A DNA stretch of 64,000 nucleotides from Hydrococcus rivularis NIES-593 (GTDB lineage Bacteria; Cyanobacteriota; Cyanobacteriia; Cyanobacteriales; Microcystaceae): NCBI RefSeq assembly GCF_001904635.1, contig NZ_MRCB01000023.1, positions 1 to 64,000 on the forward strand, written 5' to 3'. Of this stretch, positions 1-64,000 are shown in pieces. How positions within the stretch are numbered: position 1 is the first letter of the stretch; each line of letters starts with the position of its first letter. The notes below the pieces were generated by a model. It was not told where the DNA came from, made no database searches, and was given only the letters and a program-made list of their open reading frames with translations. A program made the translations under genes and the position numbers.

Positions 1-27
1 CTGGCAAGCTTTACAGCCTTAGCGTAA
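1..27 (+). CDS. 3' end of an unidentified gene (partial)
   Basis: The window opens in a reading frame that closes at TAA 25-27 with the residues LASFTALA. This short tail resembles the LASFTTQML near the C-terminus of the TetR protein just downstream, so the upstream gene might be a related regulator, but eight codons are too few to decide. It may equally be non-coding. Confidence 0.2.
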   Translation: MASFTALA

Positions 28-115
28 GTTTCTGTACGGTTGCTACCAAAACGCCTATGTTTACGCTGTCAACATTGATGAGCGAAAATAGAGTTAAGAA
101 AAATTACGAAGTCCT

Positions 116-727
116 ATGCAGTTCAAAAAAAACTATCACCACGGAGATCTACGCCAAGCTTTGATTGACACGGCTATAGAATTAATCGCAGAACGAGGCA
201 TGAGCGATTGGTCGCTCAGAGAAGTGGCGCGACGCATCGGCGTGTCTCATACCGCTCCTTATCGACATTTTGCCGATCGCGAAGCTCTCTTGGCAGCCGT
301 TGCCGAAAAAGGGTTTCAAGAGATGAGTAACTATTTGCTCCAAACCCTAGAGAAAATACCGAACGAGCATTCCCAACGATTGCAGTCCATTGGCGTTGCA
401 TACGTGCAATACGCGATCGCGCATCCCTGCGAATACGAGGTCATGTTTCGCTACTCTCAGAAAGACAAACGACGATATCCTGCCTTAAGCGAAGCAGCTA
501 CAACAGCCTTTATGGTGCTAGTCAACGTTATTGTTGAAGGTCAAAAAGCCGGAGCCTTTCGTGCGGAAAATCCCAAGGGATTAGCCTGGGTTGCTTGGTC
601 TCTGGTACACGGCTTAGCCATGCTGCTCGTTGACGGTCAACTTCAAGTTCCAGAAAACAGTACGGTAGAAACTTTAGCTAGCTTTACAACGCAAATGTTG
701 ACTGAGGGCTTACAAGCTGATAGATAA
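116..727 (+). CDS. TetR/AcrR family transcriptional regulator
   Basis: A 203-residue one-component repressor-type protein. Residues ~10-60 form the TetR helix-turn-helix, with YHHGDLRQALIDTA leading into helix 1 and a recognition segment RRIGVSHTAPYRHFADRE. The C-terminal ligand-binding half (about 80-200) resembles the WHG/TetR_C_13 type. The ligand is not predictable. It lies 244 bp upstream of the PAP-type operon on the same strand, so it could regulate that operon or the gene to the left, but nothing in the sequence proves either. The length is normal and the ATG at 116 gives a standard TetR N-terminus. Confidence 0.88.
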   Translation: MQFKKNYHHGDLRQALIDTAIELIAERGMSDWSLREVARRIGVSHTAPYRHFADREALLAAVAEKGFQEMSNYLLQTLEKIPNEHSQRLQSIGVAYVQYAIAHPCEYEVMFRYSQKDKRRYPALSEAATTAFMVLVNVIVEGQKAGAFRAENPKGLAWVAWSLVHGLAMLLVDGQLQVPENSTVETLASFTTQMLTEGLQADR

Positions 728-971
728 CGATTGATTAATTAATACACATTACAGATATTTAAGTAAAAGCTTATCAGCCTACAGACTTTCCATAAATGTC
801 ATTGACAGCCGTCACAAATAATCTACGTGCAATCACGGAACCTTACGAAAATTCAGCAAGTTAATTCCCTGTTACTACCGATGGTCTCAAAGAAAGATTC
901 CCATAGGATGATATCAAGCTAAGAAATTTAAGCTTATAGATTAGCTCGATAAACATGAGGATATTTATCCT
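728..971 (+). promoter_or_regulatory. Leader region of the PAP-type operon
   Basis: This 244-bp gap holds the probable promoter of the nine-gene operon. A TATAGAT hexamer-like box lies near 935-941, and a small inverted repeat (AAGCT...AGCTT type) lies around 917-932. There is no clear Shine-Dalgarno sequence directly before the ATG at 972. Promoter placement is inference from position and base composition. Confidence 0.35.
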
Positions 972-1694
972 ATGGTCTATACTCCAACCAATTCCAACCC
1001 CGGTCAAAAACTCTTTCTCAAAACAGCAGAACATACTCTAAAAAAGAAATATCCTAAAAAGCACCATCACTTTCGCTGGGAAGATTTCTTCGTCTTCCAA
1101 ACTCAAAGCGGAGAAATTCTCGATTGGAACGAATCCCGTAACATTTTAGCGAGCGAAGACTTCATCGTCGGATTGATCGAAGGTTTAGAGCAAGAAGTCG
1201 GTAATGCCTCTGGCGTTGTTATGTACAACATCGGCAAAGAATGGGGCAAAAGAGATGCCGAATTTTTCCGAAACTGGTTTATCAAAGAGTACGAGTATGA
1301 GACCGAAATCAGCCAACTCAATCTGCCCTACGTGCTAGAAGCGTGGTGGTGGCCCTTTACCGCTCAAGGCTGGGGCAACTGGGATTTCGATCTAAGCGAC
1401 CAAAAAAATGGCTTCATGTTCGTCAACATCTTCGATTCAGCCGTAGCCCGGACATTAGGCGATGTCGGCAAACCCGTTTGTCATATCTATGCAGGTCTTC
1501 TAGCTGGATTCTTCAGCAGCCTAGTTAAAAAAGAATTGAACTGCATTGAGATCCAATGCTACGCCATGGGAGAAACCTACTGCAAGTTCCTCTTAGGCAA
1601 ACAAGACCGCCTCGATGCCGCTACCTTCTGGATGTACGAAGGCGCGACAGCAAGAGACATTGAAACGCGCTTGCAAGATGGGGAACTCAGATGA
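972..1694 (+). CDS. V4R-domain protein, Slr0144-like (PSII assembly operon)
   Basis: A 240-residue protein with a V4R (vinyl-4-reductase) small-molecule-binding domain covering most of its length. The family signature is seen in GVVMYNIGKEWGKRDAEFF, in the Cys-containing CIEIQCYAMGETYCKF near residue 200, and in the following LGKQDRL. It is the first gene of a nine-gene run that matches Synechocystis slr0144-slr0152, where deletion lowers photosystem II assembly proficiency. V4R domains in other proteins (BchJ, some regulators) bind hydrophobic or tetrapyrrole-like ligands; binding here is inferred. It overlaps the next gene by 4 bp (ATGA), so the two are translationally coupled. Confidence 0.85.
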   Translation: MVYTPTNSNPGQKLFLKTAEHTLKKKYPKKHHHFRWEDFFVFQTQSGEILDWNESRNILASEDFIVGLIEGLEQEVGNASGVVMYNIGKEWGKRDAEFFRNWFIKEYEYETEISQLNLPYVLEAWWWPFTAQGWGNWDFDLSDQKNGFMFVNIFDSAVARTLGDVGKPVCHIYAGLLAGFFSSLVKKELNCIEIQCYAMGETYCKFLLGKQDRLDAATFWMYEGATARDIETRLQDGELR

Positions 1695-2071
1695 ATGAGG
1701 TAACTTTCTGGCAATGCCTAAGCGTCCAAGATTTTTTTGGCAATTCCAATTGGGAAGGTCGTCAGCTTGCCGCACAAGGAGAGTTTTTTGAAAATGCGAT
1801 CGCGCCAACTTCCTGGCTGTGTCTGAGTCTCGAAGACTTCCTCAACCAAAGTAACTGGGAAGGCAAGCTTCTCGGCAAACAAATTTTCTACCAGCAGGCA
1901 CCTAAAGAACTGTCACTTACCCTATCAGTTGGCGAATTTTTCCAAATGAGCGCATGGGACGGCAAACCAGGAATGGCTCCTCTTGCCTCTCGCAAATCTA
2001 CTCCTGCGTCGAATCCCATCCCTTCTCGAAACCAACAAATGAAACTCAGTAATTTATCCGATTTATTTTAG
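1691..2071 (+). CDS. Three-repeat hypothetical protein, Slr0145-like
   Basis: A 126-residue protein built from three copies of a ~35-residue unit: CLSVQDFFGNSNWEGRQL, CLSLEDFLNQSNWEGKLLG and TLSVGEFFQMSAWDGKP. The shared core is LS(V/L)xxFFxxSxW(E/D)G. The linker between repeats 1 and 2 is encoded by a HIP1 site (Asn-Ala-Ile-Ala). The C-terminus is low-complexity and polar. The position, second gene after a V4R gene, matches Slr0145 of the PAP operon. No catalytic motif is visible; a scaffold or adaptor role is a guess. Confidence 0.75.
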   Translation: MNEVTFWQCLSVQDFFGNSNWEGRQLAAQGEFFENAIAPTSWLCLSLEDFLNQSNWEGKLLGKQIFYQQAPKELSLTLSVGEFFQMSAWDGKPGMAPLASRKSTPASNPIPSRNQQMKLSNLSDLF

Positions 2072-2082
2072 AAAGAACTCCT

Positions 2083-2571
2083 ATGCATACTGACTTTGAG
2101 GCTTTGTTTCAACAAGCCGAAGATCGCTACCTGCAACGCATGGAAATTAACGCTTTCAATCTTCAGGTTTCGTCTTTAGCCAAACGACTCGAAACCTATA
2201 AATCCTTGCGCGACCAAGAAGTCGTTGTTTTCCAACCCGTTGCCGACAAACTGCTAGAAACTTTTCCTAATGAAAACTCTAAAACTCTAGAACGCGCGCT
2301 CAAGCACTGGCTCTCAGTCATGCGCTACTGTGCTATGGCAATGCTGCTAAACAATCCCGAATATTTAGAGCGCCGCCTGCTCGAATGGCTCACCGATATC
2401 ATCAAAGCTCACCAAATGGAGGCAATTGAAAAGCACCTTTACGAATCGTTAATCTTCAGCTTGCGACAAGAACTACCCGCCGAGCAATTCGTCCTAATTC
2501 AACCTTTCCTGGCACAAGCCTATAAAACCCTGGTGGGTGAAGCGTCCGTAGAAGCCAATACTAACAACTGA
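2083..2571 (+). CDS. Phycobiliprotein-fold protein without bilin cysteine, Slr0146-like
   Basis: A 162-residue, all-helical protein. The N-terminal half (DRYLQRMEINAFNLQ, RLETYKSLRDQE, FP) and the helix with YLERRLLEWLTDIIKAH follow the phycobiliprotein/globin-like fold. At the position of the conserved bilin-attachment CxRD of phycocyanin it reads LKHW, so covalent chromophore binding at that site is unlikely. It is a paralogue-like partner of the protein at 3836-4309. It starts 12 bp after the preceding stop, consistent with one operon. The fold assignment is from my own alignment by eye and should be confirmed by structure prediction. Confidence 0.72.
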   Translation: MHTDFEALFQQAEDRYLQRMEINAFNLQVSSLAKRLETYKSLRDQEVVVFQPVADKLLETFPNENSKTLERALKHWLSVMRYCAMAMLLNNPEYLERRLLEWLTDIIKAHQMEAIEKHLYESLIFSLRQELPAEQFVLIQPFLAQAYKTLVGEASVEANTNN

Positions 2572-2590
2572 TAACGGGGTAGGAAAAATA

Positions 2591-3259
2591 ATGATTAATA
2601 TTGCAACTTTAGTTAAAGAACGTTCCTCGCTAGGAAATTATTTCGCTCCCGATGCCTACGTTAAAGGCGAATTTGAATTCGGTCTAATTGAAAACCGCAG
2701 TGGCTCTCGCTTGCTGGCTTTACCCCATACGCTGCTGCAAGCCATCTATACAGGACTCGAACAAGAAGTCGGTCAAGAAGGATCGGGATTAGTCATGTTC
2801 AACTGCGGTCGCTGGTGGGGCAAAAGCTTCTTCAAGCGATTCTCTGAGGAAGTCGGCGAATACTATGGCAAGCCTATCGTTCAGATGGAGATGGTAGAGT
2901 TCTTACAATGCGTTAAGCAATGCTGGAAAACCCACGGTTGGGGCGTTATCGATATCGACTTCGATTTCTACCAAAAAGGATTTCTGGCTGTCAAAGTTGA
3001 GAATTCTGCCTTTGCTCGAGTGGCTCCTTCGGGAAAGCAACCTATGTGTTTTTTTGAAGCAGGGATTCTGAGCGCCTTCTTCAGCCAGCTAACCGGACGC
3101 AACTTGCACTGCGTGCAAACTGCCTGCGAATCGATGGGTGCAGAATGCAACTTTTTTATCTTAGGTTTAGCCGAGCGACTCGAATCCGTAGAAGCATGGC
3201 AAGAAGAAGGACACGACCATAACAAGATTATGGAACTACTGTGCGCAAACCAATCATAG
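2591..3259 (+). CDS. Second V4R-domain protein, Slr0147-like
   Basis: A 222-residue protein with the V4R pattern SGLVMFNCGRWWGKSFFKRF in the first half and CVQTACESMGAECNFFILG near the C-terminus. It is clearly paralogous to the first gene of the operon (same spacing of the NxGxxWGK and Cys-rich motifs). An AGGAAAAATA-like purine tract precedes the ATG. It sits 14 bp before the ferredoxin gene. The likely role is ligand or tetrapyrrole handling in PSII assembly, inferred from operon membership. Confidence 0.83.
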   Translation: MINIATLVKERSSLGNYFAPDAYVKGEFEFGLIENRSGSRLLALPHTLLQAIYTGLEQEVGQEGSGLVMFNCGRWWGKSFFKRFSEEVGEYYGKPIVQMEMVEFLQCVKQCWKTHGWGVIDIDFDFYQKGFLAVKVENSAFARVAPSGKQPMCFFEAGILSAFFSQLTGRNLHCVQTACESMGAECNFFILGLAERLESVEAWQEEGHDHNKIMELLCANQS

Positions 3260-3272
3260 GAGGGTAAATTAA

Positions 3273-3755
3273 GTGGCTAAAGTCGTTAAACTCGACCCCA
3301 TTAACACAGAAATAGCTATCCAAACTAACGACAATCTTTTGTCTGGGTTGCTCAAAAATGAGTTGAACATCATGAAAGAATGCGGTGGTCGGGGAATGTG
3401 TGCCACTTGCCACGTATTTATTAAAGAAGGCATGGAGAGCTTGTCTCCAATGAACCGCCGAGAACAGCGAACCCTCGAAGTCATTACCACCTGCAATCAA
3501 TTATCTCGCCTAGCTTGCCAGGCGAGGGTAATGGGAGAGGGAGTTGTGATTGAGTTGCCTTCCGGTACTTACGTCAACCAGATCGAAGACGTTGAATCCT
3601 TGATCGGTCGCCGAGCCGAACAAGATATTCTGCATCCTTTAACTGGTGCCGTTTTAGTCGAAGCCGGAAAGTTAATCACCCGTACCATGATTACCCAACT
3701 CAAAGATACGAAGGGACAAGTCTCGGAGTATCTAGCGAAAACGAAAGACGCTTAA
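3273..3755 (+). CDS. [2Fe-2S] ferredoxin with C-terminal extension, Slr0148-like (ferredoxin 5)
   Basis: A 160-residue protein. Cys37, Cys43 and Cys46 (ECGGRGMCATCHVF) and Cys82 (LACQ) give a C-x5-C-x2-C...C cluster-binding pattern, nearer to adrenodoxin-type spacing than to plant ferredoxin. About 60 residues follow the ferredoxin fold and contain several Thr/Ser. The start is GTG at 3273, supported by a strong AGGAGG Shine-Dalgarno at 3258-3263. In Synechocystis the equivalent ferredoxin is reported to be phosphorylated in a way that depends on SpkG and Slr0151, both of which are encoded downstream here. Confidence 0.88.
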   Translation: MAKVVKLDPINTEIAIQTNDNLLSGLLKNELNIMKECGGRGMCATCHVFIKEGMESLSPMNRREQRTLEVITTCNQLSRLACQARVMGEGVVIELPSGTYVNQIEDVESLIGRRAEQDILHPLTGAVLVEAGKLITRTMITQLKDTKGQVSEYLAKTKDA

Positions 3756-3835
3756 TTGGTTGGTTAATGGTTAGTCGTTAGTGGGATGAATGCCACAGCT
3801 ATTAATTAACAGTTTTATCGAGGAAATTTAGGACA

Positions 3836-4309
3836 ATGTTGAAACAATTGGCTCGTTTGAGTGTGGACGTTGAAGGTCGTTACGCTACTGACAAAGAGTT
3901 ACAGTTTCTCGAAGCATATCTTGAATCTGTCAAAGATCGTCTGAGCGCTTACGAGAAGATTCGGGACAATGAAGAGCAAATTATCGCTCAGTGGGAAGCT
4001 CAAAAGCGCAGTCGCAATGAAAATCTCTTTGAGCTGAACGGAAAGGATATTACCGAAATCTGCCGTCGAGACATGACAAATATATTGCGCTGCTCTGCTA
4101 CTTTCATGCTATTTGATGACTTGGATCGCCTGCAAGACGGTCTGTTGCTCTGGTACAAAACCATCGTCAAGTCTTTTGGCTATACCAAATACGCTCAGAT
4201 CAACTATCAACTCATTCAAGATGTTATCAAACTATATCTGAGTGCTGAGGAAGCAGCACTCATGCTCCCTGTCTTGCAACTCGATCGCGCGGTTTTGGGC
4301 GCTGCTTAA
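3836..4309 (+). CDS. Phycobiliprotein-like protein retaining a CxRD cysteine, Slr0149-like
   Basis: A 157-residue helical protein. The N-terminal segment (DVEGRYATDKELQFL, RLSAYEKIRDNEEQII) lines up well with phycocyanin alpha/beta. Cys76 in ICRRDMTNILR occupies the bilin-attachment position (CxRD...LR in phycobiliproteins), followed by the ...LQDGLLLWYKTIVKSFG helix. It is not a light-harvesting subunit by context, since no linker or lyase genes are nearby. Bilin binding is therefore an open, testable possibility. An 80-bp gap containing a TTAGT-type short repeat precedes it. It is the fifth-to-seventh module of the PAP-type operon. Confidence 0.78.
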   Translation: MLKQLARLSVDVEGRYATDKELQFLEAYLESVKDRLSAYEKIRDNEEQIIAQWEAQKRSRNENLFELNGKDITEICRRDMTNILRCSATFMLFDDLDRLQDGLLLWYKTIVKSFGYTKYAQINYQLIQDVIKLYLSAEEAALMLPVLQLDRAVLGAA

Positions 4310-4343
4310 CTCAGTCTACTCTCTCAGCTCAATTTTCTAGATT

Positions 4344-4658
4344 ATGAACGACAAAACCTTTTCCGTCACTTTAGTCAACGAAGCCAAGGGAACTCAGGAA
4401 GCGATTCAAGTTCCTAGCGACCAATTCATTCTCGATGCCGCACAAGAAAGAGAAATAGAACTTCCTTACTCTTGTCGAGCGGGTTCTTGTTTCGACTGTC
4501 TGGGTAAAGTCGTTGAAGGGAAAGTAGAGCAAACAGGACAAGCCTTAAGCTTCCTAAAATCTGATGAAATCAAGGCTGGTTTCGTTCTTCTGTGTTCTTG
4601 TTCTCCGGCCTCAGATTGTACGATCCTTACCCATCAAGCAGAAAAATATCTCTCATAG
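4344..4658 (+). CDS. Plant-type [2Fe-2S] ferredoxin, Slr0150-like
   Basis: A 104-residue soluble ferredoxin. Cys44, Cys49, Cys52 (YSCRAGSCFDCLGKV) and Cys84 (VLLCSCSP) form the canonical C-x4-C-x2-C...C site. The length is normal for PetF-like proteins, but it diverges from the main photosynthetic ferredoxin (CFDC instead of CSTC). It lies 34 bp downstream of the phycobiliprotein-like gene. As the second ferredoxin of the operon it may deliver electrons to an assembly-related redox step; the partner is unknown. Confidence 0.9.
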   Translation: MNDKTFSVTLVNEAKGTQEAIQVPSDQFILDAAQEREIELPYSCRAGSCFDCLGKVVEGKVEQTGQALSFLKSDEIKAGFVLLCSCSPASDCTILTHQAEKYLS

Positions 4659-4703
4659 TTTGTAAATAATTTAGAACATTTTATTCAAAGGTAGCGTGAC
4701 ACT

Positions 4704-5582
4704 ATGGAAAAGCCATTAGAAAATCCCCAAGCAACCGTCAAAAGCGCTTCTGGGTTAAATACTTTAGATATTATTGCCTTAGTTAGTGCTGCTGGCGGCT
4801 CGGTTGCCTCGCTCGTTTTTCAACAAGTTGCCTTCGCTGCGATTCCCCTATCTGCCTCAGTTGCCTTTCATGTTTTCAATCGCAAGCAACTGATGACCCA
4901 GATGGCTGACAGCCAGCAAGTCGCGATCGCGCAATTAAACCAGCAAATTAGCCAGCAACTTAGTGGCGTACAAAAGAGCATTGCCGAGTTGAATCAATTT
5001 CAGCAAAAGTCTGTTGCTCAACTAAGCCAACAAACGCAAGCCCATCAAGCTAGCCTCGACACCTTATCGGGACAACTTGGGGAACTTCAGAAATTTACAG
5101 CTAATCTCAACCAAGAAACTCACAAGTTAAACGACTTCGATCGCGCCCTAGAATCCCAACAAAAGCAGTTGGAAGCCGTCGTGCTGGAAATGCGAGAAAT
5201 CCAAGAAATCACCCAGAAAATGTCGGCTAATCCCAACTCGGCTGAATTCTATTTCCAACGCGGATTTAGCCAAGAGCGTTTGGGAGACAAGCAAAAAGCC
5301 ATTGAAGATTACAGCGAAGCCATTCGCCTCGATCCCACCTATGCCAATGCTTACTTCCATCGAGGCATGCTCAACAAAGATATCGGACATCGCAAGATGG
5401 CGGTTGAAGATTTTCGCAAGGCAGCTAAATACTTTCTCGAACAGGGAGATATCGGGAATTACCAAAAAGCTAGAAATCTTAGCCAAGGAATGCACGACTT
5501 CCGCACTGTAGCCAAACACGAGGAACCAGAAACTAATAATCATTTCTCTGAAAGAATCCCTGTTAGCGGATTGTTTGAATAA
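4704..5582 (+). CDS. Membrane coiled-coil/TPR protein, Slr0151-like
   Basis: A 292-residue protein. A hydrophobic stretch at ~23-58 (IIALVSAAGGSVASLVF onward) should anchor it in the membrane. Residues ~60-175 are a Gln-rich coiled coil (repeated QLNQQISQQ, QLSQQTQ). Two TPR units follow (NSAEFYFQRGFSQERLGDK and AYFHRGMLNKDIGHRK). The C-terminal ~35 residues are polar. Slr0151 of Synechocystis has been linked to PSII repair and thylakoid organisation, and to ferredoxin-5 phosphorylation. It is separated from the kinase gene by 104 bp. Confidence 0.85.
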   Translation: MEKPLENPQATVKSASGLNTLDIIALVSAAGGSVASLVFQQVAFAAIPLSASVAFHVFNRKQLMTQMADSQQVAIAQLNQQISQQLSGVQKSIAELNQFQQKSVAQLSQQTQAHQASLDTLSGQLGELQKFTANLNQETHKLNDFDRALESQQKQLEAVVLEMREIQEITQKMSANPNSAEFYFQRGFSQERLGDKQKAIEDYSEAIRLDPTYANAYFHRGMLNKDIGHRKMAVEDFRKAAKYFLEQGDIGNYQKARNLSQGMHDFRTVAKHEEPETNNHFSERIPVSGLFE

Positions 5583-5686
5583 GAAAGAGTCAGAAGTAAC
5601 TGTACGGGCGGGTTTAGATTGTTTCCTGGGAAAAGATTAATGATTTTGACAAATCAACCCGCCTCCACCACTGGTCACTGATAAAC

Positions 5687-7522
5687 ATGCAGCGCTCCAA
5701 ATACCGAATTTTGGGTCAGATAGGACAAGGGCAATTTGGTCGAGTATTCTGTGCCGTCCACCGCGAAACCGGAGAGATAGTAGCGCTCAAAGACCTCGAC
5801 AAAGACAGATTTCCTACTCGGCTATTTTTAGGCGAATTTGCCCACCTTACCAGCCTGAAACATCCTAACATCGTCAGTTGCCAGGGGCTTGAATATGGTA
5901 AGACTGGGCGCTATCTCGTGATGGATTACTGCGAGGGCGGAACGTTACGAGACGTGATGGAATCTGAAGGTAAGCTTAGTCTAGTGCATGGTCTAAAAAT
6001 TATTACCGATGTTTTGTTGGCATTAGAACATGCTCACAGTCGAGATATCGTTCACTGCGATCTCAAGCCAGAAAATATTCTCCTCAAGATCGATCGCTCT
6101 GGTTGGATCGCTTGCATATCTGATTTCGGGATCGCTCGGCTCAAGCTAGAGGCAGGCGGGAAAGGGACGGGACGAGGATACACAGGCAGTCCCGCTTATA
6201 TGGCACCAGAACGGTTTTATGCACAATATTCTCCTGCCTCCGATTTCTATGCGGTTGGCGTGATGCTCTACGAACTAATTCTTGGCAAACGACCTTTTTC
6301 TGGAATGCCTGGGGAATTACAGTCAGCTCACCTCAATCAACCCATAGAAATTCCTAAAAGCGTGCCTTTTCTGTTGCGTTCTACCATTCTGACTGCCCTA
6401 CAAAAATTACCCCAAAGGCGATTTTCCTGTGCCAGCGAAATGTTAAAGTCGGTTCGGTTAGCGGCTGAAGTCTTGGCAGCCGAGAAGTATCCAACCGGCT
6501 TTTTATCGCTTGCTCCCTTAGAAGTCTCCTCTAACGATCTGAAAATTCTCTTTCAAGAACCTCTTTCAGAACCCATTACTCATTTAGCTGTTGACTCGCA
6601 GCAAGTGTATTTAGCCATTGGCAATCGCGTTTTGGGTCGCATTTATGCCAGTAACGAGCTAACTGGCAATCCCGTACAGCAGTGGCAAGTCAAATTTGAT
6701 GCGCCTGTCGTCGATTTGAACGTGCGTCCTCAAGGCGGATTTGTCACCACGAAGTCCCACCAGGAGACTTATGCGATCTATTGCTTGTCCAAAAGCGCCA
6801 TCGATTTAATATACTGCTTATCTGGCGGTGCCAACGATTCGGAAACATCCGAGCTAGTACCTTTATTTTCTCGCAACGCTAAAACTCTCGTCAGCGCGAT
6901 CGAACCCCAGGGACATTGGATCGCGATCGCTAGCGATACCCCATCCAAGTCGCTACAAATTTTCAAATTACCAGATTTTCAATCCCTTGGAACATCGATC
7001 GATTCTCCTCTACCTTCTCAATTAATTGCTCTCGATCGCCATCATGGACTCGCGATCTTTTCTCCCCTCGAAGAGGGCAGCGACGGTACGGTATTTCGAT
7101 TGTTTAATCGTCGCGGAAGACTAATAAATGCTTTTTTGTTACCCATTACCTTACATCGCATTACGCCAAGCGCGATCGAACCCTATCGCCTCTTTGCGAT
7201 TGAAAAAAGCGATCCGATTATGGGCGTACTCATCAATCTCAAACCTTTGAAAGTTACTCGCATTGCTCTCGAAATCGTCCCAGAATTTATTCTCGAACGA
7301 GAGTGGGGTTACATTCTTGTGGATCGTTCGGGGCAATTCCGCCTCTTGGATCGAGAGGGCAACCGTATCGGACGATTTGAAGTGCCTTTCCCTCCCACGA
7401 CAATGGCAGCGTTTGGAGAATTTAAATTGTTAGTTGCGACGTGGTCCGAACGCAAAGGAATGTTGTTTGCGATTGATTTCCAAAAAATTGTTAATTTCAA
7501 GAAAGATGATGAAGGAGATTAA
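5687..7522 (+). CDS. spkG: Ser/Thr protein kinase SpkG (Slr0152-like)
   Basis: A 611-residue protein with an N-terminal Hanks-type kinase domain (~6-260): glycine loop GQIGQGQFGRVF, Lys35 in VALKDL, catalytic loop HCDLKPENILL (HCD in place of HRD, with the Asp kept), DFGIARL and APERF. Residues ~290-611 are beta-rich and look like a propeller-type domain (repeated strands such as QVYLAIGNRVLG and GHWIAIASD) with no transmembrane segment visible. It is the last gene of the PAP-type operon. By analogy with Synechocystis its substrates include the operon ferredoxin. The Cys next to the catalytic Asp is a mild deviation (Arg lost), typical of kinases not activated through loop phosphorylation. 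Confidence 0.88.
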   Translation: MQRSKYRILGQIGQGQFGRVFCAVHRETGEIVALKDLDKDRFPTRLFLGEFAHLTSLKHPNIVSCQGLEYGKTGRYLVMDYCEGGTLRDVMESEGKLSLVHGLKIITDVLLALEHAHSRDIVHCDLKPENILLKIDRSGWIACISDFGIARLKLEAGGKGTGRGYTGSPAYMAPERFYAQYSPASDFYAVGVMLYELILGKRPFSGMPGELQSAHLNQPIEIPKSVPFLLRSTILTALQKLPQRRFSCASEMLKSVRLAAEVLAAEKYPTGFLSLAPLEVSSNDLKILFQEPLSEPITHLAVDSQQVYLAIGNRVLGRIYASNELTGNPVQQWQVKFDAPVVDLNVRPQGGFVTTKSHQETYAIYCLSKSAIDLIYCLSGGANDSETSELVPLFSRNAKTLVSAIEPQGHWIAIASDTPSKSLQIFKLPDFQSLGTSIDSPLPSQLIALDRHHGLAIFSPLEEGSDGTVFRLFNRRGRLINAFLLPITLHRITPSAIEPYRLFAIEKSDPIMGVLINLKPLKVTRIALEIVPEFILEREWGYILVDRSGQFRLLDREGNRIGRFEVPFPPTTMAAFGEFKLLVATWSERKGMLFAIDFQKIVNFKKDDEGD

Positions 7523-7566
7523 CGAGAGTTAGATTCGATACCAAGACTAATGTTTACTACATCTTC

Positions 7567-7680
7567 TACCAATTTTCAGGTTTTCGCGATCGACATTCTT
7601 CTCCCCTCTCCCAAATAGGGAGAGGGGTTGGAGGTGAGGGCGATCGACTATCTCTGTCATTAATGAATGAAAAATGGTAT
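7567..7680. repeat. MITE-like element, family A copy 1
   Basis: A 114-bp element bounded by TACCAATTTT and AAAAATGGTA, with an inner near-palindrome CTCTCCCAAATAGGGAGAG. Two other copies at 8768-8880 and 23289-23403 share >85% of positions by eye and end in the same TCATTAATGAATGAAAAATGGTAT. It is non-coding and sits in the gap between spkG and the SDR gene. Confidence 0.8.
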
Positions 7681-7762
7681 TGTTCTATGACATTTGTCAT
7701 AGTCTGAATCGGGATTGCGATCGAGGCGAGCCTTTTCAGTGTTTAGTTTATTTTTAGTTTAT

Positions 7763-8563
7763 TTAAATTCTTTCCTGCATACTTCTCACAATTTTGGTCA
7801 CAAGATTTCTGGGAGTAAACCTAACACTGAGAGTCAGCAGCTTATTTTTTAAACCGGGGACGACAACCGTTTGGTTGTTCATTAAGCCGCGATAGCCTAT
7901 CTCGGCAACAGTTTTCGCATCCATAATGCGTTTTCCGCTCACCAGCTTGGATCGCTCTATGTTGGCTCTCGCTTGAAAGCCAGATTCTGTCGGTCCCGGA
8001 CAAAGCGCCGTGACGGTTACTCCCGTTCCTTGTAATTCATTGGCAAGTGCTTCAGAAAATGAGAGAACGTAAGCTTTAGTAGCATAATAAACTGCCATCA
8101 AAGGACCTGGCTGAAAAACAGCAGTAGAGGCAATATTTAAAATTTTCCCCTGCCCTCTAGCCACCATTTCCTTGAGAAATAATTTGGTTAAATGGGTCAG
8201 CGCTACCATATTAACTTGCATCATTTGCAGTTCGGCATCCAGGTCGGTTTCCCAGAAAAAACCATAGGCAGCAAAGCCAGCATTATTGACTAGAACGTCA
8301 ATTGCGATCGCGTCTTGTTGCAGTTTTTGAAAAATTTTTGTTGGCGCATTTGGTATAGATAAATCTTCAACAATAATCCTCGCTAAAGTGCCAAATTTTT
8401 CTTGGAATTCATCGGCAACCCGACTGAGTTTTTGTTCGTTTCTAGCAATCAAAACTAGATCGTAACCGCGATTGGCAAATATCTTCGCCAATTCATAGCC
8501 AATGCCGCTGGAAGCACCGGTAATTAGGGCGGTTTTGGAAGAATTAAAATTGTTTGTATTCAT
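7763..8563 (-). CDS. Short-chain dehydrogenase/reductase (SDR family)
   Basis: A 266-residue classical SDR. N-terminal Rossmann motif TGASSGIGYELAK, NNAGFAAYG (NNAG), active-site Ser in ASTAVFQPG and YATKAYVLSFSEALANEL (YxxxK), then the PGPTESGF cofactor loop. It belongs to the DltE/YqjQ-like subgroup; the substrate is not predictable. The start codon at 8563 directly abuts the terminal repeat of a MITE-like element (8561-8696), so its translation start region was probably shaped by that insertion. Confidence 0.88.
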   Translation of the reverse strand: MNTNNFNSSKTALITGASSGIGYELAKIFANRGYDLVLIARNEQKLSRVADEFQEKFGTLARIIVEDLSIPNAPTKIFQKLQQDAIAIDVLVNNAGFAAYGFFWETDLDAELQMMQVNMVALTHLTKLFLKEMVARGQGKILNIASTAVFQPGPLMAVYYATKAYVLSFSEALANELQGTGVTVTALCPGPTESGFQARANIERSKLVSGKRIMDAKTVAEIGYRGLMNNQTVVVPGLKNKLLTLSVRFTPRNLVTKIVRSMQERI

Positions 8564-8696
8564 ATCAAATCCGTTTAATTAGTCGTAATATGTAGTGCGT
8601 TCGCGTAGCGTGCGCGTAAGCGCATACGTCCCGCTCGCGACTCCTGTTGGTCGCACTACTGGTTATTGTGGTCGTTCATCCGGATTTGATATCACG
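8561..8696. repeat. MITE-like element, family B, with 12-bp terminal inverted repeats
   Basis: The ends ATATCAAATCCG and CGGATTTGATAT are perfect inverted repeats. Inside is a second inverted pair, GTAGTGCG (8592-8599) and CGCACTAC (8652-8659), around a GC-rich core with CGCGTAGCGTGCGCG. Solo copies of the same end (CTAATTAAACGGATTTGATATCA type) lie at 20780-20802 and 26774-26793. Confidence 0.7.
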
Positions 8697-8767
8697 ATCT
8701 TAAGCCTTATTCAAACTTTGCATTCATTGGCTGAGAGCGAGCCCGAATGAATAACTGTGGGATGTAA

Positions 8768-8880
8768 TACCAATTTTCAGGTTTTCGCGATTGACATCTT
8801 TTTCCCTCTCCCAATTTGGGAGAGGGGTAGGGGGTGAGGGCAATCGACCATCTCTGTCATTAATGAATGAAAAATGGTAT
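8768..8880. repeat. MITE-like element, family A copy 2
   Basis: Second copy of the 113-115 bp element, starting TACCAATTTTCAGG and ending GAAAAATGGTAT, with the inner stem CCCTCTCCCAATTTGGGAGAGG. With the family B element at 8561-8696 it fills the 384-bp gap between the SDR and cytochrome genes. Confidence 0.8.
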
Positions 8881-8947
8881 AAACTTCTCCTCTTAATCCC
8901 CCCTTTTCAAAGGATAAGTGGGGATCGGGGTAAGGTCAGACCTTCAA

Positions 8948-11110
8948 TTAAAGAGTCTTCAGGAACTCAATCAATGCTCGCTTGTCTTCATCCGGCAGAT
9001 CCGTGCCAAAGTAGTGTCCGTGGTCTTCGATGAAATCAGGTGATTGGTTGTTTTTCAACAGCAGTGGAGCAAGCACATCATCGGGAATAAATCTAGCCAG
9101 CAATTGCAGCTTCTTAACCCCTACTTCCGAGTCCAACTTCCTTTGCAGGATCGCTGGGGTATTGCGGGGGTCTAGATTTGCCAGCAGGTTAATCGGCGTG
9201 CTTTCAGGAACCGTCGCTTTGAGTCTGCCGATTTCTAGATAAGTTTCTCGATCCGTTCGCTCGATCCTTCCCTCCCGCTTTTCGGGCCACAGAAGCTTTT
9301 CAATCGCATCGTTGAAAGCTTCCATCCGTCCGGCTACCGAGGGATCGCCATTATATTTACCCAGCTCATTATTGTGGAAGAAGGGAGCGCTCGACCAAAG
9401 ACTAATCAGCGATGGAGTTCGATAATAGCCCGTGCCTCCGGCTGGAATTTTAAACGCGATCGGCTTATCTTTGTCAAAAGGATTCTCAAGCGTAAGCTTA
9501 CCCGGCGATGGGAGTTCTTTGTAAGTCTTCGACGAGAATTGCTCCCAAACATGACCCTGCGCGGCATTAGTTGCCAATGCGCGGGAAGCATTGGTGCCAA
9601 TCAGCGTGACTGGTTTGCGCAGATCGTCTGACAAGAAGTTATGGTCGAGAAAATCCGAACTCACAACCGACTCGCGATACCATTGCTTGGCCTGTTCGGG
9701 ATCGGCTGCAATTTCAGCAGGTGGTTGCTTGCTAGAATGACAAGTCGCGCAAGTATCGGCAAAGACAATTTTTCCGCGATCGAAGACTGTTTTATCGTTG
9801 GTTAAGTAAGCTTTCCCTCCAGGTGCATCTGCCAGATGCATCGGTTTGAGAGTCTTCAAGAAGGCTTCGGCATCTGCCATGCGTGCTTCCGTTTTAGACC
9901 AATATTCGCATTCTTTCCTAGCTGTTTCAATATCAAACGGCTTCTGCGGCTTTCTTCCTAGCAACGGATCGTGGAGTGTCAGCCAATAATCCGAACACGA
10001 GCCGATATTGATATATACGCGTTCCGAAGCAAGGGCAACGCCAACGGAGTCCGCACCATCTTTGAGAACGTTTGGCACTCCCTGGGTTGTCCCATCGTTC
10101 ATGACTTGTTGGTGACCGGGCTGATTTGCCAAGTTCAGTCGATCTTCGAGATTAAAAATCGCGTTAATCGCATTAGGGTTATTGATATGGTCGGTGGCGA
10201 TGCGAGAGGTATCGGAAGTCCCTGGCGGTTGTCTGTCAATCACCTGTCTGCGAAAATCGTTGGCTGGTAGATTGCCGCTGAATAAAGCTCCTTCCTTAAG
10301 ATACTGGTTGCCGATCGCCGACGCTAGATTCTCCCATCTCGGATTTTCTGCATCGGCAGGGGGTTTGAGAGGATCGTAGGCGATGTGGCAAACGCCACAA
10401 GAAATCCCGATTCGGTAAGGAGGTTCGAGCTGCGCTTTTTCGTCTCCGGCTGCATAATATTTGGCTAAATCCCATTTCTGGGGATCGAAGTTGGGATTGG
10501 GAAACTTACGCGCTCCCATAATTCCCGCCGCCTGGGGATCTTTATCGCATTTATCCAGCCATAAGCCATATTCGTCTGGTTCTGTTGCTTGTTTGCATCC
10601 AGGATCGTTAATGGCTCCAATGGTCTTAAAACGCTCGTTGCGTTGAGTGTGATGGGTGTCGCCTGGCAACAGTTCGCTATCGGGACGGGCATCGAGAAGG
10701 CTAAAAAAATCAGCTTCCCCGTGGGTTTGCTTGGCAAAATCGCGGAAGAATTTTTCATTGCCGCCAGTCCAAAAGTACCAAGTTTGCAAACCGCGCTTCT
10801 CGGCTTCGGTTAAATCGCCATAATAATTGTCGGGCACATAACCGAGATAATCGCGATCGTAGGATTCTGCATTTTTTGTAGATTCGTTCTGGCTATACTC
10901 AGTTGCTTGTGTAGATGGATTTGTGTTTTGGTCGTATTTGGGCGATGCCGAAGAGACATCAGCTTTAGGTGCATTAGCTGCCTCGGCTTGTGCTATCAAC
11001 TCTCTGAGGCGTTCTACAGACGTCGTTTCGTATTCATAGGGGGAACAACCCAGAAGCATTAGCATCAGCACCACTAAACAGGCGATCGCGCCCATACGTG
11101 GCTTATTCAT
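8948..11110 (-). CDS. Large diheme c-type cytochrome lipoprotein
   Basis: A 720-residue protein. The signal peptide ends in the lipobox LLGC, so Cys22 should be lipidated. Two heme c sites are visible: CGVCH (238-242) and CATCH (454-458). The region TGYYRTPSLISLWSSAPFFHNN is reminiscent of the heme-ligand loops of the diheme peroxidase/MauG/RoxA superfamily, and the ~690-residue mature size is close to RoxA rubber oxygenase. The C-terminal DEDKRALIEFLKTL motif is shared with the two cytochromes on the opposite strand. It is transcribed divergently from the OYE-cytochrome-patatin genes. Substrate and activity (peroxidase or dioxygenase) are unknown. Confidence 0.8.
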   Translation of the reverse strand: MNKPRMGAIACLVVLMLMLLGCSPYEYETTSVERLRELIAQAEAANAPKADVSSASPKYDQNTNPSTQATEYSQNESTKNAESYDRDYLGYVPDNYYGDLTEAEKRGLQTWYFWTGGNEKFFRDFAKQTHGEADFFSLLDARPDSELLPGDTHHTQRNERFKTIGAINDPGCKQATEPDEYGLWLDKCDKDPQAAGIMGARKFPNPNFDPQKWDLAKYYAAGDEKAQLEPPYRIGISCGVCHIAYDPLKPPADAENPRWENLASAIGNQYLKEGALFSGNLPANDFRRQVIDRQPPGTSDTSRIATDHINNPNAINAIFNLEDRLNLANQPGHQQVMNDGTTQGVPNVLKDGADSVGVALASERVYINIGSCSDYWLTLHDPLLGRKPQKPFDIETARKECEYWSKTEARMADAEAFLKTLKPMHLADAPGGKAYLTNDKTVFDRGKIVFADTCATCHSSKQPPAEIAADPEQAKQWYRESVVSSDFLDHNFLSDDLRKPVTLIGTNASRALATNAAQGHVWEQFSSKTYKELPSPGKLTLENPFDKDKPIAFKIPAGGTGYYRTPSLISLWSSAPFFHNNELGKYNGDPSVAGRMEAFNDAIEKLLWPEKREGRIERTDRETYLEIGRLKATVPESTPINLLANLDPRNTPAILQRKLDSEVGVKKLQLLARFIPDDVLAPLLLKNNQSPDFIEDHGHYFGTDLPDEDKRALIEFLKTL

Positions 11111-11949
11111 AAATTTCTCCTGTCGGATATTAAAGCTTCGATTAGGGAACTTTTTATCAACTGTGATTTCATATACTACACTGTCTTTTTGTTAGAAATA
11201 AATCTCGTATTTGTAATAATTTGTAATTTAAAATCGGCTTATTTTTTTAATATTTGTTACATTAACTTTATGTTAAGAAAGGTTGCTATTATAAACAGGT
11301 TAAATAGCCTACAGTTCAAAACCTATTAACAATTAAAATTGCTTCAATGCAACAATTTGACAGATCGTGCTTAGCCCATCTTCTGTTACTTGATGGCGAG
11401 CGAGTCTCAAAAGCTTTACCAGGATAAGGATACTAAAATTGTATCTATTGTATCGCTACTTCTGTTAAGAGCGGATTAAATAGACATTTAATCTATATTT
11501 TTTTTGAATAACCATAGAGTATTAATAATTTTACTTGCTTTTATTAAAGAGTCTAATCCTCTCATAAAGCTCTCGAACGGCTTAGCAAGACAATGATTCG
11601 CCTCAAAGATAAATTTTTGTCACAAATAGGCTTTCAATCGGGCGATCGGTAATGTATTGTGGGGTAGAAATCGTCTAAATATATTAAAAGAACGGTTAAA
11701 ACTAAGCAAAAAATTCCTGAATTGTTTAAGACAGAGAGAGATTTAACGAGATTCTACGGAAGTCAAACGTGGATAAAAAAACTCTTGTGCTTATCCCTCG
11801 ATCCCACTGTATTTCCCTCAATACCGCTTAGTGATTACTTCATAAAAATTACTTCCGAATCGGTCTATCTTTAGCATTGCTACAGATCTAGATTCGGTTA
11901 GTAGTGCATCGCAGCAAATTTAAGGGATTGCCAATAAAGCAAAACGCGC
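11111..11949. other. Long divergent intergenic region
   Basis: An 839-bp non-coding, AT-rich spacer between the diverging cytochrome and OYE genes. It has no ORF of 60 codons or more and no RNA gene that I can recognise. An AT-rich tract with TTTGTTACATTAACTTTATG around 11255-11274 could hold a promoter. The size is unusual for this gene-dense window and suggests regulatory sequence for the redox island. Confidence 0.5.
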
Positions 11950-13395
11950 ATGGAAAACGATATTATTTTTCAACCGCTGGAATTCCGCCATCTAACCATT
12001 AAAAATCGGATCTTTCGCTCTAATATCTCTGGAAGATTTGACAACTACGATGGTTCGGGCAATCAGGCAAGGATAAATTGGGAAGAGAAATTTGCGCGAG
12101 GCGGTGTCGGAGCAATTGTTTCTTCCTTCGTCCCCGTCACGATCAAAGGACGAATCGTTCCCAATTACGCGACGATTGACCGCGACGATTGCATTCCTTT
12201 TTGGCATCAAGTCGGCGAAAAAGTCCACGAGTACGATTGCAAGTTTATCATGCAACTGAGCCATTCCGGTCGTCAGCAGGACATACAGGGCGTTGAAAAT
12301 GATTATATACGCCAGAGTTCGACTGGTCGTACCGAATCATTCCACGGATTGGAGTGTCGGACAATGAGCGTAGATGAAATTAAACAGGTCGTGCAAGCGT
12401 TTGGCAAAGGGGCTAAACGCGCTAAAAAGGCAGGATTAGATGGTGTAGAATTGCATGGAGCGAACGGCTATCTGATTACACAATTTCTCAGTTCGGGGAT
12501 CAACGATCGCACGGATGCATTTGGCGGTTCTTTAAAAAATCGCGCTCGCTTTCTGCTAGACATTATCGAGGCAGTTCGCACAGAAGTCGGAGACGATTTT
12601 CACTTCCAAGTCAAAATCAGTGCCGAAGACTTTAACAACGCAGTCATTCCCTGGGAAAAAACCGGAAATAAGCTAGAAGATACCGTTCAAATTTGTCAGT
12701 GGATGGAAGAGGCGGGAGTAGACGCGATTCATGTTTCGGTTGGCAGCCTTTTTCCTCATCCCTTGAATCCGCCAGGAACATTTCCCCTCGAAGGCAAGTA
12801 TGCCACCGATAAAGCTGAAAACACCTACGATACGATGCTCTCTAGCGGCAACCAAACCTTCCGCAATTATCTCCTATTCCGTTATCGAGCCTTGCATAAG
12901 ATTTTTGAGTGGCTTTGGTATCGGATTCCGCGAAAAGTATACCGAGAGCCGAATCTCTTGCAAGGATTGCCCGTCAAAGCAGAAGAGTTGCACCCCGATT
13001 TTCGTAAATTTGTCTCGCCGCAAGAGCTACAAAAGCTCCTAGAGACTTATCAGGGAAGAAATCTCGGCTATGCACGGGAAATTAAGAAGAATGTCAAGAT
13101 TCCAGTTATCTGCACGGGTGGATTTCAGCAAGCATCCTATATTCGCAAAGCCATTAGCGAAGGATTTTGCGATGCGGTGAGTATCGCTCGTCCTTTAGTG
13201 GCGAATCACGATTTGGTTAAGCAATTCGAGCAAGGAAAAGACCTTCCAGAGAGACCTTGCACTTACTGCAACCGTTGCTTGCTCAACACCTTAGAAAACC
13301 CGTTAGGATGCTACGAGCCAGCACGCTACGGCGACGACTACGAGGCAATGATTCGAGAAGTGATGACCGTATATAACCCACCACCATTTAAATGA
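11950..13395 (+). CDS. OYE-family NADH:flavin oxidoreductase with Fe-S motif
   Basis: A 481-residue TIM-barrel flavoenzyme. OYE hallmarks: FQPLEFRHLTIKNRIFRS at the N-terminus, QLSHSGRQ, and GVELHGANGYLITQFLSSGINDR carrying the His-x-x-Asn active-site pair. The C-terminal PCTYCNRCLLNTLENPLGC carries Cys spaced as in the 4Fe-4S ligands of trimethylamine dehydrogenase/2,4-dienoyl-CoA reductases. An extra ~90 residues (about 275-365) interrupt the barrel before VPVICTGG-type phosphate-binding strands and include a hydrophobic helix, NYLLFRYRALHKIFEWLWY. The NAD-binding C-terminal domains of DCR/TMADH are absent. It is the first gene of a five-gene run with two cytochromes. Confidence 0.86.
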   Translation: MENDIIFQPLEFRHLTIKNRIFRSNISGRFDNYDGSGNQARINWEEKFARGGVGAIVSSFVPVTIKGRIVPNYATIDRDDCIPFWHQVGEKVHEYDCKFIMQLSHSGRQQDIQGVENDYIRQSSTGRTESFHGLECRTMSVDEIKQVVQAFGKGAKRAKKAGLDGVELHGANGYLITQFLSSGINDRTDAFGGSLKNRARFLLDIIEAVRTEVGDDFHFQVKISAEDFNNAVIPWEKTGNKLEDTVQICQWMEEAGVDAIHVSVGSLFPHPLNPPGTFPLEGKYATDKAENTYDTMLSSGNQTFRNYLLFRYRALHKIFEWLWYRIPRKVYREPNLLQGLPVKAEELHPDFRKFVSPQELQKLLETYQGRNLGYAREIKKNVKIPVICTGGFQQASYIRKAISEGFCDAVSIARPLVANHDLVKQFEQGKDLPERPCTYCNRCLLNTLENPLGCYEPARYGDDYEAMIREVMTVYNPPPFK

Positions 13396-13431
13396 TTTTG
13401 GATTGAAAATTTGCATGCAGGCGATCGATTT

Positions 13432-14922
13432 ATGAGCGAACAAGAGAAACAAGAGAAGGCAGCAGGATTTAAAGCGATTTTTAAGCAAATTTTGATGTTT
13501 GTGGGTGGAGTCGTCGTAGTTGCGGCTCTCATCGTCTTCATTCTTGTCTTGCCCATAATTAGCAATAACGGATCTGTCAGATATGCAGACATTAACGAAC
13601 ATTTTAAATATGGGTCGATTGGCGGCGAGAAGGCTAATGGCATTCCTTATTGGATCTGGAAAGTGCTTCCAGTCGTGTTTGCCGATAAATTACCCGGCGA
13701 AGGGTATACCTCTTTAGGCTTCATTCAAGAACCCGGACAAGATCTTCCGATAGGCTTCTCGAAAAGTAAGATTGGGTTTGAACGGGTCGCTCAAAACTGC
13801 GCTACCTGCCATGCTGGAAGCTTGCGAGAGACACCCGATAGTCAACCGCAAATTATTACTACCATGCCTTCAAATACCGTCAATTTGGGGGCGTATATTC
13901 AATTTCTCTCCGACATCGCGATCGACGAGCGGTTCAATGCTAGGGAATTGATGCCGCAGATTGAAGCGATAGGAGCCAAACTCAACCCGCTTGAGAAATT
14001 GGTTTACCGCTTTTTTGCGATTCCGCAAACGCGAGATGCGCTGCTCTTGCAGAGAAGTAAATTTGCGTTTATGGATGACCAATCAGAATACGGTCCGGGG
14101 AGAGTCGATACCTTTACTGGCTATAAAACGCGCCAGTTTAATTTTCCCATAGAGAAGCTCTCAAAAGACGAACTGAACGGCATCGCAGATTTTCCGATCA
14201 TCTGGCAGCAGAGACCGCGCCAGGGAATGCAGCTACACTGGGATGGCAATAACGATTCCATTGACGAACGCAATAATAGTGCGGCTTTGGCATTAGTTAC
14301 CCCGACCACCATCGACTTTGATGCGATTCACCGCGTTAAAGATTGGCTCCTAGACCTTCCTGCTCCTCGCTATCCATATTCGATCGATGAAGAATTGGCA
14401 GCTGTCGGGAAACCCATTTTTGAAAACACTTGTGCCAGTTGTCATGCATTTGGGGGGTCTGGGGTAGGTAAAGTAGTCCCGATTGAGGAGATTGGCACCG
14501 ATCCCGGTCGTCTGGATTCTTATACCTACGAGACGCTCTCGAATCAGAATACCCTCTTTACTGACGTTTCTTATCGAGGTGTGGATCGGCGATTTCAACA
14601 TTTCCGCAAGACGAATGGCTACGCCAATATGCCTTTAGATGGGGTGTGGTTAAGAGCGCCCTATTTGCACAATGGCTCTGTACCGACGTTAAGAGACTTG
14701 TTAGAAGCTCCCGAAAAGCGACCCAAGGTGTTTTATCGGGGGTATGACGTTTTCGACCAAAAGAACGTCGGCTTTGTCTCCAATGTCGCCTCAGAAGGCA
14801 ACAAGCAATATTTTAAGTTCGATACAACCTTACCCGGTAATAGCAATAGCGGTCACCTATATGGCACAGATTTCTCGTCCGAAGACAAAGAGGCATTGGT
14901 TGAGTATATGAAGAAGCTTTGA
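13432..14922 (+). CDS. Membrane-anchored diheme cytochrome c (paralogue 1)
   Basis: A 496-residue protein. I chose ATG 13432 over the TTG at 13411 because it gives a normal short cytoplasmic head before the single transmembrane anchor (about 19-43). Heme sites are CATCH (123-127) and CASCH (334-338), the latter followed by AFGGSG. A further conserved stretch is VWLRAPYLHNGSVPTLRDL. About half of the residues are shared with the cytochrome at 15399-16832, including EHFKYGSIG and PGEGYTSLG near the N-terminus. Probably periplasmic or lumenal; it could pass electrons to or from the divergent lipoprotein. RoxA/diheme peroxidase relationship is inferred. Confidence 0.84.
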   Translation: MSEQEKQEKAAGFKAIFKQILMFVGGVVVVAALIVFILVLPIISNNGSVRYADINEHFKYGSIGGEKANGIPYWIWKVLPVVFADKLPGEGYTSLGFIQEPGQDLPIGFSKSKIGFERVAQNCATCHAGSLRETPDSQPQIITTMPSNTVNLGAYIQFLSDIAIDERFNARELMPQIEAIGAKLNPLEKLVYRFFAIPQTRDALLLQRSKFAFMDDQSEYGPGRVDTFTGYKTRQFNFPIEKLSKDELNGIADFPIIWQQRPRQGMQLHWDGNNDSIDERNNSAALALVTPTTIDFDAIHRVKDWLLDLPAPRYPYSIDEELAAVGKPIFENTCASCHAFGGSGVGKVVPIEEIGTDPGRLDSYTYETLSNQNTLFTDVSYRGVDRRFQHFRKTNGYANMPLDGVWLRAPYLHNGSVPTLRDLLEAPEKRPKVFYRGYDVFDQKNVGFVSNVASEGNKQYFKFDTTLPGNSNSGHLYGTDFSSEDKEALVEYMKKL

Positions 14923-14932
14923 AGGAGAACGC

Positions 14933-15346
14933 ATGAACGTTTATGCAAAATGGTTTGGGCGAGTTGTCTGGCTGGGGATTGTCGTCAATCTGTTTTTTGT
15001 CGTTCCCCTACTTTTCTTTCCAGAAGCACTACTTTCTTTGCTAAGGATGCAAATTCCCGTTCCGATTATCTGGGTGCGTGCGGCTGGGTTGCTGCTTTTA
15101 GAAATTAGTATTCTCTATATTCCCGGCGCGATCGACCCCTTTCGTTACAAGGCAACGGCTTGGATGTCGGTATTGGTGACGCGAGGGGGTGGGTCGTCGT
15201 TTTTCCTAGTTGCCGTCCTCTTCTTCGGTCAAGAACTGGGGTTTGTGACGATCGCTTTAGTCGATCTTTTCTTCGGAGTCGTCGAGGGCATTCTCCTATA
15301 TCTTGCCATGCGTAACGAACCGACGGCTGTTAAAGCGATGGGGTGA
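14933..15346 (+). CDS. Small four-helix integral membrane protein
   Basis: A 137-residue hydrophobic protein with about four transmembrane segments (VVWLGIVVNLFFVVPLLFF, the ILYIPGAID region, FFLVAVLFFG, IALVDLFFGVVEGILLYL). GAAGGAG precedes the ATG, which lies 10 bp after the first cytochrome stop, so it is in the same operon. I do not recognise the family. A quinone-linked or structural membrane partner of the cytochromes is possible. Confidence 0.75.
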   Translation: MNVYAKWFGRVVWLGIVVNLFFVVPLLFFPEALLSLLRMQIPVPIIWVRAAGLLLLEISILYIPGAIDPFRYKATAWMSVLVTRGGGSSFFLVAVLFFGQELGFVTIALVDLFFGVVEGILLYLAMRNEPTAVKAMG

Positions 15347-15360
15347 TGGGGAAGACGGGG

Positions 15361-15397
15361 AGACAACTAACCACTAACTACTAACCACTAACTAAAA
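15361..15397 (+). repeat. Short tandem repeat tract (AACTAAC/CACTAAC type)
   Basis: Degenerate heptamers AACTAAC-CACTAAC-TACTAAC-CACTAAC directly before the ATG of the second cytochrome. Similar tracts occur at 29461-29494 and, as complement-like TTAGTAGTTAGTGGTTAG, at 32362-32382. These are cyanobacterial STRR-type sequences and leave little room for a Shine-Dalgarno. Confidence 0.7.
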
Positions 15398-15398
15398 A

Positions 15399-16832
15399 AT
15401 GGAAATATTAAAGAGTAAATTAGCAAGAGCGATCGCAGCTATCGCTATTAGTCTAAGTCTCCTGGTAGGCGTGGTGGCTTACGTCGGTTGGTATAACCTC
15501 TTTCGAGAAGTTCCCACCTACTATGAATCGCCAGAGGAACATTTTAAATATGGTTCCATCGGTACGGAAAATGCCGAAGGAATGCCCTATTGGGTATGGC
15601 TGGTACTTCCTCGACTGTTCCCAGAAAAGTTGCCAGGACCCGGTGGCTATACTTCTCTAGGACTGACTTGGGAAGAGGGAAAAGAGACTCCCGTTGGGAT
15701 TTCTAAGAAAACGATCGGGTTTCCTCGTCAGGGAATTACTTGTGCGGTCTGCCACAACACCATCTACCGAAAAGACCCTAAAGATAAGCCTACTATCGTT
15801 CTCGCCGGACCGGCTAACAAATTTGATTCTCAAGGCTACTTGCGATTTTTGTTCGCCTGTGCCAACGACCCCAGATTTACTGCCGATTACATTCTTCCGG
15901 CGATCCAATATAATCATCAATTGTCTTGGTTGGAAAAACCACTATATCGCTATCTGATTATTCCGCAAACCAAAAAAGCAATTCTCAAACAACAGCAATC
16001 TTATACCTGGATGGATTTTCGACCTAATTGGGGTCCCGGACGCATCGATCCGTTTAACCCAGTGAAGTTTAGAACCCTAAGTCTGCCGCTAGACAATACG
16101 ATTGGGAATTCTGATATGATGTCGCTTTGGAATCAAAAGCAGCATCAAGGGTTTGCGCTGCATTGGGATGGCTTGGAAACGTCGCTGACGGAGACTGTGA
16201 ATACGGGAGCGATCGGCGACGGCGCAACGCGAAAGTCAATTCCGATCGCAGATCTCCAGCGCGTAGAAGACTATATTACTCAACTCGACCCACCCAAATA
16301 TCCCTTTGCGATCGATCGCGCTTTAGCTGACAAGGGAAGTAAGATTTTTGACAATAGTTGTGCCTCCTGTCATGCCTTTGGTGGCGAAAGAACGGGAACG
16401 GTTATTCCGCTTGAAGAGGTAGGAACCGATCGCCATCGCCTCGATATGTGGACTCAGCAAGCGGCAGATGCCTATAACCAATATGCAGAAGGCTACGATT
16501 GGGACTTTGACAACCTTCGCAAAACCGATGGCTATGTATCTGTCTCTCTCGACGGACTGTGGTTGAGAGCGCCTTATCTGCATAATGGTTCGGTTCCCTA
16601 CCTAACAGACCTTCTGGAAGTTCCAGAGAAACGCACTCCGGTTTTTTATCGAGGCTACGATGTCTACGATCCAGAAAAAGTCGGCTTTGTTGCCCAAGGA
16701 CAAGAAGCCCAGAAAGTTGGTTTTAAATACGATACCAGGGTTGAGGCCAATGGAAACCAGGGACATCTCTACGGCACCGATCTGCCTGCCGACGATAAAA
16801 AAGCCTTGATCGAATATCTCAAAACTCTATAA
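15399..16832 (+). CDS. Membrane-anchored diheme cytochrome c (paralogue 2)
   Basis: A 477-residue paralogue of the 13432-14922 product. The N-terminal anchor lies at ~10-32; heme sites are CAVCH (115-119) and CASCH (321-325) with AFGGERTG after the second. LWLRAPYLHNGSVPYL and FYRGYDVYDPEKVGFV match the first copy closely, as does the C-terminal LYGTDLPADDKKALIEYL. The start codon follows a tandem heptamer tract (ACTAACTACTAACCACTAACTA). The duplication with a small membrane gene between the copies suggests the two cytochromes form a pair in one membrane complex. Confidence 0.84.
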   Translation: MEILKSKLARAIAAIAISLSLLVGVVAYVGWYNLFREVPTYYESPEEHFKYGSIGTENAEGMPYWVWLVLPRLFPEKLPGPGGYTSLGLTWEEGKETPVGISKKTIGFPRQGITCAVCHNTIYRKDPKDKPTIVLAGPANKFDSQGYLRFLFACANDPRFTADYILPAIQYNHQLSWLEKPLYRYLIIPQTKKAILKQQQSYTWMDFRPNWGPGRIDPFNPVKFRTLSLPLDNTIGNSDMMSLWNQKQHQGFALHWDGLETSLTETVNTGAIGDGATRKSIPIADLQRVEDYITQLDPPKYPFAIDRALADKGSKIFDNSCASCHAFGGERTGTVIPLEEVGTDRHRLDMWTQQAADAYNQYAEGYDWDFDNLRKTDGYVSVSLDGLWLRAPYLHNGSVPYLTDLLEVPEKRTPVFYRGYDVYDPEKVGFVAQGQEAQKVGFKYDTRVEANGNQGHLYGTDLPADDKKALIEYLKTL

Positions 16833-16874
16833 GTCCGCCCTACTTCAAGGTAGTAATAGCCTCAGGAGGCTAAT

Positions 16875-17675
16875 ATGTCTAATTTGCTCAAAATTCTCTC
16901 GATCGATGGCGGGGGAATTCGGGGGATTATCTCAGCGATAATTCTCGCCGAAATAGAAAAGCTGACGCAAAAGCCAATTTCCGAGTTGTTTGCTCTGATT
17001 GTCGGAACTTCGACGGGTGGGATTTTAGCGTTGGGTTTAACCGTGCCCAATGCCGAAGGAAAACCTCGATATTCGGCTGAAGATCTCATCGCTCTTTATG
17101 AAAACGAGGGAGGGCGAATATTTTCCCGATCGCTCTGGCACAAAATTCGAGCGGCAGGTAATCTATTGGAAGAAAAATACCCATCAGATGGGATTAAAGG
17201 AGTTTTAGCCGAATATTTTGGAGAAACTCGCCTTAAAGAAGCATTGACTGAGGTTCTCATCACTAGCTATGAAATCGAACAGCGCATTCCCTTTTTCTTC
17301 AAAAGTACTTCGGCAAAAGATTCGCTCAAAACAGCAAGCCGCGATTTTTTCATGAAACAAGTTGCTAGGGCAACTTCGGCTGCGCCAACTTATTTTGAGC
17401 CTATTAGGATAGAAACGGATGACTTAGCAAAATCCTATGCGTTAATCGACGGCGGCGTTTTTGCCAACAATCCAACTATGTGTGCGTTGGTTGAGGCGAA
17501 AACCACTTTTCCAGATGTCAACGATTTTTTAGTCGTCTCGCTGGGAACTGGGGAACTCATCCGTCCTATTCTCTATGAACAAGCGAGAGAATGGGGGAAA
17601 GCCGAATGGGGTCAACCGTTGCTAAGTGTTGTTTTCAGCGGCATCAATAAAACAGTAGATTATCAACTGCATTAA
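16875..17675 (+). CDS. Patatin-like phospholipase, shortened C-terminus
   Basis: A 266-residue patatin-fold lipid acyl hydrolase. Oxyanion loop DGGGIRG (11-17), nucleophile Ser46 in GTSTGG and catalytic Asp192 in DGG are all present, so the active site is complete. An AGGAGG Shine-Dalgarno precedes the ATG. The reading frame stops right after KTVDYQLH, where many relatives continue for several dozen residues; no continuation was seen in other frames. It is the last gene of the OYE-cytochrome run (42 bp after the second cytochrome). It may release lipid substrate for the oxidative enzymes (inference). There is no CBASS cyclase nearby. Confidence 0.83.
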   Translation: MSNLLKILSIDGGGIRGIISAIILAEIEKLTQKPISELFALIVGTSTGGILALGLTVPNAEGKPRYSAEDLIALYENEGGRIFSRSLWHKIRAAGNLLEEKYPSDGIKGVLAEYFGETRLKEALTEVLITSYEIEQRIPFFFKSTSAKDSLKTASRDFFMKQVARATSAAPTYFEPIRIETDDLAKSYALIDGGVFANNPTMCALVEAKTTFPDVNDFLVVSLGTGELIRPILYEQAREWGKAEWGQPLLSVVFSGINKTVDYQLH

Positions 17676-17738
17676 ATATCAAATGTAGTGCTCTAGATCC
17701 TTCGCTATCGCTGCACGATTATTATCCCTCGAAGCTTT

Positions 17739-18773
17739 TTAGACAAGAACTCTATCAAGTAACGAGTCAGCCCCAAATCGAACGACATCGGTGCAGGGAA
17801 GCCCGGTTTCTTGCTTTACCCGTTCGATCGCTTCTTGCGCCGCTTCTGCATCGAGATGAGACGTGTTGAGCGCGATCGCTTTCACTTTAACCTGCCCAAA
17901 CGCCCCAGCCGCACTCGCTACCATCTCATAAAGCTTCACGACTTCTGTTAATGGCGGGATTAAAATATCTGGTAAATCCCGGATATGCTTTTGTCCTGCC
18001 CGATGAACCAAAACCAATCCTGTCGGTTGACTGCCTCGAATCAGGGGTAAGGTAGCAGTGGAACCAGGATGTAGCAAAGATCCCTGTCCTTCTATAAATA
18101 GTACCTCATGCTCGTCTTCCCAATCGAGTACCATCTGTTCCACCGCCCCAGCCGCAAAATCGACTCGCACGGCATCGAGGGCAATTCCATCCCCGGCGAT
18201 CGTCAATCCGCCTTGTCCGGTTGCTAGAAACTTAGATTTAATTCCCCGTTTCTGTGCGGCTCGATTTAACTCTATACTGGTTGACATCTTGCCGATCGCC
18301 ATATCCGTACCAACTGTTAAAATCCGCTTACCTAAAAGCGATCGCGCCTTTCCTTGACCGATGTGCAATTCTTTCGGTTCCTGACGAATATCCCAAATCC
18401 ACTGCCCTTCGCGCAACTGTCCGAACCGATTTGCCATTGGCGTATGCAAACCGTTTGCTATAGATAACCCGGCAGCAATACCACATTTGATTTCTTCCCA
18501 CCAAGCATCGGGTAATGCACCTCCCGATGGGGCAATGCCGATTAATAAAACGTCGGGATTGTAGCGCAATGCCTCTGTCACATTCCCCACAATGGGAATG
18601 TCTTTCTCAATCCCCGTCAAGGCAGCTAAAGACTCTCCGGCACATTGCGCGTCGATCGCCGCTACGACGGTTGCTTCTCCGTAGCGCAAATATGCCAACC
18701 CCGTTTTTCCATGAGTTCCGCGAATTCCTTCGTGGAGTAATATGGCAACTCGATTCTGAGCCACTATTCGCAT
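17739..18773 (-). CDS. DUF1611 family protein, DgcN-like
   Basis: A 344-residue protein with an N-terminal Rossmann-like domain and a P-loop-type C-terminal domain (GTDMAIGKMSTSIEL near residue 155; FIEGQGSLLHPG later). DUF1611 proteins have been described as D-glutamate N-acetyltransferase (DgcN), acting with an N-acetyl-D-glutamate racemase of the enolase superfamily (DgcA). The gene 22 bp upstream encodes just such an enolase-superfamily epimerase, which supports this reading. The alternative is an undefined enzyme of dipeptide metabolism. Confidence 0.82.
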   Translation of the reverse strand: MRIVAQNRVAILLHEGIRGTHGKTGLAYLRYGEATVVAAIDAQCAGESLAALTGIEKDIPIVGNVTEALRYNPDVLLIGIAPSGGALPDAWWEEIKCGIAAGLSIANGLHTPMANRFGQLREGQWIWDIRQEPKELHIGQGKARSLLGKRILTVGTDMAIGKMSTSIELNRAAQKRGIKSKFLATGQGGLTIAGDGIALDAVRVDFAAGAVEQMVLDWEDEHEVLFIEGQGSLLHPGSTATLPLIRGSQPTGLVLVHRAGQKHIRDLPDILIPPLTEVVKLYEMVASAAGAFGQVKVKAIALNTSHLDAEAAQEAIERVKQETGLPCTDVVRFGADSLLDRVLV

Positions 18774-18795
18774 AAGTTTAGTACTATTTCAATGG

Positions 18796-19860
18796 TTATT
18801 GACATGGTGCTAAATTCCTACGATACTGCACTCCCAATCCTGGTAAATCGTTGGGAAGCAAGCGCCCTTCCTCTAAGATAGCCCCGGCAAAAGGATCGTC
18901 AGCTAAATTGAGATGGCTGTCCAAGTCAAGATAATCTGCTAAAGGAGCGAGGTGAGACATAGCTGTATTGGCTAAACTGCTATCGGAATAGCAGCCAAAC
19001 ATGATTTGTAACCCGCACGCCTTCGCTACATGGATCGATCGCATTACTTCGGTTAAACCGCCCGCTTTCATCAGTTTGAGATTAATTCCGTCTGCATAGT
19101 TGGCAAGTCGGGGAATATCGCTACTGGTAAAGCAACTCTCATCAACAAAGATCGGGATGGGCGATCGCGATCGCAATTGTAACAAATCTTTCTCTTCTCC
19201 TACTGGCAATGGTTGTTCTACATACTTAACCCCTTGCTGTGCCAGCCAATCGCACATTTCTATTGCCCCTTCGAGATTCCATCCCCCATTGGCATCTACG
19301 GTTAATTGGGCACGGGGGGCTTCCTCGCGAATTGCCAGCAACATTGCCCGATCTGCTTCAATTCCTTCTGGACTTCCTAGTTTTACTTTCAATACTTTTG
19401 CCCCCATCAATGCTATCCACTCCTTAACCCGTTTTCTAGCCCCTTGAGGCGTATTAATTCCAATTGTCACCGAAGTTGGTACGATGCGATCGCGATTTAA
19501 TCCCCACAATCGCCACAAGGGTAAACCCGCCCGTTTTCCCAACCAGTCGTGGAGTGCCGTGTCGATGGCTGCCCGCAGCGATGAAGCCACCTGCATTTCT
19601 TGGAGGATTTTTTCAATTTCTTGTCGATCTAGCAAGCTATATTTTTCTAAAGTTGGGATAATTGACTCTAATTCTTTTAAAAGTTCGTCGGTATTTTTGC
19701 GATCCTCTCGAACGATAGAAAATGGTGAAGCTTCTCCCCATCCTTCAATCTCATCTTGTTCGATCCGAACTAAAATATTTGTTGTTTGAGCCGTTGTACC
19801 GCGACTAATCGTTAACGGAAACCGCTTATTAACGGTAAAAGTTTCAAGAAAAATTTGCAT
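18796..19860 (-). CDS. Enolase-superfamily dipeptide epimerase / DgcA-like racemase
   Basis: A 354-residue muconate-lactonizing subgroup enzyme. Lys pair in KVLKVKLG, metal ligands in TVDANGGWNLEGA (Asp), KYVEQPLP (Glu) and IFVDESCF (Asp), and base Lys in GINLKLMKAGG. This pattern fits L-Ala-D/L-Glu epimerases (YcjG/YkfB). It is the promoter-proximal gene of a two-gene unit with the DUF1611 gene. The natural substrate is either muropeptide-derived L-Ala-Glu or N-acetyl-D-glutamate; sequence alone does not decide. Confidence 0.88.
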   Translation of the reverse strand: MQIFLETFTVNKRFPLTISRGTTAQTTNILVRIEQDEIEGWGEASPFSIVREDRKNTDELLKELESIIPTLEKYSLLDRQEIEKILQEMQVASSLRAAIDTALHDWLGKRAGLPLWRLWGLNRDRIVPTSVTIGINTPQGARKRVKEWIALMGAKVLKVKLGSPEGIEADRAMLLAIREEAPRAQLTVDANGGWNLEGAIEMCDWLAQQGVKYVEQPLPVGEEKDLLQLRSRSPIPIFVDESCFTSSDIPRLANYADGINLKLMKAGGLTEVMRSIHVAKACGLQIMFGCYSDSSLANTAMSHLAPLADYLDLDSHLNLADDPFAGAILEEGRLLPNDLPGLGVQYRRNLAPCQ

Positions 19861-19917
19861 CTTGAATTTTCAAAGATTTTATGGATAATTTAATTATTGC
19901 TTAAGTCGCGACTGCAG

Positions 19918-20490
19918 ATGAAAGAAATTCATAAGTGGAAAATTCTTAATTCTAAATGGGTTATTAACAATCAGTGGTGCAAGGTTAGGCAAGATAAAGT
20001 AGAGCTAGCAAATGGAAAAATCATCGACGACTACTTTGTCAACGTTAGACCAGAAATTACTGTTGTTTTACCCATTACCAAACAAAAAGAAATTGTTTTT
20101 GTTCGTCAATATCGTCATGGCATAAAAGATATCTTATTAGAGCTTCCAGCAGGAACTTTTGACGGGCAGAAAGAAGATAGTTTAATTGCAGCTCGTCGCG
20201 AACTAGAAGAAGAAACAGGCTATCTTGCCGAGCGATTAATTAAATTAGCAACTATATACGACAATCCCGTTAAAGACACCAATAAAATTCATATTTTTAT
20301 TGCGCTTAATGCCTCGCCTATTGGCAAGCAAAGTTTAGATGATACGGAGGATATCGAAGTAGTTTTAATTCCTATCGAAGAGGTAAAACAAAAGATAACT
20401 AGCAAAGAAATTTGTGTTGCTGGAACAATTACAGCAATTTTTCTAGGATTAGATTTTCTGGAGAGTAAGAATCATCCCAATGTTGATTAA
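19918..20490 (+). CDS. NUDIX hydrolase (ADP-ribose pyrophosphatase-like)
   Basis: A 190-residue protein from the ATG at 19918; a TTG at 19897 would add seven residues but is less likely. The Nudix box runs from PAGTFDGQKED to RRELEEETGY, with one extra residue in the Gly-to-Glu spacing. The pattern and the upstream FVRQYRHG resemble ADP-ribose pyrophosphatases. It is divergent from the epimerase gene with a 57-bp gap. A decayed copy of its 3' end lies at 20850-20918. Confidence 0.87.
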   Translation: MKEIHKWKILNSKWVINNQWCKVRQDKVELANGKIIDDYFVNVRPEITVVLPITKQKEIVFVRQYRHGIKDILLELPAGTFDGQKEDSLIAARRELEEETGYLAERLIKLATIYDNPVKDTNKIHIFIALNASPIGKQSLDDTEDIEVVLIPIEEVKQKITSKEICVAGTITAIFLGLDFLESKNHPNVD

Positions 20491-20779
20491 TTAATCGAGA
20501 GAGAAATGCTATTTTGGATTGTGGATTTTGAATTGTGGATTTTGAATTATGAAATACTGTTCTTATTTTTGAATTTTGGCGAAGCCGCCACATGCTCCCG
20601 GACTGCTTTCGAGAAAACGGCGCATAAAAGGATGGTGAAAGACTATTTTCATTAGATTTTGGGTAATCCATCGATCGCAATCATTTTTTAAATTAGGAAT
20701 GGGTGGATACTTTAAAATTAATGTATAATATCCAGTGCGATCATCTTGCTCGCTTTTCAAGACAAACTAACTATTAGGC

Positions 20780-20802
20780 TAATTAAACGGATTTGATATC
20801 AC
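20780..20802. repeat. Solo family B end repeat
   Basis: CTAATTAAACGGATTTGATATCA matches the terminal repeat of the MITE-like element at 8561-8696 (reverse orientation) and the degenerate copy at 26774-26793. It lies in the 453-bp gap between the NUDIX and trpD-like genes. That gap also holds AATTGTGGATTTTG repeats near 20515-20550 and a NUDIX relic. Confidence 0.65.
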
Positions 20803-20849
20803 CCGCCAAGAAATTAATTGTCCAGCGAAATTTGAAGCTTCTGCAAAAG

Positions 20850-20918
20850 TTCTCTTGAAATTCTATAATCTCTGGAGCACTTTTACCAGGATTGGATTTT
20901 CTTGAGAGTAAATAAATT
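20850..20918 (+). pseudogene. Relic of a NUDIX gene 3' end
   Basis: The last codons here read G-A-L-L-P-G-L-D-F-L-E-S-K-stop. They parallel the C-terminus of the intact NUDIX protein (GTITAIFLGLDFLESK) with a three-codon deletion, and an in-frame TGA lies upstream. At the nucleotide level, GGATTGGATTTTCTTGAGAGTAA differs from the intact gene at two sites. This is a duplicated, decayed fragment about 400 bp from its source. Confidence 0.65.
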
Positions 20919-20943
20919 CACCCCGATCGCTCTTAACTAGCTG

Positions 20944-22014
20944 TTAGTTAACAGCCAATTCCTCGCTACTCAATGTCGAGATTTCCTTTAATTTTTCTGC
21001 TACTTTACCTTGAACTAACATCGCCTCTGCTAAGGCAAAACCGGTTTTTAAATCTTCGCAAACGCCACATCGCCAGAGATAAAACCCACCATTGAAAATA
21101 GCTGCATCCATCAGTTCGCAGGGTTGGGCTTGCAATACCGATCGCATCTGTTCGATTGCTTGGTCTGTCGATTCGAGAGGCACGTCTTTGGAACTGAAAT
21201 CGTAATCGCGAGGGTTTAATAACAGACGCTCAAATCTAGGCGGATCGGTAGGTTGTCCTAAACCGATAATAGCAGTGCGGCTGCAAGCGAGATCGCAACT
21301 TCCTTCCAAGCCTTTGACCGTCGTATAGTAATTAATGCCCCGCATGGGAAGGGTTTCTTGAAAACGTTCTTCTGTGGGAGGATGAACGAATCCGGCGACG
21401 AGATGAACCTTGCCTTCACAGGGCGACCAAATTAATTCTGCCGTGGCGAAAGGAGGGCGTTTGCCAATTTGATCGCGGTAGGGAACGAGATCGTGTGCCT
21501 GAGGAAAATGTTTGGGAAGATAAATAAACCCCAGTCCGGTTTTCTTCAGTAGCTGTCGAACTTGCGGGAAGGATAAAGAAGTAAAATCGACTCCCAATTT
21601 CTGCCAAATTTCAACCAGAGGAATGCCGTATTTAGTTGGCATGCGATCGCCGCCATGCATCACGACTGGTACGCCTGCTGTGGCTAAGATGAGAGTTGTA
21701 ATTGGCGTGACGGGAACGGTACGCGATCGCCCGTCGTAGGGAGTACCTATGACAGTAACGGGTTTTTCAAAAGGCAAGTTGGCGACATCGATTTTTGGTC
21801 CTAGGCGATCGTAGGCATCTAGGATTCCCGCCAGTTCTTCGGGGGTGGGACGCTTGATGCGGTGCGCGATTAAAAATGCCCCAATTTGCGCTGGCGTTGC
21901 CTCCTGTCGCAAGATCGCTTCCGTCGCCACCTCTGACTCTTGGCGGGTTAAATTCTCTCCCGTGTGGACTCCACTGCCAATTTTTTTGAGTAGTTCTCTA
22001 AATATATTGCTCAT
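20944..22014 (-). CDS. Anthranilate phosphoribosyltransferase-family protein (TrpD2-like)
   Basis: A 356-residue protein of the TrpD/nucleoside phosphorylase fold: N-terminal helical domain with RQESEVATEAILRQEATPAQIGAFLIA, then the phosphoribosyl domain. The PRPP motif GTGGD of true TrpD is replaced by GTPYDG, and KHGNR by MHGGDR, so it is unlikely to be the biosynthetic TrpD. TrpD2/YbiB relatives bind nucleic acid rather than make phosphoribosyl-anthranilate. It lies 52 bp downstream of the LysR gene on the same strand. Confidence 0.82.
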   Translation of the reverse strand: MSNIFRELLKKIGSGVHTGENLTRQESEVATEAILRQEATPAQIGAFLIAHRIKRPTPEELAGILDAYDRLGPKIDVANLPFEKPVTVIGTPYDGRSRTVPVTPITTLILATAGVPVVMHGGDRMPTKYGIPLVEIWQKLGVDFTSLSFPQVRQLLKKTGLGFIYLPKHFPQAHDLVPYRDQIGKRPPFATAELIWSPCEGKVHLVAGFVHPPTEERFQETLPMRGINYYTTVKGLEGSCDLACSRTAIIGLGQPTDPPRFERLLLNPRDYDFSSKDVPLESTDQAIEQMRSVLQAQPCELMDAAIFNGGFYLWRCGVCEDLKTGFALAEAMLVQGKVAEKLKEISTLSSEELAVN

Positions 22015-22066
22015 CAGGGATCGGTTTTCAATAGAGACGAGTCGGATCGCCTCTGTACATTAACTA

Positions 22067-23050
22067 TCAGCGTACTAAAAATAATTTGCCGTCGATCGAG
22101 TGTTGATGTTCGGCGGCATGGGTTAATTGTCGGACTAAATGGCAAAAGTGAGCAATAGGGGGAATTTGCAAGCGATCGCTGGTAGTGACTAATACGACTT
22201 GACGGGTTAAACTGCTTTTGAATCTGCCATTAGACACGACTGTAGCGGCGGAGTCGGTGGGCGGGGCGATCGGGCGCACGGCTAGGGTAGGATCGTGATA
22301 AGCTTCTACTAAGGCACTTTTGGGCAGCAGGGCAATCATTTCTCCCTGCCTTACCACGCCCCGGAAGGCATCGAGCGTGTTCAGTTCCATCACGGCTTTG
22401 AGAGTGGCATTTTGGCGGGAAAACCATTCTTGTACCAACCTTTGCATTCCATAGCCGTCTTTAAAAACGACTTGGGGACAATGCACCAATTCCGACCAAG
22501 GAACTTGTTCGTACTGCGTCAGAGGATGGTCGCCTGCCATTAAAATTTCGATGTCTTCTTCGTAGAGTAACTCGACGACGACTTCGGGACTCGACTTTAA
22601 AAAGCAATTGTTCATGACGATCGCTACATCGACTAAACCATCTCGCAGGACTTTTAGAGCGCGATCGCTTCCCAATGCCGTTACCCGCAGTTGAACTTCT
22701 CGATAGTTGCGGCAAAATTGTTGTAAAACGGGAGGTAAGTAATAGGAACAGACGGAGTGGATCGCGGCAACGCAGATTTCTGGCTGTTTTCCAGCTTGTA
22801 GGTCGGCGATTTCTTGAGTAACCGTCGCCCATTCCTGGCAAATTTTTCGAGCGCGAGGCAATAGTTTTTCTCCTGCCAGGGTGAGTTTAGCTTGAGAGGT
22901 TCGATGAAACAGGGGCATACCCAAGTCCTGTTCCAACGCCTGAATTTGTCGGCTAATGGTAGACTGGGTTACGCCACATTTGTGCGCTGCTTGTCCGAAA
23001 TTCCCCGTTTCTGCAACTGATAAAAAAGCCTGTAACTGCTCGATCCGCAT
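22067..23050 (-). CDS. LysR-family transcriptional regulator
   Basis: A 327-residue LTTR. The N-terminal winged HTH MRIEQLQAFLSVAETGNFGQAAHKC, with STISRQIQALEQDLG as recognition part, is followed by a typical periplasmic-binding-like effector domain. It probably forms a two-gene unit with the TrpD-like gene. The inducer is unknown. Confidence 0.92.
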   Translation of the reverse strand: MRIEQLQAFLSVAETGNFGQAAHKCGVTQSTISRQIQALEQDLGMPLFHRTSQAKLTLAGEKLLPRARKICQEWATVTQEIADLQAGKQPEICVAAIHSVCSYYLPPVLQQFCRNYREVQLRVTALGSDRALKVLRDGLVDVAIVMNNCFLKSSPEVVVELLYEEDIEILMAGDHPLTQYEQVPWSELVHCPQVVFKDGYGMQRLVQEWFSRQNATLKAVMELNTLDAFRGVVRQGEMIALLPKSALVEAYHDPTLAVRPIAPPTDSAATVVSNGRFKSSLTRQVVLVTTSDRLQIPPIAHFCHLVRQLTHAAEHQHSIDGKLFLVR

Positions 23051-23288
23051 TATTTAGCTTTGCTTGCTCCCATTATTGTCATAATTTTTTGAAGATAGCG
23101 AATTTAGTATTTGAGTTCGGTAGAAATTGATACATCTAATTGTTTTATACTAGCCGTCTTCATGCTCAAACGCCCCCTGAAAGCAGTTTCTGTTCCTGAA
23201 ACTCCAGCAGAACTGACGCACAGAAATTAGGTACAGATCTTTTGAATAGAGACGCAAGCGATCGCGTTCCGTTTAACCCCGTCAGCTT

Positions 23289-23403
23289 ATACCAATTTTC
23301 AGGTTTTCGCGATCGACATTCTTCTCCCCTCTCCCAGTTTGGGAGGGGGTTTGGGGGTGAGGGCAATCGACTATCTGTGTCATTAATGAATGAAAAATGG
23401 TAT
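23289..23403. repeat. MITE-like element, family A copy 3
   Basis: A 115-bp copy with ends ATACCAATTTT and AAAAATGGTAT and inner CTCTCCCAGTTTGGGAGG stem. It lies in the 436-bp gap between the lysR and rnpB genes, about 85 bp upstream of the mature 5' end of RNase P RNA. The rest of that gap has no ORF I can support. Confidence 0.8.
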
Positions 23404-23473
23404 TATTACTCTCATCAGGCGAAAAAAGACCAGTTTATCCAACGAACAAATGCCGATCGCTTCATCGTCGTTC

Positions 23474-23486
23474 ATACTATAAAGTA
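23474..23486 (+). promoter_or_regulatory. Probable -10 region of rnpB
   Basis: TACTAT at 23475-23480 lies about 7 bp before the predicted 5' end of the RNase P RNA. This is the spacing expected of a -10 box. The -35 is not clear. Confidence 0.4.
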
Positions 23487-23922
23487 GGAGAGAGTAAGCG
23501 AGGTGGTTGCGGATTGGCAAAATTTGCCAGTCTGAGGAAAGTCCGGACTCCCGAAAGACCAAACTTGCTGGGTAACGCCCAGTGTGCGCAAGCGCGAGGA
23601 TAGTGCCACAGAAACATACCGCCAATTAGTCATTTGTCATTTTGTTTTTTACAAAGGACAAAGGACAAAATTGGTAAGGGTGCAAAGGTGCGGTAAGAGC
23701 GCACCAGCAGCATCGAGAGGTGCTGGCTCGGTAAACCCCGGTTGGGAGCAAGGTCGAAGGGACTACGGTTGGTCTTTTACCAGTCCCGCTTCTAGAGAAC
23801 CGCTTGAGGTGTCTGGTAACAGACATCCCAGATAGATAACCGCCGGTGCAACAGTTAGCCGATTGCTGTAAGCTAAGCTACTGGTTACACTAACAGAATC
23901 CGGCTTACGTCCTACTCTCTCC
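23487..23922 (+). ncRNA. rnpB: RNase P RNA
   Basis: About 436 nt. The 5' GGAGAGAGTAAG pairs with CCTACTCTCTCC at the 3' end to give helix P1. Conserved blocks seen in order are GAGGAAAGTCCGGACTC, CACAGAAACATACCGCC, GGTAAACCCCGG, AGATAGATAACCGCC and ACAGAATCCGGCTTAC, all diagnostic of a class A RNA. A 53-nt insertion at 23622-23674 forms a CCAATT/AATTGG stem filled with GTCATTT and AAAGGAC heptamers, like the STRR insertions known in cyanobacterial RNase P RNAs. The RNA processes tRNA 5' ends. The ends are approximate within a few bases. Confidence 0.96.
23622..23674 (+). repeat. STRR heptamer hairpin inside rnpB
   Basis: GTCATTTGTCATTT on the left arm and AAAGGACAAAGGAC on the right arm are tandem heptamers that can partly pair, closed by a perfect CCAATT/AATTGG stem. 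The insertion lies between the CATACCGCC block and GGTAAGGGTGC, in a peripheral helix (probably P12). Confidence 0.8.
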
Positions 23923-23940
23923 TTTTGTTTCTCTGTAGCT

Positions 23941-24501
23941 ATGAAAGCTCAATTCTTTTCTCGATCGGCAATTGTTCTATCGATCGCAGTTGCTGGGTTG
24001 GCAGCCTTCCCAGCTTGGGGAATTCCTTTTAAAGAAATCCCCGTCCATCGATACATCGCTCACTACGATATCGACGAACTCGAAGGCGTTGAAAAAGCGA
24101 TTCGCGCCAATCCTAACGACGCGAATGCTTACATGCATCGCGGCATGATTCGTTCTCACAGCCAAGAAGACTTTCCAGGCGCGATCGCAGATTTTAGTCG
24201 GGTCATCGAACTCGATCCCAATCGCGCAGAGGCTTATAACTACAGAGGAACTTCCTATTTCTGGCTTAAAAAATTTCGACAAGCCTTAGAAGATTATAAC
24301 CAAGCAATTCGTCTCGACCCCAAACTGACTATCGCCTACTATAATCGCGGCTACGTTCGCATAGAACTGGGCGATAAGAAGGGGGCGATTGCAGACTTTC
24401 GCCAAGGTGCCGCTCTATCCAAACAAGAAGGCGATATGATGTCCTACGAGCAAGCCTTAGAAATTATTCAAGACTTAGAACAATCCCAAAAACCCGATTA
24501 G
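23941..24501 (+). CDS. Exported TPR protein
   Basis: A 186-residue protein with a signal peptide (hydrophobic IVLSIAVAGLAAFPAWG) and three TPR units starting near residue 50: ANAYMHRGMIRSHSQ, AEAYNYRGTSYFWLK, TIAYYNRGYVRIELGDKKGA. It lies 18 bp after rnpB and 30 bp before rnc. No enzymatic motif; a protein-interaction role in the periplasm or lumen is likely. Confidence 0.85.
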   Translation: MKAQFFSRSAIVLSIAVAGLAAFPAWGIPFKEIPVHRYIAHYDIDELEGVEKAIRANPNDANAYMHRGMIRSHSQEDFPGAIADFSRVIELDPNRAEAYNYRGTSYFWLKKFRQALEDYNQAIRLDPKLTIAYYNRGYVRIELGDKKGAIADFRQGAALSKQEGDMMSYEQALEIIQDLEQSQKPD

Positions 24502-24531
24502 GGTATAGTTACACCCTATCTCGCTTCCAAT

Positions 24532-25239
24532 ATGATTTTCGATCCTCGACGCAGCAAGCAGTTACAAACATTAGTGCAAAAATTGGGATTACCTGCAACA
24601 GCCCCCGTTAATTGGTCGCTGCTAGATTTAGCTTTAACCCATCCGAGTATTTCTAAAGAAAGAAATTATCAGCAGCTAGAGTTTGTTGGCGATGCAGTGG
24701 TGCGACTGGCGGCGGCTGAAGTGCTGCTAGAAACTTATCCCGATGCTGCCGTCGGAGAATTTGCCGCCGTGCGATCGATTATGGTCAGCGATCGCACCCT
24801 GGCTGAGTTTGCTGAAAGTTATGGATTAGAGCGCTATTTATCAATCTCTAGCAGTGCTGCTGCCGACAAAGCGGGAAGAGTGTCGCGCTTGGCAGATGCC
24901 TTTGAAGCAGTACTGGGAGCGCTTTATCTCAGCACCCAGACAATGGCATTGGTGCGCCCGTGGCTAGACGATCTGCTCAAGGAGAAAGCGGCTGAAATTC
25001 GTCAAGATCCCGCTCGTCAAAATTACAAAGATGCCCTACAAGAATGGACGCAGGCGCAGTATAAAGTTTTGCCTCAATATCGGGTAAGAGAAATTCAACC
25101 GGCAAACGGCGATCGAGAACGCTTTACAGCAGAAGTCTGGCTCAACGATCGCAAATTAGGTGTGGGCACGGGCAGATCGAAAAAAGCTGCCGAACAAGCA
25201 GCCGCCAAAGAAGCATTTTTATCAGTGATTCGCAGCTAA
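24532..25239 (+). CDS. rnc: Ribonuclease III
   Basis: A 235-residue RNase III. The signature motif is QQLEFVGDAVVRLAAAE (Glu and Asp metal ligands kept), with DAFEAVLGALYL further on. The C-terminal dsRBD (about 163-233) runs from NYKDALQEWTQAQ to KKAAEQAAAKEAF. It cleaves double-stranded RNA in rRNA and mRNA maturation. It follows rnpB and a TPR gene closely, so two RNA-processing components are neighbours. Confidence 0.95.
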   Translation: MIFDPRRSKQLQTLVQKLGLPATAPVNWSLLDLALTHPSISKERNYQQLEFVGDAVVRLAAAEVLLETYPDAAVGEFAAVRSIMVSDRTLAEFAESYGLERYLSISSSAAADKAGRVSRLADAFEAVLGALYLSTQTMALVRPWLDDLLKEKAAEIRQDPARQNYKDALQEWTQAQYKVLPQYRVREIQPANGDRERFTAEVWLNDRKLGVGTGRSKKAAEQAAAKEAFLSVIRS

Positions 25240-25247
25240 CAAAAAAC

Positions 25248-26621
25248 TTACCAAGGACTGCCGATTAAAGTAAAACTCGCCCAGTAGAAGGGATGGGAGA
25301 GATTGGTTTCTGGGCTTTCGGCTAAGGCTGGCGGCAGGGAAATATCTCCTCTAGAATTGACGAGTTGCCTTTCTCGTAAATAGACTTTTCCCTTGAGCAT
25401 GGAAATTTGTGTCTGTCTGAGCGCCTCTGCTTTTAGGGGTATATTTTTCAACTGTTGATAGAATTCGCTCATCAGAGCTAACGTTCCGGCATCGCTGACG
25501 TACCAAAGGCTTGCCAATGCCGATCGCACGCCCGATTGAAGGGCTAAACCAGCAAAACCCATCTCGGCAGTGCGATCGCCTACCGCTGTCTCACAGGCAC
25601 TCAGGACCAACAACTCTACGGGAGGCTCTTTCCAGCCTAGCTCGTTGAGCTGGTCTAGGGTTAATTTGCGATCGGAAAATTGAATGTATGAATCGCGAGG
25701 CTTTCCGGGAACAAAGTCGGCATGGGTAGCTAAATGAATGATTTGAAAAGGTTCGCGATCGCGTTGAACTTCTAAATTTTCGACAGTAAATTCTTCATTG
25801 AGAATTGTCTCTCCTTGCCAAGGATCGGGAGTAATAGCCGATAATTCTACAGCTACGGCAGGCAAAGAGGCTTGCTCTTTAAATTCGGTAGCACCCATTG
25901 CCAAAACTTTTGCATCGCTCAAATTTCCGCGACTTATCGGCGTTAGATAAAAGCCAGGAATTCGGGTGAGGCTGTATTTTTCTATTAAAAAACGCTCCCC
26001 ATCATATAAGGCAGCGAAGGGAAGCGTCCGCAATCCACCTCCGAGGCACATAATTAAAGTATCTATTTGCTCGGCTTCTAAGTAAGGCTCGATTGGAGAA
26101 ATCAGCCACCGATGCAATAACCGTGCCGAGGCAAGATAACCGTTAGAAAGATTGCTAAGTTTTTCGACAAAATCTTGGGAGACTTTTGAGAGCGTTTCTC
26201 GATCCGCTGCCCGAATTTCTTGACTAACTGGCGCTCCTTGAGGCGTAATCAAAAGCAAATTAAGTTGTTTTGGCTGCGACATTACCCATAGGACGGCGGC
26301 TTTTTTCCCAGTTTCTCTACTTATTTCTCTCAGTTTTTTGGCGATTTGTTCGGGAGTTAGCTTCGAGCTGGTAAAATCTTCCTCAAAATATTCCTCGTAT
26401 TGTTGTTCCCATTGACTTTCAACTCCAGTAATGACGCTGCCCCAATTCTGTGAGCCATCGCTTGTTGCTTTTTGGCGATTGTCTATCGTAAGTCTATCTA
26501 TACTGCGATCGCGCCCTTTACTAGGAATCGCTTGTGAATGACTGGTGAAGCTACTAATAGCAATGACGCAACAAATTGCTATGAAAAATAACAGAAGTTG
26601 TCTGGTTGTTTTTCTCAACAC
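25248..26621 (-). CDS. CHAT-domain protein with signal peptide
   Basis: A 457-residue protein. The N-terminal hydrophobic segment (LLLFFIAICCVIAIS) is a signal or anchor. The C-terminal CHAT caspase-like domain (about 180-455) has the His of HLATHADF and the Cys of LLVLSACETAVGD, the expected catalytic dyad, and the closing HPFYWASFTLIGSPW. The N-terminal TPR array common in cyanobacterial CHAT proteins is absent. It converges with rnc, 8 bp apart. A protease or signalling role is inferred. Confidence 0.9.
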   Translation of the reverse strand: MLRKTTRQLLLFFIAICCVIAISSFTSHSQAIPSKGRDRSIDRLTIDNRQKATSDGSQNWGSVITGVESQWEQQYEEYFEEDFTSSKLTPEQIAKKLREISRETGKKAAVLWVMSQPKQLNLLLITPQGAPVSQEIRAADRETLSKVSQDFVEKLSNLSNGYLASARLLHRWLISPIEPYLEAEQIDTLIMCLGGGLRTLPFAALYDGERFLIEKYSLTRIPGFYLTPISRGNLSDAKVLAMGATEFKEQASLPAVAVELSAITPDPWQGETILNEEFTVENLEVQRDREPFQIIHLATHADFVPGKPRDSYIQFSDRKLTLDQLNELGWKEPPVELLVLSACETAVGDRTAEMGFAGLALQSGVRSALASLWYVSDAGTLALMSEFYQQLKNIPLKAEALRQTQISMLKGKVYLRERQLVNSRGDISLPPALAESPETNLSHPFYWASFTLIGSPW

Positions 26622-26743
26622 GACTTATACATCTAACTCATACAAGTTTCAATTTAGTAGCTACAGCTACTCTAAATTATGCAAATAGCGCTACGGATCG
26701 AAATACTTTTTTAAAAGCAGGATGCGATCGAGATCCATTGTCA

Positions 26744-26825
26744 GAATTTCCAATGAATGCACTATGTATTATGGCTAATTAAACGGATTCGATCTAATTG
26801 CTTTTTTGATAAAGAATGCGATCGC
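26744..26825. repeat. Direct repeat downstream of the DUF1295 gene (copy A)
   Basis: GAATTTCCAATGAATGCA and CTTTTTTGATAAAGAATGCG are shared, in the same orientation, with 27509-27571. Copy A is 19 bp longer because it carries a degenerate family B end (GGCTAATTAAACGGATTCGA). Confidence 0.7.
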
Positions 26826-26845
26826 CGATCTAGCAATAATTTTTT

Positions 26846-27502
26846 TTATGAGGCGATCGCGCCCTTTTTTGTTTCTTGCGTTTTCGTCCCTACTAACTTT
26901 GGCAAGAACAATCCCGAATCGGCTTTATAGTCTTCAAATTCTCGATAGCGAGAAAGCGACTTATCTTTTTTGAGCATGTTGGGAACGAAAACGAGACTGA
27001 AAAAGAATCCTAAAATAACAAAGGGCAGCCAATGTTGAACCAGTAGAGCAAAGCTGAGATAAATTAATACTTCTCCGAGATAATTAGTATTGCGGCAACG
27101 AGCAAAGAAACCTTCTGTAATCAATCCGGGTCGATATTTAAGAGTGTAGTATTTTTGCGCGTCGCTGCTATAGTGTACAAAGACTCCGAATAGATTAATC
27201 GCAACAGCAGCAGCAACGAGAGGAGGTGCAGGTTCGATCTCGCGACTGATGAGAATAAAGGGCGCAACCCAATACAATCCCAGCAGGATAAAAGTCGTCA
27301 TGCCCATCCCAAAAGAAATTTCTTGTTCCCACTGTTTATCGGGATAGATGCGATCTTTGAACAGCCATATGAAACCGTAAGTTCCGTGAAGGGCTAGGTA
27401 AACCCAAGCTCCGGTAGTAAAGTTATCATAAACTACCATTAATCCGAGAATGACTAGGAAGGTAAAAGCTTTATGGAGATTGATTGCGTGTTTAATTTTC
27501 AT
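26846..27502 (-). CDS. DUF1295/isoprenylcysteine methyltransferase-like membrane protein
   Basis: A 218-residue polytopic protein with about five transmembrane helices. The C-terminal motif PGLITEGFFARCRNTNYLGE is the DUF1295/ICMT-type signature (RxxNYxGE), binding a cofactor (SAM or NADPH) in relatives. Its C-terminal residues AIAS come from a HIP1 site. The gene is enclosed by the direct repeats 26744-26825 and 27509-27571, so it may have been gained as a cassette. The substrate is unknown. Confidence 0.8.
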   Translation of the reverse strand: MKIKHAINLHKAFTFLVILGLMVVYDNFTTGAWVYLALHGTYGFIWLFKDRIYPDKQWEQEISFGMGMTTFILLGLYWVAPFILISREIEPAPPLVAAAVAINLFGVFVHYSSDAQKYYTLKYRPGLITEGFFARCRNTNYLGEVLIYLSFALLVQHWLPFVILGFFFSLVFVPNMLKKDKSLSRYREFEDYKADSGLFLPKLVGTKTQETKKGAIAS

Positions 27503-27508
27503 CGATCC

Positions 27509-27571
27509 GAATTTCCAATGAATGCAGTAGTAACGAACGATAATCGCTTTTTTGATAAAGATTGCGATCGC
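27509..27571. repeat. Direct repeat upstream of the DUF1295 gene (copy B)
   Basis: Second copy of the repeat described at 26744-26825, located 7 bp before the start codon of the minus-strand gene. It therefore overlaps that gene's promoter region and the leader of the fatty acyl-AMP ligase on the other side. Confidence 0.7.
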
Positions 27572-27627
27572 TCTTAGCGTAACCTATCCTATTGAACATC
27601 AGTTTCCAAATTCCAGACTCAAGAGGT

Positions 27628-29412
27628 ATGGCAAGTCCAAGAACCAGCTATTCGAGTATTGTAGAAATCTTGCGCGATCGCGCTCTCTCCCAACCCCAGC
27701 AAATTGGCTATACTTTCCTCGCCGATGGAGAAACCGAATCCGGTCATTTAACCTACGAAACCCTAGATCGACAAGCAAGAGCGATCGCAGCTTACATGCA
27801 AGCGTTAGGTGCCACGGGATCTCAAGCGCTGGTCGTCTATCCCTATCACGCTGGTTTAGAATTCATTGCCGCCTTCTTTGGCTGTCTCTATGCGGGAGTC
27901 GTCGCCGTTACCGACAATCCCCCGCGCCACGGCAAAGCACTCGATAAACTGCAAGAACGGGTCATTTCCTCGCAAGTAACCGTCGGCTTGACGACGAAAG
28001 AACTTTTAGAGAACATTCAAGAAAAACTAGCCCAAAATCCCGACTTAGCACCTAAATTAGCTCAAATCGACTGGATAGCCACCGATGAGATTTCTGCCGC
28101 TAGCGCCTCGGACTGGCACGAACCCAAACTGACTAGAGATACCCTTGCCTTCCTACAATACACCTCTGGTTCTACCGGAAAACCAAAAGGTGTGATGGTA
28201 ACTCATGGCAATCTCGTGCACAACTCAGAAATCATCTATCAGTCTTTCGAGCATCGGAATGACAGCCGAGGAGTGATTTGGCTGCCGCCTTCCCACGATA
28301 TGGGACTAATTGGCGGCGTAGTGCAGCCTCTTTATGGCGGATTTCCCGTTGTTTTGATGTCGCCCGTGGCATTAGCGCAAAAACCTTTATATTGGTTGCA
28401 AGCCATTACTCGCTACAAAGCTACTACTAGCGGCGGACCCAATTTTGCCTACGATCTCGTAACCCACCTAGTTACTCCCGAACAAAAAGAAACCCTCGAT
28501 CTCAGTTCTTGGGAAGTCGCCTTTTCTGGCGCCGAACCCGTCCGTGCAGAAACCTTGGAGCAATTTGCTACTACCTTCGAGCCTTGTGGATTTCGTCGGG
28601 AAGCCTTCTATCCCTGTTACGGAATGGCTGAGACGACTTTGTTTATTTCTGGGGGAGAGAAAAAAGCCCGTCCAAAGATTCAGTATGTCGATGGAAACGC
28701 CTTGGAACAACATCGCGTCATTCCCGTCGAACCTTCCCGAGAAAACGCGAGAGCGATCGTCGGCTGCGGTCGTCCGTGGTTGGGCGACAAAATTATTATC
28801 GTCGATCCCGATGCTTTAACTCAATGTCGCGATCGCTGTGTGGGAGAAATTTGGGTATCGGGTGCAGGAGTCAGCAAGGGCTATTGGAATCTACCCGAAG
28901 AAACCAAACGCAATTTTCAAGCCTATCTTGCCACGGGAGAAGGACCTTTTCTGCGCACTGGCGACTTAGGCTATCTCGACAATGACGAACTGTTTATTAC
29001 AGGTCGCATCAAAGATTTAATGATCCTATGGGGACGCAATCGCTATCCCCAGCCAATCGAAGCGACGGTGCAAAAAAGCCATCCCGCCTTGCGACCCAAT
29101 TGCGGGGCTGCTTTTTCAGTAGAATTAGCAGGAGAAGAACGATTGATTATCGCTCACGAGGTAGAACGAAGCTATCTACGACGCTTAGTCGTCGAGGAAG
29201 TCGTGGCGGCGATTCGTCAGGCAATCGCTCAAGAACACTCGGTTGATGTCTATGCGATTCAACTGTTGAAAACGGGCACCCTTCCCAAAACGACCAGCGG
29301 AAAGATTCAACGCCGCACCTGTCGGGCTAAATTTTTGGAAGGCAGCCTCGATGTCGTCGGCGAATGGCGCAATCCCCATCCAGAGGAAAATAGAATTTCC
29401 TATTTAGGATAG
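27628..29412 (+). CDS. Fatty acyl-AMP ligase (FAAL)
   Basis: A 594-residue adenylate-forming enzyme. The start is ATG 27628, preceded by AAGAGG; the upstream TTG is less likely. P-loop-like motif YTSGSTGKPKGVMVTH, AMP-binding FYPCYGMAETTLF, LRTGDLGYL and C-terminal GKIQRRTCR Lys. The sequence IKDLMILWGRNRYPQPIEATV and the overall length fit FAALs, which load fatty acids on carrier proteins as acyl-AMP, rather than CoA ligases. There is no carrier or PKS gene next to it, so the acceptor must be encoded elsewhere. Confidence 0.9.
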   Translation: MASPRTSYSSIVEILRDRALSQPQQIGYTFLADGETESGHLTYETLDRQARAIAAYMQALGATGSQALVVYPYHAGLEFIAAFFGCLYAGVVAVTDNPPRHGKALDKLQERVISSQVTVGLTTKELLENIQEKLAQNPDLAPKLAQIDWIATDEISAASASDWHEPKLTRDTLAFLQYTSGSTGKPKGVMVTHGNLVHNSEIIYQSFEHRNDSRGVIWLPPSHDMGLIGGVVQPLYGGFPVVLMSPVALAQKPLYWLQAITRYKATTSGGPNFAYDLVTHLVTPEQKETLDLSSWEVAFSGAEPVRAETLEQFATTFEPCGFRREAFYPCYGMAETTLFISGGEKKARPKIQYVDGNALEQHRVIPVEPSRENARAIVGCGRPWLGDKIIIVDPDALTQCRDRCVGEIWVSGAGVSKGYWNLPEETKRNFQAYLATGEGPFLRTGDLGYLDNDELFITGRIKDLMILWGRNRYPQPIEATVQKSHPALRPNCGAAFSVELAGEERLIIAHEVERSYLRRLVVEEVVAAIRQAIAQEHSVDVYAIQLLKTGTLPKTTSGKIQRRTCRAKFLEGSLDVVGEWRNPHPEENRISYLG

Positions 29413-29460
29413 ATGGCTTATTGAGTTGGAGAGTGGGGGAGGGAGGGGAGACAAGGGGAG

Positions 29461-29494
29461 ACAACCAACAACTAACTACTAACCAATAACTACT
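29461..29494 (+). repeat. Short tandem repeat before ABC permease start
   Basis: ACAACCAACAACTAACTACTAACC and ATAACTACT directly precede the ATG at 29495. Same repeat class as 15361-15397. No canonical Shine-Dalgarno lies in the last 20 bp. Confidence 0.65.
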
Positions 29495-30433
29495 ATGAAA
29501 ACTATAGAACAACCCATCTCCAAACAGAGCCGGGAAACGAGCAAACACTATAAACTTAAAAAGCAACTAACGCCTTATTTATTTTTGCTTCCCGCTTTAA
29601 TCGTGCTGGGAGTGACAGTATTTTATCCAGCCTTGCAAGCCTTTTCTTTGAGTTTTACTCGTTATGAAGGATTTACCCAACCCCCTCAATGGATAGGATG
29701 GGAGAATTTTCAACGGTTGTGGACAGATAAAGTCTTCTGGGAAACGCTAAAAAATACTTTTCTCTATCTCGTCGGCGTTGTGCCTATTTTGGTCGTTGCC
29801 CCTTTAGGGCTAGCCATTCTAGTTAACCGAAAACTGGGAGGCATTCATTGGTTTCGGCTATCTTTTTATACGCCCGTCATCATTTCTACTATCGTCGCTG
29901 GAATTGCTTGGCGGGCGTTGTATGATACTAACGGTATCTTCAATCAGGGGCTGAAAGCGATCGGTTTTACAGAGTCGATTCGCTGGTTGACTAGCCCACA
30001 ATTAGCCCTTTGGAGCGTGATGGCGGTAACGATTTGGAAAGGCTTGGGCTATTATATGGTTATTTATTTAGCCGGGTTGCAATCGATTCCCGCAGAACTG
30101 TACGAAGCTGCCTCCCTCGATGGTTCGGATGGATGGAAAAAGCATTGGTATATTACTGTCCCGTTGATGCGTCCCTATTTACTGCTAGTTGCGGTTATCT
30201 CTTCGATTTCTGCAATGAAAGTATTTGAAGAAGTCTATATCATGACTCGCGGAGGTCCGCTCAATAGTTCCAAGACGGTCGTTTATTACGTCTACGAGCA
30301 AGCCTTCACTGCTTCAGATTACAGCTATGGTTGCACGATCGGCTTAGTTTTGTTTTTATTCATTGTGGGATTGTCAATTCTCAACCTCAATTTGTCCCGC
30401 CATTCGGGAGGAGAGAGAAATTGGCAACTTTAA
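29495..30433 (+). CDS. Sugar ABC transporter permease (MalF/UgpA type)
   Basis: A 312-residue inner-membrane permease with six transmembrane helices and the ATPase-docking EAA loop ELYEAASLDGSDGWKKHWY. The N-terminal cytoplasmic head (about 30 residues) is polar. No partner permease, binding protein or ATPase lies beside it, so it is an orphan subunit here. Substrate unknown, probably a di- or oligosaccharide or glycerol-phosphate. Confidence 0.9.
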   Translation: MKTIEQPISKQSRETSKHYKLKKQLTPYLFLLPALIVLGVTVFYPALQAFSLSFTRYEGFTQPPQWIGWENFQRLWTDKVFWETLKNTFLYLVGVVPILVVAPLGLAILVNRKLGGIHWFRLSFYTPVIISTIVAGIAWRALYDTNGIFNQGLKAIGFTESIRWLTSPQLALWSVMAVTIWKGLGYYMVIYLAGLQSIPAELYEAASLDGSDGWKKHWYITVPLMRPYLLLVAVISSISAMKVFEEVYIMTRGGPLNSSKTVVYYVYEQAFTASDYSYGCTIGLVLFLFIVGLSILNLNLSRHSGGERNWQL

Positions 30434-30449
30434 GCGAACTCTCATTTCC

Positions 30450-30526
30450 GCAACCAGAACTTGCAGGTTAACGAAGAGACTTATATTCTTAATTAAGAGC
30501 GGATATAACCTGAGGTTGCTAGTTGC
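30450..30526. repeat. Inverted repeat between permease and Roadblock genes
   Basis: Arms 30450-30471 (GCAACCAGAACTTGCAGGTT) and 30505-30526 (TAACCTGAGGTTGCTAGTTGC) are about 80% complementary around a 33-bp loop. It may end permease transcription or act in the leader of the next gene. Confidence 0.45.
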
Positions 30527-30600
30527 AGCAATATTTCTCTAGCTCAAGGCAGTCTAGCTGCGATCGCAATTGTTGCACGAGCTTGAGAAAAAGTAGAGTT

Positions 30601-31224
30601 ATGAATCGGAAAATCAACCAAATTCTACGAGAACTTGCAGCTCGAACGCCTGGAATTGAGGGAGTCGTTTTGGTGTCGTCTCAGGGAAAACCACTCACGT
30701 CATCGATAGGTATAGGGTATGAAAGGGCATTGATTACCGCAATTGTGATGCTGAGCTTGGGAGAGCACATTCGTCAGGAATTTAGGTGGGAAAGGGTTCA
30801 AAAAATTTCCGTACAAGCAGAAGAAGGTTACATTACCCTAATTCCCTGCTACCAGCAGATTTTTTTGTTGATGAGAACGATTAAGGCTCCATTGGGTTTT
30901 TTCGAGGATGACCTCAAGCGCGCGATCGCAAAACTAAAAGCCGAATTTGAGAAAATTAATTCAGTCGAACTGGCACTGTTTTTAGACAATCCCCAAACTA
31001 GAAACGCCGACATAACGAAAACCCAGGTCGATTCGGCTTTCATCCACGATTGCCAACAGGAATTAGTAGAATTTATCGGTCCCATCGCTCCGATCGTTTG
31101 CCAGCACGTCCTCGCTCAAAATCCCGAATTGTCGGTATCTGACTTCGTAGAAGCCATAGCCAATCAAATTCCCGATCGACAACAAGCGATCGAGTTCCAA
31201 CAGCGTTTGCTCTCCGATAATTAA
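30601..31224 (+). CDS. Roadblock/LC7-domain protein
   Basis: A 207-residue protein. I chose ATG 30601 rather than the TTG at 30523. Residues 1-115 are a Roadblock/LC7 fold (RELAARTPGIEGVVLVSSQGKPL, then EEGYITLIPCYQQIFLLM). The C-terminal helical part (about 140-205, VEFIGPIAPIVCQHVLAQ and FVEAIANQIPDRQQAIEFQ) is a separate domain often found alone in cyanobacteria. Roadblock proteins usually regulate small GTPases; no GTPase gene is adjacent. Confidence 0.82.
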   Translation: MNRKINQILRELAARTPGIEGVVLVSSQGKPLTSSIGIGYERALITAIVMLSLGEHIRQEFRWERVQKISVQAEEGYITLIPCYQQIFLLMRTIKAPLGFFEDDLKRAIAKLKAEFEKINSVELALFLDNPQTRNADITKTQVDSAFIHDCQQELVEFIGPIAPIVCQHVLAQNPELSVSDFVEAIANQIPDRQQAIEFQQRLLSDN

Positions 31225-31259
31225 GCTCATCGCATTTCACGGGGGATGCGAGCCTCCTT

Positions 31260-31325
31260 TGTCACTTGTCATTTGTCCCTTGTCATTGGTTGTTTTTCAA
31301 ATAACCAATGACCAATGACTTTCGC
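31260..31325. repeat. STRR-type heptamer hairpin
   Basis: GTCACTTGTCATTTGTCCCTTGTCATTGG followed by CCAATGACCAATGACT. The arms GTCATTGGTT (31282-31291) and AACCAATGAC (31303-31312) are perfectly complementary. The GTCATTT unit is the same as in the rnpB insertion at 23622-23674. Confidence 0.75.
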
Positions 31326-31408
31326 TGATGCTCCTGTTACGTACTTCGCTAATTAGCTGTCAGAATCATACTATTAAAGATTAGAGAAATATAATTTAAT
31401 TTCGGTCT

Positions 31409-32320
31409 ATGCTCTTACAATCTACTCCAGCCGTAAGGCAATTTCTTGGCTTGGAAGCCACATCGACTTACGAAGCTGCCAAAGTCGTGATTTTGCCCAT
31501 TCCCTACGAAGCCACCACCACCTTTCGCAAAGGTTGCGAAAAAGGTCCCGATGCTTTGCTAGAAGCATCCGACCAACTAGAAGCCTATGATGAAGAACTC
31601 AAACGGGAAACCTGTATCGAAGTTGGGATTTACACCCACTCCGCCATTGCCGATACGCGCCAAAATCCCAATATTTCTGCCGACGAAATGCTAGCAGTCA
31701 CTACCGAAACTGTCTCTCGCTTCATTGCCGACAATAAATTTGTTATTGCTGTAGGCGGCGAACATGCGATTACGACTGGAGTCGTAAGAGCATACCAGCA
31801 GGCAATCGACGAACCTTTTACCGTCGTGCAAATAGACGCTCACGGCGATATGCGCCACGAATACGAAGGTTCCTTGCACAATCATGCTTGCGTGATGCGT
31901 CGGGTTTTAGAAATGGGATTGCCAACGCTGTCAGTCGGCATCCGCAGTATTTGTCAAGAAGAAGCACTATTAATCGAAGAAAAACAAATTCCCGTCGTTT
32001 GGGCGAGAGATATTACTAACAATCCGAATTGGATAGAAGACGCGATCGCGCAGATATCAACCCCTAAAGTTTTCATTACCATCGATGTAGATGGGATCGA
32101 CCCCAGTCTAATCCCCGGCGTAGGAACCCCAGAACCTGGAGGCTTGGATTGGTATAGCATCACTAAATTTATGAGGCGAGTGTTTGAAACCCATCAGGTT
32201 ATCGGTTGTGACATCATGGAATTAGCCCCCATCGCCGATTCCGTCGTTTCCGAGTATACCACTGCCAAATTGCTTTATAAATTAATCGGTTATCAAGCAC
32301 TTACTCAAGGATGGTTTTAG
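31409..32320 (+). CDS. speB: Agmatinase-type ureohydrolase
   Basis: A 303-residue arginase-superfamily enzyme. The dinuclear metal motifs are GGEHAIT, VQIDAHGDMR and ITIDVDGIDPSLIPG. It resembles cyanobacterial agmatinase (Sll0228 type), which makes putrescine and urea from agmatine. Related cyanobacterial members use guanidine or guanidino acids, so substrate should be treated as probable. Monocistronic by context. Confidence 0.85.
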   Translation: MLLQSTPAVRQFLGLEATSTYEAAKVVILPIPYEATTTFRKGCEKGPDALLEASDQLEAYDEELKRETCIEVGIYTHSAIADTRQNPNISADEMLAVTTETVSRFIADNKFVIAVGGEHAITTGVVRAYQQAIDEPFTVVQIDAHGDMRHEYEGSLHNHACVMRRVLEMGLPTLSVGIRSICQEEALLIEEKQIPVVWARDITNNPNWIEDAIAQISTPKVFITIDVDGIDPSLIPGVGTPEPGGLDWYSITKFMRRVFETHQVIGCDIMELAPIADSVVSEYTTAKLLYKLIGYQALTQGWF

Positions 32321-32361
32321 TCAATGACCAATTATTAAATTTTCGATGAAAGGATTGGTGA

Positions 32362-32382
32362 GAGTTAGTAGTTAGTGGTTAG
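32362..32382 (+). repeat. Short tandem repeat tract upstream of pyrH
   Basis: GAGTTAGTAGTTAGTGGTTAGTAG-type heptamers (TTAGTAG/TTAGTGG) in the gap before pyrH, complementary in sequence to the tracts at 15361 and 29461. Confidence 0.6.
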
Positions 32383-32562
32383 TAGATTGTCTTGTTCTTC
32401 TTCGGAGTCCCCCGTCTTACCTGCCTCTCCTGCTCTCCACTAACCAGTTCCAACTTCTGAATTCTTCCTTTTTCCAATAACAAATGACTAATGACTAGCG
32501 ACCAAAAATGCTATGTTTATGGGGAGAAAATTAACAATAGAGATCGTAGTTGCGGCAAAGGC

Positions 32563-33285
32563 ATGACTTACCATCGAGTTTTACTCAAGCTGAGCGGCGA
32601 AGCATTAATGGGGGATTTGGGTTATGGCATTGACCCCAAAGTCGTCGCAGACATTGCTCAGGAAATTTCAGATGTCGTTCAACTGGGTACCCAGCTAGCC
32701 ATCGTTGTTGGTGGTGGTAACATTTTTCGCGGGGTAAAAGCAGCCGCAGCAGGAATGGATCGGGCAACGGCTGATTACGTTGGCATGATTGCGACTGTCA
32801 TGAATGCCATGACCTTGCAAGATGCTCTAGAGCGAAATAATATTCCAACGCGGGTTCTCACCGCGATCGCCATGCAAGAAGTGGCAGAACCCTACATTCG
32901 CCGTCGAGCCATTCGCCACCTCGAAAAAGGGCGCGTGGTAATTTTTGGGGCGGGTTCGGGCAACCCTTTCTTTACCACGGATACTACGGCAGCGCTCAGA
33001 GCAGCAGAAATCGATGCTGAAGTCGTTTTTAAGGCTACCAAAGTCGATGGAGTCTACGATAGCGATCCGCACGTCAATCCTAGCGCCCGTCGCTATCGGA
33101 GCTTGAATTACGGTCATGTCCTTACCCATGACTTGCGAGTAATGGACGGAACGGCGATCGCTTTGTGTAAAGAAAATAACATTCCTATTGTTGTTTTCGA
33201 TCTTTCGGTTCGAGGCAATATCCTTCGAGCCATCAAAGGAGAACCTGTTGGAACCATTGTCGGAGGTTTTTGTGAAGTTAGCTGA
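32563..33285 (+). CDS. pyrH: UMP kinase
   Basis: A 240-residue amino-acid-kinase-fold enzyme phosphorylating UMP. I chose ATG 32563, giving [17 protein letters not shown], the usual start; the ATG at 32491 adds 24 atypical residues. Motifs: [21 protein letters not shown]-type [21 protein letters not shown], and [10 protein letters not shown]. It overlaps frr by 14 bp; pyrH-frr is a conserved bacterial pair. Confidence 0.95.
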
Positions 33286-33820
33286 CGTTCAAGAAAACAT
33301 GCAAAAGACCATTGAAGCTACCCAGCGAGCGTTTAATACGATTCGCACGGGTCGCGCCAATGCTGCGCTGTTAGACCGCGTTACGGTAGATTACTATGGG
33401 ACTGAAACCCCGCTTAAGTCTCTGGCGAATATCAGCACGCCCGATGCAACCACGATTATCGTTCAGCCTTACGATAAAAGCAGCATGGCACAAATCGAAA
33501 AAGCTATTTCAATGTCAGATGTGGGTTTAACGCCGAATAATGACGGTCAGGTCATCCGGTTGAATATTCCTCCCCTAACCGCAGAACGACGCAAAGAACT
33601 GGTCAAATTGGCGGGGAAATTGGCGGAAGAGGGTAAAGTTGCCCTACGCAATATTCGTCGCGACGCGATCGATTCGGTGCGCAAGCAGGAAAAAAATCAC
33701 GAAATTTCCGAAGACGAATCCAAGGATTTGCAGGATCGAATCCAAAAAATCACCGATCGCTTTACCGCTAAAATTGACGAGTTACTGGCGGCTAAAGAAA
33801 AGGATATTACAACGGTTTGA
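33272..33820 (+). CDS. frr: Ribosome recycling factor
   Basis: A 182-residue RRF. Start is GTG 33272, supported by CGGAGG at 33261-33266 and by the standard N-terminus (M)[14 protein letters not shown]. Conserved [24 protein letters not shown] and the helical C-terminal [23 protein letters not shown]. It splits post-termination ribosomes with EF-G. Confidence 0.95.
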
Positions 33821-33843
33821 TCCGACTCAAGAGGAGACTATCA

Positions 33844-34617
33844 ATGCAGGTCAAACGGCTTCTAGCTTTGTCTGATAATTACATTTTTCTCCTCCACGAT
33901 CGCGAACAAAATACAGCAGCGGTCGTCGATCCGGCAGAAGCTCGACCCGTCCTGCGCTGCTTAGAAACCCTGGGAGCGGAGTTGGTGGCGATTTTCAACA
34001 CTCACCACCACGGCGATCACGTCGGGGGCAACCGAGAACTGATACAGCACTTTCCCAACCTCTGCGTCTATGGCGGAGCAGAAGATCGCGGGCGAATCCC
34101 CGGACAGCACGTGTTTTTGCAAGAAGGCGATCGCGTTGAATTCGCCGGAAGAGTTGCCGAAATCTTTTTCGTTCCCGGACATACCCGCGCTCATATCGCC
34201 TATTACTTTCCTCGAGCAACAGCAGGCGATCCTGGAGAGTTATTCTGCGGGGATACGCTCTTTGCAGGCGGATGCGGCAGACTATTTGAAGGCACTCCCG
34301 CCCAAATGGTCGATTCTTTGAGCAAACTGCGGGCGCTGCCAGACAACACGCGCGTCTGGTGCGCCCACGAATACACCCAGAAAAATTTACAGTTTGCCTT
34401 AACGGTAGATCCCCAAAACTCAGACTTGCAAACCCGCTATCGCCAAGTGCAAGACGCACGCCAGCGAGGAGAAGCAACCGTTCCTTCTCTTTTGGGAATG
34501 GAAAAGCGCACTAATCCTTTTTTGCGATGGGACGATCGCGCCTTGCAGTCAGTCGCGAACAGCAACGATCCCGTTAGGGTTTTCGGTCGTTTGCGAGGGA
34601 TGAAGGATCTTTTTTAG
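33844..34617 (+). CDS. gloB: Hydroxyacylglutathione hydrolase (glyoxalase II)
   Basis: A 257-residue metallo-beta-lactamase-fold enzyme. ATG 33844 follows GAGGAGACTATCA; the ORF opens earlier but this start matches the family. Metal motif [10 protein letters not shown], then [30 protein letters not shown], and [13 protein letters not shown]. It hydrolyses S-lactoylglutathione in methylglyoxal detoxification. It lies 23 bp after frr. Confidence 0.95.
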
Positions 34618-34691
34618 CTCTTTTCTAGCTGCGAGCTAATCTCCCGTCGCGGCATAATAATATTTAGAGAGTTTATTGAGTCAAATTCCTC

Positions 34692-34976
34692 ATGCCAAAA
34701 GCAATCTGGAGTGGTACCGTTTTAGCCCAAAGCGATAAGTGCGAAATCGTAGAAGGGAACTACTATTTTCCTCCCGACGCAATTAACAAAGAATATTTTA
34801 AAGACAGCAATACTCACACGATTTGTCCTTGGAAAGGAGAAGCAAGTTACTACACCATTGAAGTAGACGGGCAGCAAAATAAAGACGCCGCCTGGTACTA
34901 TCCCAATCCCAAAGAAAAGGCAAAAAATATTCAAGGATACGTTGCCTTTTGGAAGGGAGTAAAGGTAGAACCATAA
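34692..34976 (+). CDS. DUF427 family protein
   Basis: A 94-residue protein covering one DUF427 domain: AIWSGTVLAQSD, EGNYYFPPDAI, CPWKGEASYYTIE and AWYYPNPK. It is the right length for the family. The function is unknown; the conserved Cys-Pro-Trp-Lys-Gly stretch is typical. Confidence 0.92.
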   Translation: MPKAIWSGTVLAQSDKCEIVEGNYYFPPDAINKEYFKDSNTHTICPWKGEASYYTIEVDGQQNKDAAWYYPNPKEKAKNIQGYVAFWKGVKVEP

Positions 34977-34995
34977 TTTCTCAAACAAACAACTT

Positions 34996-35021
34996 TAGAG
35001 ACGCGATATATTGCGTCTCTA
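34996..35021. terminator. Hairpin with TAGAGACGC arms
   Basis: TAGAGACGC and GCGTCTCTA are perfectly complementary across an 8-nt loop, 19 bp after the DUF427 stop. A related hairpin at 58781-58810 suggests a dispersed palindromic repeat that may act as a terminator. Confidence 0.55.
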
Positions 35022-35057
35022 CAAAACCTTAAAAAAATTTTGTCAGTTAATTTTTTT

Positions 35058-35420
35058 ATGCAAATAACAAAATGCCTTCATACGGCAATTTTAGTTTCTA
35101 ATCTGGAGAAAGCCGAACATTTTTATGGCAAAGTTTTAGGTTTATCTAAAGTCGATCGCACTTTAAAATATCCTGGGGCTTGGTATCAAATCGGCGATTA
35201 TCAAATTCATCTCATCGTTCATCCCAATTTCTCTACAACCCTACCTAACACAGAAAAATGGGGTCGTAATCCCCATTTTGCCGTAGCAGTCGATAACTTA
35301 GGCGAAGCGATCGCCCTCTTGCAATCGCAAGGATATCCCATACAAATGAGTGCGTCCGGGCGATCGGCTTGTTTTACTAAAGATCCCGATGGGAATATTA
35401 TTGAAATTGGGCAAGCGTAA
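35058..35420 (+). CDS. VOC (glyoxalase/bleomycin resistance) family protein
   Basis: A 120-residue protein from ATG 35058 (MQITKCLHTAILVSNLEKAEHFY). Two beta-alpha-beta-beta-beta modules; metal-type residues His8, the QIHLIVH segment and Glu in FTKDPDGNIIEIGQ. Metal-dependent dioxygenase, isomerase or resistance activity cannot be told apart by sequence. Confidence 0.88.
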   Translation: MQITKCLHTAILVSNLEKAEHFYGKVLGLSKVDRTLKYPGAWYQIGDYQIHLIVHPNFSTTLPNTEKWGRNPHFAVAVDNLGEAIALLQSQGYPIQMSASGRSACFTKDPDGNIIEIGQA

Positions 35421-35455
35421 TTAGAATTCAGAATTTAAAATTCAGAATTCATCCC

Positions 35456-36769
35456 ATGAAAATTATCGCCTATTCCTACAGCGACCCTCTCCTAGAATCT
35501 CCGCCAGATCGATCGATTTGGGGATTAGAAGTCGATAAAATTTATCAAGATTTGGGCAAGCGCCAGCAGTTATTTCAATTATTGGAAGATTGTCAAATAA
35601 ATACTCCAGAGTACTTATTAATTCGTAACCTAGAAGAATTAGGAGATTCTGTAGAAGAAATTAGCGATCGCATGACTCAACTTGAAACTCTCGGCGTAGC
35701 GATCGTTGCCACAGAACAAAATTACAATTCTTCCCAACTAAAAAACGCCGATCCGGCAGATATTAGAGCCAATTTAGCCAAAATTTTCCAGGAAATTCAA
35801 AACATACAGTATCATCGCCGCCTCCGTCAAGGGCACGCCCGCAACCGAATCAAAGCTTTACCGCCGCCAGGAAAAGCCCCCTACGGCTATCGTCGCGGCA
35901 AAGATCGCTATATTCTAGATCGCAGCACTGCCCCAGTCGTTAAAGAGTTTTTTGAACGCTTTTTGCTATTTGGTTCCCTACGCGGTGCCGTCCGCTATCT
36001 AGAAAAAAGGTACGGGAAAAAAATTTCGGTATCTACAGGTCGAAATTGGTTGTTCAATCCAGTTTATCGAGGCGATCTTGCCTATCAAAATAATGAGATT
36101 GTCCCCGATACCCACGTCCCCATTATATCGAGAGAAGAAGCGGCTCAAATCGATCGCCTGCTGCGCCGCAACGGACGTTTGCCCTCTCGGACTGCTAGCG
36201 CCCCCCGTTCTCTAGCAGGTTTAGTTATCTGTGGGCAGTGTCAATCTCACATGACAATTACCCGCGTGACTGCCAGAGGGAAAAAAAAAGAATATCTCTA
36301 TCTGCGTCCGATGAACTGCCCTTTGCTTCCGAAATGTAGCGCTATTTCCTATCAGGAAGTCCTCGAAAAAACTATCGATCGCATCTGCGAAGATTTACCT
36401 CGAACAGTAGCGAAATTAAACTTACCTAATCCAGAGGGACTTAAAGAAATGCTCAGATCGGAAATCCATACAAAAAAAGCAATTATCGAGCAATTATCTT
36501 CTCTAAAAGAACAAGGAATTTTAGATGAAGAAACGGCTGAATTACGCCGTTATAAACTGCAGACAGAAATTTCTCAATTGACAAGTAAACTCGATAGTTT
36601 ACCGCCTGGAGATTTAAAAGTTATCGCTAAAGCTGTATCTCTACCTCAGTTTTGGCTCGATTTATCAGAAGCAGAACGGCGATTTTATTTTCGAGAATTT
36701 ATTCAAAAAATTGAAATTATTCGATCTCAATCTCAAACTTGGGAACTAGAAGTCACCTTTATTTTTTAA
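35456..36769 (+). CDS. Serine-recombinase-family protein (XisF-like) with altered active site
   Basis: A 437-residue large serine-recombinase architecture: resolvase-like domain (1-~105), recombinase domain with GKAPYGYRRGKDRY and WLFNPVYRGDLAY, a zinc-ribbon (CGQC ... CPLLPKC) and a C-terminal coiled coil. In the N-terminal domain, Ser9 in AYSYSDP may be the nucleophile, but the invariant arginine before it and the two of the DRLxR motif are replaced (YS and LEELGDS). It is similar to the cyanobacterial XisF type from memory. It may be inactive for cutting but keep DNA binding. A near-palindromic GAATTCAGAATTT/AAATTCAGAATTC stretch (35426-35452) lies just upstream. Confidence 0.82.
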   Translation: MKIIAYSYSDPLLESPPDRSIWGLEVDKIYQDLGKRQQLFQLLEDCQINTPEYLLIRNLEELGDSVEEISDRMTQLETLGVAIVATEQNYNSSQLKNADPADIRANLAKIFQEIQNIQYHRRLRQGHARNRIKALPPPGKAPYGYRRGKDRYILDRSTAPVVKEFFERFLLFGSLRGAVRYLEKRYGKKISVSTGRNWLFNPVYRGDLAYQNNEIVPDTHVPIISREEAAQIDRLLRRNGRLPSRTASAPRSLAGLVICGQCQSHMTITRVTARGKKKEYLYLRPMNCPLLPKCSAISYQEVLEKTIDRICEDLPRTVAKLNLPNPEGLKEMLRSEIHTKKAIIEQLSSLKEQGILDEETAELRRYKLQTEISQLTSKLDSLPPGDLKVIAKAVSLPQFWLDLSEAERRFYFREFIQKIEIIRSQSQTWELEVTFIF

Positions 36770-36924
36770 CAGACCCAAAAATAGAAATTCTATTTTGCGA
36801 TCGCTTCGGGGTTTTATTGAATTTGATTTCTGAACCAATTTTAATCTAAAAAAAGATTGATTTTATTAGTAATAATTTTCTATATCTCTGATAAAATTTT
36901 GAGATTTACTAGAGTAAAAAAATG

Positions 36925-37869
36925 TTATTTAAATTTGACAGATATCTCCACTATATTGTCATCTAAACCGATATATTGAGCGCGAATTATTATTCCAGAT
37001 TTTACGGGAATTGCTGGTGTCATTGTTCCTAAAGATAATAAATCTCCTTTTTTTAGAAATTTCCCTCGCGATCGCAATTCATCTCGCAACCAAACAATAG
37101 CTTTTACCGGATCGCCTAATAAAGTTTTACTCTCTCCAATGGCTAGTTGTTTTCCCTCGCGATCGCGAATAATTAGTTGAATTTTTTCTAACTTTTCTTG
37201 CCATTCATTAACCTTAGTTAAAGAAATTATTTCTCCCATAATTCCTAATCTAGCTCCAACATTAATAGCAACTATTTTTGGGGCAGTTAATTTGATATTT
37301 TCTGCATAAACTAGATCGGGCAATTCTAAAAAAGGAATAACGGCATCGAGTGCGGATAAAACTTCTTGTGGCGTTCTGGCAGTATTAATTGTTTCGCTAC
37401 CGACTCTGACCATCAAATCGCCTTCGATTAGAGGTCGAGTGCCGAAATTCGCTGGAACAGTCGCACCACTTTTGAGTAACATTTTTTCTAACAAGATGCC
37501 AGAAACGGGGCGATCGCTATTAAATTTAGCCTGTACTTCTTTATTAGTCAGTCCAGCTTTATAACCAACTGGCTTGCTATAACTCGGAACCAGAAGTCGA
37601 ACAAATTGGTCTTGAACTTGTAAGGCTTGCTCTAGGGTTAAATTATCGGGAAGCGATTGGAGAGGAATTTTTTTGAGATAGCGATCGGCAATTTCTTTAG
37701 CTAAAGCTTGAGGATTAAATTGAGCGATCGCTATCGACTTTTGATTTTGCTTAAAACGCGATATCTCTTTTCCTATTTCGGATAAAGAAATACTTGGTGT
37801 AGCTGACTGTAAAAATATGATTTGAAGGGCAATTAGAAAAGACAAAACAAAAACTTTATTTGTTTTCAT
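36925..37869 (-). CDS. Exported 2-keto-4-pentenoate hydratase-like protein
   Basis: A 314-residue protein from ATG 37869; the longer frame would prepend 25 residues ahead of a clear signal peptide (VFVLSFLIALQIIFLQS). The rest resembles FAH-superfamily hydratases (MhpD): VGYKAGLTNKEVQAKF, PLIEGDLMVRVG, VAINVGARLG, DPVKAIVWLRDELRSRGKFL. These enzymes are normally cytosolic, so the signal peptide is odd. The catabolic operon partners are absent. Confidence 0.82.
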   Translation of the reverse strand: MKTNKVFVLSFLIALQIIFLQSATPSISLSEIGKEISRFKQNQKSIAIAQFNPQALAKEIADRYLKKIPLQSLPDNLTLEQALQVQDQFVRLLVPSYSKPVGYKAGLTNKEVQAKFNSDRPVSGILLEKMLLKSGATVPANFGTRPLIEGDLMVRVGSETINTARTPQEVLSALDAVIPFLELPDLVYAENIKLTAPKIVAINVGARLGIMGEIISLTKVNEWQEKLEKIQLIIRDREGKQLAIGESKTLLGDPVKAIVWLRDELRSRGKFLKKGDLLSLGTMTPAIPVKSGIIIRAQYIGLDDNIVEISVKFK

Positions 37870-37915
37870 AGTTTGATAGAGTGAGTAAGAAGTAAGATTG
37901 TTTAAATATACTCTC

Positions 37916-40420
37916 ATGCCAAAAGAGCAAGTTTCCATAACCAAATCTCAGGCGATAAAAATTCTGGGAATGATTTGGTTAGCGAGTAACTTGTGCGATC
38001 GCCTGTGGTTGGCTTTGGATCGTTCTGTTCCAGCTTGGGATCAAAGTAATCACCTCTCTCTCTCTCTAAAATATTTAGATGCTCTCCAAAATCCTCAATT
38101 AAATCCTCAATTATTCGACGGGCAATGGTGGCGAAGCTTTTGGATGCTTTCGACGAAATATCCGCCTCTGACTTATATTCTCACTGCACCCTTTCAACAA
38201 ATCTTTGGAACGGGAAATGACCAAGCATTACTGGTCAATTTCCTCTACAGTGCGATTTTGCTGATTTCAGTATACGGCATCGGTAAAACCCTCTTCAGTG
38301 GGCAAGTTGGTTTATGGGCGGCGGGGTTGTGCGTGCTGTTGCCCAGACTGTATGAAGCGCGACTGACTTATCTCATCGATACTCCATTGATGACCTTAAC
38401 CGTCGCCTCTTTTTGCTATTTAACCATCTGGCGCAGTCAGAAAACCTGGTTAGGAGAATGGCTATGGGCGGTAATTTTCGGAATTAGTTGGGGTTTAGCC
38501 CTATTAACCAAACAGAGTGTCATGTTTTTTCTATTCTTGCCTCTGCTGTGGTTGGGAGTTAGTTATCTATGGCAGCGAAAATGGTCGAGAATCGCCCAAT
38601 TAATAACAAGTTTTCTGGTTTCTGTTCCTATTTGGATGCCTTGGTATCGTACTAACTGGATTTATCTGTTCAGTACTGCCCAGAACTCAAATGCAATTCC
38701 TGCCACGCTTGAGGGAGATCCTCCCCTTAATACGCTAGCAGCGTGGACTTATTATTGGAACGATTTGCCGAAAGCCGTTTCTTGGGTATTGCTAATCGTT
38801 CCTTTAGTCGGTTTGCTGCTGCATTTATTGGGGAGATTTCCTAGAGAGTTAGATAACAAAAAAGTAACCAGAAGTATAGCTTGGTTAGCCCTTTATTTTA
38901 TTAGCGCTTATTTAATCTGTTCTGCCATTTTTAATAAAGATAATCGCTATATCATGTCCTATCTGCCAATACTGGCAGTATTTTTAGCCTATTGTCTGAC
39001 TCTGTGGCGAGGACGATGGCAAATCGTTCGTTGGCTGACGGTAGGATTGGCTTTTTCGGTGATGTGCGGCAAATTATTTCCCCTGGTAGGAATGGGGGGA
39101 ATTGTGCAAGCGTTGAGTCCTGGCAGTTTATCCTACCCCTATCTGGGTGCAGAAGTGCCCAATCTTCAAGTCATTGAGGAAATTATTGAGACGACTCCTT
39201 ATCTGCGGGCGAATTTGGGCGTAATTCCCAGTACGCCCTCTATTAATCACGATACGCTCAACTATTTTGGGGCATTAGAAAAACGTCAGGTATACGGACG
39301 AGAACTCGGTTCTACTGTAGAACAAGTAGCACAGGACGAGCGATCGCTCGATTGGTTGCTGGCGAAAACGGGCGATAATGGGATGGCACGAGAAGCACAA
39401 TTAGCCCTCGCCAACCGTTTAGAGACCAATCCAGCCTTTCGTCTTCAGGAAAGTTGGCAATTACCAGATCGTACTACTCTCAAGCTTTATCATCGGCGAT
39501 CGCCTTCCGTTATCGTCGAACCCCTCTCTCACACGAGGGAAAAGGTGCACTTAGATCGCGTCATCGTTCCTACTAGAGTTCCTCCTGGCGTTCCCGTCCC
39601 TATTACCTACGAGTGGTCGGGTTCCTGGGAACAATTAGAATCGGGTTTAGTATTGTTGACTTGGATTCCAAAGGAAATTTCACAATCTAACTCGAATTCT
39701 TTTTGGCTGCACGATCGCGGCATTGGCATGGGAACTTTATATTCGGGACAATCCGATTCTACCAGTCAAGCTTTTCGCGTCATCGAACAGACTGCCATGC
39801 TGCCCGATGCTGAAGTCGTCGAGGGCGATTATATCCTCACTGCTACCTATCTCAATCGCACGACGGGAGAAACCTATCCTTTAACCGTTCCCCCAGTCAG
39901 CATTGCGATCGATTCCGATGCGCCTGCCGTACCCGCACCAGAATTAGATTTGGTGACGCAATTGAGAAAACTAGCGTTAAATTTACCAAAAGGACCGAAA
40001 GGCTTGGAACTCGTTTTCGAGCAAGTTGCACGCCTGAATCAATACGATCCCATTCAAGACTATTTAGAGCAAGCAGCACAGACTTTAGAATACCGTTTGA
40101 CGAAAATGTCTCCAATTGGAGACAAAAAATTAGACTGGACTTATGGGTTGGTTTTAGCCAGAGTTTTGCAAGAAGATGCGCCCAGCGCGATCGCGGCTTT
40201 AAAAAGTCTCGTCAAACTCGATCCAAACAACGCCTACTCCCATGCCTATCTTGCCTTTGTCTATCTCTATGACTGGCAACCCAAAGCAGCGCAGAAGGCA
40301 CTTCAACCTGCCCTAGAACTCAAACCCGACGATCGCGAAATTCAAGCGTTAAATGGCATTGCTGCTTTGATGCAGGGAAACCTAATTAAAGCTTGGATGA
40401 TTCTTTCCCCTCTTTTATAA
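37916..40420 (+). CDS. GT39-type membrane glycosyltransferase with C-terminal TPR
   Basis: An 834-residue protein from ATG 37916. The N-terminal ~430 residues hold about ten transmembrane helices and the PMT/ArnT-like acidic loop PAWDQSNHLSLSLKYL. After a beta-rich region (PVPITYEWSGSW), the C-terminus has TPR-like helices (AYSHAYLAFVYLYDWQPKAA). It probably transfers sugar from a lipid-linked donor in the membrane; acceptor unknown. It is divergent from the hydratase-like gene, 46 bp apart. Confidence 0.85.
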   Translation: MPKEQVSITKSQAIKILGMIWLASNLCDRLWLALDRSVPAWDQSNHLSLSLKYLDALQNPQLNPQLFDGQWWRSFWMLSTKYPPLTYILTAPFQQIFGTGNDQALLVNFLYSAILLISVYGIGKTLFSGQVGLWAAGLCVLLPRLYEARLTYLIDTPLMTLTVASFCYLTIWRSQKTWLGEWLWAVIFGISWGLALLTKQSVMFFLFLPLLWLGVSYLWQRKWSRIAQLITSFLVSVPIWMPWYRTNWIYLFSTAQNSNAIPATLEGDPPLNTLAAWTYYWNDLPKAVSWVLLIVPLVGLLLHLLGRFPRELDNKKVTRSIAWLALYFISAYLICSAIFNKDNRYIMSYLPILAVFLAYCLTLWRGRWQIVRWLTVGLAFSVMCGKLFPLVGMGGIVQALSPGSLSYPYLGAEVPNLQVIEEIIETTPYLRANLGVIPSTPSINHDTLNYFGALEKRQVYGRELGSTVEQVAQDERSLDWLLAKTGDNGMAREAQLALANRLETNPAFRLQESWQLPDRTTLKLYHRRSPSVIVEPLSHTREKVHLDRVIVPTRVPPGVPVPITYEWSGSWEQLESGLVLLTWIPKEISQSNSNSFWLHDRGIGMGTLYSGQSDSTSQAFRVIEQTAMLPDAEVVEGDYILTATYLNRTTGETYPLTVPPVSIAIDSDAPAVPAPELDLVTQLRKLALNLPKGPKGLELVFEQVARLNQYDPIQDYLEQAAQTLEYRLTKMSPIGDKKLDWTYGLVLARVLQEDAPSAIAALKSLVKLDPNNAYSHAYLAFVYLYDWQPKAAQKALQPALELKPDDREIQALNGIAALMQGNLIKAWMILSPLL

Positions 40421-40503
40421 GAATTGATTCGTACCGAATCCTACAAAAGCGCCAGCCGATAAATTAGAAGCATAAATCTCTTACTAGCGGTAGGAGAACG
40501 AAG

Positions 40504-40665
40504 ATGAAAAACTCAGAAAAGTTCTCAAATTTCAGAACTCCTCTCGACCTAATCTTGAGAAATCCTCGGTTGACCCCCATAATCTTATTCGTTTTTGCTG
40601 TCGTCCCCTTCGTCACTCTTGCTCTGATTATGGCAATTCTCTTTCTTGACCTGCCTGCGGGGTGA
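40504..40665 (+). CDS. 53-residue single-helix membrane protein
   Basis: ATG 40504 follows GTAGGAGAACGAAG, a good Shine-Dalgarno. The product starts MKNSEKFSNFRTPLD and has one strong transmembrane helix (TPIILFVFAVVPFVTLALI) ending in FLDLPAG. I do not recognise it. It lies 83 bp after the glycosyltransferase and converges on chlD. The RBS and membrane helix support a real gene. Confidence 0.55.
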   Translation: MKNSEKFSNFRTPLDLILRNPRLTPIILFVFAVVPFVTLALIMAILFLDLPAG

Positions 40666-40794
40666 GTAATTCACTTTGCTTTAATTAAAGATGCTAACCC
40701 AATACAGGGAAAAGGAGTGCATCTTCTAGGGAAAAATATCCCTTTCCCCCTTACCCTTTCCCCTTTCCCCCGACTTCTGCAAGAAGTCTAATAG

Positions 40795-42801
40795 TTATAG
40801 AGACGCGATCGCGCCTTTAGCCATCTGCGCGATCGCGCGTTCGTTGGCTTTAGGCAGGTGATAATATTTGCCGCCTGCTTTGAGTGCTATCTCCTTGGCA
40901 AATCCAGTCGATACGAACTTGCTTTCCGTATCGATGACTAACAGCTTCATCCCCAGGGCACGAAGCTTGGCAGCAATTTCTAACAACTCTCCCTTGATAT
41001 CTGGCTTTTCTCCTTCGGGTAAGGGTTCGCCCAGCGATCGCGCCAAGGGAATATTCCCCCGTCCGTCAGTAATCGCCACGATGACCACTTGACCGATATC
41101 GCCAGACAGCTTGGCATTCATCCCCACGTGTACCGCCTGCGTCAAACCGTGGGCTAGTGGAGAACCTCCGCCACAGGGTAAGGTTTCTAAGCGCCGTCGC
41201 GCTAAAGCAATCGAACGAGTCGGCGGCAACAAGACATCTGCCCTTTCTCCCCGAAAGGGAATCAAGGCAACTTGGTCGCGATTCTCGTATGCCTCGGCAA
41301 GCAATCGCAAAACTGCGCCTTTAGCCGACTGCATGCGATTGAGCGCCATCGAACCGGAAGCATCCACCACAAATACGATCAATGCCCCTGCTTTTCTGGC
41401 GAGTCGCTTTGACCGAATATCCCCTTCTTCTATAATCACCTTGCGACCGGGATGGCGCAAGCGGCGGGCTTTTTGGTAGGGGGCAGCCGCCCGCAGGGTG
41501 GCATCTACCGCGATGCGTTTGACCTTGCCCTTGGGCAGCATCGGCTTGATATAGCGCCCTCGATCCTCCGAAAAAATCAAGCTGCGGCTTCCCGATTTCC
41601 CTTGTCGCTGCGCCATCTGCGCGAAGTAAAGCACGGCAGGATCGAGAACGACTCCTTCGGGATCGAACACGAATTCCTCTGGGATGCCTGGGGGTTCTTG
41701 TTCGGGTTCTTCTGGGTTTTCCTCTTCTCGTTCCTCTTGGTCTTGCTGCGATTCGTCTTTGGGCTGTTCTTGAGGCGGTGGAGGCGGCGGGGGAGCCTCT
41801 TCCGGTGGCGGTTGCAGCAGAGTCGCCCTGGGAACGATAACGAATTCTACTGCCCTTCGCAAGTCTTCTGCCGTAACGCGATCGCGTCCTTCTAGGGCAG
41901 CGGCGGCTTTGGCAACTCGCACGGCAAAAATTTCCGCCCGATGCCCTTCTACCCCGCCGCGAATGGCTTCTTCGACGAGATAGGCAATCTGGTCGCGGCT
42001 AATCTTGACATCTTTCAACCATTCCCGCGCCAGAATAATCTCGGTTTTGAGGTCGTCTATCTCGTCAGCATACTGCTCGATAAAAGCTTGGGGAGAATTG
42101 GCGTAGGCGATCGCGTGGTTAATAGCTTCCACTCGCTGGTCTAAATTTAACACGCCATCCGCCGAAAGCGCGATCGCGATGCGATCGAGTAAATGCTCTC
42201 GCAGCGCCCCTTCTTCTGGATTGTAGGTGGCAATTAAGATAGGTTTGCATGGATGCTGAAAGCTAATCCCTTCCCGTTCGATCTGATTGCGCCCTTCGCT
42301 TAAAACGGTTAGCAGTTGATTGGCAATTTGGTCGTCGAGCAAGTTAATCTCATCGACGTACAACACGCCTCGGTGCGCCTCTGCCAGCAATCCGGGTTGA
42401 AAGATGGGTTCTCCTCGTTTGACCGACTCTTCCACATCTACCGATCCCAACAGTCGATCTTCTGTCACGCCTAAAGGAATTTGCACGAAAGGCGCAGGAA
42501 TGACTTCAGTAGGAATTTCTGCCGCATTTCCATACAATTGCTGCGTTTTGTCGTCCCATTCGTCCGGGTGAGCCGGATCGCAATTAAATGGGCTGCCTTT
42601 AATGACTTCAATCGGCGGCAGTAAGGCGTGAATTCCCCGTGCTAATACCGATTTTGCCGTCCCCCGACGACCCGCGATCGCCACCCCTCCCAATCCCGGA
42701 TCGACGGCAGCCAATAGCAGAGCGAGTTTGATGGCTTCTTGTCCGACAACGGCAGTTAAAGGAAAGCTTAGGCTAGCGCGAGGAGTCGTTAGGGCAGGCA
42801 T
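40795..42801 (-). CDS. chlD: Magnesium chelatase subunit D
   Basis: A 668-residue protein from ATG 42801 ([20 protein letters not shown]); the longer frame adds 16 atypical residues. N-terminal AAA+ domain with [29 protein letters not shown]; a Pro-rich then acidic linker (about 345-390); C-terminal von Willebrand A domain with [14 protein letters not shown] and [10 protein letters not shown]. With ChlI and ChlH it inserts Mg into protoporphyrin IX, the first chlorophyll-specific step. Monocistronic here. Confidence 0.95.
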
Positions 42802-43210
42802 TTGAATGAAGGATGAATTTGGGTTGGCACGATCCAGTTTAGAACACAAGGGGCTTCGGCTTCAAAGGTTATAGCGCGATCGCGCTTTTGGCAGCTCAAC
42901 GAATTGATAGTGCCATCGTCTCTATCTTATCCAACTTAGTGCGGCGAGGGATATCCCGCTCGCCCGAAGGGGACGCGCCTTAATGTGCGGATGCAGGTTC
43001 CACACTCAGCGATCGGGAATCGCCGCGATCTATAACTAGAACTGAGGGGATGATTATTTCTCAACATAAGTCTTTAATGGCTCAAGAGTAACACCGCCGC
43101 AACTAGCCGTCCAGAACAAGGGCTTGGTGTAGGATCGATTTACTGTATCCTCAAACTCTTGACGGATTAGTCTACTAGAAACAGAGCCTTAAAACCCCTT
43201 TTGTCATTGA

Positions 43211-43459
43211 TTGACATTTGTAGACGCTAGTATTGAGTGTTCTAGTTGCGGGATGAGAGTCGAAAAAACCTTGAAAGATAGAGTACATGAGTGTTCTAGC
43301 TGTAACCGGTCGATTGATAGGGACTGGAATAGCGCACTTGTGCTACTGAGTCGTGGACTTGGGGCGGTTGGACTGCCGCTGACTGGCTGCGGAGGTCAAG
43401 AGGGGACTCAACCTACGAGGCAGCAATTTTCAATCGTGAGATTGGAAGCCCCCGCCTGA
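43211..43459 (+). pseudogene. TnpB (IS200/IS605) C-terminal remnant
   Basis: The translated frame holds the zinc ribbon CSSCGMRVEKTLKDRVHECSSC and RDWNSALVLLSRGL, the end of TnpB/OrfB. The N-terminal ~300 residues and a real start codon are missing; the frame begins at a TTG inside the domain. It ends 78 bp before the purD GTG start. See the right-end hairpin at 43452-43478. Confidence 0.85.
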
Positions 43460-43478
43460 ACCCTTTGGGTTAGACGGT
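43452..43478 (+). mobile_element. IS200/IS605 right-end hairpin
   Basis: CCGCCTGAACCC-TTT-GGGTTAGACGG is the imperfect palindrome typical of cyanobacterial IS605-group right ends. It follows the TnpB stop and overlaps its last codons, where the omega-RNA scaffold would end. The left end was not found, so this is a truncated element. Confidence 0.7.
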
Positions 43479-43536
43479 GGGAGATGTCACAATCCTGATA
43501 ATCTTAAAAGATGAAACGTTAGACGGATCGCGCAGG

Positions 43537-44799
43537 GTGAAAGTTCTAGTTGTTGGAAATGGGGGTCGGGAACACGCTTTAGCCTGGAAACTGCTACAAT
43601 CTCCCCAGGTAGAAAGCTGCATTTGTATCCCCGGTAATGGTGGCACGGCAGGGCTAAAAGGCTGTCAGAATATCGCAGTATCGGTAGACGACTTCGACAG
43701 CATCGCCCGCATCGCCCAAGAAAGGGGAATCGATTTGGTGGTAGTCGGACCGGAATTCCCTTTGTCTGTGGGAATTACCGATCGCCTCCAACGCGATAAG
43801 ATTAAAGTCTTCGGACCTACTCAAGCGGGAGCGCAAATCGAAGCGAGCAAGTCTTGGGCAAAGGCGTTGATGGAAGAGGCTGGCGTGCCCACCGCTAAAT
43901 CGGCTACCTTTACAGAAGCCGAAGCCGCTAAAACCTACATTGCCCAACAGGGTGCGCCGATTGTCGTCAAAGCCGACGGTTTGGCAGCCGGAAAAGGAGT
44001 TATCGTAGCAGCTACCGTAGAAGAAGCGCAAGCCGCGATCGATACTCTATTTCGAGAAGGCTTTACCAAACTAATCGTTGAAGAGTATTTGCTAGGCGAA
44101 GAAGTCTCGGTACTCGCGCTAACTGACGGTTTTACCGTCCGTTCCCTACTCCCGGCACAAGACCACAAGCGCATTGGGGAAGGCGATACGGGCAGCAATA
44201 CGGGAGGAATGGGCGCTTATGCCCCAGCCCCCATAGCTACGCCAGAATTAATGCAGCAGATCGAGCAAGACATCCTCAAACCGACTGTTGAAGCCCTGCG
44301 CCGGCGAGGAATCGACTATCGAGGCGTTCTCTATGCGGGCTTGATGATTTCGCCTCAAGGCGAGCCTAAAGTACTAGAATTCAATTGTCGCTTTGGCGAT
44401 CCGGAAACCCAAGCTATTCTTCCCCTGTTAGAGACTCCGCTAGACGAACTGCTCTTCGCTTGCACAGAACAACGACTAGCCGACTTCCCGCCGCTGCGCT
44501 GGAAAGCAGGCAGTGCGGTGTGCGTAGTAATGGCTTCTGCCGGATATCCGGGGGCATATGAAAAAGGAATTGCGATCGCGGGAATAGATAAAGCCGAAGC
44601 ATCAGGCGCAATTGTCTTTCATGCCGGAACGAAACTCCAAAACAGGCAACTCGTTACTGACGGCGGTCGCGTTCTCGGCGTAACCGCAACGGGAGATACG
44701 TTTGCCGATGCGATCGATCGAGTCTATCAAGCCGTAGATTGCATCGAATTTGCAGGCAAGTACTACCGACGCGACATCGGTTATCGAGTCAGGAAATAG
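43537..44799 (+). CDS. purD: Phosphoribosylamine-glycine ligase
   Basis: A 420-residue ATP-grasp enzyme of purine synthesis. Start GTG 43537, giving (M)KVLVVGNGGREHALAW; the frame opens 60 bp earlier in relic IS sequence. Conserved VVGPEFPLSVGI, KADGLAAGKGV, EEYLLGEEVS, TGSNTGGMGAYAPAP and EFNCRFGDPETQ. The IS605 relic ends 58 bp upstream, so the promoter must lie within or beyond the relic. Confidence 0.94.
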   Translation: MKVLVVGNGGREHALAWKLLQSPQVESCICIPGNGGTAGLKGCQNIAVSVDDFDSIARIAQERGIDLVVVGPEFPLSVGITDRLQRDKIKVFGPTQAGAQIEASKSWAKALMEEAGVPTAKSATFTEAEAAKTYIAQQGAPIVVKADGLAAGKGVIVAATVEEAQAAIDTLFREGFTKLIVEEYLLGEEVSVLALTDGFTVRSLLPAQDHKRIGEGDTGSNTGGMGAYAPAPIATPELMQQIEQDILKPTVEALRRRGIDYRGVLYAGLMISPQGEPKVLEFNCRFGDPETQAILPLLETPLDELLFACTEQRLADFPPLRWKAGSAVCVVMASAGYPGAYEKGIAIAGIDKAEASGAIVFHAGTKLQNRQLVTDGGRVLGVTATGDTFADAIDRVYQAVDCIEFAGKYYRRDIGYRVRK

Positions 44800-44972
44800 T
44801 TCTGTTGCACAAATCGATAAAGAGTCCACTTCAGTAGACTTGGTATATTAGCCAAGAAATTAATGTCTTGGCCTATGAGGAATTTTAAAGGCTAAGAGCT
44901 TAATCTTCTCCTCCTCATTGCTACTAGCGATCGCCCTCTCATCTAAAGCTCCTACTCGCCTAACCAAAAACT

Positions 44973-47483
44973 ATGAGCGGTTTGATTGAAAAAAATTTAG
45001 AAAAAACCTCCCTACGCCGACTTCTCATCATCCCCTTTGTCTTGCAAGTTTTTGCGGCTGTCGGACTGACAGGATATTTCTCATGGCGGAACGGACAAAA
45101 AGCGATCGACGACCTTGCTAGTCAACTACAGCAAGAAGCCAGCTTGCGTATCGACCAACATCTCGATTCTTACTTAGCCGTTCCCCATCAAATCAATCAA
45201 ATAAACGAGCACGCGGTTCGTTTGGGTTTGTTGCAGCTTAACGATTTAGAAAAGCTGGGACAGTATTTTTGGAAACAAATGAAAGTGTTTCCTATCGGCT
45301 ATATCAACTACGGCGATGCCAAAGGTCATTTTATTGGCGTAGAACGGTTAAATAATGGCGAGCTTCGTATAGTTGAAGACGCTTCTGAATCTTCCACGCG
45401 AGACAACATTTATGAAACTGACAACTATGGCAAGAGAGTTCGTCTCATAGAATCAGTTGACGTGGGAGCAGATCATCGAGAAGAAGATTGGTATAAAGGG
45501 GCTGCTGAGGCGGGTAAACCGCTATGGAGTAGTATTTATCAGTGGGAAGATAAGCCAGAGGTACTTTCCATTTCTCTAAGCTACCCCGTCCATAACTTAA
45601 AAGGACAATTTCTTGGCGTGATAGGGGTAGATCTAATCCTCTCTCAAATTAGTCAATATCTAAGGCTGATTAAATTCAGTCCTGGGAGTAGAATTTTTAT
45701 TGTCGAACGCAATGGACTATTAGTTGCCAGTTCGAGTCGCGAGCAGCCATATATCGTCGTCGAAAAAGAAGCGCGACGACTCAATGTCTTTAATAGCAAA
45801 GAACCTCCGATTAGAGCTACTGCCGAGTACTTGCGGGATCTTTTTGGTAACTTTAATGGCATAAAAAGCGCTCGCCAGCTCGATTTTAGATCGAACGGCG
45901 AGCGTCAGTTCGTCCAAGTTACACCATGGCAAGACAAGTACGGTTTGGATTGGCTGGTAGTGGTAGTTACGCCAGAATCAGATTTCATGGCGCAGATCGA
46001 TGCCAACACTCGGACTACAATTTTGTTATGCTTGGGTGCTTTGGCAATAGCAACCGTCTTGGGAATTTATACGTCTCGCTGGATTAGCCAACCCATCTTG
46101 CACTTGAGTAAAGCGTCCCAAGCTATTGCAAGCGGTCAATTAGACCAACAAGTTCGAGTCGAAGGAGCGAGCGAACTGAGAACTTTAGCCCGCTCTTTTA
46201 ACCAAATGGCGCAACAGCTTAAAGAGTCTTTTACCGAGCTTCAAAAGACCAACGCCGAACTAGAAATCCGCGTCGAACAGAGAACCGCTCAATTCAAAAA
46301 AGCCGTGCAAGCCGCAGAAGCCGCCAATCGCGCCAAAGGACAATTCCTGGCAAATATCAGCCAAGAACTGCGGACTTCTCTCAATAGCGTCATTGGTTAT
46401 TCCAATCTCTTAATGAACGATCGCGCTCTATCTCCCCAACAAGCCAAAGGAGCCGAAATTATTCAGCGCAGCAGTACCCAGCTACTAACCCTGATTAATG
46501 ACATTTTAGACTTCTCCAAAGCCGAAACCAGCAAGGTCGAACTCGAACTCAGCGATTTTCATTTTCCTAGCTTTTTAGAAGAAATCTGTAGCATCATCGA
46601 GATGCGATCGCAAGAAAAGAAACTCCTGTTTCAGTGCCAGACGACAGACGATCTCCCTACTGGCGTGAGAGCTGATGAAAAACGACTCAGACAGGTATTG
46701 ATGAATTTGCTCGGCAATGCGGTCAAATTTACCGACCAAGGACAAATACTCTTTAAAGTTAGCGCGATCGGCACCGAGAATGCGATCGCGTCTTTGCCCC
46801 AACAACAGATTCGCTTCCAAATCATCGATACGGGTATTGGCATTGATCCCTCGGATCTAGAAAAAATTTTCCAACCTTTTGAACCAATTGGCGATCGCGA
46901 ACGCCTGCGAGGTGGTATTGGGATGGGCTTGGCGATGAGCAAACAACTACTGGAGTTGATGGGCAGCCAATTGCAAGTAATAAGCCAACCGGGACAAGGT
47001 TCGATTTTTTGGTTCGAGATCGCTTTACCCGTTGTTGAGATCGCCTCGACGACACAAGCAAATGCGATCGCACGAGTAAAGGGTTACCTCGGCAACAGAC
47101 GTAAGATTTTAGTCGCAGACGACAAACAAGAGAATCGCTCGCTTCTGCACAGTTGGCTCGATCCGCTAGGTTTTGAAGTAGTGATGGCAAAAGATGGCGA
47201 GCAAGGATTAACCGTCGCTCGCCAACTCAAACCAGACCTAATTATAACCGATCTGTTTATGGGCGTTAAAACTGGCTTGATGATGGCGCGAGAAATTCGG
47301 CAAACCGACGAGATTAAGGACGTGCCGATTATTGCTGTCTCAGCTAGCACCGCTGAGATGATAGAGGAAGCAAGTCGGCGAGTTGGCTGCAATACTTTTC
47401 TGCCCAAACCTATAGACGAGCAAAAGTTGTTGGTGCTACTGCAAAAGTATTTACAGTTGGAATGGATTTATGAAGGTCAATGA
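44973..47483 (+). CDS. Hybrid sensor kinase with Gln at the phospho-acceptor position
   Basis: An 836-residue membrane protein. TM1 (~18-37), extracytoplasmic dCache-like sensor (~38-345), TM2 (~346-367), HAMP (~368-421), HisKA-like (~450-515), HATPase with LMNLLGNAVKF (N box), IIDTGIGID and GGIGMGLAMS (G boxes), and a C-terminal receiver with ADDKQ, phosphorylatable Asp in IITDLFMG and Lys in FLPKPID. The H box reads ANISQELRTSLN, so the invariant His is Gln464 (CAA at 46362-46364). It may act as a pseudokinase or regulate through its receiver domain. No response regulator gene is adjacent. Confidence 0.9.
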   Translation: MSGLIEKNLEKTSLRRLLIIPFVLQVFAAVGLTGYFSWRNGQKAIDDLASQLQQEASLRIDQHLDSYLAVPHQINQINEHAVRLGLLQLNDLEKLGQYFWKQMKVFPIGYINYGDAKGHFIGVERLNNGELRIVEDASESSTRDNIYETDNYGKRVRLIESVDVGADHREEDWYKGAAEAGKPLWSSIYQWEDKPEVLSISLSYPVHNLKGQFLGVIGVDLILSQISQYLRLIKFSPGSRIFIVERNGLLVASSSREQPYIVVEKEARRLNVFNSKEPPIRATAEYLRDLFGNFNGIKSARQLDFRSNGERQFVQVTPWQDKYGLDWLVVVVTPESDFMAQIDANTRTTILLCLGALAIATVLGIYTSRWISQPILHLSKASQAIASGQLDQQVRVEGASELRTLARSFNQMAQQLKESFTELQKTNAELEIRVEQRTAQFKKAVQAAEAANRAKGQFLANISQELRTSLNSVIGYSNLLMNDRALSPQQAKGAEIIQRSSTQLLTLINDILDFSKAETSKVELELSDFHFPSFLEEICSIIEMRSQEKKLLFQCQTTDDLPTGVRADEKRLRQVLMNLLGNAVKFTDQGQILFKVSAIGTENAIASLPQQQIRFQIIDTGIGIDPSDLEKIFQPFEPIGDRERLRGGIGMGLAMSKQLLELMGSQLQVISQPGQGSIFWFEIALPVVEIASTTQANAIARVKGYLGNRRKILVADDKQENRSLLHSWLDPLGFEVVMAKDGEQGLTVARQLKPDLIITDLFMGVKTGLMMAREIRQTDEIKDVPIIAVSASTAEMIEEASRRVGCNTFLPKPIDEQKLLVLLQKYLQLEWIYEGQ

Positions 47484-47849
47484 CGAGTTCTGCTTGATAA
47501 GTACGGACTCAAAATGCTGCTCAAGGCGCGATCGCAACTCTAGTAAAGCGATCGCTATCGAGTTTATTAAGTTATGAAACTTTGACTTGACTGAGATCGT
47601 TTTGTATTTTTTAATACAGAAATGTAGAGGAAATTGTCTTCTTAAAAGAGGTTTTCCGAAAAAACGCAGTTAACCTGGCACGACTAAACCTGCCAAACTT
47701 TTTTATCCCCTTTAAGCTGTCGCGGAAACCACAAATATCAAACGCGAGGAAAGGGTGAAAGATATTGGTCTTTTCTCGCTGTGCTATGACAAGTTTGCAC
47801 TTGCCTAGCTGCGATGGGAAGATTTTACAGGGATACCAAGGATACCAAG

Positions 47850-48071
47850 ATGACACTATCCAATATTGCTCAAACAGGCTCTAACGTTCAATGGCGATTG
47901 CTTCCCTCTCCCCAACCGAATAGTTGGGTAAGACTGTTAGAATGTCTTAACCCTTTCTGTCACGATGAAGCATTGCTTCTATGTCAGGAATCGGAGTCTG
48001 AATGGGTGGCTTGGATTCCCGACCATGGCGAAGCTATTCTGCATATCAGCCAGTTTAGTTTGATTCGCTGA
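47850..48071 (+). CDS. Small conserved hypothetical protein
   Basis: A 73-residue soluble protein (MTLSNIAQTGSNVQWRLLPS...). A GATACCAAGGATACCAAG direct repeat lies just before the ATG. WVAWIPDHGEAILHISQF looks like a compact beta domain. I do not recognise it. The 366-bp gap before it (47484-47849) has two GCGATCGC sites and nothing else I can support. Confidence 0.5.
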   Translation: MTLSNIAQTGSNVQWRLLPSPQPNSWVRLLECLNPFCHDEALLLCQESESEWVAWIPDHGEAILHISQFSLIR

Positions 48072-48084
48072 CTAGATACATTAA

Positions 48085-48330
48085 ATTGCTATTAGTCGTG
48101 CTGTCTTTGAGCAAGTTTTTCCCGAATTACTTAAAGACCATCACAACTGGTTTATTATTATTGAGCTAAATACTGGAGATTATTTCATCAATTCTGATGA
48201 AAAAGTAGCCGTGCAAGCAGTATCTAAAACTAGGATAAATAATTCGATAGATGAAGAAGGTATAGTAAATCTCATCACTTGCTTTTCATTTTTCGGATTG
48301 CACATATCATTTTTGATTGAGTTTTTATAG
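48085..48330 (+). pseudogene. Degraded small ORF without start codon
   Basis: An open frame with no ATG, giving AVFEQVFPELLKDHHNWFII and then NTGDYFINSDEKVAVQAVSK. This looks like the front of a small cyanobacterial protein family that I know only as hypothetical. The later part (NLITCFSFFGLHISF) looks unlike coding sequence, so the gene is probably broken. The rest of the 514-bp gap 48072-48585 is AT-rich and empty. Confidence 0.35.
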
Positions 48331-48585
48331 ACAAGACTTTCTAAAATTCGACATCCTTTTTTATCAAGAACTAAAAATTTATAATGGATAGTCCTGCATA
48401 CCAAAAAAATGATTGTTTTAGAAGAACAAAAGCGTTGATAATAAAAAGCAGTAAACCAAAAAGTATAATAAAAGTTATTGATTGAAAATCCAATCCATCC
48501 TCAATAGTAGCAAATTGATATATTCAGTTTAGAATATAGCATTCTTTTTCTTATGTTCCATGTTTATATATAAAACCAATTTTCA

Positions 48586-51500
48586 TTATGTACTAAAATA
48601 CTTCGCTACCGGATGATAAGTAATAATCGCCGTGGTAGACTGTTCGGGATATAGCTGTTCGCTTTCATCCATGTACATATTAATGCGATCGCACTTCAAC
48701 AACTCCAACTGCTTATACTGATCCGCAATATTTGGACAAGCAGGATAACCAAAGCTGTAACGAGATCCTTGATATCGCTGTTGAAGGACATCGCGAATAT
48801 TATTCGGTTCTTTATCCCCAAATCCTAATTCCCGCCTTATCCTGGCATGCGTCCATTCTGCTAGCGCTTCTGCCGTTTGGACTGCCATGCCGTGATAGTA
48901 GAGATAATCGGTGTATTGGTTGCCATCAAATAGCTTCTTGGCGTATTCTGTGGCAATTTCTCCAACCGTCACCGCCTGCATGGGGAAGACATCGATCGTA
49001 CCAGAGTCTTTGGGTGCAAAGAAATCGGCGATGCAGAGGCGACGCGAGGATTTTTGGCGAGGGAATTCAAAGCTAGTAATTGGTTCTAAATTATCTGGAA
49101 TCTTGCCGTTAGCTTGTTGGATAATTTCTGGGTCATAAACGTACAGCGTATTCCCTTCCGACTGACAGGGGAAATAGCCATAAATGACCGTCGGATGCAA
49201 CAAATTCTCTTTAACAATTCGTTGCTTCCACTCTTCTAAAATAGGATAAACTTTCTCGGCTAAAAAGCGATCGTATTCTTCCCGCGATTGTTCTTTGGGT
49301 TTGCGGAATTGCCACTGTCCGACGAATAAAGCTTGCAGATCCAAATACCAGAAAGCTTCCTCAAGAGAAATTTCTCCTGGTTGTAAGATTTTTGTTCCCC
49401 AGAATGGCGGTGTAGGACGATTGATATTAACTTCAACTGCTTCAGAACGTCTAGTATCTATTTTTTGGGATTCAGTTTCTTGTCTATCTGCTTTATCGAT
49501 AATTAAAGTATCGGGATTAACTTGAGATTCTGATTCAATTTCTTGAGGTTTTCCTTTGCCATTCTCTTCGGCATATTCGCCTAGAAAACCTTGAATGTCG
49601 TCCCATTGATTTGCGGCTTTTGCAGGCATTAATTTATCCATAAAATGAAGGTCGGCAAAGGCATCTTTTCCGTAAACGACTCGACCTTTATAGGTATTTT
49701 GACAATCCTCATAAACAAATTTTGGCGTTAGTGCTGCACCGCCTAAAATAACGGGAACGGTAATGCCTTGTTCGTTAAATACTTCTAAATTCTCCTTCAT
49801 AAACGCCGTCGATTTTACCAATAAACCACTCATGGCGATACAATCGGCGTTGTGTTCTCTATAAGCTTGAATAATATTTTCTACTGGTTGTTTAATTCCT
49901 AGATTAATAACTTTATAGCCATTGTTAGAAAGAATGATATCGACTAAATTTTTACCAATGTCGTGAACATCGCCTTTTACCGTTGCAATAACAAACGTCC
50001 CTTTAGCGCCTCCATTGGTGTCTGATTTTTCCATGAAAGGTTCTAAATATGCTACCGCCGCTTTCATCGTTTGTGCCGATTGCAACACAAATGGTAGCTG
50101 CATTTGTCCCGAACCGAATAATTCCCCTACAACCTTCATTCCATCCAACAGGAAGGTATTAATAATCTCTAGTGGAGGATATTGCTTGAGTGCTTCTTCT
50201 AAAGCTTCTTCTAAACCAATCCGTTCGCCATCGATAATGTGGCGCGTTAGCCTTTCTTCTACAGGTAAATTAGCATCGGCGGACTTGTCGCGTTTAGTGG
50301 TTTTTCCAGCAAATAATTCGGTTAATTTTGTGAGAGGATCGTAAACGCAGATATCTCCTTCAAATTTACGGCGATCGTAAATTAAATCTCGACAAACTTC
50401 TTGATGTTCTGGTTCAATTTTAGAGAGGGGTAAAATCTTACTAGCGCTGACAATCGCGCTATCCAAACCAGCTTGCATTGCTTCGTGTAAAAACACTGAA
50501 TTGAGTACCTGACGCGCGGCAGGATTTAAGCCGAAAGAAACGTTAGAAACCCCTAAAACGATATGGCATTCTGGAAATTCTTGACGAATGCGGCGAACAG
50601 CTTCGATGGTTGCTTTGCCATTTTCTCTGTCTTCTTCAATCCCCGTAGAAATGGGCAAAACTAGCGTATCGAAAAAGATTTCGCGAGGCGGAATTCCATA
50701 TTCAACAGCAGCATGATAGGCGCGTTTGGCAATTTCAAATTTCTTATCTGCCGTTCTTCCCATTCCTTCTTCATCGATAGTGCCAATAACGATACCAGCA
50801 CCATATTTTTTGGCTAATTCTAAAACTTTTAAAAATCTTTCTTCGCCATCTTCATAGTTAGTGGAATTGAGGATGCACTTCCCGCCAGCAACTTTTAATC
50901 CTGCCTCCATTTTTTGCCATTCTGTCGAGTCCAACATCAGTGGCAAGGTGACATTATTGACTAAACGAGAGACCAATTGGCGCATGTCGCGCACGCCATC
51001 CCTTCCTACATAATCTACGTTAACATCGAGAACGTGTGCGCCTTCTTTGACCTGAGATTTTGCCAGAGAAACTAAACCATCCCAGTCTTCTGCATTTAAC
51101 AAATCGCGGCATTTTTTAGATCCGCTGGCATTCAATCTTTCTCCAATAATTAGGAAAGAATTGTCTTGGATATAAGGTTGGGTGGTGTAAATTGATGCCG
51201 CCGATGGTTCGTAGTGAGGATGACGTTCTTTGGGTTTTAAATCCTTCGCCATCTCGGCGAGTTGTCGGATATGATCGAAACGAGTTCCGCAACACCCCCC
51301 AATGATTTGTACTCCCAAATCTTCGACAAAGTGCATCAATGCCATTCTCAACTCCATCGGAGTCAATCGGTAGTGTGCTTTACCGCCGACGTTTTCTGGC
51401 AATCCTGCGTTGGGAATACAAGAGATAATGAAGGGAGAATTTTCACAGAGATATCTGATATGAGGTTTCATTAAATCGGGTCCCGTCGCGCAATTGAGAC

Positions 51501-52173
51501 CCAAAATGTCGATGGGATAGCGTTCTAAAATCGCTAACGCCGCGCCAATTTCCGTTCCAATGAGCATGGTTCCCTGTTGTTCTATAGTGACAGAAACCAT
51601 GAGTGGAATGCGATCGCTTTTTTTGAGAAAAACTTCTTCTATGGCATTTAGCGCCGCTTTAATTTGCAGGACATCCTGGCAGGTTTCGACGATGAATAAG
51701 TCAACTCCGCCGTCATAAAGTCCTTCTGCTTGTTCGACATAGGCATTTTTAAGCGTATCGAAGTCAATATGTCCCAACGTTGGCAGTTTGGTCCCCGGTC
51801 CCATCGAACCCGCCACAAAGCGAGGTTTTTCAGGCGTGGAATATTCTGCGGCGACTCGCTTGGCTAGTTGGGCAGCAGTTTTGTTGAGATAATAAGCCTT
51901 GTCTGCCAAGTCGTATTCTGCCAATACAATGGAAGTTCCGCCAAAAGTATCGGTTTCAATTACGTCCGCACCCGCCTCCAAAAAGCCTCGATGTACCGCC
52001 TCTACAGCTTCTGGTTTGGTGTGTACCAGATACTCGTTGCATCCTTCATATTGAGAACCGCCAAAGTCTTCTGCGGTCAAATTTTGCATTTGCAGGTTAG
52101 TTCCCATGGCACCGTCGAAGATGAGGACGGGACGTTGTGGACTGCGAAGGCGATTGAGAAAGGAACTATTCAT
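48586..52173 (-). CDS. metH: Cobalamin-dependent methionine synthase
   Basis: A 1195-residue modular enzyme in the usual order: homocysteine-binding barrel (1-~320; Zn Cys in GLNCATGP and GGCCGT), pterin barrel (~335-610; [14 protein letters not shown]), B12-binding domain (~645-860; [14 protein letters not shown] with the lower-ligand His) and SAM activation domain (~915-1190; [21 protein letters not shown]). It transfers methyl from methyl-tetrahydrofolate to homocysteine. No cobalamin riboswitch was recognised in the 467-bp upstream region. Confidence 0.96.
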
Positions 52174-52640
52174 AGGTCAATGCGACTCATTTAAAGCGAT
52201 AGGCGTTAGCTTTCTCTAAAAATATACGATCTTTTGCCTTTTACCATTATTGTGTAAAAATCTGGGGAGTTGGGAGGGGCGCAGAAGAAAAAAGTTCCGA
52301 TTTCGATATCGTTGACTTCAACGATTATCTATTTTGTTCTTAAGAAGTCGCAGAGCTTGATTGAGGTGAGAGATTTGGGATGGAACAACTGGAAAGTTTA
52401 TTCTCTCTGTAGACAGATGCCCATGCAAACAATCTATGGTCCAACTCTTACCGAAGGCAGAGGAGAAAAAGCTCCTGGGCAAGATTTTACCGATTTTTTT
52501 ATTAAGAAGTGTAAAATTGACGGCAACGTTGCTGACCAACTGATGCTAACTCAGCTTGAGGTGTCATAGGCAAAATGGAAGTTGACATCTATAATTAATT
52601 CCCCCATACTCCCCTGTTAATTATTAATTTGCCGTTTATC
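52174..52640. other. Divergent intergenic region metH / cellulose synthase-like
   Basis: A 467-bp spacer with both promoters. It contains a 99-codon open frame (52270-52569) from TTG with no recognisable motif or Shine-Dalgarno; I do not call it a gene. No riboswitch or RNA gene seen. Confidence 0.4.
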
Positions 52641-54854
52641 ATGCAAATCTTTAAACCCGTTGCCGAACCGAGTAATTCAATCCTGCCACTGCGGACAGCC
52701 ACTTTAGTCCTTTTAGGAATAATAGGGTTTTTCGGAGCGATCGCAACTGCCTGGTTTCTTGAGGAAAGAACGATTTCAGAACTTTTTGAACGGTTGTATT
52801 TCTGGCAAGAAAATCCTCCCTTTTGGTTAGCCGTACCGGAGTTTAGCAATCCCTATTTTTTATTATTTCCGACAATAATTCTCTTTAGTATTGTATACAC
52901 AATCATGAAGTTATCGCCCCAACCCAAACCTTGGTCGCGGACGATAGTTGTATGTATTTTACTGGCGTTAACCCTTCGCTATATCCTATGGCGATTGTTC
53001 TCTACGCTAAATCTCTCCAATCCCCTCGATGGAATTTTTAGTCTTGCCTTATTGTTCCTAGAAATGATGGTGATTGCTGGAGGAACCATTCAGCTATATT
53101 TAATGCTAAATATTAAAGATCGCCGTCGCGAAGCCGACCGATACAGTCAAGCCGTCCAAAATGGCACCTACTTACCTTCAGTCGATATTTTAATTCCCAC
53201 TTATAACGAACCAGAATTTGTTTTACGGCGAACGATTATTGGCTGTCAAGCTATAGACTATGCTAACAAAAAAGTTTATTTATTAGATGATACCAAAAGA
53301 CCAGAAATTAAGAAATTAGCTAAAGAACTAGGCTGTTATTACATCTCGCGAGCCAAAAACAATTATGCAAAAGCTGGCAACTTAAACAATGCCATTCAAA
53401 AAACCAGAGGAGAACTGATTGCTGTCTTCGATGCCGATTTTATTCCTGCCAAAAACTTTTTGACGCGCACGGTAGGTTTTTTTCAAAATAACAAAATTGC
53501 GTTAGTTCAAACGCCGCAAAGTTTTTACAATAGCGATCCCATTGCTATCAATTTAGGATTAGAAAAGATTTTACCTTCTGAAGAAGAAATTTTCTATCGC
53601 CAAGTTCAAACGATTAAAGATGGTGCGGGTAGCGTCGTTTGTTCGGGAACCTCTTTTATCGTCAAGCGTAGCGCGCTTTTAGAAGTCGGCGGTTTCGTGA
53701 CGGATTCGATCAGCGAAGATTATTACACGGGGATTCGCCTGTCGGCAAAAGGTTACGAATTAGTATATCTCAATGAAAACTTGAGTGCGGGACTAGCAGC
53801 CGAAAGCATGGCTGCCCATATCCTTCAGAGAATCCGTTGGGCGCGGGGCACGCTACAGGGACTTTTTATCGATTCTAATCCTTTCACGATACCAGGATTG
53901 AGCTTGCGACAAAGATTGGCGCATTTAGAAGGATTTTTGACTTGGTTTGCAATTATTCCTCGTTTGTTTTTCCTCATGCTGCCGATAATCTACACTTTCT
54001 TTGGCATTGAGCCGCTTGTCGTCAGCATGCAAGAAATGCTTTATTTCTTCGTTCCTTATTATTTTCTCCAGTTAACTGCTTTTTCTTGGTTAAACTTGCG
54101 ATCGCGTTCTTTAATCTTCTCCGATGTCTATGCGATTCCATCGTGTTTTCCCCTATTTATCACGGTTATCAAAGTCATGCTCAATCCCTTCGGACAAGGG
54201 TTTAGAGTGACGCCAAAAGGGATTTTTAGACATAAAAGTCAGTATAATTGGTCGCTAGCTTTACCTTTGATCGTATTTTTTATCGGAATATCTATCAGTT
54301 TTTGTAGTAGTTTAGGGCTGCTCGATTCTACTCATACGAATGGTTTTAGTCTGATTTTAGTTTGGGATGTTTACAACTTAATTATTCTTGGCGTTGCTTT
54401 ATTAGGTTTGCTAGACGTTCCCAAAACAGACATTTATGAATGGTTGCCCGTTCGGCATAAGGTACGCTTAACCAACAGCGAAGGGACTGTCTGGGGCACG
54501 ATGACAAAACTTTCCGAAATAGGGGCTGAAATCGAATTGAAGCAACCTGTCGATTTAAACAGCGTTTTTACCTTAGAAATTCCCGAAGAAGGATTAAAGC
54601 TGCAAGCGCAACTGATTTACACTAATTTGACCAAAAAAATGCTAAGAGTACGAGTTAATTTTGAAACGCTCGATCTCGATCGCTATCGACGTTTAGTAGA
54701 AATTCTCTTTTGTCATCCGGAACAATGGCAGCGTCGAGATGCGCCAGGAGAATTGCGATCGCTTTGGCTTCTAATAAAAATTTTACTGCGACCGATTGTA
54801 TTTTTAATTTGGTCGAATAAGAAAGCAAAAGTACTCTTGCCTAAATCTACTTAG
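52641..54854 (+). CDS. Cellulose synthase-like GT2 glycosyltransferase with PilZ domain
   Basis: A 737-residue membrane protein from ATG 52641. About eight transmembrane segments flank a cytosolic GT2 domain: DILIPTYNEPEFVL, LLDDTKRPEI, FDADFIP (DxD), SGTSFIVKRSALLEVGGF, ISEDYYTGIRL (TED-like) and QRIRWARGT (QxxRW). The C-terminal PilZ-like domain starts VRHKVRLTNSEG, but the D/NxSxxG motif reads KLSEIG, so c-di-GMP binding is uncertain. No BcsB, BcsC or cellulase gene adjoins it. Confidence 0.88.
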   Translation: MQIFKPVAEPSNSILPLRTATLVLLGIIGFFGAIATAWFLEERTISELFERLYFWQENPPFWLAVPEFSNPYFLLFPTIILFSIVYTIMKLSPQPKPWSRTIVVCILLALTLRYILWRLFSTLNLSNPLDGIFSLALLFLEMMVIAGGTIQLYLMLNIKDRRREADRYSQAVQNGTYLPSVDILIPTYNEPEFVLRRTIIGCQAIDYANKKVYLLDDTKRPEIKKLAKELGCYYISRAKNNYAKAGNLNNAIQKTRGELIAVFDADFIPAKNFLTRTVGFFQNNKIALVQTPQSFYNSDPIAINLGLEKILPSEEEIFYRQVQTIKDGAGSVVCSGTSFIVKRSALLEVGGFVTDSISEDYYTGIRLSAKGYELVYLNENLSAGLAAESMAAHILQRIRWARGTLQGLFIDSNPFTIPGLSLRQRLAHLEGFLTWFAIIPRLFFLMLPIIYTFFGIEPLVVSMQEMLYFFVPYYFLQLTAFSWLNLRSRSLIFSDVYAIPSCFPLFITVIKVMLNPFGQGFRVTPKGIFRHKSQYNWSLALPLIVFFIGISISFCSSLGLLDSTHTNGFSLILVWDVYNLIILGVALLGLLDVPKTDIYEWLPVRHKVRLTNSEGTVWGTMTKLSEIGAEIELKQPVDLNSVFTLEIPEEGLKLQAQLIYTNLTKKMLRVRVNFETLDLDRYRRLVEILFCHPEQWQRRDAPGELRSLWLLIKILLRPIVFLIWSNKKAKVLLPKST

Positions 54855-54933
54855 CCATGACTAGAGATGGGGAATGAATGAATTCTTCAGTTATCAAAAA
54901 GCGCTCTAGATGAAGATTTAAGATTGAGAACTA

Positions 54934-55137
54934 ATACCATTTTGGATGAAAGGATTTTGGTCGCCGTTGTGCTGGAAGTGCAAGGTACTCCGCCAAGTGA
55001 GCGGCGGAGCCTGAAAAGCACTTCGTCAATTCCAGCGGCGTGCGGCGACTGCTCAGACGCAGATTTTAGATTGGGAAACCCTTTCTAAGATTGAATTGTG
55101 TAAATTCATCTGTCGCCTTCTTATTTCAAATTGGTAT
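54934..55137. repeat. MITE-like element with ATACCA(T/A)TTT ends
   Basis: A 204-bp sequence bounded by ATACCATTTTGGATGAAA and TTTCAAATTGGTAT, imperfect inverted repeats. Inside is a perfect hairpin CTCCGCC/GGCGGAG (54989-55010 region). Its right end supplies the last codons and stop of the GT39 gene that follows on the minus strand. Confidence 0.6.
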
Positions 55138-56727
55138 AAGCTTCAAAAGCCTACCTTGCACTGAAACAGTTTCGAGTTTACCTCCCGCTTTTTCTATAGC
55201 AGAAAATAGTTTTGTGCTAGGACGAAAAACAAATACTTCAGATTTATTTTCTGCCAAGATTTCTCGAACTTTTTCTGGATTAGTCGGATAACTAAACAAT
55301 GCGAGGCGAACGTCGGAATCGAGTATATAACCTAAAGAAAGTAAGTCGCCAAGATTAGTCCAATCGTCGCCGCGATCGCTAATTAATAAGGGCGACGAAC
55401 TCGCGTTTATTGCTCTGGCAATTTCCCAATTATGAAAGCTCAAATCTTTGCTCCAAGAAGTATCGGCTAAAGCATTAAGCATACAGGAATAAATAGTAAC
55501 TGACATTATCGCTGCAAAAATTATTCGCCAAAACGGTTTTCCTTTGATTAGTAATCGAGCCATTAAATAACTGACAGCTAATTGCACGCCTGGAAAGCTA
55601 GGAAGGAGATAGCGAGTCACGGCAGAGCGCTTTCCTCCTGAAATTAAATCTGGCAGTGCGAGTAACAAGAAAGGAACAAAAATTGCTGTAATAATAAATA
55701 GCCAAGTCGATCGCTTTGTTTGGCGACAGACAGCATAAGTAGAGAAAAAAATCAGTAAAATAAACGGAAATCTTATGGCGTAAGTTTGGATATTATCAAA
55801 GCCAAAATCTAGATCGACAAATAGAGAAGTAAAACTCAAAGTCCAGAGTTTAATTAAATAGGATAACTCGACCCTCAAACGCGCCCAGTCAGTCGTATTT
55901 AAGGCACGTTGATAGTTAGTAGTGAGGACAAATATCCAAGGACTATAAAGAATAGCCGTAGCAGCGATCGCCAATCCAAATGATAAGATTTTTTTGATTG
56001 CTAACTTATCAAATAGCCAAACACCAACAAGAAAAATGGCATGACCGATTAGCGTCAAAATAAAAAAGGGATGGGTATAAAATCCAACCGTACAGGCTAC
56101 AGTATAGAGACTCCAACTTTTCCAGTTAGAAATTTTTAAGGCTTTTAGAAGCGCTAAACTACTAGCAATTACTGTCAATGTTAGTAAACTATATTGTCGC
56201 GCTGTTTGAGCAAAAAGAATATCGCAAGGAGAGAGGGCCAAAAAAATTGTCGCGAGTATGGCAGCTAGTTTTGAAGAAAATAATTCTAGGGATAAAAGAT
56301 AGATTAATGGTAATGATAAAAGGCTAATCAATACGGGTAAAGTTCGCGATGCCGCCAGAGAACTGCCGAAGCTTTGCATCCAAAAACGAGCCATTAAAAA
56401 ATACAAAGGTGGATGCTGCGGATCTTCTATGACAAGAGAGTTAATCGTATCTTTAAATGTACTTCCTGGCTTAATTTTCTGAGCTTTTTGCAAGTCCTCA
56501 ACTGAAAGTAAACCATCTGGAAATAGATCGCGATCGAGTTCTGTACGAGTATAGCCAGCCGCTCGCATAGAAGTATAGGCTTCATCGTGCCAATAGAGTT
56601 TTTTATCGAGATTGAAGAAGTGAAAAAAAATCCCGATGATTAAGAGGATAGCTAGTAGCAATTGAAACCATCTTTGATGAGTTAGAGAAGTTTGTCCTCT
56701 TTTCCAAGCAAACCAATTTTTTTTCAT
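55126..56727 (-). CDS. GT39/ArnT-like membrane glycosyltransferase
   Basis: A 533-residue protein with about eleven transmembrane helices. The acidic loop KLYWHDEAYTSMRAAGYT near residue 45 is the catalytic DE-type motif of PMT/ArnT-like enzymes; DPQHPPLYFLMARFW follows. It probably moves a sugar from a polyprenyl-phosphate carrier to a surface acceptor. Its 3' end runs into a MITE-like repeat. It lies 26 bp downstream of dnaB on the same strand. Confidence 0.87.
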   Translation of the reverse strand: MKKNWFAWKRGQTSLTHQRWFQLLLAILLIIGIFFHFFNLDKKLYWHDEAYTSMRAAGYTRTELDRDLFPDGLLSVEDLQKAQKIKPGSTFKDTINSLVIEDPQHPPLYFLMARFWMQSFGSSLAASRTLPVLISLLSLPLIYLLSLELFSSKLAAILATIFLALSPCDILFAQTARQYSLLTLTVIASSLALLKALKISNWKSWSLYTVACTVGFYTHPFFILTLIGHAIFLVGVWLFDKLAIKKILSFGLAIAATAILYSPWIFVLTTNYQRALNTTDWARLRVELSYLIKLWTLSFTSLFVDLDFGFDNIQTYAIRFPFILLIFFSTYAVCRQTKRSTWLFIITAIFVPFLLLALPDLISGGKRSAVTRYLLPSFPGVQLAVSYLMARLLIKGKPFWRIIFAAIMSVTIYSCMLNALADTSWSKDLSFHNWEIARAINASSSPLLISDRGDDWTNLGDLLSLGYILDSDVRLALFSYPTNPEKVREILAENKSEVFVFRPSTKLFSAIEKAGGKLETVSVQGRLLKLIPI

Positions 56728-56753
56728 TTATGCCTTAATAGTTTTGATACAAA

Positions 56754-58103
56754 TTAATAAGGTTGTTTTCTTTGTAAGTTAAGAAATTTAGTTAATTCAG
56801 GCTGAAATAACAGTTTGACAGTGCCTGTAGGACCATTTCTATGTTTGGTAACGATAACTTCTGATATGCCGCGATCGGGGGTGTCTGGGTGATAATATTC
56901 ATCGCGATACAACATAATAATTAAATCTGCATCTTGCTCGATCGAACCCGATTCTCTCAAATCTGACATCATCGGACGCTTATTGGTTCGCGATTCGACG
57001 GCGCGACTGAGTTGGGATAAAGCAATAACAGGCGTCTGAACTTCCCGTGCCAATCCTTTGAGAGAACGAGTAATTCTCGACAATTCTTGTACGCGATTAT
57101 CGCTGCCGCTTCCTTCCATTAATTGGAGGTAATCGATTAAAACTAATCCGATTTCTCCTTTATGTTCTGTTTGCAGGCGACGGACTTGCGATCGCATTTG
57201 CATGACTGTTGCATTGGCAGTATCATCGATAAAAATGGGTAGACTAGAAAGCGTTCCTAAAGCTTCAAATAAAGGTTCTAATTCTTTCTGAGAAAGTCGC
57301 CCCGATCGCAATTTATTACTTTCAATTCCTGCTTCGCTAGCTAGCAACCTTAAGGCTAGCTGTTCTTTAGACATTTCCAAACTAAAGATAGCAACTGGAA
57401 GATTTTGTTTGGCAACATTATGAGCGATATTAAGAGCAAAGCTGGTTTTCCCCATTGACGGTCTTCCAGCAATAATAATGAGATCGGAACGTTGAAAACC
57501 GCTAGTCATAGCATCCAAATCATAAAAACCGCAAGGAATTCCGGGCTGAGCAACTTTTTGATGCAGTTTTTCAATATCGTTCAAGGTTTGAACTAAAGTA
57601 TCGCCAATAGGGATCAAACCTTCTTGAGGACGCTTTTGAGTCAGGCGAAAAATTTTCTTCTCTGATTCATCTAAAACGATATCTAATTCGGTTGCCGTAT
57701 CGTAACCCAAATCGACGATTTCGTGTCCTGCTGAAATCAATTGACGGCGCAGGTATTTATCCATTACCAATGCCGCATAGCGATCGATATTGACAGCCGA
57801 TACAGTACGATCTAGTAGCTGAACTAATTTCATCGTCCCGCCAACTTGCTCTAGCAAGTGGCAGTCTTGCAGCCAACTGGTAACTGTCATTAAATCCGTC
57901 GGTTTTCCTTGCGCGTGAAGCTTCAGGGCCGCTTCATAAATATCCTGGTGTGCTTTTACATAGAAAGCTTCTGGCAAAAGCACATCGACAACCCGTCCGA
58001 TCGCTTCTGGATCGAGTAAAATTCCGCCTAGAATAGATTCCTCAGCCTCTATATTTTGAGGGGGAAAAGAGTTGTTAGAAATCTGAGGAAAAAATTCTGT
58101 CAT
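56754..58103 (-). CDS. dnaB: Replicative DNA helicase
   Basis: A 449-residue hexameric helicase. N-terminal domain starts PPQNIEAEESILGGILLDP; RecA-like domain with Walker A GRPSMGKTSFALN, Walker B LVLIDYLQLMEG, and AVESRTNKRPMMSDLRESG. The frame is not interrupted by an intein, unlike many cyanobacterial dnaB genes. It unwinds DNA at the replication fork. Confidence 0.96.
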   Translation of the reverse strand: MTEFFPQISNNSFPPQNIEAEESILGGILLDPEAIGRVVDVLLPEAFYVKAHQDIYEAALKLHAQGKPTDLMTVTSWLQDCHLLEQVGGTMKLVQLLDRTVSAVNIDRYAALVMDKYLRRQLISAGHEIVDLGYDTATELDIVLDESEKKIFRLTQKRPQEGLIPIGDTLVQTLNDIEKLHQKVAQPGIPCGFYDLDAMTSGFQRSDLIIIAGRPSMGKTSFALNIAHNVAKQNLPVAIFSLEMSKEQLALRLLASEAGIESNKLRSGRLSQKELEPLFEALGTLSSLPIFIDDTANATVMQMRSQVRRLQTEHKGEIGLVLIDYLQLMEGSGSDNRVQELSRITRSLKGLAREVQTPVIALSQLSRAVESRTNKRPMMSDLRESGSIEQDADLIIMLYRDEYYHPDTPDRGISEVIVTKHRNGPTGTVKLLFQPELTKFLNLQRKQPY

Positions 58104-58233
58104 TTGAATCTTTGATATACTTGATATACTCCTATAGTAGGCTGGCGCTATTTCTATCTCTCATCTAGTATAAATAAAGATGTCCGCAAGCCTCGGAGTG
58201 ACAAGCTTTTTCCTAGCAATCGCTGGTTTGATA

Positions 58234-58413
58234 GGTAGCCTGAGATCTTGCACCATTCTCAACAACTACTGTTGTCATTAATTTCCTGTCCGAGCGAAAA
58301 AGTCTTCTTTAGAAGACTCGATAGGAATTTTAGTCGATTTTAATCGAGTTGGGCTTTGAGCCTAGAACTAAAGTTCTAGTCGTTGATGCCAAAGGGGCAA
58401 GATCTGAGTAGCC
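58234..58413. mobile_element. Non-autonomous element with ~20-bp terminal inverted repeats
   Basis: Left end GGTAGCCTGAGATCTTGCACC (58234-58254) and right end GGGGCAAGATCTGAGTAGCC (58394-58413) are inverted repeats with about 85% identity. The 180-bp body has AGTCTTCTTTAGAAGACT and TAGAACTAAAGTTCTA palindromes and no ORF. It looks like a MITE from an IS whose ends carry AGATCTTGC. It fills much of the dnaB-58576 gap. Confidence 0.65.
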
Positions 58414-58575
58414 AATCATCAGCGACGCGATCGCGCTGTTGCAACAAAGCCCCAACAAAGCTAAAGCAGTTATTAAATCTTTTTATTGTTTGCCCAATGA
58501 GGGCTAATCTTCGCTAATCTGGACGAGGAATAGTATTTTATCGCGCGTTTAACCTGAGAAAGGAGCCAAGCTTCT

Positions 58576-58716
58576 ATGTCAGATCTAAATCGTGGAATTA
58601 TGAAGTTCGAGGGAGCCGACAAACCTGCGGTTGTCGCTGTCTCGGCATTACTCGTGTTAGGTACGATCGCTGCCCTGATCGTGTGGGCGCTCAGGGTTGC
58701 TTACGCTGTCAACTAA
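58576..58716 (+). CDS. 46-residue single-helix membrane protein
   Basis: ATG 58576 follows AGGAGCC. The product begins MSDLNRGIMKFEGADKPAVV and has one helix (VVAVSALLVLGTIAALIVWAL) near the C-terminus. Size and topology resemble small subunits of thylakoid complexes (photosystem II, NDH-1), but I cannot match it to a named one. A strong hairpin at 58781-58810 ends the unit. The gap 58717-59072 after it holds that hairpin and no other gene. Confidence 0.7.
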   Translation: MSDLNRGIMKFEGADKPAVVAVSALLVLGTIAALIVWALRVAYAVN

Positions 58717-58780
58717 TACGAGGTAAGCGATCGAATGGTTATTGTTCGAAACGATCTACCAGGCATTGAATCTGGATAGT

Positions 58781-58810
58781 TGTAGAGGCGCGCTCGATCG
58801 CGTCTCTACA
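58781..58810 (+). terminator. Hairpin with TGTAGAG(G)CGCG arms
   Basis: TGTAGAGGCGCG pairs with CGCGTCTCTACA (one G-T pair) around a 6-nt loop containing CGAT. It lies 64 bp past the small membrane gene. Related to the hairpin at 34996-35021. Confidence 0.55.
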
Positions 58811-59072
58811 TTGCCTTATCCCTAGCTATGCTCCTCGTTCTAGTTCGGTTTCCACGCCTTCAATAACAACTTTGTAGATTATTTTACCGTGATAGAACCT
58901 GTGGTTCCTCTAGCAATGAGAATGCCTCAATAAGAATTGTGTCTTTATGGCATTTGTGTAGAGTTCGACGTTAAAGTTAGATTATTGAGAAATATTTTCG
59001 GTTATTTCACTAAACTTTATAGACTTCTCTCCGAATCTAAATCTCTACACCCTTTGATTCTGGAGGTGTTTT

Positions 59073-59291
59073 ATGTCAATTTATGTCGGCAATCTATTTT
59101 ACATTCCTATAGTTGTCTCGCCTAGCTTTGCCCGTTTTGTGGCTTCAGAATTACAACCACAGTCACTTACGAAAAAAGACATAGTTAAATGCCTAAAAGC
59201 TTTGGAAATCAAAAATCCAGAGATTTTGAGCCTTAAGTGGAAACAAGAATTGTGGATTCAACTACAATTGGCCGCCGTCTCTAAAATCTGA
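59073..59291 (+). CDS. Small protein with RRM-like first ten residues
   Basis: A 72-residue frame with a strong GGAGGTG Shine-Dalgarno. The first residues MSIYVGNLFY match the start of cyanobacterial RNA-binding proteins (MSIYVGNLSY, the RNP2 strand). After that, no RNP1 motif or RRM pattern is seen; it reads VVSPSFARFVASELQPQSLT. It may be an rbp leader and first strand fused to unrelated sequence. Function unknown. Confidence 0.5.
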   Translation: MSIYVGNLFYIPIVVSPSFARFVASELQPQSLTKKDIVKCLKALEIKNPEILSLKWKQELWIQLQLAAVSKI

Positions 59292-59321
59292 GCCGGATAT
59301 CAACAAAAATCCGTTAAAAAA

Positions 59322-59534
59322 ATGCAAGCTTTATTAAACAGATCTTCTCAAGCGCTGACTCATTCTAAAAGTGGGAATAGCCAAAACCCAAATAATACAG
59401 CCATCTATACCAGACGATCCATGATGAGAAAATATACTTGTCCTTGCTGCTCATGCACTTTACTCCGTCATATCCGTTTGAGCGGTATTTACTGGCGTTG
59501 TAGCTACTGTTACCAAGAAATGCCAGTTTTATAA
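59322..59534 (+). CDS. Small zinc-ribbon protein
   Basis: A 70-residue frame; the conserved part starts at the MMRKYTCPCC segment (ATG 59421 region), so translation might begin there. CPCCSCTLLRHIRLSGIYWRCSYCYQEMP gives Cys pairs of a zinc ribbon. Similar short CPCC...RHxxxxxxYWxCxxCxQEMP proteins are common in cyanobacteria and have no known role (recalled, not checked). Confidence 0.65.
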   Translation: MQALLNRSSQALTHSKSGNSQNPNNTAIYTRRSMMRKYTCPCCSCTLLRHIRLSGIYWRCSYCYQEMPVL

Positions 59535-59589
59535 CTCATTACTCAACTAACTAACAAAATATAAGAAGACAAAAGATACAGAAGTTAGG

Positions 59590-60156
59590 ATGGATATTAA
59601 AGAACTTTTAAGCCGATATGCAGCAGGGCAGAGGAATTTTAGAAATCTAAACCTGATTGCGGTAAATCTGAGAAATATGAACCTGAAAGGGGCAGATTTC
59701 AGTGGTGCAGATCTGAGGGGTGCCAACCTGACGAGGACGAATTTAAGCCATACAAATCTCACCAATGCAAGCCTTGAGGGAGCAAATTTAACTGAAGCCA
59801 ACCTGAGTTATGTAGACTTGAGCGATGTAAATCTTAGCCGTGCCAATTTAACGAGGACGAATTTAAGCCATACAAATCTCACCAATGCAAGCCTTGAGGG
59901 AGCAAATTTAACTGAAGCCAACCTGAGTTATGTAGACTTGAGCGATGTAAATCTTAGCCGTGCCAATTTAACGAGGACGAATTTAAGCCATACAAATCTC
60001 ACCAATGCAAGCCTTGAGGGAGCAAATTTAACTGAAGCTAACCTGAGTCAGGCAAACCTGAGTCATGTAGAACTCACAGATGTGGATCTCAGCCGTGCCA
60101 ACCTGCATGGAGCGATCGCAACGGATAGGGGAAGTTCCAGTTGGATATTTCAATAA
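59590..60156 (+). CDS. Pentapeptide-repeat protein
   Basis: A 188-residue protein. From residue ~25 it is a right-handed quadrilateral beta-helix of A(D/N)LxX repeats, about 30 of them (NLTRTNLSHTNLTNASLEG and so on). A 40-residue block is repeated exactly at the DNA level (59731-59850, 59851-59970, then 68 bp). The N-terminal MDIKELLSRYAAGQRNFRN is the usual cap of cyanobacterial members. Soluble by sequence; target unknown. Confidence 0.9.
   Translation: MDIKELLSRYAAGQRNFRNLNLIAVNLRNMNLKGADFSGADLRGANLTRTNLSHTNLTNASLEGANLTEANLSYVDLSDVNLSRANLTRTNLSHTNLTNASLEGANLTEANLSYVDLSDVNLSRANLTRTNLSHTNLTNASLEGANLTEANLSQANLSHVELTDVDLSRANLHGAIATDRGSSSWIFQ
59731..60038. repeat. Exact 120-bp tandem repeat inside a pentapeptide gene
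   Basis: Two complete identical 120-bp units and a third of 68 bp before the first mismatch (C to T at 60039). Each unit is 40 codons, eight pentapeptides or two helical coils. The absence of synonymous differences points to very recent expansion or gene conversion. Confidence 0.95.
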
Positions 60157-60178
60157 TATAGTTCAGAAGTTTGACCGT

Positions 60179-61528
60179 TCAAGAAAGACTCGATTCACGA
60201 TGACGAAAACCTGACAAAACGCGATCGCGAGACGCGATGCCGGCAATTGCCGATAGAAGCAACCAACCGATCGTATTGACTCGCAGATCGAAGACAGTCA
60301 CGTCAAACATGTTAAATAAAACACAACTGCCAAAAGCAACCAAATAAGCAAACAAAATTAACCGATCGCTGTGTCTGCAAAGTTTAACTTCTTTCGACGA
60401 AACCGCCGACCAATTTTTTATGAGTCTTAGCGCTTCAAAAATCACCCAACCGACTAATCCAGATAATAAAAGCGTTCCTGGAATGCCAATTTCAGCCAAT
60501 AGCATCAGAAATAGATTGTGAGGATGTCCCAACCACAAACCCATTTTTGTCTCGTAGAGAGGGGTAAAATTGCGCAGTCCCCAACCCATCCAGAGACGTT
60601 GAGCCATCATATCCCACGCAAACTGCCATTGGGTCGATCTTAAAGTGGCTAAGGGGCGATCGGGATACATTTCATCGGAAAGACGCGCCCAAAAATAGGC
60701 GGGAACGATCTGACGCAGCCACTCGCGACTGGGAGAAGGTCCCCACGATGCCCATAAAACGCTACTTGCCGCAGCAGCCATCCCCCCGACAAGCCAACGC
60801 CAACCCAAATAAAAGGCAAAAGCAAGACAAGCTAAAAAGGCTAATGCCCAAGCGTTGCGAGACTGGGTTAAAATTAGCCCCATGCCATCGCCAATGACAA
60901 CCAAACCCAACCATCCTAACATCCAGACGCGATCGCGCTGCTTCAAATCCCATCGCCAAGCTTGGTAAGTATCGATCCACAACCCCAGTCCGAGAATAAA
61001 AACGATAACCAGATAGGCAGCAAGGATGTTGGCATACATAAACACCGACGACATTCTGCCCGGCGGTTCGCCTCCAGGAACCAACCCCCATCCCAGAACT
61101 TGAGCGAGAAACGAGGGACTGCTCCAGGACACGAATAACTGTCCCAAGCCCAAAATAACGATAGGAAATGAGGGAATAACCAGCAACCAGGCTAGCTGAC
61201 GCAGTTGTGATGGTTTTTGGATCGCAAAAGAAAAAGCCGCAACTAGAGCCATGAAAGGCAAGAAATTGGCTAAGCCGAGAAAAGCTTCCTGGCGATTGAC
61301 GGCAAAGCAGGACGAAAAAATCAACCAAAGGCTCAGCAGCAGAAGTCCCCAAATAAGAGGAATTTGAACCAGGCGGCGGTATTGCTGCTTCCAAAGACCG
61401 ATAGAGGCGATTGCCAGACCCCCGGCTCCCAAAGCTGGAAACAAAGGCAAAATCAGTGTGCTTATCCGGGCACACTTCCAAGCCCATGTTGGTTGGAGAT
61501 TGGGGATTAGCGATTGCTGATTGGGCAA
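60179..61528 (-). CDS. O-antigen ligase/polymerase-like membrane protein
   Basis: A 449-residue protein with about ten transmembrane helices and a Wzy_C-type central loop: GRMSSVFMYANILAAYL, TQSRNAWALAFLA and GHPHNLFLMLLAEIGIPG with the conserved His. O-antigen ligases and the cyanobacterial IctB protein share this pattern. A polysaccharide ligase or polymerase role is more likely than transport. Confidence 0.85.
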   Translation of the reverse strand: MPNQQSLIPNLQPTWAWKCARISTLILPLFPALGAGGLAIASIGLWKQQYRRLVQIPLIWGLLLLSLWLIFSSCFAVNRQEAFLGLANFLPFMALVAAFSFAIQKPSQLRQLAWLLVIPSFPIVILGLGQLFVSWSSPSFLAQVLGWGLVPGGEPPGRMSSVFMYANILAAYLVIVFILGLGLWIDTYQAWRWDLKQRDRVWMLGWLGLVVIGDGMGLILTQSRNAWALAFLACLAFAFYLGWRWLVGGMAAAASSVLWASWGPSPSREWLRQIVPAYFWARLSDEMYPDRPLATLRSTQWQFAWDMMAQRLWMGWGLRNFTPLYETKMGLWLGHPHNLFLMLLAEIGIPGTLLLSGLVGWVIFEALRLIKNWSAVSSKEVKLCRHSDRLILFAYLVAFGSCVLFNMFDVTVFDLRVNTIGWLLLSAIAGIASRDRVLSGFRHRESSLS

Positions 61529-61565
61529 TTTTTTTCTCCTGCTCCCCTACTCCTTTTTCCTTCTA

Positions 61566-62426
61566 TCAGGCGGGTTCCCAGCACTCGGTCCGGGTGAGGC
61601 GAATTTGTGCTAAAGCAAAAATAACAGGGATGATGCGTCCGTAGTTAGTTGCGATCGCTTTCCAACCGAGATCGGCTAAAAACCAGCCCCAGAGAACGGG
61701 TCCCACAAAAGCAAACACGGTGCGAACTGCCCCATAGCGAGCGGCACTCATTGCCATGCCTCGTTCGGCTGCTTGGAGAACTACCCGGTTTTGAATCTGG
61801 GCCGCAACAGCCGTTCCGCCTCGGACGAGTGCCGATGTCGCTGCTTGATAGGTAGCAAAGTGAACGGCAAACTGCTGGGCAATTTGTTTGAGAATCAAGG
61901 GTTTGAGGAAAGAATTGACGGCTATTGCGCTGCTGCCTTTGAGGATGATGTCGAGAGAATCTTGTTTTAGTTGAACGAGTAAAGGTTCTGGGGTATTGGA
62001 TTCGGCAAGCGATCGCTGTATCCTTGTCATTAAGGATTTCTGTTCCAAAGCGGGCAAGCGTTTCCAGGCTTTGCCGATCAAGTGCAGAAAAATTTCCGCT
62101 TCGATATCGGTGGTAGCCATTCGCTTCGAGTAGGGAATTTTCAGGTAATGGCAAACGCGAACTAACGCTTGGCGATAACTAAATTGCTTAGTTTTTCCTC
62201 GCAATACTGTAAAACCATCCGCAGCTAGGTAGCGAAATCTCGTTTCGATTGAGTCTATCCAAGTTTCCCAATCTTGGCTTTGTACTTCTATGGGGTCGGG
62301 AGTTTGCAGGTAATCGAGCGGATTAAATTTACGACAAAATAAAATTTGCGTTAGTTGTTGTAACTCGTCTTCTGTTGCTAATTCCAGCGCCGATCTAAGT
62401 TCGTCCAAGGTTAGGTCCTCCACCAC
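61566..62426 (-). CDS. YaaW-family-like protein
   Basis: A 286-residue protein. N-terminal part LTLDELRSALELATEDELQQLT and then RYLAADGFTVLRGKTKQFSYRQ; the C-terminal half has hydrophobic, Ala-rich helices (MAMSAARYGAVRTVFAFVGPVLWGWFLA) that are probably membrane-inserted. The family is of unknown function. It lies 37 bp upstream of the O-antigen ligase-like gene on the same strand. Confidence 0.7.
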   Translation of the reverse strand: MVEDLTLDELRSALELATEDELQQLTQILFCRKFNPLDYLQTPDPIEVQSQDWETWIDSIETRFRYLAADGFTVLRGKTKQFSYRQALVRVCHYLKIPYSKRMATTDIEAEIFLHLIGKAWKRLPALEQKSLMTRIQRSLAESNTPEPLLVQLKQDSLDIILKGSSAIAVNSFLKPLILKQIAQQFAVHFATYQAATSALVRGGTAVAAQIQNRVVLQAAERGMAMSAARYGAVRTVFAFVGPVLWGWFLADLGWKAIATNYGRIIPVIFALAQIRLTRTECWEPA

Positions 62427-62491
62427 TCATGGCTTGAGTTGGCTACGTCAACCATTCTAATATTAGCCCTTAACGATCGGATAGAGAAGAA

Positions 62492-63523
62492 ATGACCAAT
62501 CGAATACCTAAATTTGACGTTGCGGTTGTTGGTGCGGGTTTGGCTGGTTTAGTTTGTGCCAAGCAACTACAGCAAGCCGACTTAAAAGTCGTAATTTTGG
62601 AAAAATCTCGCGGTGTCGGAGGACGAGTAGACACGCGGCGTTTCTACGATACCTGCGTCGATCGCGGGCTACCCTATCTAGAAATTCAAGGCGAACAGAC
62701 TCAGCAATTAATCGATCGATTGTGCGAGCCAAAAATTGTTCGACCCTGGAGGGGTACAGCTTACGAATTGCATCCTCAAAACGATTGGCAGTTATCCCCG
62801 CTTGCTAATCGTTACATTGCCCCCCAGGGCATGAGTGCGATCGCGAAATTCCTAGCCACCGATTTAGAGATTTGGCGACAATGCCGCGTGAAAACGATTG
62901 TCCCCGAAGGTAAAACCTGGTTGCTGACTAGCGAGGCAGCCGAAAATTTTCCCAGCGCGATCGCGGCTAAAGCAGTTGTTGTGGCGATTCCCGCTCCTCA
63001 AGCGTTGGCATTGCTAGAATCTCTTACCTCTACCAATCGCCTGTTAGAGGTTCTCGATAAAATAGCTTCTGTCCGGTTCGATCCTTGTATTGCAGTTACA
63101 GCTAGCTACCGAGACGACCTAAAACCCTCGTGGCAAGCGGTCAAAATTATCGACCATCCCGATCTGGCTTGGGTCGGTTGGGATAGCAGCAAGCGCGAAT
63201 CTTCCAAGCAGACCATCTTAATTATCCATAGCACAGCTCGATTTGCCCAAACCTATCTCGATGTCAGCGACTTACAACCTGCGATAAAACAACTGTGCGA
63301 TCGCGCGGCTCAACTCTTGCTTCCTTGGCTAGATAGTCCCGAATGGTGTCAGGTACATCGGTGGCGATACGCTTTTCCGCGTCGTTTTCTGGAAATGCCC
63401 TATTTAGCAACAACTGTAACTCTACCCCTAATTTGCTGTGGGGATTGGTGCGGAGGGAACCGAGTTGAGAGTGCCTTAAACTCCGGTCTTGCTTCGGCTG
63501 GGGAAGTACTCAGGCATCTCTAG
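62492..63523 (+). CDS. Renalase-like FAD-dependent oxidoreductase
   Basis: A 343-residue flavoprotein. FAD-binding Rossmann motif VVGAGLAGLVCAKQLQQ, GGRVDTRR and the C-terminal GDWCGGNRVESALNSGLASA all fit amine-oxidase-type flavoproteins close to renalase. It probably oxidises a small molecule such as a misreduced dihydronicotinamide. Divergent from the YaaW-like gene. Confidence 0.88.
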   Translation: MTNRIPKFDVAVVGAGLAGLVCAKQLQQADLKVVILEKSRGVGGRVDTRRFYDTCVDRGLPYLEIQGEQTQQLIDRLCEPKIVRPWRGTAYELHPQNDWQLSPLANRYIAPQGMSAIAKFLATDLEIWRQCRVKTIVPEGKTWLLTSEAAENFPSAIAAKAVVVAIPAPQALALLESLTSTNRLLEVLDKIASVRFDPCIAVTASYRDDLKPSWQAVKIIDHPDLAWVGWDSSKRESSKQTILIIHSTARFAQTYLDVSDLQPAIKQLCDRAAQLLLPWLDSPEWCQVHRWRYAFPRRFLEMPYLATTVTLPLICCGDWCGGNRVESALNSGLASAGEVLRHL

Positions 63524-63541
63524 TTTTGATTGCTTGCCAAT

Positions 63542-63685
63542 TCAGTTCTTTACAGTTTTACTGTTATTAGAAGTCTTGCGATCGAGCCAACCGAGTAATT
63601 TTTGAGAGATTTTCATCTGACCGTTGAGAATTTCATCGTATATCGCTAGGGCAATCAAAAGAAAAGCTAAGGATAAGATATCCAT
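63542..63685 (-). CDS. 47-residue single-helix membrane protein
   Basis: ATG 63685 (MDILSLAFLLIALAIYDEIL), preceded by AAAAAGGTGGCAACA. One N-terminal helix, then a basic tail (KISQKLLGWLDRKTSNNSK). Divergent from the TetR gene at 63814, across an inverted repeat that could be an operator. Family unknown to me. Confidence 0.6.
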   Translation of the reverse strand: MDILSLAFLLIALAIYDEILNGQMKISQKLLGWLDRKTSNNSKTVKN

Positions 63686-63711
63686 TGTTGCCACCTTTTT
63701 GTAGAGACTAG

Positions 63712-63750
63712 ACGGTACAGTTTTATATCCAATAGAATAGACTGTACGGT
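63712..63750. promoter_or_regulatory. Candidate TetR operator
   Basis: ACGGTACAGT (63712-63721) and ACTGTACGGT (63741-63750) are a nine-of-ten inverted repeat, spaced 19 bp, between the small membrane gene and the TetR gene. A divergent gene and regulator with a palindrome between is the standard self-regulated layout. CTGTACGGTT also occurs at 32-41 near the other TetR gene. Confidence 0.5.
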
Positions 63751-63813
63751 TTGATATTGTCAATCCCCGATGCAAGAAACTTTGCCGATTCCCAGAAAAA
63801 CAAACAATAGACC

Positions 63814-64000
63814 ATGCCTAAAACCAGCAAAAGAGAAGAGTCGCGACGCACAAGTCGCCGCGAAGCACTGACTCGTTCTACAGACAAAGCGGAACAAATT
63901 TTACAAGGAGCGCTACCCGAATTTCTCAAGCACGGCTATGCCTGCACTAGCATGGATAAAGTGGCTCAAGCAGCAGGAGTTTCCAAACAAACTCTCTACA
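63814..64000 (+). CDS. TetR-family regulator (3' end missing)
   Basis: The frame from ATG 63814 gives a basic head (PKTSKREESRRTSRREALTR) and the TetR DNA-binding domain (AEQILQGALPEFLKHGYACT, MDKVAQAAGVSKQTLY), cut by the window edge. It probably controls the divergent 47-residue membrane protein gene. Confidence 0.88.
   Translation, partial: MPKTSKREESRRTSRREALTRSTDKAEQILQGALPEFLKHGYACTSMDKVAQAAGVSKQTLY

Follow-up and report, generated by a model that had tools for sequence, protein, structure and literature searches.

The window analyzed here, a 64,000-nucleotide stretch from Hydrococcus rivularis NIES-593, contains an open reading frame (44973-47483, + strand) for a hybrid sensor kinase-like protein of 836 amino acids in which the phosphoacceptor histidine is replaced by glutamine. 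The protein combines histidine kinase homology with a lost catalytic residue, as a pseudo-histidine kinase does. We tentatively favor the reading that it is a lineage-specific pseudo-histidine kinase that works only via another kinase, in the manner of RetS or DivL. Pseudo-histidine kinases themselves are known; what is new is one that is confined to a single lineage and has both a Gln and a receiver. Neither the gene nor cyanobacterial hybrid kinases with such a Gln turned up in a search of open-licence papers. Cyanobacteria have dozens of paralogous sensor kinases each, and the gene may be regarded as a small natural experiment in which a sensor kinase is turning into a non-kinase.

The frame is open, with zero internal stops or frameshifts, and Pfam found dCache, HAMP, HisKA, HATPase_c, and receiver domains in that order, each over its cut-off. 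An N-terminal membrane segment and an extracytoplasmic dCache sensor (about residues 3-345, 44979-46007; Pfam dCache_1 at 45-265, membrane segments judged by eye) are followed by a HAMP domain (residues 367-418, 46071-46226), a HisKA/DHp domain (residues 454-519, 46332-46529; E 9.8e-18), a HATPase_c/CA domain (residues 568-685, 46674-47027), and a receiver (residues 712-822, 47106-47438), all on the + strand. No cognate regulator was found adjoining the gene.

Loss of the phosphoacceptor histidine

The H box of the window protein reads FLANISQELRTSLN, and that of its closest paralogue reads FLANISHELRTPLN. Translation of the open reading frame and comparison with homologues, by tblastn segments and by alignment, confirmed the original prediction that Gln464 (CAA, 46362-46364) occupies the phosphoacceptor position. 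A single base change suffices, as had been proposed, since the nearest relatives carry CAC. Conservation of the Gln among close homologues, which was to be checked by alignment, was rejected: His was present in 128 of the 129 tblastn segments that span the H box (from 116 loci), and the window alone had Gln; the change belongs to this lineage alone. That homologues have His is largely the observation that the original prediction had named as counting against it. All six same-genome paralogues that were read (L002, L003, L004, L005, L006/L008, and L007) also have His at site 464.

An exact-match search of 388 genomes of the order with the pattern N-[I/M]-x-H-E-[L/F]-R-T yielded 3,896 occurrences of the His box and eight of its Gln form; these counts cover boxes in which the variable residue follows Ile or Met, and miss most kinases of the DICT family described below, which have Val at that site. 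Six of the eight Gln matches lie in kinase ORFs (the window, L132, L133, L136, L137, and L138) and two (L131 and L134) do not. The one-step Tyr, Asn, and Asp forms gave seven matches in the same search. Six of these were read: in three, all of them kinase ORFs, Tyr takes the phosphoacceptor site, as in DivL (L166, a dCache relative at 33% identity, L167, and L172), two are non-kinase (L169 and L170), and L168 has an H-box-like segment without a visible ATPase domain. We also asked whether the dCache family is enriched in His loss, but the three of the six Gln-pattern kinase matches that belong to it are too few for such a claim.

We aligned 84 of the 163 collected ORFs of the family, namely the full-length ones together with a small named set of partial ones. 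Since L125 falls short of the H box, 83 rows are left at site 464, 80 with His and three with Gln; L132 and L138 entered the alignment only via the Gln pattern, so that the unbiased His count is 80/81. The three Gln rows fall in three separate clades of the tree, each with His in the nearest row, so that the His to Gln change had independent origins. L132 (G376:C258:19449-21983) is an independent full-length dCache hybrid whose nearest row, L162, has His; its ATP lid is two residues shorter and carries Q638R. L138 (G257:C13), a Gln-for-His dCache kinase, ends inside the ATPase domain and continues in another frame, that is, it is a broken gene.

The kinase core and the receiver

The original prediction held that the ATP-binding N and G boxes and the receiver Asp were intact. 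This stands for the N and G1 boxes and for the receiver Asp, but not for the F/G2 region and ATP lid (residues 638-652, 46884-46928), where the G2 box has changed from GTGLGL to GIGMGL (T649I and L651M, glycines kept) and Q638P is also present. An ATP site that is not fully intact speaks against a kinase that lacks its acceptor His and nothing else. The H box itself has Ser469 (TCT, 46377-46379) where 82 of 83 alignment rows have Pro, and contains no neighboring His. The ExxT motif is kept, with Glu465 and Thr468, the residues to which phosphatase activity is ascribed in proteins of this fold. In the receiver, the Asp716/Asp717 pair, Asp760, Ser790, and Lys812 are retained, and the usual Pro764 is Gly.

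Upon comparison with 120 conserved columns (identity in at least 95% of His rows), the window protein departs at eight. Seven of these are among the 54 DHp/CA columns (H464Q, P469S, I473V, G501S, Q638P, T649I, and L651M), against one (F229Y, in the sensor) among the other 66; neither the receiver (0/15) nor the HAMP/linker (0/23) has any. The concentration in the core is significant (Fisher p 0.02), also when I473V, which the window protein has in common with its sister paralogue, is left out (p 0.045). Lid departures were seen in all three Gln rows, one of which is the broken gene L138, versus 4 of 80 His rows (Fisher p 4e-4).

Codon branch models written for this analysis (GY94, F3x4) gave a similar picture. 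For DHp+CA, omega was 0.467 on the window branch and 0.116 in the background (2dlnL 8.73, falling to 7.32 once sites 464 and 469 were removed), and a value of 1 was not rejected for the window branch (2dlnL 0.76). By contrast, the receiver omega of 0.150 rejected 1 (2dlnL 14.55), and that of the sensor, whose synonymous sites are near saturation, was 0.084 (2dlnL 29.82 vs 1); both values average across the entire branch since the duplication, and the purifying selection may be older than the loss of the His. We noted that DHp+CA omega is likewise raised on the stem of the sister paralogue (0.494, 2dlnL 3.70), and part of the relaxation in the window gene may therefore be a general post-duplication effect. 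Among relative-rate tests per domain, only one sensor comparison was significant, with the window faster (p 0.006). Collectively, relaxation is concentrated in the kinase core, and sensor and receiver are under purifying selection. A simple pseudogene is unsupported, and the view that the gene is not simply decaying holds up: 836 codons run without a stop or frameshift, and sensor and receiver look constrained, with omega far below 1.

Origin of the gene and competing readings

The window protein appears to be a mosaic, in that its kinase and receiver resemble the C3 paralogue L002 (G000:C3:80152-82683) and its sensor does not. Identity to L002 is 82% in HAMP, 89% in the linker, and 82% in DHp, versus 54% in the sensor; over residues 130-269 the window protein is nearer to paralogue L003. 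Sensor-only and HAMP-to-receiver trees conflict, the sensor tree being without strong support. Sensor exchange would be the simplest reading of the mosaic, and faster divergence of the sensor is the alternative. Elsewhere in the family, L006/L008 (G000:C7:71895-74446) occupies two adjacent frames, a sensor half and a kinase half with the joint at 323/324, which represents either a frameshift or a true split. Several relatives match only to about residue 690 and are without a receiver (L028 at G052:C91:97840-99948, and others at G162:C26, G375:C2, G326:C1, and G140:C1).

Under the reading that we favor, a dCache hybrid histidine kinase was duplicated, its sensor was exchanged or diverged fast, and the phosphoacceptor His was then lost and the ATP lid decayed. 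Given the missing His and the changed lid, we infer that the protein would be unable to autophosphorylate. Its dCache domain would bind a ligand, upon which the protein would act on another kinase, most likely the same-genome paralogue at G000:C3, whose dimerizing DHp domain is 82% identical. Three modes of action can be envisaged: phosphoryl groups from the partner His might be passed to Asp760 as a sink, the ExxT motif might dephosphorylate the receiver of the partner, or a heterodimer might block autophosphorylation of the partner. The residues for a RetS-like sink or phosphatase are present (Asp716, Asp717, Asp760, Lys812, Glu465, and Thr468). The original prediction had likewise envisaged a pseudokinase signaling through its receiver, a phosphatase, or a heterodimer partner; the lost His, the open frame, and the kept phosphatase residues support it in part, but it had assumed an ATP site that turns out not to be fully intact, and homologues have His.

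Against this reading, the gene occurs in one genome only and was deleted in the sister species. In G002, the closest genome, the upstream and downstream neighbors are 95-97% identical to those in the window, and between them the kinase gene is reduced to a remnant of codons 1-13 and 76-108. A remnant between shared neighbors indicates that the common ancestor possessed the gene and that the sister species has since deleted it; the gene is thus dispensable there. The upstream purD-like gene is present in four of four same-genus genomes, with the adjoining kinase in the window genome only and the remnant in one; in the stretches read from the two more distant ones, the kinase is absent beside that neighbor. 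None of the four same-genus genomes contains a close orthologue of the window kinase.

This history lends weight to a close rival: the gene may be a relic, that is, a redundant paralogue left without a catalytic center after duplication, functionless and drifting to loss. We regard this as a real possibility. Besides the remnant in the sister species, the relic reading is consistent with the DHp+CA omega that does not reject 1, and with damage to other family members in these genera (the broken L138, the truncated L122, and G002:C1:1835942-1838425 with an in-frame stop). The intact frame argues against it, as do the clustering of conserved-column changes in the core and the low omega of receiver and sensor, although that constraint may predate the loss of the His.

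Two further readings start from the lesions of the C3 paralogue. L002 and its G002 orthologue L009 (G002:C1:1499531-1502074) keep the His but have D716G in the receiver, and they are the only two of 81 rows to have lost the otherwise invariant Asp716. Within a heterodimer, the window CA domain could then phosphorylate the paralogue His in trans, and the window receiver could accept the phosphoryl group that the damaged one would handle poorly. The opposite lesions (Gln464 with an intact DD pair versus His with D716G) fit such a complementary pair, and so does the high identity from HAMP to DHp with a differing sensor. However, the window protein has a degraded ATP lid of its own, the sister species has lost the window gene and retains the D716G paralogue, and the pairing was spotted post hoc; we consider it improbable. 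More doubtful still is a split signaling unit, in which after duplication one copy would have dropped the His and gained a different sensor while the other dropped the invariant receiver Asp, such that the full relay would run only in the heterodimer, which has a single His, a single good receiver, and two different sensors.

The remaining readings have very little in their favor. An assembly or sequencing error would need only one base (CAA vs CAC), but is most unlikely, as Gln464 is one of several core-specific changes: six further conserved core positions differ, including Pro469 only five residues away, and the same His to Gln change recurs in other loci. An active kinase with a different phosphoacceptor residue is just as hard to credit, since no support for it was found, the lid is degraded, and the H box lacks a neighboring His; the excerpted text of PMC11784639 discusses tyrosine as an acceptor in archaeal kinases that lack an H box, and describes re-testing.

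Comparison with known systems

We noted a cyanobacterial family that, like the window protein, has Gln at the phosphoacceptor position. Two of the Gln-pattern matches, L136 and L137, belong to this DICT-HisKA-HATPase_c family (rows L136, L137, and L173-L254). In one taxonomic family it was found in 48 of 60 genomes (E 1e-80), with Gln in 29 and His in two of the 31 loci read. Of 39 genomes selected from the order, 23 carry it, with Gln in 15, Arg in four, Glu in three, and Leu in one. Across the class, 51 of 116 genomes have a member; the 29 loci read there comprise 24 with Gln, four with Arg, and one with His. A joint alignment of 81 rows, in which at least two genes were read twice, has Gln in 69, Arg in five, His in three, Glu in three, and Leu in one; all 81 rows retain the N-box Asn, the G1 Asp, and the G2 glycines. 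The window genome has its own member, L214 (G000:C50:16630-17973), with Arg at the site. The DICT proteins form a conserved, class-wide, kinase-like family in which the His is absent from 78 of 81 rows, and this raises the question of what a strictly kept ATP site does when the His is almost always missing. The family differs from the window protein in its sensor, in having no receiver, in the class-wide occurrence of its Gln, and in the strict conservation of its ATP site. In the DICT family a Gln at the phosphoacceptor site is compatible with long retention, a point in favor of the pseudo-histidine kinase reading.

ChrS of Corynebacterium glutamicum is, as the window protein would be, an inactive copy among two paralogous kinases. 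According to the excerpted text of PMC9491836, this pseudokinase can heterodimerize with the paralogous kinase and alter signaling; it arose by a laboratory-evolved frameshift in the CA domain, whereas the window protein has a replaced His.

Caulobacter DivL, whose structure (PDB 4q20) the window protein matches at E 1.2e-21, also has a replaced phosphoacceptor His, largely kept ATPase motifs, and no expected kinase activity. The excerpted text of PMC4211667 presents His replacement and weak ATP binding as compatible with an essential role. DivL has Tyr and keeps the H-box Pro (Pro555), where the window protein has Gln and Ser. DivL is conserved across alphaproteobacteria, and that text notes no receiver; the window protein is found in one lineage and has one (PMC4211667).

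RetS of Pseudomonas aeruginosa keeps its His and has lost the G boxes, whereas the window protein has lost the His and its lid is only partly degraded; RetS has two receivers and the window protein, with a predicted partner and activity, has one (PMC5992135). Both are hybrid sensors with a periplasmic or extracytoplasmic domain and a degenerate catalytic part, and both keep the ExxT motif and the receiver Asp. RetS cannot autophosphorylate and acts on a related kinase, GacS, for which the excerpted text of PMC5992135 describes a phosphate sink, a phosphatase, and a block of autophosphorylation. If the RetS-like reading is true, duplication, sensor change, loss of the His, and decay of the lid, with the receiver kept, would have led from a sensor kinase to kinase-on-kinase regulation.
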